Assembly: GCA_024277175.1 (NCBI GenBank)
Contig: JAJRVT010000439.1
Span: 1 to 49,755, forward strand
DNA: 49,755 bases
Reading direction: 5' to 3'
Origin: Chloroflexota bacterium
GTDB lineage: Bacteria > Chloroflexota > Anaerolineae > Caldilineales > Caldilineaceae
The notes under the pieces were generated by a model. It worked only from the letters and a program-made list of their open reading frames with translations. It searched no databases and was not told the DNA's origin. Positions within the stretch are counted from its first letter, which is position 1. Every line of letters starts with the position of its first letter. Both the position numbers and the translations under genes were made by a program. Below, in pieces: positions 1 to 49,755 of the stretch.

Positions 1-130
1 GCAAGGCAGGAGCAGATAAAATTCTTGTGCGTCTCCCGTCAGGATCCCGCCTTACCTTGTGGTGGACCGAATATACTTTACCGCACGAAAGGCGGTTTGA
101 TCAATGACCGTCTACAAAACCCATAATACC

Positions 131-219
131 AGAACGCGGAAACTCCGGATTGAACGGATTTCCACGGATAGTTTTGGAAAATCCGTGGGAATTTGCCCAA
201 TCCGGAGTTTCCGCGTTCT
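131..219. repeat. Long inverted repeat ending in the DUF4336 remnant's stop codon
   Basis: A perfect 22-bp inverted repeat (131-152 against 198-219, starting AGAACGCGGAAACTCC) encloses a second, nearly perfect arm pair with the words CCACGGAT and ATCCGTGG. The right arm runs into the stop codon of the decayed DUF4336 gene at 218-220. Related words such as ATCCGCGT recur near 3885 and 40670, so this looks like one copy of a dispersed intergenic repeat. It could also act as a minus-strand transcript end. Nothing gene-like was found at 1-130. Confidence 0.8.
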
Positions 220-557
220 ATTCCAGCCAGCGGAAGGCGCGCTTCAACTCTTCCACGCCGTTCTCAGGATACCAGCGCCCGTGGGCCAGGATAATCCGCT
301 CCGGCTCCCAGGCCAGCATGCGCTCATAGGCTTCCCTGGCCTGATCCTTGTGTCCCCGGAACGTCATCCGCAGATCGATGGGCATCTTGCCGTCCGGGTC
401 CACGTTGCCGGCCATCCTGAGCAAAAAGGCGTACTTGCGGGAAACCCGATCAAGCTCGAAATTTTCGATGATGTCGGTTAGGATCAGGATGCGGATCGTC
501 ATCCACCGGCTTCAGGGTGTTGATGGGTTCGTACAGTTTGATGGGCGTTTCACTCAT
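218..557 (-). pseudogene. Internally deleted DUF4336 (metallo-beta-lactamase-like) gene
   Basis: Reading the minus strand, an ATG at 557 overlaps the stop of the upstream AI-2E gene (ATGA overlap) and gives MSETPIKLYEPINTLKP, which looks like the normal N-terminus of DUF4336 proteins. After about 20 residues the frame breaks. From 502 to 218 another frame gives a normal-looking C-terminus (ILTDIIENFELD, later ILAHGRWYPENG, ending in RWLE). The central metal-binding part, usually more than 100 residues, is missing. The C-terminal piece has its own ATG at 502 and could be made as a 94-residue fragment. The family call rests on recognising both end motifs. An assembly error cannot be excluded. 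Confidence 0.7.
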
Positions 558-1639
558 GATGGTGGAGCCTCCGTAGAGACGGGCTGGGCGCCGGTGTCAG
601 TGCGCACGTCACCGCTGATCAGCTCGGCCACCCAGCGGTTGTCCTCATCGGTTTCCAGCAGCAACTCCTTGATGGCGATGGTCAAGGGGACGCCCACAAT
701 CAGCCCCGGCGCGCCCAGGACCGCGCTCCAGATGATCAGCGACATGATGGACCAGAGGGGCGACAGATCCAGCCCCTCGCGCATGAAGGCGGGCTTCACC
801 ACTTGATTGATGAGTGAACTCAAAATCATGTAGATCAGCATGATAAGCAGGGCGGTGAGAGGCCCGAGCTTGAGCCAGGCCAGCAGGGCCACAGGGATCA
901 ACGCGATCCAGAATCCAACCAAGGGCACATAATTCATGACGAAATAGAGTGCGCCCCACATGACTGGAAACTCGATGCCGAATAAATAAAGCGTGAGCGC
1001 GATCACGCCGCCGCCGGCCAGCCCAACCACGGTTGTAATTCGAACATATTGGCGGATATTGTTGGTGAATCGATAAATGGTGAGAAATCGGGGATTCCCC
1101 TGGGCCAACTGGCGATCGATTTTTTCGGGGAAAATGAACGCTTCGATCATCATGAAGACGACCACCAGGATCGTCAGAAACAACAGCGAAACGCCGTTCA
1201 GGATACTGCCCAATAAGCCCTGGGCAAGCGCCAGCAGTTGATCTACATTGACAAGATTGATGACATCCGTGGCATTGATTCCATAGCGGAGCAAGAGCTC
1301 TTTAACCCCTGCTTCAGTCTGCTGGAATTGGGCTGCATATGAGGGCAGTAAGGCGATTGTGCGCGTGACGCTCAGGACGACGACTAATGCAATCGAAGTC
1401 ACTGCAAAGATCGCAACGGTCAGCCCCACAACCAACGCCATCCAGGCGGGGAAATTTCTCGTTTTCATCCAATACATAACCGGTGACGTCGCCAGGACGA
1501 TGATCAGGGCCAGAAAGAAGCTGCTGAAATAGTAGGACGCAGTGTGGAGAAAAAAAATTGACAGCCCAATGCTGGCGAAGCCAATGAAAAAGCGTAACGT
1601 GCTCGAAAAGTGGTTGGACAAGGCGGTTTCTGAGTTCAT
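554..1639 (-). CDS. AI-2E family transporter (PerM/TqsA-like membrane protein)
   Basis: A polytopic membrane protein of about 361 residues, the usual size for the AI-2E/PerM family, whose members are exporters or secondary transporters of often unknown substrate. It has an N-terminal pair of membrane helices (FFIGFASIGLSIFFL, then SSFFLALIIVLATSPV), a soluble middle segment and a C-terminal membrane block with PVMWGALYFVMNYVPLVG and GAPGLIVGVPL, which are typical of the family. The start MNSETALSN at 1639 is preferred. The open frame extends to 1771, but that part crosses an inverted repeat and encodes a proline-rich low-complexity stretch. The gene follows enolase on the same strand, and its stop overlaps the start of the decayed DUF4336 gene. 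Substrate cannot be told from sequence. Confidence 0.85.
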   Translation of the reverse strand: MNSETALSNHFSSTLRFFIGFASIGLSIFFLHTASYYFSSFFLALIIVLATSPVMYWMKTRNFPAWMALVVGLTVAIFAVTSIALVVVLSVTRTIALLPSYAAQFQQTEAGVKELLLRYGINATDVINLVNVDQLLALAQGLLGSILNGVSLLFLTILVVVFMMIEAFIFPEKIDRQLAQGNPRFLTIYRFTNNIRQYVRITTVVGLAGGGVIALTLYLFGIEFPVMWGALYFVMNYVPLVGFWIALIPVALLAWLKLGPLTALLIMLIYMILSSLINQVVKPAFMREGLDLSPLWSIMSLIIWSAVLGAPGLIVGVPLTIAIKELLLETDEDNRWVAELISGDVRTDTGAQPVSTEAPPS

Positions 1640-1719
1640 AAAAGGACCCTGTGGAGCGATCGGTTTGTGATCGGAGAAGCGGAAAATTATTAATACACGG
1701 GGGCGTAAACAGCCACACA

Positions 1720-1780
1720 GTTTGTAGTAGGGCCTTAGCGCGGGTGGCGGCGGGGCTGCGCTAAGGCCCATGCTACAAAC
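1720..1780. repeat. Inverted repeat between enolase and AI-2E gene
   Basis: Arms at 1720-1741 and 1758-1780 are complementary over about 20 bp (GCGCTAAGGCCC inner part, CTACAAAC outer part) with one small bulge. It lies 27 bp past the enolase stop codon on the minus strand and has no T-run. It may end or stabilise the enolase transcript, or simply be a mobile intergenic repeat. Confidence 0.7.
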
Positions 1781-1806
1781 GGGTCATTCGTCTGTGCCCA
1801 ACTGTA

Positions 1807-3156
<1,350 letters not shown>

Positions 3157-3319
3157 TCAAGATAAAGCGTCGATTGCCCCGGTAAAAGGTTGTCTCGGAA
3201 TCGTAGCGTGAAACCTTCCCGCGCAAAATGCGTAGTGATTTGACAGAAACGACCTGTTCATCGCCCCGGTGCAGGACGCAAGATCGGTTCGAGTCGCCCC
3301 CAATGACAACGCAATCTCT

Positions 3320-3348
3320 ATTATAGTGCATTTCGGATGCAACGTTAA
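3320..3348 (-). promoter_or_regulatory. Predicted sigma-70-type promoter for enolase
   Basis: On the minus strand, TTAACG (3348-3343) and a perfect TATAAT (3325-3320) are separated by 17 bp. The resulting leader to the enolase ATG would be a little over 200 nt. The region also separates enolase from the divergent membrane-protein gene at 3369. Confidence 0.6.
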
Positions 3349-3368
3349 GCTACAGGTGAGGTGTAATC

Positions 3369-3839
3369 ATGACAAGCGCACAGGAACGCCCGAACGTCCC
3401 CCCCCGGATAGCCGCAGATGCAGGCGCGTCGTCGCTGGCGAGCGGGCTGGCGGCGACTGCCTCTTCTGGAGCGAGGACGGGTGACGATGGCGTCAAGCTG
3501 GTGGCCGTCTACCATTTCATGCTCGCCGGCCTGTTTCTGCTGGGCACGGTGGGGGTGGCCATCCCGGCCCTGTTCACCGGCGTGATCGGTGTGACGAATG
3601 AGCCGGACGCGCTGATCGCCTCTGTGATCCTGGCCATCATCGGCGCGCTGCTGATGACGTTTACGCTCCTTTTTCTCATTGTCGGCTATGGGCTGTGGAC
3701 CCGACGTCAATGGGCGCGCATCGCCGCGATCGTTTTGGCGATCCTGACTCTTTTCGGTTTTCCTATCGGCACGTTCATCGGCGCGCTGATCATCTGGTAT
3801 CTGGTCAGACCCGAGGTGGCGGCTGATTTCAGAGGGTAG
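3369..3839 (+). CDS. Small hydrophobic membrane protein, unknown function
   Basis: A 156-residue protein with a hydrophilic, alanine-rich N-terminus (about 40 residues) followed by three strong membrane segments: YHFMLAGLFLLGTVGVAIPAL, IASVILAIIGALLMTFTLLF and ARIAAIVLAILTLFGFPIG, the last running into GALIIWYLVRPEV. The GLWTRRQWAR loop between the second and third helices is a common feature of small, uncharacterised bacterial membrane proteins. It is transcribed divergently from enolase and converges with fabH, from which it is separated by a long perfect hairpin. No family name can be given with certainty. Confidence 0.75.
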   Translation: MTSAQERPNVPPRIAADAGASSLASGLAATASSGARTGDDGVKLVAVYHFMLAGLFLLGTVGVAIPALFTGVIGVTNEPDALIASVILAIIGALLMTFTLLFLIVGYGLWTRRQWARIAAIVLAILTLFGFPIGTFIGALIIWYLVRPEVAADFRG

Positions 3840-4092
3840 CCTCATCGAGAAACCTAAATACTGGACCTGCCCTGAAAATAGCCACGGATTACGCGGATTG
3901 TACAGATTTTTCATTCCCCGTGGCGCTGTATGGCAGCGTGAATGTCTTCCTGAAAGCTCACAGCCCCCTGGAAGGTCCAGTGAATAATTTCTGCCTGTCA
4001 GTTCTAGCAGAACAACGAAGATTCGCCGCAGAAACGCAAGGGACGCGAATTTTTTTCGCGTCCCTTGCGTTTCTGCGGCGAGAAGACATCTA
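3840..4092. other. Convergent intergenic region with two nested inverted repeats
   Basis: Between two converging genes. ACTGGACCT at 3860-3868 pairs with AGGTCCAGT at 3973-3981. GCCACGG near 3881 pairs with CCGTGGC near 3917. The long perfect hairpin at 4024-4080 follows. No coding sequence is supported here. Confidence 0.6.
4024..4080. terminator. Perfect 26-bp hairpin, likely bidirectional terminator
   Basis: 4024-4049 and 4055-4080 are perfectly complementary over 26 bp with a loop of five T residues. It lies between the converging membrane-protein and fabH genes, 12 bp from the fabH stop. The stem is much longer than a normal intrinsic terminator and no clear T-run follows, so a repeat-element origin is also possible. 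Confidence 0.7.
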
Positions 4093-5412
4093 TCAATCCG
4101 ACTTGTCCTCGGCTTCAGTTTCGGTTTCCGGTTCAAGCTCTTTCCCGTTCACCTTGTCCGCGGTCTTTTTGGGATCGTCTGTGCGAATGGGGCGTCCTTC
4201 CGGATCGGTGGGCAACACGGCCTGGGCCCAGCGCACCGCCCGTCTCCACATGCTGCGGGCGGCCGCCGCCTGATAGGTCGCCTGCCGCCGCGTCTGTTTC
4301 CACCAGCCCGCCTTTCGAGCCTCCACGGGCACGCTCCATTTGATAGCGGCCGCCGCCCAGGTCAGGCCAGCGCCAAAGCCTACGAAGACAATATTGTCCC
4401 CCGGATTCACCTTGCCCTCTTCGATGGCCTCACAGAGGGCAAGAGGGATGCTGGCCGTGCTGGTGTTACCATATTTTTGCAGATTGACGAACACTTTCTC
4501 TTCAGGAATCTTCAATTGCTTCAAGACGCTGCTTTGGATGATGCGCAAATTGGCCTGATGGGGGATGACCAGATCGATATCATCTACAGTCATATTGGCC
4601 CGGGTCACTACATCGCGGGTGGCCGACGCCATCACCTTGGTTGCAAAACGGAAGACGGCTTTGCCATCCATCCTGGCATAGTGACTGCCGTTGCTTACCG
4701 TCTCCAGGCTGGTGGGCATGGCGCTGCCGCCGGCGGGGATGATCAGTGCGTCGCCGCCCGATCCGTCGCTGCCCAACTTGGTGGTCAGGATGCCGCCAGG
4801 CACGTCACTCGCCGCCACCAACACTGCGCCCGCGCCATCGCCAAACAGCACGCAGGTGTTGCGATCCGTCCAGTCTACGATGCGGCTGAGCGTTTCTGAG
4901 CCAATGACCAGCACATATTCGGCGTCTCCGGCCAGGATCTGTCCCCGGGCCATGCCCAGGCCATAGACGAAGCCGGAGCAGGCCGCGAGCAGATCGTACG
5001 CGCCGGCGTTGTGTGCGCCCAACGCATCCTGAACCAGGCAGGCCGTGGCCGGGAAGATATGCTCCGGCGAACTGGTGGCGCAGATGATCAGGTCGACCTT
5101 GTTTGGGTGCACGTCCGCCACCGCCAGCGCCCGCCGCGCGGCCTCGGTGGCCAGGGTCGCGGTGGTCTGTTTGGGGTCAGTCACCACCCGCCTCTCTTCG
5201 ATGCCCGTGCGTGAGCGAATCCATTCATCCGTTGTATCGACGATCTGCTCCAGATCTTTATTGGTGATCACCTTCTCGGGGACTGAACATCCCCAGCCGA
5301 CGATCTGGGCGTAACGCCGGCCATCAGTCAAGTCAGGGACGTTAGCCATATTTTCGGTGGCTCCGTCACCAACGTCGGCGTCATTTACGCCGTTCTCAGA
5401 TACATTTGCCAT
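4093..5412 (-). CDS. fabH: 3-oxoacyl-ACP synthase III (FabH) with C-terminal extension
   Basis: Starts fatty-acid synthesis by condensing acyl-CoA with malonyl-ACP. The catalytic residues are in place: Cys145 in LLAACSGFVYGL, His285 in IPHQANLR and Asn316 in YGNTSTASIPLA. The core ends near residue 360 (TWAAAAIKW). A charged tail of about 80 residues follows, with RKAGWWKQTRRQ and an acidic lysine-containing end, and an extra 30 residues precede the core. Usual FabH is about 320-330 residues. The ATG at 5412 has an AGGAG site nine bases upstream. It lies 64 bp after fabF and probably shares its transcript. The tail's role is unknown. Confidence 0.95.
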   Translation of the reverse strand: MANVSENGVNDADVGDGATENMANVPDLTDGRRYAQIVGWGCSVPEKVITNKDLEQIVDTTDEWIRSRTGIEERRVVTDPKQTTATLATEAARRALAVADVHPNKVDLIICATSSPEHIFPATACLVQDALGAHNAGAYDLLAACSGFVYGLGMARGQILAGDAEYVLVIGSETLSRIVDWTDRNTCVLFGDGAGAVLVAASDVPGGILTTKLGSDGSGGDALIIPAGGSAMPTSLETVSNGSHYARMDGKAVFRFATKVMASATRDVVTRANMTVDDIDLVIPHQANLRIIQSSVLKQLKIPEEKVFVNLQKYGNTSTASIPLALCEAIEEGKVNPGDNIVFVGFGAGLTWAAAAIKWSVPVEARKAGWWKQTRRQATYQAAAARSMWRRAVRWAQAVLPTDPEGRPIRTDDPKKTADKVNGKELEPETETEAEDKSD

Positions 5413-5476
5413 TGATCCATCTCCTAAAATTCCTTATCGGACTTCCCCACGAACGGCCTGTCAAAATCCGGCTCGC

Positions 5477-6784
5477 TCAGCCGGCGTTTCCGTTCTGACC
5501 ATAACGTCGCAACATGATACAGGCGTTATGGCCGCCAAACCCAAAGCTGTTGCTTAGGGTCACATCGACCGTCGCCTTTTTAGCAGTCAACGGGGTGTAG
5601 TTCAGGTCGCATTCCGGATCGGGGTTTTCAAGATTGATCGTAGGTGGAATGACGCCCTCCTGGATCGTCTTGGCGCAGATAATAGTCTCCACCGCGCCTG
5701 CACCGCCCAGCAGATGTCCGAGCATACTTTTGGTGCTGCTGATGCTGACGTTGTACGCGTGCTCTCCCAGCACTTGCTTGATGGCCAACGTCTCGCCCTT
5801 GTCGTTGAGCCGGGTGGCCGTGCCGTGGGCGTTGATATAATCGATCTGCTCAGGCTGGACGCCGTAGTCAGCCGCCTTGCGCAGGGCCATGCGGATGGCG
5901 TCCACCGCGCCTCGTCCCTCGGCGTGGGGTGCAGCCATGTGAAATGCATCCGCGCTGCTGCCATAGCCGATGATCTCGGCGTGGATGTGTGCGTTGCGGG
6001 CCAGCGCGTGTTCCAGCCTCTCCAGCACCAGCACGGCCGCGCCCTCGCTCATGACAAAGCCGTCCCGGTCGGCGTCGAAGGGGCGGCAGGCGCCGGTCGG
6101 GTCATCATTGCGCCGGCTCAGCGCGCCCATGACGTCGAACCCCGCCACCGTAATCGGCAGCACCGCGGCCTCTGAACCGCCAACCACCATCACGTCCGCA
6201 TCGCCCCGGCGGATCAGTTCGAACGCCTCGCCGGTGGCCGAGGTGCCGCTGGCGCAGGCGCTGACCACCGAGTGGTTGGGCCCATGCAGACCGTACTTGA
6301 TGGCCAGGGAACCGGCTGCGCTGTCCACCAGCATGTTGGGGATCATGAAGGGGCTGACCCGGCGATAACCCTTGGCGTTGATAATGTCGACGTTCTTCAG
6401 CGTCGTATATAGGCCGCCAATGCCGCTGGCGATGATCGCACCCATACGCACCGGGTCTTCGGCTTCGAAATCAAGGGCGGAGTCCTGAATGGCTTCAGCC
6501 GCCGCTGCGATTGCGTATTGAATATAGGGATCGGTGCGCCGCGCTTCCTTGCGATCCATATAATTACGTGGGTCGAAGCCCTTGACCTCACCCACGAATT
6601 TCACGCCTACGTCTTTGGGATCGAAACGGGTGATGTAGCCGATGCCGGATTGACCGGCGATCAGACCCGCCCACAGTTCATCCACCGTCAGCCCCAGGGG
6701 CGTGATCGCGCCGATGCCTGTGATAACGACGCGGGTCGGGCCAGAGCCGTTCCCAGAAAATTCAGTGAGTGACATTGCAGCCAT
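5477..6784 (-). CDS. fabF: 3-oxoacyl-ACP synthase II (FabF)
   Basis: Elongating beta-ketoacyl-ACP synthase of type II fatty-acid synthesis. The Cys-His-His triad is visible: Cys177 in VSACASGTSATGE, His320 in NAHGTATRLNDKGE and His357 in KSMLGHLLGGAGA. Length is about 435 residues. Three ATGs lie close together at 6793, 6784 and 6775. The GGAGG ribosome site is only one base from the first but ten bases from the second, so 6784 is preferred. No acyl-carrier-protein gene lies between fabF and fabH, unlike many bacterial fab clusters. A weak upstream promoter cannot be defined. Confidence 0.95.
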   Translation of the reverse strand: MAAMSLTEFSGNGSGPTRVVITGIGAITPLGLTVDELWAGLIAGQSGIGYITRFDPKDVGVKFVGEVKGFDPRNYMDRKEARRTDPYIQYAIAAAAEAIQDSALDFEAEDPVRMGAIIASGIGGLYTTLKNVDIINAKGYRRVSPFMIPNMLVDSAAGSLAIKYGLHGPNHSVVSACASGTSATGEAFELIRRGDADVMVVGGSEAAVLPITVAGFDVMGALSRRNDDPTGACRPFDADRDGFVMSEGAAVLVLERLEHALARNAHIHAEIIGYGSSADAFHMAAPHAEGRGAVDAIRMALRKAADYGVQPEQIDYINAHGTATRLNDKGETLAIKQVLGEHAYNVSISSTKSMLGHLLGGAGAVETIICAKTIQEGVIPPTINLENPDPECDLNYTPLTAKKATVDVTLSNSFGFGGHNACIMLRRYGQNGNAG

Positions 6785-7213
6785 CTCGTTCATTCCTCCT
6801 TCGTATTTCTCTTATGGTGGATCGTGCGTTTTGACCGATCGCAGTCGTCTTTCCAATATTTCAGAGAAAAGTGACGCAGAATCCAGCGGAAAAGTTCTGT
6901 GGCTCGCTGCGCCTCCTTTGGCGACCCTCTGCGTAGCCCCCACTTTTCAAGAGTCAAGAGTGATGATCATAATAAAAACAGTGGGCGCGCAAAAAATAAA
7001 AACTGACGCCAATCGTCAGTGTTTCAGGGGGTGTTGCGTCTTCATTATCTGTTTTTGTTGACTGGTCGTTCGCCCATTCTCGCGTTACTATAACACGGCA
7101 ACAGAGGAGAAGTTGCGCTCGATTTGGCGAAAAGCGCGTGGCTGTTCAAGCTGGCTTGAGGAAATGCAAAGGCCGCGGGCGGATGCAAAATTTTGCATCC
7201 ATTTGAATCGAGC
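6785..7213. other. Intergenic region between radA and fabF
   Basis: About 430 bp without a credible gene. It holds a minus-strand intrinsic terminator at 6990-7020, which would end the radA transcript, and an imperfect inverted repeat pairing a TGACGCAGA-like arm near 6880 with TCTGCGT near 6935. The fabF promoter should lie between about 6800 and 6985, but no clear pair of hexamers was found. Confidence 0.5.
6990..7020 (-). terminator. Rho-independent terminator after radA
   Basis: On the minus strand a 7-bp stem (ACTGACG/CGTCAGT, five-base loop) is followed directly by TTTTTATTTTTT. It lies about 190 bp past the radA stop, a standard intrinsic-terminator form. Confidence 0.8.
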
Positions 7214-8590
7214 CTACCGCACCAGCGCCACGTCCAACGCTTCATGGAGGGTGCGCGCGCCGATGATTTCGATGTCCGGAGGGAAGTCTTCGCGTTTGCG
7301 TTTGACTACGTTGCGGGGAACCAGGGCGCCAGTGAAACCGAGCTTGGACGCTTCGTGGAGACGACGGGATATCTGGCCCACACTGCGCAGTTCGCCGCTG
7401 AGTCCCACCTCACCCACGATGGCCAGATCGGCGCGAACTGGCTTGTTGCGATAGCTGCTGGCGATGGCGATGGCCACCGAAAGGTCCGCGGCCGGCTCGT
7501 TGATGCGCATGCCGCCCACGATGTTCACGAAGATGTCCTGATCGCCCAGGTTCAGCCCCACCCGCTTGTTGAGCACCGCGGTCAGCAGCAGGAGCCGGTT
7601 GAGATCGATGCCGTTGGCCGTGCGCCGGGGCTGGCTGAAGGCCGTGTGGCTGGCCAGGGCCTGGACTTCCACCAGCAGCGGGCGGGTGCCCTCCATGGAG
7701 ACGGCGATAGCGCTGCCGGCCGCGTTGGGCAGGCGTTCGGCCAGAAATAGCTCGGACGGGTTGGTCACTTCCGCCATGCCCCGCTCCGTCATTTCGAAGA
7801 TGCCGACCTCGTTGGTGCTGCCAAAACGGTTCTTGACCGAGCGCAGCAGGCGGTAGGCGTGGAAGCGTTCGCCCTCCAGGTGCAGCACCACGTCCACCAT
7901 GTGCTCCAGCACCCGGGGACCGGCGATCATGCCCTCTTTGGTCACGTGGCCCACCAGAAAGACGGGGATGTTGTACTGTTTGGCCGTCCGCAACAGCAGG
8001 GCCGCGCAATCCCGCACCTGGCTCACCGTGCCCGCTGCGCTGGAGCCGTTTTCAGTATAGATGGCCTGGATGGAATCCACAATCACCAGCGCGGGGCGCA
8101 TCCGCTCGACGTTGGTCACGATCTGTTCGACTGCGATCTCGGCGAGGATGAACAGTTGGGCGGCGTCCAGCCCCAGGCGCGCGGCCCGGCGGCGGATCTG
8201 GTGGGCGCTCTCCTCCGCGCTCACGTAGAGGACGGGCGCGTGCTCCGCCACCTCCGCGGCCATCTGCAGGAGCAGGGTGCTCTTGCCGATGCCCGGATCG
8301 CCGCCCACCAACACGCCCGCCCCAGGCACGATGCCGCCGCCCAGCACCCGGTTCAACTCCGTGATCTGCAAACGGATGCGCGCCGAGCCGTCCGCGGGGA
8401 TGTCCGGGAGGGCCACCGGCCGCGCGGCGTTGGCGTCGACGACGGGCATGGCCGTGCGCCCCGGCTTCTGAACGCGCACGATCTCCTCTTCCAGCGTATT
8501 CCATTCGCCGCAGTCAGGGCATTTGCCCATCCACTTCATCTGCACGCCGCCACAGTTGGAGCAGACGTAGCGTGTTCTTGCTTTTGCCAT
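7214..8590 (-). CDS. radA: DNA repair protein RadA (Sms)
   Basis: A RecA-like ATPase that processes recombination branch intermediates. All domains are visible: an N-terminal zinc finger (Cys10, Cys13, Cys24, Cys27), Walker A GGDPGIGKST at residues 96-105, Walker B LVIVDSIQAI, the RadA-specific KNRFG motif in RSVKNRFGSTNEVG, and a C-terminal Lon-protease-like domain (LNLGDQDIFVNIVGG, LAIVGEVGLSGELR). The 458-residue length is normal. It is the last gene of a tight operon, eight bases after a YIP1-like membrane protein gene. The ribosome site is weak, suggesting coupling to the upstream gene. Confidence 0.97.
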   Translation of the reverse strand: MAKARTRYVCSNCGGVQMKWMGKCPDCGEWNTLEEEIVRVQKPGRTAMPVVDANAARPVALPDIPADGSARIRLQITELNRVLGGGIVPGAGVLVGGDPGIGKSTLLLQMAAEVAEHAPVLYVSAEESAHQIRRRAARLGLDAAQLFILAEIAVEQIVTNVERMRPALVIVDSIQAIYTENGSSAAGTVSQVRDCAALLLRTAKQYNIPVFLVGHVTKEGMIAGPRVLEHMVDVVLHLEGERFHAYRLLRSVKNRFGSTNEVGIFEMTERGMAEVTNPSELFLAERLPNAAGSAIAVSMEGTRPLLVEVQALASHTAFSQPRRTANGIDLNRLLLLTAVLNKRVGLNLGDQDIFVNIVGGMRINEPAADLSVAIAIASSYRNKPVRADLAIVGEVGLSGELRSVGQISRRLHEASKLGFTGALVPRNVVKRKREDFPPDIEIIGARTLHEALDVALVR

Positions 8591-8598
8591 GGACAGCC

Positions 8599-9432
8599 TC
8601 AGAAAGCGAACAGGAAAAGCGTCAGCACCGCGACGCCCAGCCCGACGATCAGGCCGATGAACGTCATGATGACCAGCGGTAAGAGGACGCTCAACACGGC
8701 GCGGCCGACGTCCAGGTCAGCGACCACCTGAACCGCGCGCACGTAGATGACGAACGCCCAGACCAGCGCAACCAAGCCGATCAGCGGGCCAATCCAGGGG
8801 ATAGGCGTCAGGGCCAGGAGAACCAGAGGCAGCGCGGCGTAGCTGACGCCGCCATAAAAGCGTTGCAGGGTGGTGGTCGCGCCCAGGATGTGGCAGATGA
8901 CGAGCACGCCCAGCCCGTAGAGGACCCAGACGGCTAGCCAGTGCAGGGGCATGGAGATCCATACGCCCAGCGCACTGAGCCCGGCGGCCAGCCAAGCCGG
9001 TAGCCAGGATCCCATGCTGGCGATGGTTCCGGTTGTGTCGGCAAGTCGCCATCCGCCGATGACCATAGGATTGGCGTCCCGGGCCCAACTCACAAAGGGC
9101 GCCACCGTTCCCCAACGCGCGGCCACAAACCAGTTGACCAGGAAGGGGATGAAGCCAGCCGCCAGGCCGGCGAGCGTGATCATGCCCATACCCTTGCGCA
9201 TAGTGGTGGCTGGGCAATTGCCCAGTTCGGCCTGGTCCGCCGCATCGCCGTCAATGGCTGTAATCAGGTTCAGCCGCAGCGCATTACGCATCTGCTTGAC
9301 GCTGGGCGTCCACTGTCGCCATTCCAATAATCCCGAGTCGGGGCAGTCTGTATAAGGACTCATCGCGTCTATGATGTCGGTTTGAGGCGCGAATTGCGTC
9401 CCTTCCTGATTCGGACGATCTTGAATAGTCAT
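8599..9432 (-). CDS. YIP1-family-like membrane protein (first of pair, next to radA)
   Basis: 277 residues: a hydrophilic N-terminus of about 65 residues, then five hydrophobic segments, ending LSVLLPLVIMTFIGLIVGLG and VAVLTLFLFAF. The layout, with LQRFYGGVSYAALPLVLLALTPIPW in the middle, resembles Yip1-domain proteins, whose bacterial members are of unknown function. It shares size and pattern with the gene just upstream, suggesting an old duplication. GGGGGA precedes the ATG. Only four bases separate it from the upstream stop and eight from radA, so all three are surely one operon. Confidence 0.75.
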   Translation of the reverse strand: MTIQDRPNQEGTQFAPQTDIIDAMSPYTDCPDSGLLEWRQWTPSVKQMRNALRLNLITAIDGDAADQAELGNCPATTMRKGMGMITLAGLAAGFIPFLVNWFVAARWGTVAPFVSWARDANPMVIGGWRLADTTGTIASMGSWLPAWLAAGLSALGVWISMPLHWLAVWVLYGLGVLVICHILGATTTLQRFYGGVSYAALPLVLLALTPIPWIGPLIGLVALVWAFVIYVRAVQVVADLDVGRAVLSVLLPLVIMTFIGLIVGLGVAVLTLFLFAF

Positions 9433-9436
9433 GATG

Positions 9437-10132
9437 TCATATCCCCCGCAAGATCATGGCGCCGACGAATGCACCCATTCCGCCGACCAACACAAGGATG
9501 ACCAGCGCTGGAATCACCGCAGCCCACACCGCGCGCCGCCATGGCAGTTGGTGGGCCACCTCCATGGCCCGGTAGGCCACCAGCAGCGACCAGACGAAGA
9601 GCAGCGCTCCGCTCACCGAGACGAAGGGGATGACGCGGAAGAGAAGTAGAGCCTGGGGCGCAACCACCAGGGCCGTCGCGCCCAACGTCTGGTTGAGCGT
9701 GCCCGCGCCGCCCATGCCCTTGGCCACCATATGACCGATCATGCCAAAGAGCAGCCATTGCAGGACCAGAAATAGCGGAATTCCAATCAGCATCAACAGG
9801 CCGGCCCATCCGCTGCCGTAGCCGGTGAAGAAGCCAAACCAACGCCAGCCGTTGCTGATGACGCCCTCAACCTGCGTCGCTATCTCCGGGCTGAAGCCAG
9901 CCGTGCGCCAAGCCTGTAGGATCAGAGCCAGCACCGCGTCCGAGGGTGGCAGGCTGGCGGTCATCAACAGGCCGCCGATCCACTGGGCAAGGCCGATCAA
10001 CAGGCCGACCAGCACCGTCATGAAGAGGCCTTCCTGCCAGGGATCATCGTCGTCGACCATGATGATAAAGGGGTCGGCTTCGAAGACCAGGGCTTTGCCG
10101 AGCATTGTAGGGTAGGTTCTGGGCTGGAGCAT
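9437..10132 (-). CDS. YIP1-family-like membrane protein (second of pair)
   Basis: 231 residues with about five membrane segments, among them LFMTVLVGLLIGLAQWIGGL, LLMLIGIPLFLVLQWLLFGM and AAVIPALVILVLVGGMGAF. The central AKGMGGAGTLNQTLGATALV resembles the matching part of Yip1-like proteins. The start MLQPRTYPTM at 10132 has AGGAGG six bases upstream, so the longer frame back to 10288 is rejected. It is the first gene of the yip1-yip1-radA operon, and a promoter is predicted about 145 bp upstream. Whether it acts in DNA repair or is only co-transcribed is unknown. Confidence 0.75.
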   Translation of the reverse strand: MLQPRTYPTMLGKALVFEADPFIIMVDDDDPWQEGLFMTVLVGLLIGLAQWIGGLLMTASLPPSDAVLALILQAWRTAGFSPEIATQVEGVISNGWRWFGFFTGYGSGWAGLLMLIGIPLFLVLQWLLFGMIGHMVAKGMGGAGTLNQTLGATALVVAPQALLLFRVIPFVSVSGALLFVWSLLVAYRAMEVAHQLPWRRAVWAAVIPALVILVLVGGMGAFVGAMILRGI

Positions 10133-10443
10133 GGCGCCTCCTGTACATCCTGAATATCGATCGATAGCTGAAGCAATAATGACGGATGAACGATAGCCGA
10201 ACTTGTGAGATTGCTTCCGGCTGATTTTACCTTTCCATGATAGCATAGGCTGCAACCCCATCGCAATCATGCATGCAGTGTAGCACAACGCGCCAACTTG
10301 ACAAGCGCGCGGCTTCGAATTAGGCTTTTGGGCATGGAGATCCGCTCGATATGCGGTCTAACGAAGCCGGCTGAACAGTCATTTTTCGGCAATGATCAAG
10401 GACGTTCCATTACGTCCCTGTAACTCGAGGGTGAATCAACGCA
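10133..10443. other. Divergent promoter region
   Basis: 311 bp between the minus-strand yip1-radA operon and the plus-strand LysM gene, with no credible gene. TTGACAA/TTGTCAA at 10298-10304 can serve as a -35 box in both directions. The minus-strand promoter is the better one. Short palindromic words ATCGATCGAT and GCATGCATG occur near 10155 and 10270. Confidence 0.5.
10277..10304 (-). promoter_or_regulatory. Predicted promoter of yip1-yip1-radA
   Basis: Minus strand: TTGTCA (10304-10299), 16-bp spacer, then TGC followed by TACACT (10282-10277), an extended -10 form. The leader would be about 140 nt. On the plus strand the same place reads TTGACA with a poor -10 (TAGGCT) 17 bp on. Confidence 0.5.
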
Positions 10444-11853
10444 ATGAGTCTTCTCTTCATATCCAAGCGCGTTTTCATCGGCTCTTTGTCTGTGCTGGCC
10501 GCACTGGTCCTGGTCTGGCTCTTCACCTCACTGAGTTGGACGCCGGCGTACGCCCAGAGCGCGCCGGTGCATGTGGTTCAGCCCGGCGAGACGTTGAGCG
10601 AGATCGCCAAAGAGTATGGCGTTTCTATGGATGACCTTATGGCCCTGAACGGCGTCACTGACGCTGACGCCATCATGGTGGGCCAGGAATTGCGCCTGCC
10701 CGCGGAGGCCAGACTGGAGGCTACGGCTGATGGCGAAGGGGAGACGACTGTGCTCACCGGGACTGTTGTGATCAGCGAATCCGTCGCAGCCAGCGCGACT
10801 ATCGTCGTCAGCGAAACGCTCACTGCTCCGGCTGCGGTTTCCGACGCGAGGCAAGGATCCGCGTCCCCGGCCCGCGATCGAGCCGCCAGCCTGAACCAGC
10901 GCTACACGGTGCAATTTGGCGACACCATCGGCCTGATCGCCCTGCGCGCGGGGGTGAGTGAAGAAGCATTCCGGTCCTTGAATGGACTGGAGGATACGAA
11001 CCCCGCTGACCTGGCCGCCGGTCAGGCCCTGCTCCTGCCCGCCACAGATGACGAACTCCAGGTCACCAAAGCCGTCGCCACCTACGTGGTTCAGCCCGGG
11101 GACGTGCTGAGCGTCATCGCCAACGACAACGGCCTGACCACGGCCGAACTCATGGCCGCCAACGGAATCAGCGACCCCAACCTGGTCGGCGTCGGCCAGA
11201 CGCTGCGTATTCCGCCGCCGGCCGAGGAAGAGGAGAAAAAACTGCCGACTAGTGACGTGCAGGTCGGTCCCCAGCGCAGCGGTTTCTACTACTACCAAGT
11301 CCAGGCGGGCGATACTTTGTCCGAGATCGCGCGTGATTTCAACACCACCAAGCTGGCCTTGCTGGAGTTCAACAATTTGCCTGACGAGTCCACCGTCTAC
11401 GCCGGCCTGGACTTGCGCATCCCCTATGGTCCGCCGCCCCTGCCCCTGCGCCAGCCGCCAGCGCCCCTCTCTGGCACCAGCTTCCTGGTCAGCCTGAGCC
11501 GACAGGAATGCTTCCTGTTCGAGGGCGAGCGGGTCAAGGAGCGTTGGATTTGTAGCACAGGCTATGGTGACTGGATCACCCGCACGGGCACGTTCTACGT
11601 CAAGACCAAGATGGAGATGGCGCCCAGCAGCGCCTACCGGCTGGACATGCCCTACTGGCTCGGCCTCTATGATGTGGGCGATTTTGAGAACGGCATCCAT
11701 GGCCTGCCGGTGAAGTGGGACACGGGGGAGAAGCTCTGGTCCGGGCTCATCGGCCAGCCGGCCACCTTCGGTTGCGCCATGCTGGATGACCCCGACGCCG
11801 AGGTGCTCTACAACGCCGCCTACCTTGGCATGCCGGTGCATGTGATGCAGTAG
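10444..11853 (+). CDS. Secreted protein with four LysM domains and a YkuD-like C-terminus
   Basis: 469 residues. A signal peptide (hydrophobic 12-30, likely cut after AYA at 35-37) precedes LysM domains at about 43-86, 153-200, 213-258 and 282-328, each with the YxVQxGDTL-type start. The C-terminal 125 residues resemble an L,D-transpeptidase (YkuD) domain that would crosslink peptidoglycan. The expected motif is [S/T]HGC. Here His419 is followed about 20 residues later by TFGCAMLDD (Cys444), so the histidine before Gly-Cys is phenylalanine. The catalytic Cys and the upstream His remain, so activity is possible but not certain. It may also bind the wall without catalysis. A strong terminator follows. 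Confidence 0.88.
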   Translation: MSLLFISKRVFIGSLSVLAALVLVWLFTSLSWTPAYAQSAPVHVVQPGETLSEIAKEYGVSMDDLMALNGVTDADAIMVGQELRLPAEARLEATADGEGETTVLTGTVVISESVAASATIVVSETLTAPAAVSDARQGSASPARDRAASLNQRYTVQFGDTIGLIALRAGVSEEAFRSLNGLEDTNPADLAAGQALLLPATDDELQVTKAVATYVVQPGDVLSVIANDNGLTTAELMAANGISDPNLVGVGQTLRIPPPAEEEEKKLPTSDVQVGPQRSGFYYYQVQAGDTLSEIARDFNTTKLALLEFNNLPDESTVYAGLDLRIPYGPPPLPLRQPPAPLSGTSFLVSLSRQECFLFEGERVKERWICSTGYGDWITRTGTFYVKTKMEMAPSSAYRLDMPYWLGLYDVGDFENGIHGLPVKWDTGEKLWSGLIGQPATFGCAMLDDPDAEVLYNAAYLGMPVHVMQ

Positions 11854-11892
11854 GCGCGCACGAATGCGAGTTCAACTGCTCCCCGTTTGACG

Positions 11893-11942
11893 ACGGACAT
11901 TGCAAGGTTTACAATTTCGTAAATCTGGCAATGTCCGTTTTC
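11893..11942 (+). terminator. Terminator hairpin after the LysM gene
   Basis: A 20-bp stem with one mismatch and one G-U pair (arms starting ACGGACATTGC and ending GCAATGTCCGT) and a six-base loop, followed by TTTTCTTT. It lies 40 bp past the stop codon and just before the next small gene. Confidence 0.8.
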
Positions 11943-11958
11943 TTTGGGGAAGAAAGTC

Positions 11959-12132
11959 ATGGATGAGCAAGCGATAGACGATCAGGATAACGAGCAGCGT
12001 CTCCAGCGTGAGCGTAGTGCATTTTTTGATTGGTTGGAAAGAACACCCTCACGCAACGCTGATTATAACCGCGAACTAGGCGAAGAAGATGTGTTAGTGA
12101 TGATCGAAGAGGCGTGCGATGAAGTCGCATGA
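11959..12132 (+). CDS. Small acidic antitoxin-like protein
   Basis: 57 residues, highly charged, MDEQAIDDQDNEQ at the start and EEDVLVMIEEACDEVA at the end. The C-terminal segment resembles the tails of small antitoxins that normally precede PIN-type or similar toxins, but this match is only by eye. The ATG at 11959 is preferred over a TTG at 11944 because GGGGAAG stands just upstream of it. Its last 14 bases overlap the start of the HypE-like gene, where a toxin would be expected. It may be an orphan antitoxin or a leader-type ORF coupling translation of the next gene. Confidence 0.55.
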   Translation: MDEQAIDDQDNEQRLQRERSAFFDWLERTPSRNADYNRELGEEDVLVMIEEACDEVA

Positions 12133-13150
12133 TCTTCTGTCCGCCGGTAAACTCCCCCCCGATTTCCTGGACGGCCTTCTCCACGCCCTGCCCACGGATG
12201 ATTTTCAGTTGATCCTGGGGCCATCCGTGGGCGAGGACGCCGCGGTCATCGATTTCGCGCCCGGCCAGGATCGGCTGCTGGTGGCCAAGAGCGACCCCGT
12301 CACCTTCGCCACCGACGCGGTCGGCCACTACGCGGTCAACGTCTGCGCCAACGACCTGGCCGTCACCGGTGCGACGCCCCGCTTTTACATGCCCACTCTG
12401 CTTCTGCCCGCTGGCCAGGCGGACGCGGCCATGGCCCGGCGTATCTTCGAACAACTGGGCCAGGCCTGCCGCCAGCTCGGCGTGGTCATCGCCGGCGGGC
12501 ACAGTGAAGTGACCCACGCGGTCAGCCAGCCCGTGGTCGCGGGGACCATGCTGGGCGAGGTCCGGCGGGAGCGTTTCGTGCGCAGCGGCGGTTGCCAACC
12601 AGGCGACGCGGTGCTGCTGGTGGGCGAGGTCCCTGTCGAGGGCGTGAGCCTCATCGCCCGCGAAAAACACGACGTTCTGCTGGATCGGGGCTGGAACGGC
12701 GCCGAGGTGGATGCAGCCGCCAATTATCTCTACGATCCCGGCATCAGTGTGTTGACCCCCGCGCTCCTGGCCGCGGCCACTGGGCTGGTCACGGCCATGC
12801 ACGATCCCACCGAAGGGGGCGTGGCCTCCGGACTGCTGGAACTAGCCTTCGCAGCCCACACCGGCCTGTGCGTGGACCTGGACGCGATCCCCGTCTCCGG
12901 CCTGGCCCAGCGCCTTTGCGCCGAGTTCGACCTGGATCCCCTGGGGACCATCGCTTCCGGTGCGCTGCTGGCCACGGCCGCGCCGGCAGACGCGGAAATC
13001 CTCATAGGTGAATGGGCCGCGGCCGGCTATGACGCCACTATCATCGGCCGGATCGAGCCTGTGGACCAAGGCGTCAGCGCCCACCGCAGCGGAGATCCTG
13101 GCTCGTTCCCCCGCTTCGCCATGGACGAGATCACCAAACTGTTCGCGTAG
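12119..13150 (+). CDS. AIR synthase-related (HypE/PurM-fold) protein
   Basis: 343 residues of the PurM/HypE superfamily, whose members bind ATP. Visible motifs are GPSVGEDAAVIDF near the N-terminus, TDAVGHYAVNVCANDLAVTG, the glycine-rich VIAGGHSEVTHAVSQPVV and the C-terminal MHDPTEGGVASGLLELA. This is the layout of hydrogenase-maturation protein HypE, but HypE ends in a cysteine-bearing PRIC-type tail, and this protein ends DEITKLFA without it. No hyp or hydrogenase gene is nearby. It is therefore an uncharacterised HypE relative rather than HypE itself. The start overlaps the small antitoxin-like ORF, and a short hairpin follows the stop. Confidence 0.85.
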   Translation: MKSHDLLSAGKLPPDFLDGLLHALPTDDFQLILGPSVGEDAAVIDFAPGQDRLLVAKSDPVTFATDAVGHYAVNVCANDLAVTGATPRFYMPTLLLPAGQADAAMARRIFEQLGQACRQLGVVIAGGHSEVTHAVSQPVVAGTMLGEVRRERFVRSGGCQPGDAVLLVGEVPVEGVSLIAREKHDVLLDRGWNGAEVDAAANYLYDPGISVLTPALLAAATGLVTAMHDPTEGGVASGLLELAFAAHTGLCVDLDAIPVSGLAQRLCAEFDLDPLGTIASGALLATAAPADAEILIGEWAAAGYDATIIGRIEPVDQGVSAHRSGDPGSFPRFAMDEITKLFA

Positions 13151-13170
13151 GTCGCCCATCTCTGGGCGAC
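13151..13170 (+). terminator. Short perfect hairpin right after the HypE-like gene
   Basis: GTCGCCCA and TGGGCGAC pair perfectly over 8 bp around TCTC, starting at the base after the stop codon. No T-run follows, so it may protect the 3' end or act as a weak terminator. Confidence 0.5.
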
Positions 13171-13247
13171 GCTCACTGGTGAACCGAAAATCATCAGCAA
13201 GCCGATACCATGCGGCAGGGATGCTGCACCTACTGAGGACGTGAGAA

Positions 13248-14108
13248 ATGGGCGTCATTATTCGAACCATCAAAGATATCGAAGGTTGCCATCACATCCA
13301 GATCGTGGAGAAGCTGATCTGGGCTGATGACGATGAGATCCTTATCCCGACCCACGTGCTGATCACCGTGGCCAAGAACGGTGGCGGCCTGCTGGGTGCG
13401 TACGCGGACGACGGCCCCGCGGAGAGCGGCGGCATGGTGGGCTTCGCGCTCTGGTGGCTGGGCGCAGGGACCCCGCACGGCGAGCAGAGCCAACGACTCA
13501 AGGTGTGCAGCCACATCGTGGGTGTGCTGCCCGGTTGGCAAGGGCGACGTATCGGCCTGCAACTGAAGCTGGCCCAGCGGGACGCGGTGCTGGCCCAGGG
13601 GCTGACTGACTGGGTCACCTGGACCTATGACCCCCTCTACCGGGCCAACGGCGTCTTCAACATTCACCGGCTGGGCGCGACCTGCAACACCTACTATCGC
13701 AACGTCTACGGCGAAATGCAGGACATCCTCAACAAGGGCATGCCCAGCGACCGCTGCCAGGTGGATTGGCGGCTGAACGATCCCCATGTCCCCCGGTCTC
13801 TGGACGACAGGCCGCCGCCGCGCACGTGGGACCCGGCGCAGATGCATATCCTGCCGGTCAGCCGCCGCACGGACGGTTTTCAGGCGCCGGTGGAGACCAT
13901 GCTTCCGCTGGACGGCGCGCCTCTGGCTGCACCCATTCCGGACGACATCGCCGCCATCCGCGCGGCCGACAGCGCGCTTTCCCTGGCCTGGCGCTTCTAT
14001 CTGCGCAATGTCTTTGAAGAGGCCTTCGCGGCCGGCTACACCATGGGCGACTGCGCCTCGCTGGATGGGCGGGGGTGGTTTTATGTGCTGACGCAATCGC
14101 AAAAGTAG
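13248..14108 (+). CDS. GNAT-like protein, COG3375 type
   Basis: 286 residues. The N-terminal 170 residues have the GNAT acetyltransferase pattern, with SHIVGVLPGWQGRRIGLQLK standing in for the acetyl-CoA-binding motif (GxxPxxxGxGxGxxL). YDPLYRANGVFNIHRLGATC and YYRNVYGEMQD are typical, from memory, of the COG3375 group. The remaining 110 residues have no recognised fold. GAGGACGTGAGAA upstream gives a modest ribosome site. The substrate is unknown, and nothing in the neighbourhood points to one. The gene's stop is inside the outer edge of the following repeat. Confidence 0.75.
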   Translation: MGVIIRTIKDIEGCHHIQIVEKLIWADDDEILIPTHVLITVAKNGGGLLGAYADDGPAESGGMVGFALWWLGAGTPHGEQSQRLKVCSHIVGVLPGWQGRRIGLQLKLAQRDAVLAQGLTDWVTWTYDPLYRANGVFNIHRLGATCNTYYRNVYGEMQDILNKGMPSDRCQVDWRLNDPHVPRSLDDRPPPRTWDPAQMHILPVSRRTDGFQAPVETMLPLDGAPLAAPIPDDIAAIRAADSALSLAWRFYLRNVFEEAFAAGYTMGDCASLDGRGWFYVLTQSQK

Positions 14109-14188
14109 ATGCGGCTTGCAGCCGCACAACCTCCAGGAAGCCAGAGCGTCTGGAAAAGAGAAGACCGTGCGGCTTGCAGCCGCACTAC
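14105..14188. repeat. Composite inverted repeat with two identical 17-bp palindromes
   Basis: TGCGGCTTGCAGCCGCA occurs at 14110-14126 and 14168-14184. Each copy is a 7-bp stem with a 3-base loop. The outer GTAG and CTAC words and an inner CCAG/CTGG pair make the whole block symmetric. It overlaps the end of the GNAT-like gene and precedes the unknown cluster. Confidence 0.8.
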
Positions 14189-14239
14189 CGGCGCAAGTCA
14201 TCCCATCCCATTCCCGGAATGCAGGCCCGCCCGTTTTTG

Positions 14240-14248
14240 TGCTACAAT
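14240..14248 (+). promoter_or_regulatory. Extended -10 promoter of the unknown cluster
   Basis: TGC followed by TACAAT forms an extended -10 element; no good -35 box is seen. Transcription would begin near 14255, about 20 bases before the first ATG of the cluster. Confidence 0.5.
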
Positions 14249-14276
14249 GTCGCCATCAGCCAACCGCTAAACTGCC

Positions 14277-14564
14277 ATGCCAAGACGCGTCCGTTCATCT
14301 ATGCCGACTACTGTGCCGACCACGCAACTGCCCGCCAGCATGCAGGCGACCATCGATAGCCTCGCCCGCCGCCAACTGATCGCGCCCGCTCTCCTGCTGA
14401 TCGCCGGCCATCGTCCCCTGGCCTTCATCGCCGGGCAGACCCTCTATCTGGCCGCGCCCGTGGGCGTCATGTTGGGCTTCGACGGCTGGACCGATTGGGC
14501 CAAAGCGCTAAGCGATCCCCAGGGAACAGACCAATTGCTGGAGGCCCTCGACCATGCTCAGTAA
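14277..14564 (+). CDS. Small protein with one hydrophobic segment, first gene of the unknown cluster
   Basis: 95 residues from the ATG at 14277. ATGs at 14301 and 14340 are also possible and none has a clear ribosome site. A basic helical part (IDSLARRQLIAP) leads into the moderately hydrophobic ALLLIAGHRPLAFIAGQTLY and then an acidic end (GTDQLLEALDHAQ). The HRPLAFxxxQ pattern resembles, from memory, small proteins next to membrane genes in several phyla. No domain is known to me. It overlaps the next gene by 11 bases. Confidence 0.6.
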   Translation: MPRRVRSSMPTTVPTTQLPASMQATIDSLARRQLIAPALLLIAGHRPLAFIAGQTLYLAAPVGVMLGFDGWTDWAKALSDPQGTDQLLEALDHAQ

Positions 14565-15174
14565 CCAGACCATCGAGCAGATTCGCGAAGGGTGGCGGGC
14601 TGATATTGAGGCTCACCTGGAGGCGGGCCAGACGCCCGTGCTCCACCTGGGAATGGACCGCCTGATCCTGGAAGGCGCGCCCGGCCTGCTGGCGTTGCAG
14701 ACCCTGGCCGAACGTCGGAATGACATTACCGCCCCCTTGGCGCTGGCCGGCGGGACCAGCCCCCTCTGGCCGGCAGCGCTCCTCCATGGCCGCCCGGCCG
14801 ACCGTCCTCCCCGTTCGCCGGACATTTACCCCATCTACGCCGGGGCCGACGTGGCCACCTGGCTGGCCAGTCACACACTCCACGCCAGTGGCTACAACCC
14901 CCTGCGCCGAGGCGCGTTCCTGCGTCCGCCCGCAGGGTTACCGCCAGCCATGGCCCCGCTGCTGGCCCCCGCGAGCGAACCCGGCGCGGCCGCACCCTGG
15001 GAGACGCTGCCCTTCTATACAGTGGCCCAGGCTGAGCGGGATCAGCGCCGCCTGGCTGGCGCTTCTTTGGAAACGCCGGCCGCGGGTCGCACCCCGGACT
15101 GGACTGCGTACGCCGCCATCATGCTGGCCGTCCTCCTGGTTCTGGCCGCCATCATCCTTTCGTTGCAGCCATGA
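14554..15174 (+). CDS. C-terminally anchored protein, unknown function
   Basis: 206 residues. A long soluble part with an amphipathic start (QTIEQIREGWRADIEAHLEAG) and several proline-rich stretches ends in a single membrane helix at about 184-203 (AYAAIMLAVLLVLAAIILSL). It is probably anchored by its tail with most of it in the cytoplasm. Its start lies within the end of the previous gene and its stop overlaps the next start (ATGA), which suggests translational coupling and fixed ratios. No recognised domain. Confidence 0.7.
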   Translation: MLSNQTIEQIREGWRADIEAHLEAGQTPVLHLGMDRLILEGAPGLLALQTLAERRNDITAPLALAGGTSPLWPAALLHGRPADRPPRSPDIYPIYAGADVATWLASHTLHASGYNPLRRGAFLRPPAGLPPAMAPLLAPASEPGAAAPWETLPFYTVAQAERDQRRLAGASLETPAAGRTPDWTAYAAIMLAVLLVLAAIILSLQP

Positions 15175-15800
15175 AGAGTCCAACGCTCCTCCTCACCCGT
15201 TCGATCACCGTGATCGCGCTCGTGGCCATCTTCGCGCTGCTGGCGCTGGATCGGGCCCAGGTCTTTGGTGACGCGCTGCGGCCATTCGCCAACCGGCTCT
15301 TCGCCTGGGCCATTGTGCTGGGCGGCGTGGCCCTGCTGCTGGGCGCGATCAATGTGGCCTGGGTGCACCTGCGCCGGGTCCAGGTCGGCGCGCCCGACTG
15401 GATCGGCAGCCTGGCCCTGCTGGTCGCCCTTTTCGTGGTTTTGGCCGCGGGGCTGGTCGACCCCGCGGGGACGGCCAATCCGTTGGTGGAATGGCTCTTT
15501 GACGCCATCATCGCACCGGGACAGGCCACCCTCTTTGCCCTGCTCGTCTTCTTCATGGCCGCTGCGGCCTACCGCTACCTGCGCATTGGGCGTCCCGGCG
15601 GCGCGTGGATCCTGGTCGGCGCGCTGCTGATGATGCTCACCCAACTGCCCGTGGCCAGCGGCTGGCTGCCCCCTGGCGTGGCCAATTTCACCGTCTGGCT
15701 GCTGGAGCAACCGGGTATGGCTGCGCTGCGGGGCGCGCTACTGGGCAGCAGCCTGGCCCTGGCGTTGGTGGGCCTGCGCATGATCGTGGGGCGGAGGTAG
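15171..15800 (+). CDS. Six-helix membrane protein, unknown function
   Basis: 209 residues, nearly all hydrophobic, with about six membrane helices, for example ITVIALVAIFALLALD, LFAWAIVLGGVALLLGAINV, SLALLVALFVVLAAGLV and TLFALLVFFMAAAAY. The second and third helices are joined by a short basic loop (HLRRVQVG). No catalytic motif or known transporter signature was seen. It overlaps the previous gene by four bases and ends three bases before the zinc-ribbon gene, so it is part of one transcript. Confidence 0.75.
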   Translation: MKSPTLLLTRSITVIALVAIFALLALDRAQVFGDALRPFANRLFAWAIVLGGVALLLGAINVAWVHLRRVQVGAPDWIGSLALLVALFVVLAAGLVDPAGTANPLVEWLFDAIIAPGQATLFALLVFFMAAAAYRYLRIGRPGGAWILVGALLMMLTQLPVASGWLPPGVANFTVWLLEQPGMAALRGALLGSSLALALVGLRMIVGRR

Positions 15801-15803
15801 TTC

Positions 15804-17249
15804 ATGACCGCCATTCGCTGTCCCCACTGCGGCGCGACCAACCGCGCCGGCTCCAACTTTTGCAACGCCTGCGGCGCGGACTTGCGCATGGACGATGCGC
15901 CGCTCTCCCCTGATCAATTGGGCGCCAGATCTGCTGATCAACCCGCGCCCTCCGCTTCCGCTGCGCCTTCGGTCGAACCGACTTCGCCAGAACAAGATCC
16001 CGCTCAAGAATCTGGGCAGGAGTCGGCGCGCCCGCTCTTCGATCTGGGGCTGGCGTCGCCGGGTGCAGAGGAGCAATGGCTGGCTGATCAGCCCTGGCTT
16101 CAGGCCGAAGGGGATGAAGCCCCCTGGGAGGAGGGCGATGAGATCCCAGCGGATGAGCCACAGGACGACGAGGCGTTCGCTCCCATTCCCGAGGGCCGTC
16201 TGATCACGGGCGTTCAAGGATTGCTCTCCCCCCTCAACATCACCAGTCGGGTGGATCAACAGTCGCTGGTCTCTCCGTCCCTGCCGCCCAGCGCCAGGGA
16301 ATTGTCGCTGGATGAGATCCGACGCATTCGGCGGCTCATGGCCGAGGAACCGTCGCCGCTCCCCGCTGGGGAGTGGCGTCCGCCCCGCCGATGGCCCACG
16401 CTGCGCATCCCTTGGATCTTCTGGATCATCGGTCTGAGCGCATTTTTGCCTATTGCTCTGCTGCTGGGTAACCTCGGCGGCGAGCCTCGCCAATGGCCCG
16501 GCGTGCAGGAGGCCTACGCGACCATTGACGCCTTGCCCCCCGGAGCGACCGTGTTGGTCTACTGGGCCTATGATCCGGCCACCAGCGGCGAATTGGATCA
16601 GGTGGCCGAGCCGGTCGTTCGCCACCTGCTGGATAAACGGGCCCACCTGGTAGTAGTCAGCACGCTGCCCGGGGGGCCGGCTACGGCCCGGCGTTTGGTG
16701 GCCAAAGCCGCGCTCGACAGCGATGCAAGGAGTCGGGGCGCAGGTCGGACCTTGGAACGTACGCCATCCCTGCCCGACGCGGCGACTTTTTTTCGGGCTG
16801 ACGCCAGAATGGTCGCCAACGTCTTCCTGGCAGGCGGCGTGGCCGCGTTGCCCCTGATCGGCGAGGACTTGCCCGCGGCCCTGGGCGTGGATGCCGCCGG
16901 ATTGGAGCAGCCGCCAGCCCTGACCCTGGTCTTCGCGGCCCGGGGGGAGGATGTCCAATACTGGCTGGAACAGGTGCAGCCGCGCAACCGCGCGCCCGTG
17001 ATCGCGGTCGCCAGCGCGGTGGTCGATCCCCAGGCGCGGCCCTATTGGGACAGCGGACAACTGAAGGGGCTGGTCAGCGGGTTCGACGGCGCGTACAGCT
17101 ATGAGCGCCTGCGAACGCCTTTCCGCACCGCGACGCCTCAGAGCGAGCGCGCCCGGCTGACGGCTCAGAACTGGGGTCAGATTGCGCTGTTGGTCGTCAT
17201 CGGGCTGGGCAATCTGGCCGCGATCCTTGGTTTCAGGCGGGAGGCGTAG
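15804..17249 (+). CDS. Zinc-ribbon protein with an extracytoplasmic domain between two membrane helices
   Basis: 481 residues. It opens with a zinc ribbon (Cys6, Cys9, Cys20, Cys23). An acidic, low-complexity linker to about residue 200 leads into a membrane helix (202-222, IPWIFWIIGLSAFLPIALLL), an alpha/beta-looking domain (235-455) and a second helix (458-477). The domain contains PPGATVLVYWAYDPATSGEL, VVRHLLDKRAHLVVVSTLPG and WDSGQLKGLVSGFDGAYSYE. From memory this pattern occurs in a widespread but uncharacterised family of membrane-anchored proteins. A GGAGGT site stands six bases before the ATG. Topology suggests the ribbon is cytoplasmic and the large domain is outside. Confidence 0.75.
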   Translation: MTAIRCPHCGATNRAGSNFCNACGADLRMDDAPLSPDQLGARSADQPAPSASAAPSVEPTSPEQDPAQESGQESARPLFDLGLASPGAEEQWLADQPWLQAEGDEAPWEEGDEIPADEPQDDEAFAPIPEGRLITGVQGLLSPLNITSRVDQQSLVSPSLPPSARELSLDEIRRIRRLMAEEPSPLPAGEWRPPRRWPTLRIPWIFWIIGLSAFLPIALLLGNLGGEPRQWPGVQEAYATIDALPPGATVLVYWAYDPATSGELDQVAEPVVRHLLDKRAHLVVVSTLPGGPATARRLVAKAALDSDARSRGAGRTLERTPSLPDAATFFRADARMVANVFLAGGVAALPLIGEDLPAALGVDAAGLEQPPALTLVFAARGEDVQYWLEQVQPRNRAPVIAVASAVVDPQARPYWDSGQLKGLVSGFDGAYSYERLRTPFRTATPQSERARLTAQNWGQIALLVVIGLGNLAAILGFRREA

Positions 17250-17252
17250 CCC

Positions 17253-18044
17253 ATGGACGCCTTCTTCACCCTGTCGCCGGCCCTGATCGCCAACGCCGGT
17301 CTCTGGATTGGTTTTCTCTTTTCGCTGATGATCTTCAGCGCCATCCTGGGGGACCACTTCCTGGCGCGGCTGACCCAATACATCCTGGTGGGCGCGGCCT
17401 TGGGCTATGTGGCCGTGCTGGCCTGGCAAGAGGTGTTGCGACCCCGCCTCTTCACGCCTTTGTGGACGGCCACCCGCGCCGGCGATCCCGCGGATCTGTG
17501 GCTGTGGGCGCTGCTGGCCCTGGCCGTTCTTCTCTTCGCCGCCGGCCTGGAGCGCATCTTCCGCACGCCCACCGCACGCAAGGGGAGCGGCGGCTGGCGC
17601 GCGATCATGGCCGTTCTTGGCTCCATCCCGCTGGCCATCATGTTGGCCGTGGCCGTGGCCGCAGGCGTTATCGGTGCGATGGAGGGGACGATTTTCCCCC
17701 AGTTCATGCGCGCGGCGCAGACCGGCTTGCCTTGGCGCGCCTCGCCGGGCGATCTCTTCCTGGGCGCGCTCATGCTCTTCATCACCGGCGGCTCGCTCAT
17801 CTACCTGCGCGCCGACAGGCAACTGATCGAGCAGCAACCGCCCATCCTGCGTCAGGTTCTGCGTTGGTGGGCGGGCCTGGGCAAGCGCGCGCTCTGGCTG
17901 GCCGCGGGCCTGGTCTTCGCCCGCCTCCTGGTCGCCCGCCTCACCCTCCTCATCGCGCGCATGGAGTTCTTCATGATCCACCTGGAGCAGACTGGTCTCT
18001 GGCGCTGGGCCGAGTCGATCTGGGCGCGGATTGGAGGTGGGTGA
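17253..18044 (+). CDS. Polytopic membrane protein, unknown function
   Basis: 263 residues with about six membrane segments, including ANAGLWIGFLFSLMIFSAIL, QYILVGAALGYVAVLAWQEV, WLWALLALAVLLFAAGLE and LAIMLAVAVAAGVIGAMEG. A GGAGG site precedes the ATG, three bases after the previous stop. It differs in size and sequence from the six-helix protein upstream. Charged loops (ERIFRTPTARKG) carry no known motif. It probably forms a membrane complex with its neighbours, inferred only from gene order. Confidence 0.75.
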   Translation: MDAFFTLSPALIANAGLWIGFLFSLMIFSAILGDHFLARLTQYILVGAALGYVAVLAWQEVLRPRLFTPLWTATRAGDPADLWLWALLALAVLLFAAGLERIFRTPTARKGSGGWRAIMAVLGSIPLAIMLAVAVAAGVIGAMEGTIFPQFMRAAQTGLPWRASPGDLFLGALMLFITGGSLIYLRADRQLIEQQPPILRQVLRWWAGLGKRALWLAAGLVFARLLVARLTLLIARMEFFMIHLEQTGLWRWAESIWARIGGG

Positions 18045-18048
18045 ATGG

Positions 18049-18128
18049 GCAATTTTCAATGATCAATTCTCAATGGTCAATGTGGGGGGCGACGAACGCG
18101 TTGGTCGTTCCTCGTCCGTCGTTGGTCG
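18049..18128. repeat. Short direct repeats between two genes of the unknown cluster
   Basis: Tandem copies of a CAATNNTCAATG-type word (18050-18082) are followed by two copies of CGTTGGTCG (18099-18107 and 18120-18128), 21 bp apart. This is the only gap inside the first six genes of the cluster. No ribosome site is seen before the next ATG. Confidence 0.55.
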
Positions 18129-18137
18129 ATAAATTCT

Positions 18138-19334
18138 ATGCAACCGAACCAGCAACCTTCTTCCCCCCAACCGAGTGTGAGTGAAGCGCCGGGCAGCCTG
18201 TTGGCCCTGGGCGTGGAGCAGCGGGTGATCCGCGCCTGTCTGCTGGAGCCGGTGGCCGGCGAGCATCGGCTGGCTGGCTGGATCAACGTGCAGCGGGATC
18301 CGACCAGCGAGCTGACGCAGCAGATCGAGATCGCATGCCAACGGCTGGGCCGACGTCTGGGCCGCAAGCTGTGGGACGATGGGCCGGGCGCTCCCTTCCT
18401 CCAGAGCGAGGACCCGGTCGCGTATCCGCCTCTGGACCAGGTGCTGGCCGCATCCAGCCCGCGCCCGCTGCTGCGCGTTTGGGTGGCGGGACTGAGCCGG
18501 AGCGGCGGCATGGCGGTGGCTGAAGCCGCGGTGACGGCCGCACCTGCGCGCGTGGTGGGGGAAACCGTGCTCACGGCCACGGTCAACGGCAAGCGGCTGG
18601 CCGATCAGCTTTCAGGCGCGCGGCCGGACGTGCTTATCATCACCGGCGGTTATGACGACCCAGACCCTGCGACCCATAAGCCCGTTTACCAACTGAGCAA
18701 GATGGTGGCTGGCGCGCTGGAGCGGCTGCCCCCGAGCCAGTACCCCCTGGTCATCTACGCCGGCGATCGCTGGCTGGCCGCGCCGACCGCGGACCTGCTG
18801 GCCGCGGTGGACGAGATCCTGCCGGTAGAAGTCATCGGCAACGTGCGCCCCACGTCCGAGACAGTGGTCCAAACGCCCCTGGCCATGGCGCTGACTCGGC
18901 ATCACTGGAAGCTCTGCCAGCGCATGCCCGGCTTCACCCGTCTGGGCCGCTGGATCACCCGGCCGGCCCGCATCGTGAGTATGGAGACGGCCTTTACTCA
19001 GAGCGTACGCGCGTGGCTGGCGGTGGAGCAGTTGGCGGAACTCCATGGGGTCTATTTTACGTCTGGCTGGCGACTGCACGTGTGGGCGCAGGAGGATGCT
19101 GAACAGGTGCGCATGCGTTACGCGCCCGCGCACACCCCACCCCAGGTCCTGGACGGCTGGCCGCCCGCGGAGCTGATCAGCGGATCGCCGCCCGCACACT
19201 TTCCCGAACTCTCCCCCCGCTGGCGAGATCACAGCGGGATGATGCCGGTGATTGCCACGGTGGGCCAGGCCGCGCCCAACGCCATGATGCAGGTGTTGCG
19301 GCAGGATTTGCTGGAGGCGGTTGATGTTCGGTGA
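18138..19334 (+). CDS. GlmL/MutL-like ASKHA-fold protein, degenerate
   Basis: 398 residues. The middle part matches the pattern of GlmL/MutL proteins of the glutamate-mutase system: VWVAGLSRSGGMAVAEAAVT, ARPDVLIITGGYDDPDP, YPLVIYAGDRWLAAPTADLL and LPVEVIGNVRPTSETVVQTP. The N-terminal phosphate-binding loop of ASKHA ATPases (usually DxGSTxTK) is replaced by ALGVEQRVIRACLLE, so ATP binding may be lost. No glutamate mutase or B12 gene is nearby. In this setting the protein may be a cytoplasmic partner of the membrane proteins upstream, in the way FtsA or PilM serve theirs; this is a guess. The start is uncertain. Confidence 0.65.
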   Translation: MQPNQQPSSPQPSVSEAPGSLLALGVEQRVIRACLLEPVAGEHRLAGWINVQRDPTSELTQQIEIACQRLGRRLGRKLWDDGPGAPFLQSEDPVAYPPLDQVLAASSPRPLLRVWVAGLSRSGGMAVAEAAVTAAPARVVGETVLTATVNGKRLADQLSGARPDVLIITGGYDDPDPATHKPVYQLSKMVAGALERLPPSQYPLVIYAGDRWLAAPTADLLAAVDEILPVEVIGNVRPTSETVVQTPLAMALTRHHWKLCQRMPGFTRLGRWITRPARIVSMETAFTQSVRAWLAVEQLAELHGVYFTSGWRLHVWAQEDAEQVRMRYAPAHTPPQVLDGWPPAELISGSPPAHFPELSPRWRDHSGMMPVIATVGQAAPNAMMQVLRQDLLEAVDVR

Positions 19335-19374
19335 TTGGAGATTGGGAGATTAGAGATTAAAGACTGGAGATTGG

Positions 19375-19432
19375 GAGATTGGAGATTGGGGAGATTGACC
19401 AATGCACGCCAATCTCCCCAATCTCCAATCTC
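19375..19432. repeat. Perfect 23-bp inverted repeat of GATTGGAGATT type
   Basis: 19375-19397 and 19410-19432 pair perfectly over 23 bp around a 12-base loop. The flanks (from 19333 and to 19441) carry more copies of the GGAGATT word. It fills the 116-bp gap before the GT-C-like gene, without a T-run. Similar blocks lie at 30517-30613 and 46990-47054. Confidence 0.85.
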
Positions 19433-19450
19433 TAATCTCCATCAGACAAC

Positions 19451-21328
19451 ATGAACCGAATTCGTCATCTTATCGCCAAACTGGATCCCTATCTCCTCCT
19501 GCTGCTGGCGTTGAGCGGGTTCGCTATCGCGCCTTTGCTCGCGCCCGGCTATTTCTACGGCGCGCATGATGGTCGCCACAGCGTCTTCTATCTGGGCATG
19601 TTCGACGCTTCCATCCGCGACGGCGCGCTCTGGCCCCGCTGGGCCATGCACCACATCCAGGGCTACGGCTATCCTACCTTCATCATCCAGGCCCCCATGG
19701 GCTTCTATGTGGCCGAGTTCTTCATCCTCCTGGGCGCGGGCTACACCCTGGCCGCCAAACTGACCTGGGCCGTGGCTTTCCTGGCCAGCGGCTGGGGGAT
19801 GTATCGGCTGGTCATCCATCTGCTGCGAGGAAATCCAGAAGGGGAAGAGAGGGACCGGCAGGGGCTGGACCCGGTGCGCACGGCCGCGCTGGTTGCGGGG
19901 CTGCTCTACGTCTATGCGCCCTATCATCTGGTGGACATCTACGTGCGCGGCGCGCTCAACGACACCCTGCTGCTGGCCTGGTTTCCCTGGGTGCTGCTGG
20001 CCTTCGACCGCCTGATCGCACAGGGGACCGGGCCCGGCTGGACCCGGCGGCTGGCCCTGGCCATGCTGTTGCTGGCCGGGACCCTGCTCACCCACACCTT
20101 CGCGCTCATCTCCTTCACGCCTCTGCTGATCACCTTCGTCCTCTTCCGCCTGGGGCTGGCCTGGGTGTATGACCGGCGGGTGGGGGAGAAGGCTGGCCGC
20201 GCGCTCCTCTGGCGGACCCTGCTGGCCGGGGCCGGCGGGCTGGGCGCGCTGCTGCTCTACGCGGTCTTCCTGCTGCCCCTGCTGGCCGAGGGACCGCATC
20301 TGCAACAGCAGGTTTATGTGGCCGACACCTACAACTATCGCAACCACTTCGTCTACTTCAGCCAGTTCCTCAGCCCGTTCTGGGGCTTCGGCTTTTCGGA
20401 CGACCCGGCGGGGGCCAACGACGGCATGAGCTTCCAACTGGGCGCGCTCATGGTCATCCTGCTCATGGCGGCCATCTACACGCTCATCCACAGCCGCGGG
20501 CGGCGGCTCATGGCGCGGGGGCACGCGATCTACTTCGTGGCCGCCACCCTGGGCCTGCTTCTGGTGATGACGCCCCTGAGCGCGCCCCTGTGGGACGCGG
20601 TCCCCGCGCTGGGGATCATCCAGTTCCCCTGGCGGCTGCTGGCCTTGGCCGCGCTGACTATGGGTGTGCTGGGTGGCCTGACCGTGGCCAATCTGCTGAC
20701 CATGCGCCCCTACGCCAGCGATGAGTTCAGCGTCGCGTTTGCGCTGATGTTGTTGATTGTTTTCGCCAGCTTTGGCTACATCGGGGCCGATCTGCAGCCG
20801 GTGGAAGCCTGGCGCGAGGACGGGCGCGCGGTCTTTCGCTTCGAGCGCGAGCACCCGGACATGATCGCCTACACCGAGTGGGTGCAGGAACCTTTCACCG
20901 AGACGCCCATGACCGCGGACTATGCGGCCGAGGACTACAGCGACGACCGCGGGCGCACGGATAAGCTGACCCGGCTGGCCATCATCCAGGGCCAGGGCCA
21001 GGTAGTCAGCCAGTGGAGCGCGGGGTCCAGCGGCGGGGGCGTGATACGCATGGAGACGCCGGGCGTGGTGCGCATCCACTATCTTAATTTCCCCGGCTGG
21101 CAAGTGCGCATCGACGGCCAGCCCGCGGACCATCGGGTCTCGGACCCCACGGGTGCGATCGAGGTGGACGTCCCCGCGGGCGAGCATGAGATCGAAGCGC
21201 GCATGGGGAGCACCCTGGCGCGCAGCACCGGGGCTATCATTTCGTGGGCCATGTTGTTGGTGGCGCTGGGGCTGTTGATCTGGCCAATTCACACGCCCGC
21301 GCCTGACGGGGTTGAGGACGGTGAATGA
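19451..21328 (+). CDS. GT-C/YfhO-like polytopic membrane protein (PTPS-related domain type)
   Basis: 625 residues with about a dozen membrane segments. The N-terminal loop YFYGAHDGRHSVFYLGMFDA, followed by GALWPRW, is typical of the 6-pyruvoyl-tetrahydropterin-synthase-related membrane family, thought to be GT-C-type glycosyltransferases or lipid-linked sugar enzymes. The Asp in AHDGR is a candidate catalytic residue. The C-terminal soluble part holds HYLNFPGWQVRIDGQPAD, a pattern shared with YfhO-like proteins. It probably modifies cell-surface polymers. A repeat separates it from the unknown cluster, so it may or may not belong to it. Confidence 0.8.
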   Translation: MNRIRHLIAKLDPYLLLLLALSGFAIAPLLAPGYFYGAHDGRHSVFYLGMFDASIRDGALWPRWAMHHIQGYGYPTFIIQAPMGFYVAEFFILLGAGYTLAAKLTWAVAFLASGWGMYRLVIHLLRGNPEGEERDRQGLDPVRTAALVAGLLYVYAPYHLVDIYVRGALNDTLLLAWFPWVLLAFDRLIAQGTGPGWTRRLALAMLLLAGTLLTHTFALISFTPLLITFVLFRLGLAWVYDRRVGEKAGRALLWRTLLAGAGGLGALLLYAVFLLPLLAEGPHLQQQVYVADTYNYRNHFVYFSQFLSPFWGFGFSDDPAGANDGMSFQLGALMVILLMAAIYTLIHSRGRRLMARGHAIYFVAATLGLLLVMTPLSAPLWDAVPALGIIQFPWRLLALAALTMGVLGGLTVANLLTMRPYASDEFSVAFALMLLIVFASFGYIGADLQPVEAWREDGRAVFRFEREHPDMIAYTEWVQEPFTETPMTADYAAEDYSDDRGRTDKLTRLAIIQGQGQVVSQWSAGSSGGGVIRMETPGVVRIHYLNFPGWQVRIDGQPADHRVSDPTGAIEVDVPAGEHEIEARMGSTLARSTGAIISWAMLLVALGLLIWPIHTPAPDGVEDGE

Positions 21329-21585
21329 AACCGATTCTCCATCGAAACCGTTGCCTTGAAGGGATAAAGTGGTTTTGTTCTTCTTAGGTTTGAGGGCTGT
21401 TGCGCGTAGCCATTTACCTCTGGATGATTCTGTATTGAGAATTGTTGGGAACAGACCCAAATGCCATAAATTCGATTTGACAGAGAAAAAAATCTATGTT
21501 ATTTGTGAACGCGTAGAGTTATGGCTGTGTTCCTGCTCTTCGGGGCATGCCAACGATTTGATCTCTCCCCATCCCTAAAACACTT

Positions 21586-21619
21586 GGTTGATTTCGATAA
21601 ACAGGTGGTTGATCTCGAT
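21586..21619 (+). promoter_or_regulatory. Tandem operator-like direct repeats
   Basis: GGTTGATTTCGAT (21586-21598) and GGTTGATCTCGAT (21607-21619) differ at one base and begin exactly 21 bp apart, two helical turns. This suggests a dimeric regulator binding on one face of the DNA. The regulator is not identified. Confidence 0.5.
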
Positions 21620-21628
21620 CCTTTATCC

Positions 21629-21648
21629 GGGCTTGGGTAGCCCTTTTT
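21629..21648 (+). terminator. Intrinsic terminator or attenuator before livG
   Basis: GGGCT and AGCCC pair around TGGGT and are followed by TTTTT. It lies only 34 bp before the livG start and over 300 bp after the previous stop. Confidence 0.65.
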
Positions 21649-21681
21649 GCTATCTCGCCGCCAGCACTGAGGAACAAATCG

Positions 21682-22578
21682 ATGTCGTCGTGTTTTGCTT
21701 ATGTTCGTCCGACCCAATGGCTGCGCTTGGATGACGCCAGAAGCTTTGCCGACAGTGATAGCCGGCAAACGGACCAGTCGGAACGGACGGATGCAGCGCG
21801 GCTCGACAACGGCCAGATCCTCCTCCAGGTTCGAAATCTTTCCAAATCTTTTCGCGGCTTGCTGGCTTTGCAGGGGTATGATCTCACCCTCCGAGCCGGT
21901 GAGATTTTGGGCATTATTGGCCCGAACGGGGCAGGCAAAACCACCCTCTTTCATCTGCTAACGGGATTTCTCACGCCTACCACAGGAACGATCCATTTTC
22001 GGGGTGAAGACGTCACCAGCGCGCCGCCGCCGGTGATTGCCGAGATGGGACTGACACGCACGTTCCAGAACATCCGCCTGTTCGACAGTCTCAGCGTGCT
22101 CGACAACGTCATGGTCGCCCAACAACTCCACACGTCCTATGCCTTCTGGGAGACGATTATCGGTTGGCCCACGTTTTTGCGCAAAGAACGGAGTGTGCGT
22201 CAAGAGGCCCTCGATCTTCTGGCCCTGATGGGGTTGGCCGATCAGGCGAGGCGGCGGGCCGATGAGTTGCCCTACGGGGGGCAACGACGTCTGGAAATCG
22301 CCCGGGCTCTGGCGACGCGTCCGGCTGTGCTTCTTCTGGACGAGCCGGCGGCCGGTATGAATCCTCACGAGAGCGATCAACTGCATCAACTGATTCTCGA
22401 CCTGCGGCGGGAATTCGCCCTGACGATCGTGCTTGTCGAGCATGACATGCGGTTGGTGATGAATCTGTGCGAGCGCTTGCAGGTTCTCAATTACGGCGAG
22501 ATCATCGCTGAGGGCCTGCCCGAGGACATACGAAGACATCCTCGAGTCGTCGAGTCCTATCTGGGCGCCGCTCACTGA
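21682..22578 (+). CDS. livG: Branched-chain amino acid-type ABC transporter ATPase LivG
   Basis: 298 residues; one of two ATPases driving import through LivH-LivM. Walker A GPNGAGKTT, a Q-loop in LTRTFQNIRLFDSLSVLDNV (typical of LivG), the signature LPYGGQRRLEIARAL (YGGQ in place of SGGQ, usual for this subfamily), Walker B AVLLLDEPAAGMNP and the switch histidine in LVEHDMRLVMNLC are all present. About 48 extra residues precede the usual LivG start; the ATG at 21682 has a GAGGA site. The substrate could be branched-chain amino acids, amides or urea-like compounds; the downstream enzymes argue for something other than plain leucine. Confidence 0.95.
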   Translation: MSSCFAYVRPTQWLRLDDARSFADSDSRQTDQSERTDAARLDNGQILLQVRNLSKSFRGLLALQGYDLTLRAGEILGIIGPNGAGKTTLFHLLTGFLTPTTGTIHFRGEDVTSAPPPVIAEMGLTRTFQNIRLFDSLSVLDNVMVAQQLHTSYAFWETIIGWPTFLRKERSVRQEALDLLALMGLADQARRRADELPYGGQRRLEIARALATRPAVLLLDEPAAGMNPHESDQLHQLILDLRREFALTIVLVEHDMRLVMNLCERLQVLNYGEIIAEGLPEDIRRHPRVVESYLGAAH

Positions 22579-22589
22579 GTGAAACGTCC

Positions 22590-22608
22590 GAGAGGCGATG
22601 CGCCTCTC
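22590..22608 (+). other. Small intercistronic hairpin between livG and livF
   Basis: GAGAGGCG and CGCCTCTC pair perfectly over 8 bp around ATG, 12 bases after the livG stop. It may protect the message or uncouple livG from the downstream genes. Confidence 0.5.
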
Positions 22609-22670
22609 CCCCACAATTCGCCGCCCCTTTAACTTGCCCGACGCGGGTTGCAGCGCGTTGAGGAGCGTAT

Positions 22671-23375
22671 ATGCTGCGGCTGGAGAATGTCGAAGTTTTT
22701 TATGGGAATATCCGCGCGCTGAAAGGCGTTTCCTTCTCAGTGCGCGAAGGTGAACTGGTCACCCTGATCGGCTCCAATGGCGCGGGCAAGAGCACCACGC
22801 TCAACACCATCGTAGGCCTGCTCCATCCCCGGCAGGGAGCGATCCTGTACGAGGATGAGCCGATCCACCGCCTCTCGCCTTTTCAGATGATCCAGCGGGG
22901 CATTTCCCTCTGCCCTGAAGGACGCCGTATCTTCGGCAACCTGACGGTCGATGATAATCTGCGCATGGGCGCCATCCAGCGTCGGGATCCCGAAGGCGTT
23001 CGCCAGGATCGGGAATGGGTCTATGCGCTCTTCCCCGTGCTCGCAGAACGGCTACACCAGCTTGGAGGCACGCTGAGCGGCGGTGAACAACAAATGCTGG
23101 CCATCGGCCGTTCCCTGATGAGCCGCCCCCGGCTGCTTCTTATGGATGAACCCTCCCTGGGGCTGGCTCCTGTGCTGGTGCAGACCATCTTTCAGACGCT
23201 TCAGCAGTTGAAGGCCCAGGGGACCACCATTCTGCTGGTGGAGCAAAACGCTCATCAGGCGTTGGAAATCGCCGATCGGGGTTATATTCTGGAAACGGGA
23301 CGTATCATCCTGGGCGACGCAGCCGCGACCCTGCGCACCAATAAACTCGTCGTCCAGTCTTATCTAGGAGGCTGA
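22671..23375 (+). CDS. livF: Branched-chain amino acid-type ABC transporter ATPase LivF
   Basis: 234 residues, the normal LivF length. Walker A GSNGAGKST, the Q-loop region FQMIQRGISLCPEGRRIFGN (the CPEGRRIF motif is diagnostic for LivF), signature LSGGEQQMLAIGRSL, Walker B LLLMDEPSLGLAP and the switch histidine region replaced by LVEQNAHQALEIADRGY, also normal for LivF. The ATG has a GAGGAG site. It forms the ATPase pair with LivG and is followed five bases later by livH. Confidence 0.96.
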   Translation: MLRLENVEVFYGNIRALKGVSFSVREGELVTLIGSNGAGKSTTLNTIVGLLHPRQGAILYEDEPIHRLSPFQMIQRGISLCPEGRRIFGNLTVDDNLRMGAIQRRDPEGVRQDREWVYALFPVLAERLHQLGGTLSGGEQQMLAIGRSLMSRPRLLLMDEPSLGLAPVLVQTIFQTLQQLKAQGTTILLVEQNAHQALEIADRGYILETGRIILGDAAATLRTNKLVVQSYLGG

Positions 23376-23380
23376 TCGCC

Positions 23381-24277
23381 ATGTCGTTTTTCGAGTACGG
23401 CGTACAACAACTGATCAACGCGCTGAGCATCGGCAGTTTGTATGCGCTCATGGCGATCGGCCTGGCCATGGTCTTTGGCATCCTGCGTCTGATCAATTTC
23501 GCCCACGGCGATCTGATGATGGTGGCCAGCTATACGGCCCTGTTCTTGCTCATCGACGGGTTTCCTTTCCTTGGCGCGGCCATCGTCGCAGTGGTCGTCG
23601 CCGCGATCGCCGGCCTGGCCATGGAACGGGTGGCCTATCGTCCAATTCGGGGGGCGCCGGACGTGGCCATGCTGCTGACCTCCTTTGCAGTGACGATCGT
23701 CCTGGAGAATGTGGCTGTGCTCACTGTCGGCGCGCGCTCCCGGGCCTTTCCAGCCCCGCCCTTTCTGAGTACGGTCTTCACCCTGGGCAACCTCACGGTG
23801 TCAAGCGTTAACGTGGTGGCCATCGTCACCACCGCCATCCTTCTGGTGCTGTTGACCTTTTTCGTCAGGCGCACGGACACCGGCATCTCCATGCGCGCCG
23901 CCGCGGAGGACTTGGTGGCGGCGCAACTGATGGGCATCAACATCAACCGCGTCATCGCCTACGCCTTCGCCATCGGCTCCGGTCTGGCGGGCGTGGCGGG
24001 TCTGCTGTGGGCGGCGAAAGTGGGCAAAGTCGATCCCTTTATGGGCTTCTCCCCGGTGTTGAAGGCCTTCATCGCCGCGGTTATTGGCGGCTTCGGCACC
24101 ATTCCGGGCGCGGTGGTGGGCGGCTACGTATTGGGGTTCCTAGAGATTTTCCTGCAAGGAATTTTACCGGGTCAGAGCAGCGCCTACCGAGACGCTTTCG
24201 TGTTTGGCATTCTTATCCTGGTGCTCCTCATTCGGCCCAATGGGATTCTCGGCGTTCAGGAGCGAGAGGAAATCTGA
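23381..24277 (+). CDS. livH: Branched-chain amino acid-type ABC permease LivH
   Basis: 298 residues with about eight membrane helices. The N-terminal GSLYALMAIGLAMVFGILRL and INFAHGDLMMV stretches and the EAA-like loop RAAAEDLVAAQLMGININRV mark it as LivH. GGFGTIPGAVVGGYVLG follows. AGGAGG stands seven bases before the ATG. It forms the membrane channel with LivM, whose gene begins eight bases after its stop. Confidence 0.96.
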   Translation: MSFFEYGVQQLINALSIGSLYALMAIGLAMVFGILRLINFAHGDLMMVASYTALFLLIDGFPFLGAAIVAVVVAAIAGLAMERVAYRPIRGAPDVAMLLTSFAVTIVLENVAVLTVGARSRAFPAPPFLSTVFTLGNLTVSSVNVVAIVTTAILLVLLTFFVRRTDTGISMRAAAEDLVAAQLMGININRVIAYAFAIGSGLAGVAGLLWAAKVGKVDPFMGFSPVLKAFIAAVIGGFGTIPGAVVGGYVLGFLEIFLQGILPGQSSAYRDAFVFGILILVLLIRPNGILGVQEREEI

Positions 24278-24285
24278 GCACAGCC

Positions 24286-25374
24286 ATGGACGACTCTCTT
24301 TCACGGCCCGTTTCAGTGGCCCAGCCGACGACTTGGCAACGATATGCCGGGGTGGCGACGCCCCTGCTGCTTCTTCTGTTGGTGACTCTGTACATCCAGG
24401 GGGCGAGCAGCGCTTACATCCAGCGGGTGTGGATTATCCTGGGGCTGGACATCATCCTGGTGGCTAGCCTTAACTTGTTCAACGGCTTCACCGGCGTTTT
24501 CTCCCTGGGGCACGTCGGCTTTATGGCCATCGGCGCGTACGTTTCCGCCATCCTGACCCTGCCCCTGGAGAAAAAGGCGATAAATCTGCCCGATCTGCCC
24601 GCGTGGCTGGCCCATATCCAGCTCGGATTCTTTCCCGCCATCCTGATTGGGGGCCTGGCCGCTACGTTGGTGGCCCTGGCGATCGGTCGTCCCGTGCTGC
24701 GCCTGAGCGGCCACTATGTAGCGGTCGCCACCCTCGCCTTTCTCGTCATCGTGCGCGTGATCCTGATCAACGCCACCCCCTACACTCGCGGCTCCCGCAC
24801 TTTTTCGGGGACGCCTGCCTACACCACTGTCTGGTGGGTCTACGGCTGGGCGCTGGTAACCATCTACGTGGCCTGGCGGGTGCTCCGATCCCCGTACGGG
24901 CGGGCCATGTTGGCCCAGCGGGAAGACCGGGCCGCGGCCCGGTCCGTGGGTGTGCGCGTTCTGCGCAGCCGCATGTGGGCCTTCGGCATCAGCGCCTTTC
25001 TCACCGGCGTGGCCGGGGCCTTGTGGGGGCACTATATTCTCTCCTTTTCCCCCAACGCTTTTTATTTCGCGGAAACCTTCAGCATTATCACCATGTTGGT
25101 CGTGGGTGGCATGGGTAGCATCAGCGGGTCTGTGATTGGGGCGATCTTGGTGGTTCTTCTCTCCGAGGTCCTGCGCAACCTGGAAGGAGGGTTTTCCCTG
25201 GGCGTCGTGCAGATCCCACCCCTGTACGGCATGAGTCAGATCCTCATGGCGATCTTGTTTATCGGCATCCTCATCTTCCGCCGAGAAGGGCTTCTGGGCG
25301 GACGTGAAATCGATCTCACCAAGTTGTTCGTTGTTGATTATTGGCGATCCGTATTCAGGCGAAAGGAGGTGTAG
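24286..25374 (+). CDS. livM: Branched-chain amino acid-type ABC permease LivM
   Basis: 362 residues with about ten membrane helices. LNLFNGFTGVFSLGHVGFMA is the typical LivM N-terminal motif; the EAA-like loop is AQREDRAAARSVGVRVLRSR, and GGMGSISGSVIGAILVV follows. The ATG at 24286 gives the normal N-terminus. The frame stays open back to 24007 inside livH, but that part is only a shadow of livH. The C-terminus carries about 30 extra polar residues (VDYWRSVFRRKEV). The binding-protein gene follows 94 bases later. Confidence 0.95.
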   Translation: MDDSLSRPVSVAQPTTWQRYAGVATPLLLLLLVTLYIQGASSAYIQRVWIILGLDIILVASLNLFNGFTGVFSLGHVGFMAIGAYVSAILTLPLEKKAINLPDLPAWLAHIQLGFFPAILIGGLAATLVALAIGRPVLRLSGHYVAVATLAFLVIVRVILINATPYTRGSRTFSGTPAYTTVWWVYGWALVTIYVAWRVLRSPYGRAMLAQREDRAAARSVGVRVLRSRMWAFGISAFLTGVAGALWGHYILSFSPNAFYFAETFSIITMLVVGGMGSISGSVIGAILVVLLSEVLRNLEGGFSLGVVQIPPLYGMSQILMAILFIGILIFRREGLLGGREIDLTKLFVVDYWRSVFRRKEV

Positions 25375-25468
25375 CGGCCCAGATTGGCTCTGTATTGTAG
25401 GTTGAAACCGTGTTCTCCGTTATTCGTCTTTGTCGACACTATTTTCATTACACAGGAGGTCAGTACAG

Positions 25469-26677
25469 ATGAAACGCATCGGTTCTCTTCTCTCTCTCGC
25501 TCTCGTGATCGCACTTCTGGTCTCTGGCTGCACCGCCCCCGCACCTTCCTCCACGGGCGGTGGTGAAGCAGCTTCCGCCCCTGCAGAGACGATCAAGATC
25601 GGCGGCGCTTTCAACCTGACCGGCGAACTCTCTTCCCTGGATGTACCAGCGGCCAATGGCGCCAAACTGGCGTTGGCTGAGATCAACGCGGCCGGCGGCG
25701 TCGACGGCAAGCAGGTGGAGTTGATCATCCGCGATGGCAAAACAGACCCCGCCACCGTGGCCAACATCACCACCCAACTTATCGACTCTGACAAAGTGGT
25801 CGCTATGATCGGGTTCACCGACTCGGATTCGGCGTTGGCCGCCGGCCCGCTCTGCCAGGAAGCGGGCATTCCCTTTATCACGGCCGGGGCGACCTCGCCG
25901 AAGTTGCCCTCCCAGGTCGGCGACATGATGTTTCTGACCCCCTTTGGCGACAACGTCCAGGCCGCGGTCGGTGCGGAGTTCGCTTATGACCGCTTCGGCC
26001 CCAAAGCTTATCTGCTTTGGGATAAAGGCACCGAGTACACCACCCTCCTCGCCGACTATTTCAAGACCCGTTTCACTGAATTAGGCGGCGAGATCGTCCT
26101 GGAGGACACCTATCAGTCCGGCGACAAGGACTTCTCGGCCCAGATCGCTAAGGCGAAATCCCTGGGCGAGCAACCGGACTTCTACTACATCTCGGCAGTG
26201 CCCGACGATATCGGCACCACCGTGAAACAGTTCCGTGAAGCCGGCATCACCGGGCCTATCGTTGGCGGCGACGGCTATGATACGCCCCTGCTGGTGGAAG
26301 TGGCCGGGGATGCAGCAAACAACGTCTTCTTCACCACCCACGCGCTCATGGATGCGGACAACGGCTCCGAGGCGGTCAAGAGTTTCATCGAGGCCTATCG
26401 GACCGAGTACGGACACGATCCGGAAAATGCCTTCGCCGCTTTGGGCTATGACACCATGAAGTTGATCGTGGACGCCATCCAGCGGGCGGGTTCCACCGAC
26501 GGTGCAGCCATCGCCAAGGCTATCGAGGAGACCCAGGGATTCCCAGGCGTGGCCGGTGAGCTGAACTACAGCGCCTCGGAGCATGTTCCCCGCAAGGGCG
26601 TTACCATGATCGAGGTCAAGGACGGCAAATTCACCCTGGCTGCGGAGATGGTGCCCGAGAAGGTGCCCGCTCCGTAG
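25469..26677 (+). CDS. Periplasmic-type substrate-binding lipoprotein (LivJ/K-like)
   Basis: 402 residues. A lipoprotein signal with the lipobox LVSGC (Cys21) anchors it outside the membrane, followed by a serine/glycine/alanine-rich linker. The mature part has the type-1 periplasmic binding fold of the Leu/Ile/Val family: IKIGGAFNLTGELSSLDVPA, KLALAEINAAGGVDGKQVEL, VVAMIGFTDSDSALAAGPLC, ITAGATSPKLPSQ and GYDTMKLIVDAIQRAGSTDG. The usual S/T pair at GxxxSxxT is present (SDSALA and AGATS). AGGAGGT stands eight bases before the ATG at 25469. It feeds LivHMGF. The ligand is not told by sequence. Confidence 0.95.
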   Translation: MKRIGSLLSLALVIALLVSGCTAPAPSSTGGGEAASAPAETIKIGGAFNLTGELSSLDVPAANGAKLALAEINAAGGVDGKQVELIIRDGKTDPATVANITTQLIDSDKVVAMIGFTDSDSALAAGPLCQEAGIPFITAGATSPKLPSQVGDMMFLTPFGDNVQAAVGAEFAYDRFGPKAYLLWDKGTEYTTLLADYFKTRFTELGGEIVLEDTYQSGDKDFSAQIAKAKSLGEQPDFYYISAVPDDIGTTVKQFREAGITGPIVGGDGYDTPLLVEVAGDAANNVFFTTHALMDADNGSEAVKSFIEAYRTEYGHDPENAFAALGYDTMKLIVDAIQRAGSTDGAAIAKAIEETQGFPGVAGELNYSASEHVPRKGVTMIEVKDGKFTLAAEMVPEKVPAP

Positions 26678-26707
26678 TAACAGATTATCGGCAAGAGGCA
26701 ACGAGCG

Positions 26708-26746
26708 CGGGGAAGTTCGACTTTACCCAGAAGCCGAACTTCCCCG
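26708..26746 (+). other. 12-bp inverted repeat between the binding-protein and peptidase genes
   Basis: 26708-26719 and 26735-26746 pair perfectly (CGGGGAAGTTCG/CGAACTTCCCCG) with a 15-base loop. No T-run follows. It could stabilise the highly needed binding-protein message relative to the genes downstream. Confidence 0.6.
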
Positions 26747-26757
26747 TGGGATGCGAC

Positions 26758-27924
26758 ATGACGACCAACCCTGACCGGCTCGACGAGATCGCCGCCTTTC
26801 TCCAGGAGAGACAATCCGCCTTCGTGGATGATCTGGCCACGCTTGTGAATGTGGATTGCGGCACAGGCAATAAAGCCGGTGTGGACCGGGTTGGCGATTG
26901 GTTGCAGGCGCGTCTGAACGCAATGAACGCCGCCGTCACCCGTTTTCCCCAGGAAGAGTACGGCGATTGCTGGCTGGGCGTCTGGCGGGGAAGCGGGCGA
27001 CAACGCGTTCTGCTGGTCGCACACCTGGACACGGTCTACCCTATCGGGACGGCGGCCGTTCGGCCCATGCGCATCGAGGGCGGCCGCGCCATCGGTCCCG
27101 GGGTTTCGGACATGAAAGGCGGACTGCTGGCCGGCCTCTACGCGGTGGCGGCCCTCCAGCGTATCCATTTCGACGACTTCGACGAGATCGCTCTCTTGGC
27201 GGTCAGTGACGAAGAAGAGGATTCGCCCGTTTCACAGGCGATCACAGCCGAGTTGGCCCGCCGCTTCGATGCGGTCTACGTGCTGGAGGCGGCCCGGGCC
27301 AACGGTGACATTGTGAGCGCACGCAAGGGGTGTGGCCAGTACGTCTTCACCGTAACGGTGGAGGACGCCCAGGCCGGCGGCGATCTGGACGATGACGTCA
27401 ACGCCATTCTGGCGTTGGCCCCCCGCATCATCGCCCTCCGGGACCTGAATGGATTGGCTCCTGGCGTGACCGTGAACCCGGGCTTGCTCGAAGGCGTGTC
27501 CGAACGCGCTTCGGTGATCATCGATGTACGCGTGGACGCGCCGGAGCAAGTCGCTTTATTGGATCAGGCCATGCATCGGATCGCCGCGATTCCGTCTCAC
27601 AGGCCGGGCGTACGCGTCAGCGTGGAAGGAGGGCTCACCATGCCGCCCATGCCTTACCGGCCGGCTATCGGTGTGCTGATCGAACGGGTGCAGTCCATCG
27701 CCCAACGTCTTGGCTTTCATGTCGGTCATACCTTCACTGGCGGCAGCTCGGACGGAAATTTCGTGGCGGCGACTGGCGCATTGGTCCTGGATGGGCTCGG
27801 TCCCATCGGCGGCCTGGACCACAGCCCCGACGAATATCTGGATTTGGATAGCATCAGACCTCGAACGGCCCTGTTAGCTGGCCTGATCATGGAGACGCCG
27901 CTCTATGAAACGCTCAAAGATTGA
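26758..27924 (+). CDS. M20-family metallopeptidase (carboxypeptidase G2/ArgE-like)
   Basis: 388 residues from the ATG at 26758; a GTG at 26746 would overlap the preceding hairpin. Two-zinc hydrolases of this family split terminal amino acids or N-acyl groups. Metal ligands are seen in LLVAHLDTVYP (His), GPGVSDMKGG (Asp), VSDEEEDSP (Glu pair) and GLDHSPDEYLD near the end. The lid-domain motif normally containing His-Ala-Gly (GxAxHAG) reads VEDAQAGGDLDDD, so the His that usually helps hold substrate across the dimer is Gln. Position in the liv operon points to hydrolysis of an imported peptide-like or acyl amino acid. No signal peptide, so it acts in the cytoplasm. Confidence 0.9.
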   Translation: MTTNPDRLDEIAAFLQERQSAFVDDLATLVNVDCGTGNKAGVDRVGDWLQARLNAMNAAVTRFPQEEYGDCWLGVWRGSGRQRVLLVAHLDTVYPIGTAAVRPMRIEGGRAIGPGVSDMKGGLLAGLYAVAALQRIHFDDFDEIALLAVSDEEEDSPVSQAITAELARRFDAVYVLEAARANGDIVSARKGCGQYVFTVTVEDAQAGGDLDDDVNAILALAPRIIALRDLNGLAPGVTVNPGLLEGVSERASVIIDVRVDAPEQVALLDQAMHRIAAIPSHRPGVRVSVEGGLTMPPMPYRPAIGVLIERVQSIAQRLGFHVGHTFTGGSSDGNFVAATGALVLDGLGPIGGLDHSPDEYLDLDSIRPRTALLAGLIMETPLYETLKD

Positions 27925-28020
27925 ACGCATGACCGGCATCGATTGAGCGGGTTGGAACGGTAAGCGTTTTCGAGTCTCTTGTAAAAGACTGTCTATCACT
28001 CAACGGAGGAGGCAACCTCA

Positions 28021-29370
28021 ATGGATCTTGCAGCTTTTGTGCAACGCGCTCGAGACAACGACGTGCGTTTCGTGCGTTTCCTCTATTGCGACAACGGCGG
28101 GACCATTCGCGGCAAGGCCATTCACATCGACAAACTGGCCGGCCGCATCCAGAATGGGATTGGCCTGACCGTCGCCATGCAGGCTATGAACATGCTCGAC
28201 CAACTCCAGTCTGTGGAGGGAATGGGGCCGGTGGGCGAAATTCGTCTGGTCCCGGATGTGGAGAGCTACGTGGAATTGCCTTACGCACCCCACAGCGCCT
28301 CTATGATGGCCGACATGATCGCCCTGGATCGCACGCCCTGGGCCGCCTGCCCGCGTTCGTTTCTGCGTCGCATGCTGGAGGAGGCTGCGACCGCCGGCGT
28401 CCATGTGCAGGCCGCGTTCGAGCCGGAGTGGACCCTGGCCCGCCAGACTGAGGACGGGTCCTTCGCCCCCGCGGATGAGAGCCTTTGTTTTAGCACGGTC
28501 GGCTGGGAAACGGGCGGCCCGGTGATCGATGCTATCGTAGCCGCCTTGGAGGCCCAGGGCATGCCGGTGGAGCAGTACTACCCGGAGTTGGGCCATGGGC
28601 AGCAGGAACTCTCCATCCGCCACGCCGCCGGCGTACGCGCCGCAGACAACCAACTCCGCTATCGGGACACCATGCGGGCCGTCGCTCGCGCCCACGGTTT
28701 CTTCGCCTCTCTGGCTCCCAAGCCTTTCCCTGACCAGGCGGGCAACGGCTGTCACATTCATGTGAGCCTCTGGGACGATGAGGGCAACAACCTGATGGCG
28801 GGTGATGGAAGTCCCCAGGGCGTAAGCCATTTCGGACGTCACTGGATCGCCGGGATCCTGGACCATCTGCCCGGCCTGGTCGCCATCACCTGCGCCAGCG
28901 TGAATTCCTACCGACGCTTGCAGCCCCAGAGTTGGAGTTCAGCGTACACCTGTTGGGGATTCGACAATCGGGAGGCGGCGGTTCGGATCGTTTCCGGACT
29001 CTGGGGTGAGACGACGCCCTCGATTCACTTCGAACTCAAAGCGTCAGATAACAGCAACAATCCCTACCTGGCGCTGGGCGCTCTCATCGCGGCCGGTATG
29101 GATGGCGTTCGCCGGGAACTGGACCCAGGGGAGCCGATGGCGGTCGACCCCTTCGACCTGGACGAAGCGGAGCGCACACGACGCAACATTCTCCGCCTGC
29201 CCGATAGCCTGGAGGCGGCCGTCGATGCCTTGGCTCAGGACACGGTGCTCACGAGCGCGCTCGGCGACCTGTTGGCCGACGCCTACATTACGGTCAAGCG
29301 CTCTGAGGCGGACGCCTTCGCCGCCCAGGACCTGGCCTTCGAACTCAAACACCACTTCTACAAATTTTAA
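28021..29370 (+). CDS. Glutamine synthetase-like gamma-glutamyl ligase (FluG C-terminal/PuuA type)
   Basis: 449 residues, with the GS catalytic fold: KPFPDQAGNGCHIHVSLW is the ATP-binding signature, NSYRRLQPQSW and WGFDNREAAVRIVSG follow, and FELKASDNSNNPYLALGAL is the glutamate-binding end. In true glutamine synthetase this last part reads E-x-R; here it is ELK, and the length and N-terminus fit the gamma-glutamyl-amide ligase groups (PuuA, FluG, IpuC) better. It would join glutamate, or a similar acid, to an amine with ATP. GGAGGAGG precedes the ATG. The amidohydrolase gene starts two bases after its stop. Confidence 0.9.
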   Translation: MDLAAFVQRARDNDVRFVRFLYCDNGGTIRGKAIHIDKLAGRIQNGIGLTVAMQAMNMLDQLQSVEGMGPVGEIRLVPDVESYVELPYAPHSASMMADMIALDRTPWAACPRSFLRRMLEEAATAGVHVQAAFEPEWTLARQTEDGSFAPADESLCFSTVGWETGGPVIDAIVAALEAQGMPVEQYYPELGHGQQELSIRHAAGVRAADNQLRYRDTMRAVARAHGFFASLAPKPFPDQAGNGCHIHVSLWDDEGNNLMAGDGSPQGVSHFGRHWIAGILDHLPGLVAITCASVNSYRRLQPQSWSSAYTCWGFDNREAAVRIVSGLWGETTPSIHFELKASDNSNNPYLALGALIAAGMDGVRRELDPGEPMAVDPFDLDEAERTRRNILRLPDSLEAAVDALAQDTVLTSALGDLLADAYITVKRSEADAFAAQDLAFELKHHFYKF

Positions 29371-29372
29371 TC

Positions 29373-30509
29373 ATGCGCAATCAAATCGCTGCAATTCCGG
29401 TTATCGATCACCACGCCCACGCGTTGATGCACCTGCCCCCGCAACTGACGCCGGCGCGTTTCGCCGCTTTCTTCAGCGAAGGCGGCGATGATGTCATCAG
29501 ACGCGAGCACGTGCAGAACAATCTCTTCTTCCGGCGCACCCTCCACGACCTGGCCCGGCTGTTGGGATGTGTAGCCACGCCGGAAGCGGTCCTGGCGGCT
29601 CGGGCCGACGTTCCCCTGGATGAGTACGCCCGCCGCCTGGTGCGAGACGCCAACGTCGAGGCCTTCCTTCTGGACTATCACTTCCAGAGCGACGACAATT
29701 ACTCTGTCCAGGAGATGACCGGCCTGACTGGGGCTGCTGTATACAGGGTGCTGCGCCTGGAAACGGTGCTGGAAGAGTTGCTGGCGGTCCACGACAACCT
29801 GGACGCGTTGCTCGACGTCTTCGCCCGGCGCATCCAGGAGGCCGCGCAGGAAGGCGTCGTCGCGTTAAAGAGCATCATCGCCTATCGCACCGGGCTGCGC
29901 ATCGGCGACCCGGATCGGAAGCAGGCCGAAGCCCATTGCCTGGCCCTCCACGAACAGGCGACTCGTCAAGGGGGCATCCGACTGACAGATAAACTGTTTC
30001 TGGATTTCTGTTTGCGCCGGGCGCTGGAATGGGCGGGCGATCTTCAGTTGCCTGTGCAGTTCCACACCGGTTTCGGCGACACAGACCTGGATATACGTGA
30101 GGTCAATCCCCTGCACATGCGTCCGCTCCTGGAGGACGATCGCTATCGAAAGACCCAATTCGTTCTGTTGCACGCCAGCTACCCCTATGTGCGGGAACTG
30201 GGCTATCTGACTTCGGTGTACGGTCACGTGTATGCGGACGTCTCGCTGGCCATCCCCTTTGCGGTCAGCGATTTCACCGCCATCTGGCGGCAGATCCTGG
30301 CCCTGGCTCCTTTCAGCAAAATCCTTTACGCCTCGGACGGCTTCAGCATTCCCGAACACTACTGGACGGGCGCCCACTGGGCCCGGGAAAGCCTGGCGCA
30401 TGTGTTGGAGGAACTGATCGATCTAGGTGCGCTGGATCAGAAGGAGGCAGTGGAGGCCGCGCGGGCGATCCTGTGTGAGAACGCTCGGCGTCTGTACCGG
30501 TTGCCGTGA
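29373..30509 (+). CDS. Amidohydrolase-2 family metal hydrolase (FluG N-terminal type)
   Basis: 378 residues. Metal-binding HxH at 14-16 (VIDHHAHAL), a Lys in GVVALKSIIAYRTGL, His in VQFHTGFGD and VLLHASYPYVREL, and the catalytic Asp in ILYASDGF match the amidohydrolase-2 (TIM-barrel) family. In fungal FluG this domain is fused in front of a glutamine-synthetase-like domain; here it follows it as a separate gene only two bases away. It likely hydrolyses or decarboxylates a ring or amide of the compound handled by the ligase. Last gene of the liv unit; a repeat block follows. Confidence 0.9.
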   Translation: MRNQIAAIPVIDHHAHALMHLPPQLTPARFAAFFSEGGDDVIRREHVQNNLFFRRTLHDLARLLGCVATPEAVLAARADVPLDEYARRLVRDANVEAFLLDYHFQSDDNYSVQEMTGLTGAAVYRVLRLETVLEELLAVHDNLDALLDVFARRIQEAAQEGVVALKSIIAYRTGLRIGDPDRKQAEAHCLALHEQATRQGGIRLTDKLFLDFCLRRALEWAGDLQLPVQFHTGFGDTDLDIREVNPLHMRPLLEDDRYRKTQFVLLHASYPYVRELGYLTSVYGHVYADVSLAIPFAVSDFTAIWRQILALAPFSKILYASDGFSIPEHYWTGAHWARESLAHVLEELIDLGALDQKEAVEAARAILCENARRLYRLP

Positions 30510-30516
30510 ACAGAGG

Positions 30517-30613
30517 GAAGAGATTGGGAGTTTCGGGGGAGAATGGGGATTGATGGGGAAACCAATCTCCATTCTCCTCAGTTTCCTAATCTCTCCCGAA
30601 TCTCCCAATCTTC
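30517..30613. repeat. Nested GAGATTGG-type inverted repeat
   Basis: Between two converging genes. An inner stem (GAGAATGG... against ...CCATTCTC, one mismatch over 14 bp) and an outer pair (GATTGGGAG against CTCCCAATC) fold into one long imperfect hairpin. It uses the same words as the blocks at 19375 and 46990, and may serve as a bidirectional terminator. Confidence 0.8.
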
Positions 30614-30630
30614 AATCCTCGATTTCTCCT

Positions 30631-33600
30631 CTACCGCGTCACCACCGGCAAGAAGACCCGCTTGTCCCCGGACGAAGATCCGCCGCTGTTGGAGCCGCCC
30701 TGGGTGGGCGTTCCGTTGCCCCAGTCCTGGCTGTGGGTGAGCAGACCGCCGCCGCTGTTGGTTCCTTTCCAAGCCGCGGACTGGCCGCTGCTCGCCGTGG
30801 GGACGAAGTCATACTGGCCGGGCGCAAGCTCCCGCCAGACGCCCTTGGCTGCGGCTACGTCTGAACGCCCCACATCCTGATCCGCGCCCCACTGCACGAA
30901 GTCCACCATCGCGTCCGGGTTGGCGAAGTCAGCCGCGGTATAGAGGCCCAGGTCCGAGGCGCTATCATCCAGATCCGCGTGGGCCCGGACCACCAACCTC
31001 TCGCCGGGGCCGAGGGTGTAGTCGTTGCCCGAGAGCAGAGTCAGCGTGTTGATCTGGCCGTACTGGAAGCGGGCGCAGAGCCACCAGTTGGAGATGTCGA
31101 CGATGCTCGTCCCGGTGTTGATGATCTCCACCCAGTCGCCATTGGCGTCGCCCTTATAGTAGACCTCGTTGATGGCCACGTCCGTGTCAGAGCCGGGCGC
31201 GCCGGGTGTAGACGTGGACGTGGGCGTCGGCGTCATGGTGGGCGTCGGCGTCGGCCCGCCGGGGGTTGGCGTCATGGTGGGCGTAGGGGTGGGTCCGCCG
31301 GGCGTCACGGTCATGGTCGGGGTTGGCGTTGGACCGCTTGGCGTCGCAGTCGGCAATACGGTGGTCGATGTGGGCGTCGGCGTGGGCGTTCCGTTGACGG
31401 TGAGGGTGGCCGAATTGCTGGTCACCTCCCCGGCGCTGTTGGCGACGATGGCCCGATACTGGCCGGCGTTCCCTGGCTGCGCGTCGGCGATGCGCAGTTC
31501 CGGCTCGGTCTCGCCGGCCATGTCCACGCCGTCCTTCTGCCAGCGGATAGCGGGATCAGGCTCTCCGCTCACTTCCACGGAGAAGGTGGCATCCATGCCC
31601 ACGTCCACGGTCTTGCTCGCGGGGTGAGTGATGATCTGGGGCGCGACCGGCGGCTCGTTCACCAGGTAGACCTCGGTGGCGGTCTCGCTGTCCTCGAAGT
31701 TGTTGCGGAAGCACTTGGCCTTGACCGTGTGGGTTCCCACACCCAGCGCGAGCGGGCCTGTGTACTCGCTGGAAGCGCCCGTCGGCTCCGACCCATCGGT
31801 GGTGTAGCGGATGGTGGCGGTGGCAGTGGTTGTGGACAGGGTGACCGAGACGCTGCCGCTGTAGGTTCCGCCCGCGGCGTCCATGACCGGCGTCCCACAG
31901 CGGAGGATGTACTCCCGGGTGACCACGTTGCTGTTGGTCCAGCCAAGCTGGGTGGCGATGGCCTTGACCGTCATGGACTTGGAGACGGTGAAGCTGTAGG
32001 GCGAAGATTGGTTGTTGGCGTTGGAGTTGGGCATGGGATCTTCGCCGTTGGTGGTCACATAGACCTGCCGGATCTTGAAGGGCGGGTTGTTGTGGCCATC
32101 CACCGTCACCTGGAAGGTGTTGTCATAGGTCCCGCCGGGCGGCGTCACGGCCGGCTCCTCGATCTGGCCAGTGAGGCTGGGATCGAAGGTGCTGAAGGAG
32201 GTCTGGCTGATGACGCTGTCGACCATGCCCGCCTTCTTGGCCCGGGTGCGCAGGGAGTAATTGCCCCCGGCCGGCAAGGTGATGGGTCCGCTGTAGACCA
32301 GGTTGGGTTCGGCGGCGCTGTTGAGAATGTAGTAGATGGTCGCGCCCTGGGTGGCCGAAGTCAGCGTCACCAGGAGATCGCCGGTGTGGTTGCCGCCGTC
32401 CGGATCGATGACCGGCGCTTCCACCTGGGCTTGGTTGGTGGTGTAGACGGTGAAGTCAGCCTTGGCCGTCTCGCTGGGCGTCGATCCCGCCAGGAAGGCC
32501 TTGGCCCAGACCGAATGCTGGCCCACGCCCAGGTTGAAGGGACCCGTATACTCGGTCGAATAGATCGTTGGCTCCGCGCCGTTGGTGGTGTAGCGGATGG
32601 TCGCGCCCGGCGTGGCTACGGAAAGGCTCACCTGGAGAGAGCCGGTCCCTGTGCCGCCGTTGGGCGTGATCACGGGCGTGGCCACCTGCTGGGTGATGTT
32701 GAAAGTGGCGCTGGTCACCGGGCTGGGCGTGTAGCCGTCCAGGTAGACCCGGGCCTTGACCGTCGCGGACTGGGTCACCTCGATGGCCGTGGTGTAGAGG
32801 GGCGAGCTGGCCGTGGGCTCGCTGCCGTCGGTGGTGTAGCGGACCTCGGCCCCCAGGACCGTGGAGCCGATATAGACGGAGAGCGAGCCTGCAAAATCGC
32901 CGCTGCTCGGATAGATGGCGGGCGCGGGCAGCGTGGTCGGGCTGACCACGATGTCACCCGAATCGGCCACATCGCTCTTGTAGTAGCCGTCCTTGTAAGC
33001 CCTGGCCTTGATCCGGTGTTCGCCGGGCGCGAGGGTGATAGGCCCGGTGTACTCCGTGCCCGGATAGAAGAAGCTGGGCGAGCGTCCGTCAGTGCGGTAC
33101 CTGATGGTCGCACCCGATGTGGCGGTGGAGAGAGTCACCTGATGGGGCTGGTTGTAGTAGCCGCCGCCAGGGTTGATGGTGGGCGTCTCTACTTTTGGCG
33201 TCGAGCTCTGGTAGGTGGCTACGCTGGTCTCGCTGCTGTTGACCAGCCCGTTGGACACAGTGGATTGAAAGGCTTTGGCCTTGACCGTGGCCCCATAGTT
33301 CAGATAGACCGTATCCCCCTGTTCCGGGATGAAGATGAACGAATCGATGGTTGGTTCGCTGCCGTTCAGGGTGTAACGGATGTGGGTGTTACTGCTGTTC
33401 TGGCTCCCCGACCCGTAAGCGATGGTGACCTGCATGGGCATGGCGTGGCTGCCGGACGCGGGGCTGATGGTGGGCGCGGCCACGGTCGCGGGATTCACGC
33501 CCCATATCTGCTGGATGGCCCCTTTCAAATTCGGCAGAGGGCCGATGTTTTTGCTGCCGGTCTGGGCCGTGCCCGTGTCCTGGAGGATCTGCTTGATCTG

Positions 33601-35067
33601 GGCTGGCGTGGCGCCCGTTCCGTTCTTGGCCTTGTAGTTGGCCTGGACGATGGCCGCCGATCCCGCGACGATAGGGCTGGCCCCGGACGTGCCACCGAAG
33701 GCTTCGCGGTACCAGAGATTCTTCTGTTCGCTGTCGGGCGAACTCCCGCCGGGGTAGAGATCGCCGTAGCCGGCGCTGACGATACCATCGCCCCAGCCCT
33801 GGAGATCGACCGTGGAGCCATAGCTGCTGAAGCTCTCGGCCGAGCGCGCGTCGGCTCCCCACTTGGGCGATTTACCCGCGCCCACGATGATCGCGCCCGA
33901 ATCGTTGCCAGGTTTGAAGGGATAGTGGCCGCCGTTGCCCGTCTGGTAGTCGTTGCTGTCCAGGTCCTGGCTGCCGTTGCCCCCGGCCTCCACCACCACC
34001 ATGCCGTTGGCCACCGCGGTGACGATGTCATCGTACCAGGGCTCGTACCACTCCACGGGCACGAGACCGAACTGGCCGTTGCCGCTGGCGTTGGGGCCGC
34101 TGGTCTGCTGCTCGATGATGATGACATCGCCCGGGTCCAGCTTGTTGGCGCACTCGATGACGCCCGCGCCCACGTCATAGCCGCCGGTGGTGGTCTTGGC
34201 CGCGGCGAAGTAGTAGCTCGCGCCATAGGCGATGCCCTTGACGCCCCAGCCGTTGTCCCGCCCGCCCATGATGCTCAACACCGCGGTGCCGTGGTCATTG
34301 GAGAAGGGAGGATCCTTGGGGTCGCCCACAAAGGTGACCGCGGGCAGGTCCTTGTGGCTGGCGTTGTAGTCATACTCCACGTCACAGATGCGGATGCCGG
34401 CCCCGCTGCCGTTGACGCCGTCCCAGGCCCAGCGTGCGTCCACGCCCCTGGGCGCGGCGTCCAGATAACCCTGGTAGGCGTCCGTGACCCGGTTGCCGGT
34501 GATGTTGCCCGGATTGGCGTAGTCCCCCACCGGGGCCGCGGTCACGGCCACCGGTTTGGGGATGAGGTAGGCGGCTTCCACGGTGGAGAGCGCGGCGAAC
34601 GCCTGCACCGCGGTCACCGCGTCCTGACCCGGGAGCAACTCCAGGCGCATGTAGTTGTTGAGGTCGGGCAGGGGCTTGCCCGTGCGCGTCTCGCCGCTGC
34701 GGCGCAGCTCGTCCAGCGCGGCCTCGTCGGTGGTGTGGGAGCGGGTCCATGTTCCCCCGGCCGAGAGGGCCAGCAGCGCTTCCGCCTCCGCGGCTGCGAC
34801 GTCGGCGTTCACATTCTGGGGGACGCCCTCCCGCAGGCGCATGGTGACGTCGTCCCGGAACTTGATCTCAATGACGTCCGACTCGTAGCGGTCGTAGACG
34901 TTCGTCAGGTCCGCGGGCAGGTTGGTCTTGGTCGCAGGATCGAACTGGCTGAAGACGGGAAGATTGCCGCCGGCCAGCGCGGCCACGGCCAGCAGCGCGG
35001 CCAGGATCGCCAACGCCAGCCAGCGGGCGCGCACTGTTCTTCGTAATGTATCCATTGTCTGTTGCAT
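30631..35067 (-). CDS. Large secreted subtilisin-family (S8) protease with seven CHB/HEX-type repeats
   Basis: 1478 residues from the ATG at 35067 (GAGGAG site; the frame back to 35109 has none). Order: signal anchor 17-37; propeptide-like region; S8 catalytic domain with Asp229 (RICDVEYD), His259 (NDHGTAVLS), oxyanion Asn364 (AGGNGS) and Ser461 (GGTSGASP); seven repeats of about 75 residues (roughly 545-1130) of the chitobiase C-terminal type, each with IRYTTDGSEPT-like text; one Ig-like domain (WQKDGVDMAG, AGQYRAIVANSAG); a Thr-Pro-rich linker; a lamin-tail-like domain (INEVYYKGDANGDWVEIINT); and the tail KRVFLPVVTR. It probably works outside the cell or on its surface. A 69-residue gene precedes it on the same strand. 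Confidence 0.92.
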   Translation of the reverse strand: MQQTMDTLRRTVRARWLALAILAALLAVAALAGGNLPVFSQFDPATKTNLPADLTNVYDRYESDVIEIKFRDDVTMRLREGVPQNVNADVAAAEAEALLALSAGGTWTRSHTTDEAALDELRRSGETRTGKPLPDLNNYMRLELLPGQDAVTAVQAFAALSTVEAAYLIPKPVAVTAAPVGDYANPGNITGNRVTDAYQGYLDAAPRGVDARWAWDGVNGSGAGIRICDVEYDYNASHKDLPAVTFVGDPKDPPFSNDHGTAVLSIMGGRDNGWGVKGIAYGASYYFAAAKTTTGGYDVGAGVIECANKLDPGDVIIIEQQTSGPNASGNGQFGLVPVEWYEPWYDDIVTAVANGMVVVEAGGNGSQDLDSNDYQTGNGGHYPFKPGNDSGAIIVGAGKSPKWGADARSAESFSSYGSTVDLQGWGDGIVSAGYGDLYPGGSSPDSEQKNLWYREAFGGTSGASPIVAGSAAIVQANYKAKNGTGATPAQIKQILQDTGTAQTGSKNIGPLPNLKGAIQQIWGVNPATVAAPTISPASGSHAMPMQVTIAYGSGSQNSSNTHIRYTLNGSEPTIDSFIFIPEQGDTVYLNYGATVKAKAFQSTVSNGLVNSSETSVATYQSSTPKVETPTINPGGGYYNQPHQVTLSTATSGATIRYRTDGRSPSFFYPGTEYTGPITLAPGEHRIKARAYKDGYYKSDVADSGDIVVSPTTLPAPAIYPSSGDFAGSLSVYIGSTVLGAEVRYTTDGSEPTASSPLYTTAIEVTQSATVKARVYLDGYTPSPVTSATFNITQQVATPVITPNGGTGTGSLQVSLSVATPGATIRYTTNGAEPTIYSTEYTGPFNLGVGQHSVWAKAFLAGSTPSETAKADFTVYTTNQAQVEAPVIDPDGGNHTGDLLVTLTSATQGATIYYILNSAAEPNLVYSGPITLPAGGNYSLRTRAKKAGMVDSVISQTSFSTFDPSLTGQIEEPAVTPPGGTYDNTFQVTVDGHNNPPFKIRQVYVTTNGEDPMPNSNANNQSSPYSFTVSKSMTVKAIATQLGWTNSNVVTREYILRCGTPVMDAAGGTYSGSVSVTLSTTTATATIRYTTDGSEPTGASSEYTGPLALGVGTHTVKAKCFRNNFEDSETATEVYLVNEPPVAPQIITHPASKTVDVGMDATFSVEVSGEPDPAIRWQKDGVDMAGETEPELRIADAQPGNAGQYRAIVANSAGEVTSNSATLTVNGTPTPTPTSTTVLPTATPSGPTPTPTMTVTPGGPTPTPTMTPTPGGPTPTPTMTPTPTSTSTPGAPGSDTDVAINEVYYKGDANGDWVEIINTGTSIVDISNWWLCARFQYGQINTLTLLSGNDYTLGPGERLVVRAHADLDDSASDLGLYTAADFANPDAMVDFVQWGADQDVGRSDVAAAKGVWRELAPGQYDFVPTASSGQSAAWKGTNSGGGLLTHSQDWGNGTPTQGGSNSGGSSSGDKRVFLPVVTR

Positions 35068-35105
35068 TGTGGTTCTCCTCTCCTTGGCCCTGTCTACAGG
35101 CCTGC

Positions 35106-35315
35106 TCAATCAGATTGCGCCTCTCGCTCGCCCTGGGTCCGCTGTCTCTGGATGGTCTGCTGTAGAATGGCCTCGATCTGCTTCAGATCGGTGAAATAGC
35201 GAATCTGGCCTGTGTCCACCCGGTGGAGGGAGCCGCGCAGATCGAAGTCGTCTGCCGTCATCGGATGAGGCTCTTCCCAGATGCGCAGGACGAAAGCCAG
35301 CTTCAGTTGGGGCAC
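35106..35315 (-). CDS. Small conserved-looking protein upstream of the subtilase
   Basis: 69 residues starting with GTG at 35315; GGAGGTGATCT just upstream is a nearly ideal ribosome site and decides the start. The N-terminus KLAFVLRIWEE, then LRGSLHRVDTGQIRYFTDL, has the feel of a small domain seen, from memory, in other Chloroflexota as an F-x-L-R-x-W...RGSxxHVxSG...F pattern. Its stop lies 38 bases before the subtilase ATG, so the two are probably co-transcribed. Function unknown; it may regulate or assist its neighbour. Confidence 0.7.
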   Translation of the reverse strand: MPQLKLAFVLRIWEEPHPMTADDFDLRGSLHRVDTGQIRYFTDLKQIEAILQQTIQRQRTQGEREAQSD

Positions 35316-35463
35316 AGATCACCTCCAGGGGTGCGGATTGAGGGCGGGATGGCGTCCGGGGCAGTGTAGCAGCGGGGTCTCGCGTGGGTGTCGACGCGGG
35401 AGGGGTGGATTGCGAGGGAGTGACAAAAGAAGTAAGGAGGGAATAGAAAGATTTTACGCTTCC

Positions 35464-35492
35464 TTGCCCTCTCTATTCGTCTCGGTTACAAT
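35464..35492 (+). promoter_or_regulatory. Predicted promoter for the DUF6429 gene
   Basis: TTGCCC (35464-35469) and TACAAT (35487-35492) with a 17-bp spacer. The gene begins 37 bases after the -10 box. Confidence 0.6.
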
Positions 35493-35528
35493 GATGGCAG
35501 TCATATGCTTTGTGGATGGAGAAGGAAG

Positions 35529-35771
35529 ATGACGATGGAATACGACAAAGACAAAGTTGACGAAATGGTCCTGGCGCTTCTATATCTTACCAGCTTTCAT
35601 GACCGTTTTGTGACCAGGGCCTGGAAAGGCATGGACTGGGATGCGCTGGACAGGTTGCATGAAAAGGGCTACATCGACAATCCGAAAAGCAAGGCGAAGT
35701 CAGTTGTTCTGACCGAAGAAGGCGAAAAGCTCTCTGAAGAGTTGTTCATGAAGCATTTTGGTCTGGTATAA
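35529..35771 (+). CDS. DUF6429-family small protein
   Basis: 80 residues. VDEMVLALLYLTSF, WKGMDWDALDRLHEKGYI, KAKSVVLTEEG and LFMKHFGLV match the known pattern of DUF6429, a small family without a known job. A winged-helix fold is plausible because of the helix-turn-helix-like DALDRLHEKGYI followed by a beta-type LTEEG segment. The ATG at 35529 has GGAG seven bases upstream. It starts the plus-strand patch of small genes. The -10 of the next gene overlaps its stop. Confidence 0.8.
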   Translation: MTMEYDKDKVDEMVLALLYLTSFHDRFVTRAWKGMDWDALDRLHEKGYIDNPKSKAKSVVLTEEGEKLSEELFMKHFGLV

Positions 35772-35772
35772 T
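35767..35772 (+). promoter_or_regulatory. Extended -10 promoter (TATAAT) over the DUF6429 stop
   Basis: TGG followed by TATAAT (35767-35772) is a perfect extended -10. TTGTTC lies 19 bp upstream. It would serve the two-gene nucleotidyltransferase unit that follows. Confidence 0.5.
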
Positions 35773-35825
35773 GACTATAGCTTGATGTGAGAGTCGATAC
35801 GATTTTGCATTACCGGGAATCCCAC

Positions 35826-36074
35826 ATGCAGATGAATAAATCCATGCTAACGGCGCACCAAGATCAATGGAAGATGGTTGCGGAAGTGGAAATGGTGGAA
35901 CAACGACAAACTTCCGCAGCGCAACGTTGGCGAAAATTGAATTCCCTTGTGCGCATGGCCGCCGGACTTGGCATTCTAGTGAAGAACGATGACGCGCAAG
36001 TGCAGGTTGTTCGCCGTCGTTGGAATCTTCTAAGAGAGCGCTATTTGGCTGACCTTCAAAGGCGAACAGAATGA
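35826..36074 (+). CDS. Small partner protein of a nucleotidyltransferase, antitoxin-like
   Basis: 82 residues, charged and probably all-helical: WKMVAEVEMVEQRQTSAAQR, then LNSLVRMAAGLGIL and VRRRWNLLRERYLADLQ. The ATG at 35826 has GGGAA upstream; a GTG at 35787 is less likely. Its stop overlaps the start of the nucleotidyltransferase remnant (ATGA), as in two-gene toxin-antitoxin-like units. No family name can be given. With the partner broken it is probably an orphan. Confidence 0.6.
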   Translation: MQMNKSMLTAHQDQWKMVAEVEMVEQRQTSAAQRWRKLNSLVRMAAGLGILVKNDDAQVQVVRRRWNLLRERYLADLQRRTE

Positions 36075-36410
36075 AGTCAATAGATGCACTTGAGCCATTG
36101 CTCGCTCCGATCGAGGCGCTACAGAGACTGATTGAAGCGTTTGGTGATCGGGGAATCATCATCGGCGGCGTGGCGGCAAGCATCTAATGCAGGCTCCCTC
36201 CAATTGCGCCTGCCCACGCCAGAAGACTTAATCATCCTCAAAGCAGTTGCCCATCGCCCCAAAGATATGCTGGATATTGAAGCGATTATCACAACGCAGG
36301 ACAATCTGGATACTAAACGGATCATCTTTTGGGTGCAACAATTTGCTGAATTGTTAGAGATGCCAGAACTGTTAACAGATCTCGAAGATATGATTCAAAG
36401 GAAGAGTTGA
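36071..36410 (+). pseudogene. Core-deleted nucleotidyltransferase (AbiEii-like)
   Basis: From the ATG at 36071 the protein reads MKSIDALEPLLAPIEAL and then GIIIGGVAAS, the usual start of an AbiEii/MNT-type nucleotidyltransferase, but it stops at 36185-36187 after 38 codons. Just beyond, another frame gives SLQLRLPTPEDLIILKAVAH and RPKDMLDIEAII, the normal C-terminal part, ending in EDMIQRKS. The catalytic strand with its two aspartates, which should follow GGVAAS, is gone. It looks like one deletion of roughly a hundred codons that joined the two ends out of frame. Confidence 0.75.
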
Positions 36411-36577
36411 TAGCTGGCGCTCCTCCGCCAACTGTGGATGCCCAGATCTGGTGCAGGGCTGGCTGGCCTGGCGAGGCCAGAACCGGGCAGAAAGCCGGAA
36501 TCGGGATTTTGATTTTCGTTCGACTGAACTGCACGTGAAAAGTAAGCGCTACACGTGATGCGAGGTGAATGGTGCAG

Positions 36578-36583
36578 TATAAT
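36578..36583 (+). promoter_or_regulatory. Probable -10 box of the molybdoenzyme gene
   Basis: A perfect TATAAT lies 22 bases before the ATG at 36605; no convincing -35 is seen. The rest of 36411-36604 holds no gene. GGCTGGCC and GGCGAGGCC words near 36465 form only a loose hairpin. Confidence 0.45.
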
Positions 36584-36604
36584 TTCGACCACAGGAAATA
36601 AACT

Positions 36605-38773
36605 ATGCCCAATGCAGCAAAACAAAAGACAATATCAACTATCTGCGGCATCTGTGATGCTGGATGCGGTGTTGGTGTCCATCTTGTCGATGGCAAAATC
36701 AAGCGTCTGACCCCGCTCAAAAATCATCCACTCGGTATTGTTTGTCCCCGTGGCGTACGCGCTGCCGAAATCGTCTATTCCAAGGATCGTCTGCTCTATC
36801 CCCAGCGACGGGTTGGGGCGCGTGGTGAAGGCCGTTTCGAGCGTATCACGTGGAATGAAGCATATGAGTTCTGGATCGAAAAGCTTCATCAAATCAAAGC
36901 CAGGTTTGGACCGGAAGCGATTTGCATATACACGGGACGAGGCAACTTTGAGTTCGGCGTCCAGGAAACTTTTCCACCGGCAAACACCAGTGAATCTTCC
37001 GCCAGCTCAATCCTGTTCCCCTTTGGGTCACCCAACAGTACGGGCGTTGGGGCTTTATGCTTTGTCGCTTACGGTATGATTGCGCCCCAAGCCTGCTTTG
37101 GTCAGCATTACCGGCATCTCACCGATGATCTTGAGAATGCCGATTTGATTCTGGTTTGGGGCGCCAATCCAGCAACTGACTCCCCTCCAGCCAGGGTGAA
37201 ACGGATCAAAAAGGCGATCAAGCGCGGGGCGCGGGTGATCGTCATTGACCATCGCCGCAATGAAACAGCTAGAGCGACCCGCTCTGAATGGATCGGCATT
37301 CGCCCGGGCAGTGATGGCGCGTTGGCGCTCGGCATCATACATGTCATGATTCGTGAAAATCTCTATGACCATGATTTTGTGACGAGATGGACGCATGGCT
37401 TTGCAGAGTTGGCTCGCTATGTTGAGCGCTTTCCCCCAGCCCGCGTCGCCGCCATCACCGGTGTTCCCGCAGAATCCGTTATCGATCTTGCCCATGCCAT
37501 TGGCGCGGCCAAAGGATGCTCAATCCTGATGTATACAGGGCTTGAATACAGCAACAGCGGTGTTCAAGCCATCCGGGCTGTCCTGGCAATTCAGGCTTTG
37601 GGCGGCCATATTGATGTGCCCGGCGGCAAAATTTTCAAGATGCCCAATCGAATCCAGCATAATCGCACCACAACGGAACCGCCGCGGAATGGAAAACGGC
37701 CGTTTGGCTCCAGCCGCTACCCACTCTACACCGAATTACGCAACGAAGCGCACGCTGTTGAGTTGCCCAAAGCGGTGCTTGAAAATGATCCCTATCCCGT
37801 GCGGGGTCTGATTGTCAGCGGCGCATCCCTGATCACCTCCTGGCCCAATCCCGACCTGTGGCGGCAAACGCTGGCGGCGCTCGATTTGCTCGTCGTCGTC
37901 AACCGTTTTCCAACGGCCGACGCTCAATTTGCCGACCTGCTACTGCCCGCATCCACCCCATTTGAAACCACATCCTATCAATTCCACGATGGCTGGGCGC
38001 AGCTTCGGTCGCAGGTTATTGAGCCCATAGGCGACTCCCGTCCCGACTATCAGATATTTACAGAATTGGCAGATCGTCTGGGATATGGCGATAAGTGGCC
38101 GAGAACGGATGAGGAGAAAATCAGACGCGGACTGGAGGGAACGGGCGTCACCCTGGAACAGTTACAAGCCAATCCGGCCGGCGTACCGTTGCCCGTGCCG
38201 CCCATGCGTTACCGCAAATATGAGACGGGGGACCTGCGTGAAGATGGCCGCCCGGGCTTCGAAACCCCAACAGGCAAATTCGAGTTCACCTCCGAATGGT
38301 TTCGAAGTTATGGATACGAACCGCTGCCCGTGTATACCGAGCCAGAGGAAAGCCCGTTGGCAGCAACCAAACTGGCACAGACCTATCCGCTTGTCTTCAA
38401 CTCTGGCGCGCGAATGCAATCCACCTTCCGCTCGCAGCACCTCAACATTGACGGCCTGAGAAAATTGCAGCCCAAGCCATTGGTTTGGCTCCATCCCAAG
38501 GATGCGAAAGCACGTGGCATCGCAGATGGGGACGAGGTGATCGTGAAGTCGCCACGCGGCCAGGTTCGCTTCTGGGCGCATGTTACTGAGGATATTGTGC
38601 CAGGCGTCATCGAGGCCAACATGGGCGGCGGCGGGCCGCTCGGCCCCCAAGAATGGCAAGCGGCCAACGTGAACGTCCTGACTGATTCTGACAATCGTGA
38701 CCCTATTTCAGGTTTTCCAGTTTACAAATCATTGTTATGTGATGTCTCACGAGTGGAAACCGTTCGGACATGA
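36605..38773 (+). CDS. Molybdopterin oxidoreductase catalytic subunit (DMSO reductase family)
   Basis: 722 residues. An N-terminal [4Fe-4S] motif (Cys14, Cys17, Cys21, Cys47) is followed by the Mo-bisPGD parts: FGSPNSTGVGALCFVAYG (Cys152 is a candidate metal ligand), LILVWGANPATDSPP, GARVIVIDHRRNETA, GIRPGSDGALALGIIH and the C-terminal cap (FNSGARMQSTFRSQ, GIADGDEVIVKSPRGQV). No twin-arginine signal is seen, so it is cytoplasmic or exported with a partner. It most resembles the polysulfide/thiosulfate reductase and acetylene-hydratase-like branches; the reaction cannot be fixed. No iron-sulfur or membrane subunit is adjacent. Confidence 0.9.
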   Translation: MPNAAKQKTISTICGICDAGCGVGVHLVDGKIKRLTPLKNHPLGIVCPRGVRAAEIVYSKDRLLYPQRRVGARGEGRFERITWNEAYEFWIEKLHQIKARFGPEAICIYTGRGNFEFGVQETFPPANTSESSASSILFPFGSPNSTGVGALCFVAYGMIAPQACFGQHYRHLTDDLENADLILVWGANPATDSPPARVKRIKKAIKRGARVIVIDHRRNETARATRSEWIGIRPGSDGALALGIIHVMIRENLYDHDFVTRWTHGFAELARYVERFPPARVAAITGVPAESVIDLAHAIGAAKGCSILMYTGLEYSNSGVQAIRAVLAIQALGGHIDVPGGKIFKMPNRIQHNRTTTEPPRNGKRPFGSSRYPLYTELRNEAHAVELPKAVLENDPYPVRGLIVSGASLITSWPNPDLWRQTLAALDLLVVVNRFPTADAQFADLLLPASTPFETTSYQFHDGWAQLRSQVIEPIGDSRPDYQIFTELADRLGYGDKWPRTDEEKIRRGLEGTGVTLEQLQANPAGVPLPVPPMRYRKYETGDLREDGRPGFETPTGKFEFTSEWFRSYGYEPLPVYTEPEESPLAATKLAQTYPLVFNSGARMQSTFRSQHLNIDGLRKLQPKPLVWLHPKDAKARGIADGDEVIVKSPRGQVRFWAHVTEDIVPGVIEANMGGGGPLGPQEWQAANVNVLTDSDNRDPISGFPVYKSLLCDVSRVETVRT

Positions 38774-38857
38774 ATCACGTCAATCCGACTTGAGAAATCG
38801 GCGTTTGAGAACGTAACGATCTCACGATTCCAGCAACGAACTTGTAGGAGGCGCCTT

Positions 38858-39538
38858 ATGCATGATGCAACCAATATGCATACATTCGCCGGCATCGGTG
38901 AGTTGGCGGAAACGACCCTGCAACTACTTTCCCTGGATTTGCAGTACGATGCGGTCATGGGCGAGCGCCGGCCGGCCAGCCGCCAGGTCAAGCACTATGT
39001 GCTGCAACAGGCCCGGGACCACATGAGCGAAGTGCGGGAAGGGTTCGTCTTCAGTGTGCGCACGCCCCAGATCAGCAGCCGTCGAGAAATCCGTTTTCTG
39101 CTGGAGCGGGTGCTGACCGACTGGGAGAACCTCCAGGAGGAGCTGGGCCTGACCGGAGAGCAGGCGGATGAGATCCCACCGGAGGAGATGGGGGCCGACG
39201 CCTATGACCGCATCCAGCGGGTGCGCAGCCAACTGCTGGCCTTTGGCATGGCCAGCATCGCCCTGGGCTACCTGCCGCGGATGGCGGCCGAGCAGATCAC
39301 CTTCCCCTACAGCCACGGCAAGCCCCCCACCTACGCCGACATCCCCGCGCCCGATTCGCCGGGCGAAATGCTGTGGCGCATTGACGAGGTGAACCGCATG
39401 CTATGGGAGGTCATGGCCGGCGACGCCCGGGATCTGGTCAAGCGGCGCTACAACGCGGTCCGCCGGGTCTACGGCTTCTTCGAGGCCAGCGCGCTCCTGG
39501 CCAGCCGGGAGACCAGGCGCTTTGGGTTGAAGTCGTGA
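38858..39538 (+). CDS. Hypothetical helical protein after the molybdoenzyme
   Basis: 226 residues; AGGAGG six bases before the ATG. Mostly helical, with RRPASRQVKHYVLQQARDHM, SRREIRFLLERVLTDWENLQ and DARDLVKRRYNAVRRVYGFF. No membrane segment or cysteine cluster. I do not recognise the family. Being 84 bases after a molybdoenzyme, it could be a TorD-like chaperone by position, but no TorD motif is visible. GC content is higher than in the molybdoenzyme gene, which hints that the two may have different histories. Confidence 0.6.
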   Translation: MHDATNMHTFAGIGELAETTLQLLSLDLQYDAVMGERRPASRQVKHYVLQQARDHMSEVREGFVFSVRTPQISSRREIRFLLERVLTDWENLQEELGLTGEQADEIPPEEMGADAYDRIQRVRSQLLAFGMASIALGYLPRMAAEQITFPYSHGKPPTYADIPAPDSPGEMLWRIDEVNRMLWEVMAGDARDLVKRRYNAVRRVYGFFEASALLASRETRRFGLKS

Positions 39539-39655
39539 GAAGATACCGATGAGAAGACGCCAAGACTGTGTTTACGTTGTTGTTTCTCAAGATTTGTCGT
39601 GCCATGATATGATGGAGATGAAATGTAACAGACACCAATGATTGGGATGAAGGTT

Positions 39656-39913
39656 ATGCCGCAGATTAGTCGGTTTTATGGGATTGTGATCGAGATGTAC
39701 CATAACGATCATGCCCCGCCCCATTTTCATGCTTTGTATGGAGAGTATGAGGTTACCGTTGAGATTCGCTCAGGGATCGTGCAAGGAAAAATGCCCAGGC
39801 GTGCGTTAAGGATGGTCCTTGATTGGCTCGATTTGCATGAAATCGAATTGTTGGATAACTGGGCAAGAGCTAGAGGGCGAGACATACTCAAAAAAATTGA
39901 TCCATTGGTGTAG
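39656..39913 (+). CDS. DUF4160-family protein
   Basis: 85 residues. MPQISRFYGIVIEMYHNDHA, PPHFHALYGEYEVTVEI and LDWLDLHEIELLDNWARA match DUF4160, a small family that usually sits next to DUF2442 genes in toxin-antitoxin-like pairs. GAAGG lies just before the ATG at 39656; an in-frame ATG at 39638 is possible. The HFHA stretch may bind a metal. Function is unknown. Confidence 0.88.
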   Translation: MPQISRFYGIVIEMYHNDHAPPHFHALYGEYEVTVEIRSGIVQGKMPRRALRMVLDWLDLHEIELLDNWARARGRDILKKIDPLV

Positions 39914-39993
39914 CTTGCTCAAGAAATAGTGACGGCAGCGTCAAAGTCCATCACTTGTTTTTCAGCAACGTGACGTTGTGACGGGGGAATTCA

Positions 39994-40266
39994 ATGTTTT
40001 TACATGTAACAGATGTCGCCTATCTCGGTGAATATCGACTGCGGCTTACCTTCAACGATGGTCATGTGAAAGATGTAGATCTAAAAGATGAACTCTGGGG
40101 ACCGGTCTTCCAGCCGTTAAAAGACCTGACGTTGTTCCGCCAAGTTCGCATCAATGAGACGGGTACGACTATCGAGTGGCCCAATGGTGCGGATCTGGCC
40201 CCTGAATTTCTCTACGAAATCGGTGTAGAGGTGACGGAGCGCGAAGCGGAGAAGATGTCGGCATAA
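39994..40266 (+). CDS. DUF2442-family protein (first copy)
   Basis: 90 residues. VTDVAYLGEYRLRLTFNDGH, VKDVDLKDELWGPVFQPLKD and TIEWPNGADLAPEFLYEIG match the usual DUF2442 pattern. DUF2442 genes are often found with DUF4160, as here (80 bases upstream). A GGGGG site precedes the ATG. It is proposed, not shown, to be an antitoxin-like or DNA-binding partner. Confidence 0.88.
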   Translation: MFLHVTDVAYLGEYRLRLTFNDGHVKDVDLKDELWGPVFQPLKDLTLFRQVRINETGTTIEWPNGADLAPEFLYEIGVEVTEREAEKMSA

Positions 40267-40292
40267 CCAGTCTGGATTTGCTGGAGAAAGAT

Positions 40293-40640
40293 GTGACTAT
40301 AAGCACGGAACAGGTTAAAGACCGCTTCAATGTGAAACGATATCGGGTGCAATATCCCATATCTGCTTACACGTTTCCCCGCGAAGCCCTTGTCCATCGG
40401 GTGCAATTTGACGATGAGTATGTGCATGTCGAACTGACGGACGGAAGGATGTTGTCGATCCCCCTGTGGTGGATCCCCACGCTATACAACGCATCGCCAG
40501 AAGAGCGCGAAAAATATGAGATCAACCAGAGCCGGACCATGATCATTTGGGATCCAGAAAAATGCGCCATCAACGATGAGTTACGTATTGCTGATTATTT
40601 GGGGCCACTGCACCAGGAGGACAGAGGTTCCCGTTCTTGA
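40293..40640 (+). CDS. DUF2442-family protein (second, divergent copy)
   Basis: 115 residues from a GTG at 40293 (GGAG six bases upstream; a TTG at 40278 has nothing). The second half is a clear DUF2442 core: VELTDGRMLSIPLWWIPTLY, NASPEEREKYEI and ELRIADYLG. The N-terminal 45 residues (VKDRFNVKRYRVQYPIS) are an addition. It is not closely similar to the copy just upstream, so it is not a recent duplicate. It may have a separate partner or none. Confidence 0.8.
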   Translation: MTISTEQVKDRFNVKRYRVQYPISAYTFPREALVHRVQFDDEYVHVELTDGRMLSIPLWWIPTLYNASPEEREKYEINQSRTMIIWDPEKCAINDELRIADYLGPLHQEDRGSRS

Positions 40641-40678
40641 AATATGACAAAAATCCGTGAAGATTCGCCAAATCCGCG

Positions 40679-43600
40679 TCATCCGCGTTCTATTCTCTTC
40701 CTGTCCCGGATCACCGTGCGGCGGCTGACGCCCAGCGCGGCGGCCAGGTCCTGATCCGTGGGCGCGGCGCCCTGTTCCTCCGCCTCCCGCAGCAGACGCC
40801 GGAGCGCGAGCCGCCGCCGCTCAGCCCTATCAACCACAGCCTCATCCTCCGGCCCCAACACCGTCCAGACGACATGCACCCGCTCCCGGAGCGCGCCGGC
40901 CCTGGCCAGGGTCGCCTCCTGCTGCCGTGTCACGCCGGCCAGTTCGTCGTACGCGGCCACGATGGCCCGGTTGTTGGGTCCCTCACCGAAGAAACGGGCG
41001 CGCGTGTCGGGGTCGGCGATGGCCCCGGACTGGCGCTGGATCTCCCGGTACGCAGCTTCCACCAGCTTGTTCGCGCGTTCGTCCCATCCCAGCGCCCGGC
41101 AGAGGCGGGCCAGAGTCCACAGCCAGGTTTGAAGCTCCTCGCCCCCCACATCGCCCTGCGTATGGGCCGCCCATCCCCGGTCCGCCAGCGCCTGGGCCTC
41201 TTCCCGCTTGGTTTCCTCCCGCCCCAGCAGGGCCAGGCCCAGACAGGCCTCGCACTTGAGCCTTGCCAGCGGATCGCCGCTCTGGGTCCAGTTGCCGATG
41301 GCGCGGCGCAGCAGGGGGATCGCTTCCTCCCACCGCGCCTCGTCGGCCAGCAGAAAGCCCAGGTCCTGCTGGGTGAAGGCTTCGAACGCGACCGAGCCGA
41401 CGGCCTCGGCCAGGGCCAGGGCCTCGCGGTGGTGGGATTCGGCCGCCTCCGGGTCGCCGCGACGCCGGTCGATCAGGCCCAGGGTGTTGGTGGTGATGAC
41501 CACGCCCAGACGCTCGCCCACCGCAGCAAAGCGCTCCCGGGCGACGGTCACATGCTCCCTGGCGCCGGCGAAGTCGCCCAGGGCGTAGTCGGCCAGCCCC
41601 AGGGCCTGGTGCGCGATACCCTGCCCCAGGATGAAGTGGATGTCCCGCTGCGCGGTCAGGGTCTCCTCGGCCATGGCCAGCATCCGGTCCCAAGCCCCCT
41701 GGTTTTGGTAGGCTGAGAAGAGGTTGAGCAACGTGCGGGCTTCGCCAAAGCGATCGTCACAGGCCCGCTGCACCGCCAACGCCTGTTGGAACAATTCCCG
41801 CACCGCCGCGTCGCTTCCGCCCAGCATGCTCTCCACCCAGGCCAGCCCTTCCAGCGCGCGCCCCTCCTGGGGGCGATCGCCCAACGTCCGGGCCAGCGCC
41901 AGGGCGCGGGTGAGCAAGGCCTGGGCCTGCCGGTGATCGCCCATGCGCAGATGAAGGTCTCCCAGGATCTGATAGACCTCCAGTTCCTGGGCCCGATCGC
42001 CGCCGGCCTGGGCCAGAGCCAGGGCCGCGTCCAGGAGGGCCGCGGCCTCGGAGTGCTCGCCCGTGCGCGTGGCCCAGTGGCCCAGTTGGACCGCGCTCCG
42101 GACCTGTAACGTCTGGTCGCCCAACTGTTCAGACAGGGCCAGGGCCTCGTCCAGGGCCTGCTTCTGACGCGTACGGTCGCCGGTGACGTCGCAGGCCTTG
42201 GCCAGGGCCAGCAGGGTCTCCACCCGTTTCCTGTCCCTGTTGTCGGGCGCAAGCGTCAACGCGCGTTCGAAAGCCGTTCGGGCCTCGGTGAAGGCGAGAA
42301 GTTGCAATTCGTAGTGGCCGGCCCGGGCATAGACGCGGGCCGCGGCCTGGGCCTCGCCCGCCCGGTCCAGGTGCAACGCCAGCAGGCGTAATTGACCCTC
42401 CTCAGGCTCCGAAGCCAGCAGCTCGGCGATGCGGGCGTGGAGTCGCCGCCGTCCCTCGGATGGAATGCCGGCGTAGACGGTCGTCTGCACCAGGTCATGG
42501 ACGAAGCCGTAACCGTCGGCCTGGGGATGCAGCAGTGTGCGTTCGGTGAGCAGCGCGCCGATCCGGGCCAGCTTTTCGCTGGAAAGCTGGAGCAGGTCCC
42601 GCCAGAGCCGGAAGGGGACGCGGTCGCCGATCACCGCGGCCCCATCCAGGGCCTGGCGCGCCTCCGCGGGTAGGGCGGCCACCCGGCCCGCGACCAGGGC
42701 CTGGGGCGCAGATTCCCCCGCCCGGACGCTGAGCAGATATTCCTGGATGAAAAAGGGATTGCCGCCGGTGACGCCGCGGACCGCGGTCGCGTCCAGCGCG
42801 GAGCCCTCGGGCAGGAGGCGGGCCACCTCTTCCACGGAGAAGGGGGCGAGACGGATGGCCCGCACCCGCACCTGGCCTTCCCAAGCCTGGAGGGTCTGGA
42901 GGAAGCCGGCTTCGGCCAGTTGGGAGCGCCGGTAACCCAGGGCCAGGAGCAGCCGCTGGCGATCCAGCCGGGAGACCAAGGCCGTCAACAGCGCCCAGAG
43001 ACTCGGCTCGGCCCGGTGCATGTCGTCCAGGATCAGCACCAGGGGCGCGTAGTCCGACAGCGCGGCAATGAGGTCGATCAGCGCGTCGTAGAGGCGGGCG
43101 CGGGCCTGATCGCCAGGAAGGTCCGGCAGCCGGGCCAGGGGACGCCATTCCGGGAAGACCAGGGCCAGCGCGGCCAGGGTTTCCGGGGAAAGGCTTTCCG
43201 CCACCGGCGCGGCCTGGGCGGTATGGAGGAGGGGGGAGAGGGCTTCCACCAGCGGGGCGAAGGGGGACGCGCCCGGGTACTCGGTGGCCCGGCCGCTCAG
43301 GACGAGCGCGTCCCGCCACGCCGCGCTTTCTTCCAGATAGGCCAGGAAGCGGCTCTTGCCCATGCCGGCCTCGCCTTCCACGGCCAGCACGCTGCCGCGC
43401 CCGGCCTGTGCGGCCTCCAGCGCGCGCACCGCGGTCGCCCGCTCCGGAAGCCGGCCTACGAAGGGCATGGGCCGGGGCGCGGTCGCGGCCTGTTGGAACG
43501 CAGCCACCTCGGCCTCATCACGGATGCGCGCGGCCAGTTGCCGGCTCACGGGACCGGGGCGGACGTCCAGGGTCCGCGCCAGTATGCGCTCCAGGGATTC

Positions 43601-44236
43601 ATAGATGCGGAGGGCCTCGGCGAAGCGCTGCTGGCCGGCCAAGGCCCGCATCATGCCCTGGTAGCCGTCCTCACGCAGGGGATCAGCCTGGGTCAGACGC
43701 CGGTAACAGAGGAGGGCCCGGCTCAGTTCTCGGTTTTCCTCCGCGTGACGCCCCACCTGCTCCAGCGCGTCCAGATAGCTCTCGTGGAGGGCCACCCGGG
43801 GCGGCAGGGCCCAATCGTCATCGATTCCCGGCAGCAGTTCGCCCTGGTAGAGTTCAACGGCCTGGGCCAGCGCCGCCATGTCACCCGATTGGATGGCCGC
43901 TTCGAACCGCCACAGGTCCACATCCAGATCGAGGTCGGGGACCAGGCCGATAGTCTCCGGCGTGGTGACCAGCCAGTCGTCGTCCAGGGCCTGGCGCAGG
44001 CGGTAGAGGGTGTCGGAGAGGTTGCGGCGGGCGCGATCGGGGGCTGCGTCCGGCCAGAGGAGATGGGCCAGCCGTTCGCGGCGGCAGGCGCTCCGCCCGT
44101 GGAGGAGGAGGTAGGCCAGGAGTGCGCGCGCCTTGCCGCCGGGGATGATGCAGACGCGGTCGCCATTTTGTACGTGGAGTTGGCCGAAGAGGCGCACCGT
44201 TCGCGCCGGTGGCTCGGCGTGGGGATTACTGGACAT
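40679..44236 (-). CDS. BTAD-type transcriptional activator with AAA ATPase, TPR repeats and C-terminal HTH
   Basis: About 1185 residues. Order: winged-helix/BTAD start (VRLFGQLHV, RRERLAHLLWPDAAPDRARR, LYQGELLPGIDDDW), then an AAA ATPase (Walker A EGEAGMGKS, Walker B LVLILDDMHRAEP), then a very long run of TPR-like helices (residues about 620-1090), and finally a helix-turn-helix DQDLAAALGVSRRTVIRDRK. SARP/LuxR-type giants usually have a DNA-binding domain at one end only. Two starts are possible, MSSNPHAEPP at 44236 and MRKP at 44248; both overlap the end of the serine hydrolase gene. It senses an unknown signal. Confidence 0.9.
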   Translation of the reverse strand: MSSNPHAEPPARTVRLFGQLHVQNGDRVCIIPGGKARALLAYLLLHGRSACRRERLAHLLWPDAAPDRARRNLSDTLYRLRQALDDDWLVTTPETIGLVPDLDLDVDLWRFEAAIQSGDMAALAQAVELYQGELLPGIDDDWALPPRVALHESYLDALEQVGRHAEENRELSRALLCYRRLTQADPLREDGYQGMMRALAGQQRFAEALRIYESLERILARTLDVRPGPVSRQLAARIRDEAEVAAFQQAATAPRPMPFVGRLPERATAVRALEAAQAGRGSVLAVEGEAGMGKSRFLAYLEESAAWRDALVLSGRATEYPGASPFAPLVEALSPLLHTAQAAPVAESLSPETLAALALVFPEWRPLARLPDLPGDQARARLYDALIDLIAALSDYAPLVLILDDMHRAEPSLWALLTALVSRLDRQRLLLALGYRRSQLAEAGFLQTLQAWEGQVRVRAIRLAPFSVEEVARLLPEGSALDATAVRGVTGGNPFFIQEYLLSVRAGESAPQALVAGRVAALPAEARQALDGAAVIGDRVPFRLWRDLLQLSSEKLARIGALLTERTLLHPQADGYGFVHDLVQTTVYAGIPSEGRRRLHARIAELLASEPEEGQLRLLALHLDRAGEAQAAARVYARAGHYELQLLAFTEARTAFERALTLAPDNRDRKRVETLLALAKACDVTGDRTRQKQALDEALALSEQLGDQTLQVRSAVQLGHWATRTGEHSEAAALLDAALALAQAGGDRAQELEVYQILGDLHLRMGDHRQAQALLTRALALARTLGDRPQEGRALEGLAWVESMLGGSDAAVRELFQQALAVQRACDDRFGEARTLLNLFSAYQNQGAWDRMLAMAEETLTAQRDIHFILGQGIAHQALGLADYALGDFAGAREHVTVARERFAAVGERLGVVITTNTLGLIDRRRGDPEAAESHHREALALAEAVGSVAFEAFTQQDLGFLLADEARWEEAIPLLRRAIGNWTQSGDPLARLKCEACLGLALLGREETKREEAQALADRGWAAHTQGDVGGEELQTWLWTLARLCRALGWDERANKLVEAAYREIQRQSGAIADPDTRARFFGEGPNNRAIVAAYDELAGVTRQQEATLARAGALRERVHVVWTVLGPEDEAVVDRAERRRLALRRLLREAEEQGAAPTDQDLAAALGVSRRTVIRDRKRIERG

Positions 44237-45419
44237 CGGTTTCCGCATCGCTCGCGATGTCAACAATTCCCTGAGCGATCTGGCGCCAGGAGTCAACTTT
44301 CCCAATCTTGCTGCCAAAGCGCAGCACAATCATATTGTCATCAGGAAACACATAGAGATATTGGCCCAAATGCCCCCAGGCGGAAACGATATATTTGTCT
44401 GTGTCAGTCGGGGCGAGGTTCCACCAGCCGTACTGGTAAAAGACGTTGTCTCCGAATTGAGGGACGTTGTTTTCCGGGTCTGTGCCCATGGACGCCTCCA
44501 TCCACGCGGTGGATACGATCCGCTCCCCATTCCAGTCACCCTGATTCAGGAGAAGTCGCCCGATCTTGGCGAAATCTACGGCCCGGGCGTTGAGTCCGCT
44601 TTCCATCTTGGCCATGCCGTCTTCTTCACTGTCAATACTCCAGGTGGCGTCATATTCCATACCCAACCGTTGCCAGAAGCGGACTTCGAAGTATTGGACC
44701 ACCGATTGTCCCGTCGCCCTTTCCAGAACAATCCCCAGGACGATAGGGTTGAAGGTGTTGTAGACGAAGGTCTTGTGGGGCGCTTCGGCCAGCGGAAGAT
44801 TAACCACCACGTTTCGCAGATACGGATGATAGTAGGCCCTCGATTTATCGTGCCAGGGGATGTCCGTGTCTTTGAAGGCGATGCCGGACTTCATGGACAG
44901 GAGGTGCGCAAGGGTGATGCGCTGATAGTTGGCATCCACTTGCAAGAGTTCGGGGATGTACCGGGTAACCGGATCGTCCAGGCTATCGATGTAGCCGTCA
45001 TCGATAGCCATGCCGACCAGCAACGAAGTAATGGATTTGGCGATAGAAAAGGAGGTGACGATGGAGTCTCTCGCGTAGCCGTTGAAATACCCTTCGTAAA
45101 GAACGACGTCGTCTTTGATCACGAGAAAAGCGGTTGTACCAGTCGCCTCCAGCAGATCGTCCAAACTTGAACGCTGGGGTTTGCCTTTGTATTGATAGAG
45201 GATAGCGTCGGAGGAAACCGCGTCGATATTCCGGTCGAAGTGAAATGCGGGCGGCGCGTGTTCAATGGTTTGGTAGGGAAAACGTTTGTAATCGTCGATA
45301 TCTGATGATTTCCAGGCAATCCACCGTCCCGTAAAAGTGTGGGTTCGAGACGCAACGATGAAGTAGGCAGCGCTCAGGACGCCGATGAGGATCACGGTGA
45401 CGATGGAAAGTTGCTTCAT
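44226..45419 (-). CDS. Class C beta-lactamase-fold serine hydrolase
   Basis: 397 residues. An N-terminal hydrophobic stretch (SIVTVILIGVLSAAYFIVAS) anchors or exports it. The nucleophile motif is SIAK (Ser125-Lys128) in TSFSIAKSITSLLVG, the tyrosine is in FVYNTFNPIVLG, and the third box is GHLGQYLYVFP (HLG in place of KTG). This layout is close to 6-aminohexanoate-dimer hydrolase and esterases of the family rather than true beta-lactamases. The ATG at 45419 has a weak ribosome site. The stop overlaps the start of the BTAD regulator, suggesting the two are made together. Confidence 0.88.
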   Translation of the reverse strand: MKQLSIVTVILIGVLSAAYFIVASRTHTFTGRWIAWKSSDIDDYKRFPYQTIEHAPPAFHFDRNIDAVSSDAILYQYKGKPQRSSLDDLLEATGTTAFLVIKDDVVLYEGYFNGYARDSIVTSFSIAKSITSLLVGMAIDDGYIDSLDDPVTRYIPELLQVDANYQRITLAHLLSMKSGIAFKDTDIPWHDKSRAYYHPYLRNVVVNLPLAEAPHKTFVYNTFNPIVLGIVLERATGQSVVQYFEVRFWQRLGMEYDATWSIDSEEDGMAKMESGLNARAVDFAKIGRLLLNQGDWNGERIVSTAWMEASMGTDPENNVPQFGDNVFYQYGWWNLAPTDTDKYIVSAWGHLGQYLYVFPDDNMIVLRFGSKIGKVDSWRQIAQGIVDIASDAETDVQ

Positions 45420-45611
45420 AAAAATTGCCCCCCCCCAGGAGACCGTCAACGGCCGATGGTCTGCGCTATACGGTAGTTGGTCAAGCAATTTCCCGGCATG
45501 AAATGATGCTTACGTCCAAACCGCCAGCGTGTATCGATCATACCACAGGGGGAACCGTCCCGCAATGCATTCTGTAAAAATTGGATGCGTTCCAGATTTG
45601 AGGCCAGACCC

Positions 45612-45676
45612 GCATTCCGGGATTCGACCAGACCATCCCTCGCGGCGGTGTGTCTTATGGTCGAATCCCGGAATGC
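45612..45676. repeat. Perfect 19-bp inverted repeat
   Basis: 45612-45630 and 45658-45676 pair perfectly (GCATTCCGGGATTCG...) around a 27-base loop holding CATCCCTCGCGGCGG. No coding potential. It may be another intergenic mobile repeat. Confidence 0.85.
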
Positions 45677-45709
45677 TGCCACCTCCGCTTTCCAAAAAGT
45701 TGGGGTGCA

Positions 45710-45749
45710 TCCTATAAAAATAACGGGCGGATTCCTGGGAATCCGCCCG
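45710..45749 (-). terminator. Rho-independent terminator after tpiA
   Basis: On the minus strand a perfect 11-bp stem (CGGGCGGATTC/GAATCCGCCCG, loop CCAG) is followed by TTATTTTTAT. It lies about 70 bp past the tpiA stop. Confidence 0.8.
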
Positions 45750-45775
45750 CTCTGACCACGCTGATTCGATTCATC

Positions 45776-45802
45776 TTCCAGGAAGCTGGCAGCTTCCTGG
45801 AA
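45776..45802. other. Perfect 12-bp hairpin just after the tpiA stop
   Basis: TTCCAGGAAGCT and AGCTTCCTGGAA pair perfectly around GGC, 15 bases past the tpiA stop on the minus strand. It may guard the 3' end of the message. Confidence 0.7.
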
Positions 45803-45817
45803 GGTCAACACACACAC

Positions 45818-46585
45818 TCACCCATAGACCTCAGCTGTGATACGCACCATGGCGCTGTAGTTGTCCGGCTGCAGGGCCGCGCCGCCGATGAGCGCGCCGT
45901 CGATGTCCGGCTGCTGCATGATCTCGCGGATGTTCTTGTCCTTGGTGCTGCCGCCGTAGAGGACCCGGGTGTTCTCGGCCACGTCCTGGCCGAAATCGGC
46001 GGCGATGGCCGCGCGCACCACGCTGCCGCAGATCTCCTGGGCCTGCTTCGCGGTCGCGGCCAAGCCGGTGCCGATGGCCCAGATAGGCTCGTAGGCGATG
46101 ATCAGGCTCTGGACCTGGTCGCCCGTCAGCCCGGCCAGTGCGGCCTTGACCTGCCCGCTGACGAAGGACTGGGTTTCGCCGGCCTGGTTCTGTTCCAGGC
46201 TTTCGCCCACGCAGACGATGGGGATCAGACCGTGGGCCAGCGCGGCTTTGATCTTCTTGTTGACCGTCTCATCGGTCTCGGCGAAGTACTGGCGTCGCTC
46301 GCTGTGGCCAATGATCACATATTCCACCAGCCCCTCCAGCATGGCCGGGCTGATCTCGCCCGTGTATGCGCCGCTCTCGGCCCAGTGCATGTTCTGCGCG
46401 CCCAGGCCGATAGAACCGCCGTCCAGCACCGCACGCACGGCCGGCAGGCAGACGAAGGTGGGGCAGAGCACCCGGTCTACGCTCTCCTCATCGGCGACCT
46501 GATCGCGGATGGCGGTGGCCAGCTCGACCGCCTCGTCGATGGTTTTGTTCATTTTCCAATTGCCAGCCATCATCGGTTTACGCAT
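45818..46585 (-). CDS. tpiA: Triosephosphate isomerase
   Basis: 255 residues. Interconverts dihydroxyacetone phosphate and glyceraldehyde-3-phosphate. AGNWKMNKT holds the substrate-binding lysine, [12 protein letters not shown] the electrophilic histidine, and [11 protein letters not shown] the catalytic glutamate of loop 6. The ATG at 46585 has AAAGGA upstream. It is the last gene of gap-pgk-unknown-tpiA, 12 bases after the unknown gene. Confidence 0.98.
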
Positions 46586-46597
46586 GGTTTTTATCCT

Positions 46598-46978
46598 TTA
46601 TTTTTGTGGATCAATCTCTTCAATCGCCTGCTCTTCCTCTTCCTCTGGCGGGGCGTTGAAACGGGCCAGTTCCTCGGCGTATTCTTCTGCGTTGAGCCAG
46701 CGGCCGCCGGAGATGGTATGGTCGATCAGCTTCTTGTTCGAGTCGAACCAAAGCTCCACCTCCACCTGGCCGAAGCAGCGTTTTGCGCCGCTGGTATGCA
46801 TCACCTTGCGCGTGAAAAATCCCTTGCCCTCGTCCTCGCGACTCAGCTCGTTGAAAAGGTCAACGCGTCCGTGGACCGGCTCCCGGCAGCGATGGTCCAC
46901 TGCGTAGATGTCCAGGAAACGGTTGTCGTCACCCCGGTTGCCTCCGATCAGATTGGCGAAACGTTTGAAGAAGCCCAT
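46598..46978 (-). CDS. Unknown 126-residue protein inside the glycolytic block
   Basis: Between pgk and tpiA, 12 bases before tpiA. MGFFKRFANLIGG gives a basic amphipathic start; HRCREPVHGRVDLFN, KRCFGQVEVELWFDSNKKLI and GGRWLNAEEYAEEL follow, and the end is very acidic (PPEEEEEQAIEEIDPQ). Two cysteines (HRC and KRC) may form a pair. I do not recognise the family. The basic start could touch the membrane, and the acidic tail could bind a partner. Co-transcription with glycolytic genes hints at a linked role. Confidence 0.75.
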   Translation of the reverse strand: MGFFKRFANLIGGNRGDDNRFLDIYAVDHRCREPVHGRVDLFNELSREDEGKGFFTRKVMHTSGAKRCFGQVEVELWFDSNKKLIDHTISGGRWLNAEEYAEELARFNAPPEEEEEQAIEEIDPQK

Positions 46979-46989
46979 GATGTCTTATG

Positions 46990-47054
46990 AAGAGATTGGG
47001 AGATTGAAGAGATTCGGTCTCTCAATCTCTCAATCTCTCCAATCCCCAATCTCC
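46990..47054. repeat. GAGATTGG-type inverted repeat between pgk and the unknown gene
   Basis: Arms of about 15-17 bp built from AGAGATTG and CAATCTCT words pair with one mismatch, and the right side carries further CAATC words up to the pgk stop. No T-run follows on the minus strand. Same word family as the repeats at 19375 and 30517. Confidence 0.8.
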
Positions 47055-47058
47055 TTTT

Positions 47059-48237
47059 CTATTCTCGATCGTTCAATGCAGCTACGCCTGGCAGTTCCTT
47101 TCCTTCCAGGAACTCCAGACTGGCCCCACCCCCTGTGCTTACATGGGAAATTTTGTCGTCCAGCCCGGCCTGGCGCACCGCGGCCGCGCTGTCGCCGCCG
47201 CCGATGATGGTAGTCGCGTCCTCCAGCCCGGCCAGCATCTCAGCCACGGCCACCGTGCCCTGGGCGAAGACGGGAAACTCGAAGACGCCCATGGGCCCGT
47301 TCCAGATCACGGTCTTGGCCCCCGCCAGCCAGTTGGAGAAGTGGGCGATGGTGGCGGGACCGATGTCCAGGGCCATCCAGCCGTCAGGGACGTCCTCCAC
47401 GTTCACCACCTTGTTTTCAGCGTCAGCCGCGAACTGATCGGCCACCCGCAGGTCCACAGGTAACTGGATGATGTCTGCACCCTTTTCCATGAGGCCTGCG
47501 GCTGTGGCAATGGACTCCTGCTCCACCAGGCTGGCGCCCATGGGATAGCCTTCCGAGACCAGGAAGGTGTTGGCCATGCCGCCGCCGATGAGGATCGTGT
47601 CCACCTTTTCCAGCAGCGCTTGGATGACGCCGATCTTGTCGCTGATCTTGGCCCCGCCCAGGATGGCCACGAAGGGCGAGCGAGGGTTCTCCAGCGCGTC
47701 GCCCAAATAATCCAGTTCTTTCTCCATGAGGAAACCGGCCACCGCAGGCAGGTATTGGGCCACGCCAGTGGTGCTGGCGTGGGCCCGGTGCGCGCTGCCA
47801 AAAGCGTCGTTGACGAAGACATCGCCCAGTTTGGCCAGTTGTTGGGCCATCTCCGGGTCATTCTTCTTTTCGCGCGGGTCAAAGCGTGTGTTTTCCAACA
47901 GCAACACCTCGCCCGGCTTGAGGGCCGCGGCAGTAGATTCGGCCATAGGGCCGGTGGTCTCCGGGCAGAAGCGTACAGGCGCGTCAATCAGGGCGTCCAG
48001 GTGATCGGCCGCCACCTTCAGGCTCAGATCCGGGTTGGGCTTTCCCTTGGGGCGACCGAGATGGCTCATCAGCACCACGGACGCGCCGTTCTCCAGCAGA
48101 TATTCGATGGTCGGCAGCGCGGCGCGGATACGGGCGTCATCGGTGATATGGCCGTCGCTCAGGGGCACGTTGAAGTCGACCCGCACCAGCGCCCGCTTCC
48201 CTTGCCAATCCACATCCTTGATGGTTTTCTTGTTCAT
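47059..48237 (-). CDS. pgk: Phosphoglycerate kinase
   Basis: 392 residues. Makes ATP from 1,3-bisphosphoglycerate. [15 protein letters not shown] is the family signature, and [74 protein letters not shown] and GGGDSAAAV are all canonical. The ATG at 48237 has AAGGA upstream. It follows gap with a long perfect inverted repeat in the 177-bp gap between them. Confidence 0.98.
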
Positions 48238-48275
48238 GGGGTTCCTTATCCTTGCGGCAATAAAAAGCGTGAGGC

Positions 48276-48383
48276 GTGAGGCGTGAAACGTAAAACGTGA
48301 GATCGCTACGGTTCATCATTGCCGCGTTCTCACTCATTACGTCTTCACGCTTTACGCCTCACGTTTTACGTTTCACGCCTCAC
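48276..48383. repeat. Perfect 26-bp inverted repeat between gap and pgk
   Basis: 48276-48301 and 48358-48383 pair perfectly over 26 bp. The 56-base loop and flanks carry more copies of the GCGTGAGG/CCTCACGC words. Being inside an apparent operon, it could separate the amounts of gap and pgk message, by processing or partial termination. Confidence 0.85.
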
Positions 48384-48414
48384 GTCTTCTTCAATTGCTA
48401 CATTGACGGCGATC

Positions 48415-49431
48415 CTAGAGCTCCATCAGCCGTTCCGCCAAGTCGGCGGTGCGGTTGGAATAACCCCATTCATTGTCGTACCACATGGTGACCTTGACCA
48501 TGTTGCCGCCGATTACCTTGGTGTTGCCCGAATCAAAAATGGAACTGTGGGGGTTGTGGACGATGTCGCTGCTGACGACGGGATCGGTGACATACTCGAT
48601 GATGCCCTTGAAATCGCCTTCGGCAGCTTCCTTGATGGTGGCGTTGATCTCCTCCGCGGTCACGTCCTGAGCCAATTCCACGGTTAGGTCGGTGATAGAG
48701 CCGGTAGGCACCGGCACGCGCAGGGCGTAGCCATCCAGCTTGCCGTTCAATTCGGGCAGCACCTTGCCCACGGCCACGGCCGCGCCGGTGGTGGTGGGGA
48801 TAATGTTGACCGCAGCGGCTCGGGCGCGATGCATGTCCTTGCCCACCTGGTCCAGGATCTTCTGGTCGTTGGTATAGCCGTGGACGGTGACCATCAGCCC
48901 TTTGACGATGCCAAATTTTTCATGCAACACCTTGGCCACGGGAGCCAGGCTGTTGGTGGTGCAGGAGGCGTTGGAGATGCAGTCGTCGCTGGCGTCCAGC
49001 ACGTGGTCGTTCACGCCCAGCACCACGGTCTCGGCCGTCCCCTTGGCCGGGGCGGAGATGATGACCTTTTTGGCGCCGGCCTGCAAATGGCTGTCGTAGC
49101 CGGGCTTGCCATGCTTGGCGTTGTCGCGGACGAAGCCGGTGGACTCGATGACGACTTCGACGCCCATTTCTTTCCAGGGCAGGTTGGCGGGATTGCGCTC
49201 GGCCAGGACTTTGATCTCCTTGCCGTTGACGATCAGACTACCCTCGCCGGCCTCGATGTCGCCGGGGAAACGGCCCTGGGTCGAATCATATTTGGCCAGA
49301 TAGGCCAGCATCTTGGGGTCGGACAGATCGTTGATGGCGACGACGTCGAAACGATCCGGCTGCTCGGCCATCACGCGGAAGACCAGACGTCCAATGCGAC
49401 CAAAGCCATTGATTGCAACTCTTGTAGCCAT
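48415..49431 (-). CDS. gap: Glyceraldehyde-3-phosphate dehydrogenase (type I)
   Basis: 338 residues. [15 protein letters not shown] starts the NAD-binding fold, [17 protein letters not shown] holds the catalytic cysteine, [11 protein letters not shown] and [18 protein letters not shown] follow, and [11 protein letters not shown] is near the C-terminus. The ATG at 49431 has AAGGAG seven bases upstream. It begins the gap-pgk-unknown-tpiA block. Confidence 0.98.
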
Positions 49432-49755
49432 TGATTTCTCCTTTATTTTTCACTTGGATCAACGTTTGATCTGTGATGAATTGACGCACTTTTTTGTGTG
49501 CGCCGAAAAAAAATCAGGTTTTCCGGCGTTTCAAAACAACGTGACGCGCCCGGCGTTCATCTCACCAATGGGACCGTATCATCTGGACGCAACCATGTGG
49601 CGAAAGACTTTTCACACGCTTCACACACCGCCTCTATTATATCACAATGGACGCCGAAAGCGTATTCCCGTCTCGAGGCCGTCATAAAGGATTTGTTCCT
49701 CTGCCCATGACCATACAGTAAGATTTCAATGGGCCGAGAATTGAGTGGATTGGGC
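49432..49755. other. Leader and upstream region of gap
   Basis: No gene is supported here. An extended -10 promoter at 49636-49644 would give a leader of nearly 200 nt. The leader holds two small stems on the minus strand, CGCCG/CGGCG around a T-run (about 49502-49530) and CGCAC/GTGCG (about 49484-49502). I do not recognise a riboswitch. Confidence 0.5.
49636..49644 (-). promoter_or_regulatory. Extended -10 promoter of gap
   Basis: On the minus strand TGA precedes a perfect TATAAT (49641-49636). No good -35 is present, as is common when an extended -10 is used. Confidence 0.6.

Follow-up and report, generated by a model that had tools for sequence, protein, structure and literature searches.

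A Liv-type importer linked to a predicted gamma-glutamyl ligase and a FluG-type amidohydrolase in Chloroflexota

The gene for FluG was described in 1994, and to our knowledge the compound that the protein forms or uses up has not been named since. The window (the whole stretch of 49,755 nucleotides that was analysed, from a Chloroflexota bacterium) contains the two enzyme types of FluG as adjoining genes, preceded by an M20 hydrolase and a Liv-type ABC importer. This raises the question of which compound is imported and what is done with it. The source assembly has 440 contigs and a completeness of nearly 90%, and is labelled G000 in the set of 301 genomes of the phylum.

Layout of the operon

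Based on the list of open reading frames and Pfam, eight intact genes on the + strand occupy positions 21682–30509:

21682..22578, + strand: LivG-type ABC ATPase (Pfam ABC_tran 107 bits, BCA_ABC_TP_C)
22671..23375, + strand: LivF-type ABC ATPase (ABC_tran 110 bits; LivF model 273 bits, cut-off 441)
23381..24277, + strand: LivH-type permease (BPD_transp_2 145 bits)
24277..25374, + strand: LivM-type permease (BPD_transp_2 143 bits)
25430..26677, + strand: LivK-type binding protein (Peripla_BP_6 234 bits)
26746..27924, + strand: M20 metallohydrolase, carboxypeptidase G2-like (Peptidase_M20 86.5 bits; 1cg2 at E 5e-31)
28021..29370, + strand: predicted gamma-glutamyl ligase of the PA5508/amidohydrolase-linked (FluG-type) clade (Gln-synt_C 322 bits, Gln-synt_N_2 105 bits)
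29373..30509, + strand: amidohydrolase of the 2qpx (LSEI_0440) type (Amidohydro_2 84.7 bits)

The importer is complete, with all five subunits (LivGFHMK) intact and ahead of the enzymes, as the original prediction had it. The top NCBIfam model for the first gene is LivG (288 bits against a cut-off of 362), and its real start is probably downstream of 21682. LivK is probably a lipoprotein, starting with MKRIGS and carrying the lipobox LLVSGC. The M20 hydrolase likely starts at the ATG at 26758, inside the listed frame. The stop codon of the ligase ends at 29370 and the ATG of the amidohydrolase is at 29373. The pair matches the two halves of FluG, with the genes adjoining in reversed order and 2 bases between them; the FluG correspondence of these ligase and amidohydrolase types was already published in 2019 (PMC6478659). 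The next long frame beyond the amidohydrolase (30631–35109) is on the opposite strand, which indicates that the amidohydrolase is the last gene of the unit. A promoter and terminator scan of the locus returned signals at chance level.

The ligase and the amidohydrolase

The nearest solved relative of the ligase is 4hpp (PA5508). In a tree of 97 rows, the ligase is placed with PA5508 and an amidohydrolase-linked Streptomyces ligase in a clade of 81 rows (SH-aLRT 98), which includes members from Chloroflexota, Cyanobacteriota, Deinococcota, haloarchaea and others. GlnA, GlnT, E. coli PuuA and IpuC are all outside, so that the grouping inside GlnA that would have spoken against the original prediction is not observed. 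The tree comes from a quick search and has several long branches, including PA5508 and the Streptomyces row, the exact places of which are uncertain. In a 2024 study, the branch of PA5508 and GlnA3 adjoins the PuuA/IpuC group and is not within it (PMC11335346). In this analysis, the likeness to FluG runs via its bacterial replacers PA5508 and LSEI_0440.

The residues of the clade are consistent with its position. Glu327 of glutamine synthetase is replaced by Trp in all 84 clade rows, and Asp50 by T, A, S or V in 84 of 84, never remaining Asp; the window ligase has T and W at these sites. In published work, gamma-glutamyl ligases without glutamine-forming activity are recognised by the loss of both Asp50 and Glu327 (PMC5403932, PMC8394153). 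The metal ligands and most of the glutamate and ATP residues are retained: E131, E212, E220, H269, R321, R344 and E357 are invariant across the 84 rows and E129 is seen in 83, while Arg359 is replaced by Lys in 78. E129, E131, E212, E220, H269 and E357 are kept in the window ligase. From clade and residues, we infer that the ligase joins an amine, not ammonia, to glutamate.

The top NCBIfam match of the ligase is NF045547 (gamma-glutamylputrescine synthetase), at 521.9 bits and below the equivalog cut-off of 650. E. coli PuuA scores 199 on this model and the GlnA of the same genome 337, while haloarchaeal ligases of the same tree, which have this type of amidohydrolase nearby, pass it with 672–705. 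On the GlnA model TIGR00653, the window ligase reaches 266 bits, below the cut-off of 429; the genome's own GlnA, on contig C211, scores 525. Tree, residues and NCBIfam scores together rule out a true GlnA. A further ligase of the genome lies beside a C26 hydrolase on contig C328.

The sole solved sequence relative of the amidohydrolase is 2qpx, which, judging by strain and description, we take for LSEI_0440 of L. paracasei/casei from the 2019 FluG work. An AlphaFold2 model (mean pLDDT 94.6) is matched by Foldseek to 2qpx with TM scores of 0.89/0.90, followed by a Planctomyces amidohydrolase (0.74) and uronate isomerases (about 0.66). The residues H14, H16, K166, H231, H267 and D322 recur in at least 130 of 134 sequences and in 2qpx, consistent with a putative working metal site. 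In Aspergillus, LSEI_0440 and PA5508 together replaced FluG, one for each half (PMC6478659). The comparison with FluG therefore has a functional basis in addition to the sequence one.

Linkage of the importer and the pocket of LivK

Across the 301 genomes, ligases were counted at E up to 1e-85, amidohydrolases at E up to 1e-20 and LivK at E up to 1e-60. The ligase is present in 52 genomes and the amidohydrolase in 68. Both are present in 44, where 11.7 would be expected (Fisher p 3e-27, with genomes counted as independent and phylogeny uncorrected), and are at most 5 kb apart in 23 of these. In the loci examined, no fused ligase-amidohydrolase frame was found, and separate neighbours are the usual bacterial state. 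The term "split FluG", if it means a broken fusion, is therefore not appropriate. An apparent LivM-ligase fusion in one locus (L166) was also rejected: LivM is a separate feature there, and the first 390 residues of the frame have no Pfam match.

LivK homologues are seen in 16 genomes, and 15 of them have such a ligase within about 6 kb, the exception being G292. Among loci chosen only for the amidohydrolase and having 6 kb or more of upstream sequence, the same LivK was present in 12 of 18 loci of Chloroflexota/Thermomicrobiota and in none of 34 loci of other phyla. In Allomeiothermus silvanus, a Liv system adjoins the ligase-amidohydrolase pair. The Liv linkage to the ligase and amidohydrolase is real, and the transporter is not unlinked from the enzymes in relatives. 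A limited literature search found no earlier description of a Liv system with a gamma-glutamyl ligase in Chloroflexi.

The linked LivK proteins make up a single clade (support 100) that excludes the 20 unlinked paralogues as well as E. coli LivJ/LivK and Atu2422. Its purity is partly due to selection, as the sample was partly picked by similarity to the window LivK, and the clade holds the unlinked protein of G292. The window LivK scores 147.6 bits on PRK15404, below the cut-off of 477, and is not grouped with LivJ/LivK. Its place in the tree is with Thermoflexus; the window ligase is placed with L013 and others, which have a different type of LivK. This mismatch suggests that parts have been exchanged while the linkage was kept.

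On E. coli LivK numbering, a set of 31 proteins (with that of G292 among them and the G115 locus represented in duplicate) contains Ser/Thr79 in 28, Thr102 in 29, Asp226 in 31 and Gly227 in 29. In the window LivK, the residues for the alpha-amino-acid part are retained: Ser79, Thr102 and, at 226, an acidic residue (Asp in place of Glu). Asp78 is found in 31 of 31 and in none of the 20 unlinked paralogues from four genomes, a comparison weakened by the shared ancestry of the clade. Residue 78 is presumably near the side-chain pocket, judging from LivK structures in general. Our reading of these residues is that the ligand may be an amino compound bearing a further group, which is polar or cationic. 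It can be speculated, tentatively, that the linked LivK subfamily senses and imports the compound on which FluG-type pairs naturally act, with the amino-acid end held at Ser79/Thr102/Asp226 and a second amine at Asp78. The chance of this is fairly low. The binding protein consistently tied to the bacterial pair turns the question of the FluG substrate into a simple ligand-binding experiment. If the speculation is true, the ligand would name the bacterial substrate class and narrow the hunt for the fungal FluG compound.

Accessory genes and the proposed route

The metal and catalytic residues of the M20 hydrolase align with 1cg2, and the protein scores 244.5 bits on NF004788 (glutamate carboxypeptidase), below the cut-off of 349. 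The subfamily is present in 114 of 301 genomes, and among the matches checked it is near the ligase or amidohydrolase only in G000 and G253. M20 genes of this subfamily are also near the pair in L013, L032 and L006; L167 has an M20 too, and M20s of other kinds are present in L164 and at haloarchaeal loci. The M20 hydrolase had been proposed as a part of the unit. The gene is present and intact here, but it is seldom linked to the ligase, which rules it out as a core part; it is an occasional accessory.

Other neighbours are a C26 hydrolase (L023, L033, L054, L048, L153, L154), a class III aminotransferase (L157, L160, L161, L164, L166, L167 and haloarchaeal loci), a formamidase/acetamidase (L061, L068, L166, L168, L176), ethanolamine ammonia-lyase genes (L061, L068) and a formylglutamate-type hydrolase, PF05013 (L178). 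The PF05013 protein SCO1615 is a proposed gamma-glutamylglycine amidohydrolase (PMC9397018). No locus contains two of M20, C26, formamidase and formylglutamate hydrolase, with too few loci to conclude mutual exclusion. These accessory genes point to amine breakdown, with a substrate that possibly varies between loci.

The operon would probably serve to import an amino compound and break it down by way of gamma-glutamylation, much as GlnA3-SCO6961 serves the use of polyamines, and would in this way scavenge nitrogen or carbon. The Liv-type importer, with its binding protein of a dedicated subfamily, would take up the amino compound, most likely a diamine, a polyamine, another primary amine of this kind, or an amino acid that bears such a group. 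The ligase would join the gamma-carboxyl of glutamate to this amine, driven by ATP. What the amidohydrolase does is the least certain part of the route: it may act on the glutamylated compound or, further along, on an intermediate, and the opening of the compound in the original prediction is a putative activity. An amidase that releases glutamate would come last, here probably M20, and in relatives C26 (PuuD-like) or a formylglutamate-type hydrolase. Where present, the class III aminotransferase may handle the remaining omega-amino acid. Import and glutamate tagging, as originally predicted, agree with the protein families found.

The dedicated LivK clade and its linkage, the ligase clade, its residues and its NF045547 score count for this catabolic reading, as do the C26, class III aminotransferase and PF05013 neighbours. 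C26 and M20 are neighbours in only a minority of loci, which counts against it. So does the lack of a Puu-type oxidase or aldehyde dehydrogenase in the window, which leaves a complete route of the Puu kind dependent on genes elsewhere. Outside the window, the genome has C26 and class III aminotransferase genes. Liv-type binding proteins usually take amino acids, and the alpha-amino-acid residues kept by LivK make it ill-suited to a plain polyamine.

An ordinary branched-chain amino acid importer might lie beside an unrelated enzyme pair by chance. With 17 Peripla_BP_6 proteins in G000, a Liv system is expected within 10 kb of a given gene with a chance of about 6–7% in one genome. This explanation is contradicted by the 15 of 16 LivK homologues near a ligase, the support of the LivK clade and the contrast between phyla, and has hardly any probability left. 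It is rather unlikely, too, that the importer takes a peptide or an acylated amino acid, which M20 cleaves and from which the ligase handles the released amine. The M20 genes at the loci above would fit, as would the SBP_bac_5 importers, of peptide type, that L061, L170 and L180 have close to the pair, but M20 is seldom beside the ligase, and the window importer is Liv-type with amino-acid-type pocket residues.

The pair might instead make a gamma-glutamyl metabolite or signal, with the importer supplying a precursor. FluG has been proposed to act through a gamma-glutamylated compound (PMC6478659), theanine is made by the plant FluG-like CsTSI, a theanine synthetase in tea (PMC9909507), and cyanobacterial pairs stand alone without conserved neighbours. 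However, the importer, the C26 or formylglutamate-type hydrolases and the aminotransferases in related loci indicate uptake and breakdown, and biosynthesis is considered improbable. Catabolism as proposed above would widen gamma-glutamylation from actinobacterial, proteobacterial and haloarchaeal cases to a phylum rich in uncultured members.

FluG of Aspergillus nidulans has the same two enzyme types, and the nearest solved relatives of the window enzymes, 4hpp and 2qpx, replaced its halves. It is one polypeptide with an N-terminal amidohydrolase and a C-terminal ligase (PMC6478659), whereas the window has two frames with the ligase first, and an importer and an M20 hydrolase alongside. GlnA3 (SCO6962) of Streptomyces coelicolor is a gamma-glutamylpolyamine synthetase, and the downstream SCO6961 is a polyamine-induced amidohydrolase 2, in the same order as here; GlnA3 also lacks Asp50 and Glu327 (PMC5403932). 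Polyamines are glutamylated by GlnA3 of both Streptomyces and M. tuberculosis (PMC5403932, PMC11841054). Unlike in the window, no Liv importer or M20 is described alongside GlnA3-SCO6961. In the M. tuberculosis pair Rv1878–Rv1879, we take Rv1879 to be the matching amidohydrolase.

GlnA-2 of Haloferax mediterranei is an assayed glutamate-putrescine ligase (PMC8394153). NF045547 appears to have been built around this enzyme. It is the top model of the window ligase, which falls short of its cut-off, and haloarchaeal members are near the same amidohydrolase. The Puu pathway of E. coli follows a like logic, in which an amine is tagged with glutamate and the tag is removed later, but PuuA is outside the ligase clade and tblastn found no homologues of PuuB, PuuC, PuuD or PuuE in the window. 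Compared with Liv/HAAT importers, the window system has all five subunits and the backbone-binding residues of LivJ/LivK, with Glu226 as Asp, while its LivK belongs to a separate clade set apart from unlinked paralogues by Asp78.

Window genes flanking the operon

Two further genes lie beside the operon in the window:
18138-19334, MutL/GlmL-like protein (PF13941, 51 bits)
30631-35109, - strand, 1492-residue protein

The MutL/GlmL-like gene is upstream of the operon, with a membrane-protein ORF in between. The gene for the 1492-residue protein is convergent to the operon, and its product starts as subtilisin-like and continues with repeated beta-type units.

Gene content of the compared loci

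In three of the compared loci, a divergent second ligase is located closely 5' of the FluG-type ligase:
L007, 1-1311, second divergent ligase
L014, 5139-6587, second divergent ligase
L048, 6974-8389, second divergent ligase, with Phe at the Glu327 position

The identity of these second ligases is ~30%. Loci L061 (1265-15262) and L068 each carry, in a single same-strand run, a peptide-type importer, formamidase/acetamidase, ligase, two amidohydrolases, alpha/beta hydrolase and EutB-EutC. L160 and L161 contain LivK and the ligase without the amidohydrolase; in L161, genes for a nitroreductase-family protein and for a response regulator come after the ligase.

Other glutamine-synthetase-fold genes in the same genome

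In the genome to which the window belongs (G000), contig C211 (locus L200) contains two glutamine synthetase genes side by side, at least one of which scores as true GlnA. On contig C328 (L199, 1699-3903), a Peptidase_C26 gene immediately follows a second non-GlnA ligase. These two genes are a separate PuuA-PuuD-like pair within G000.
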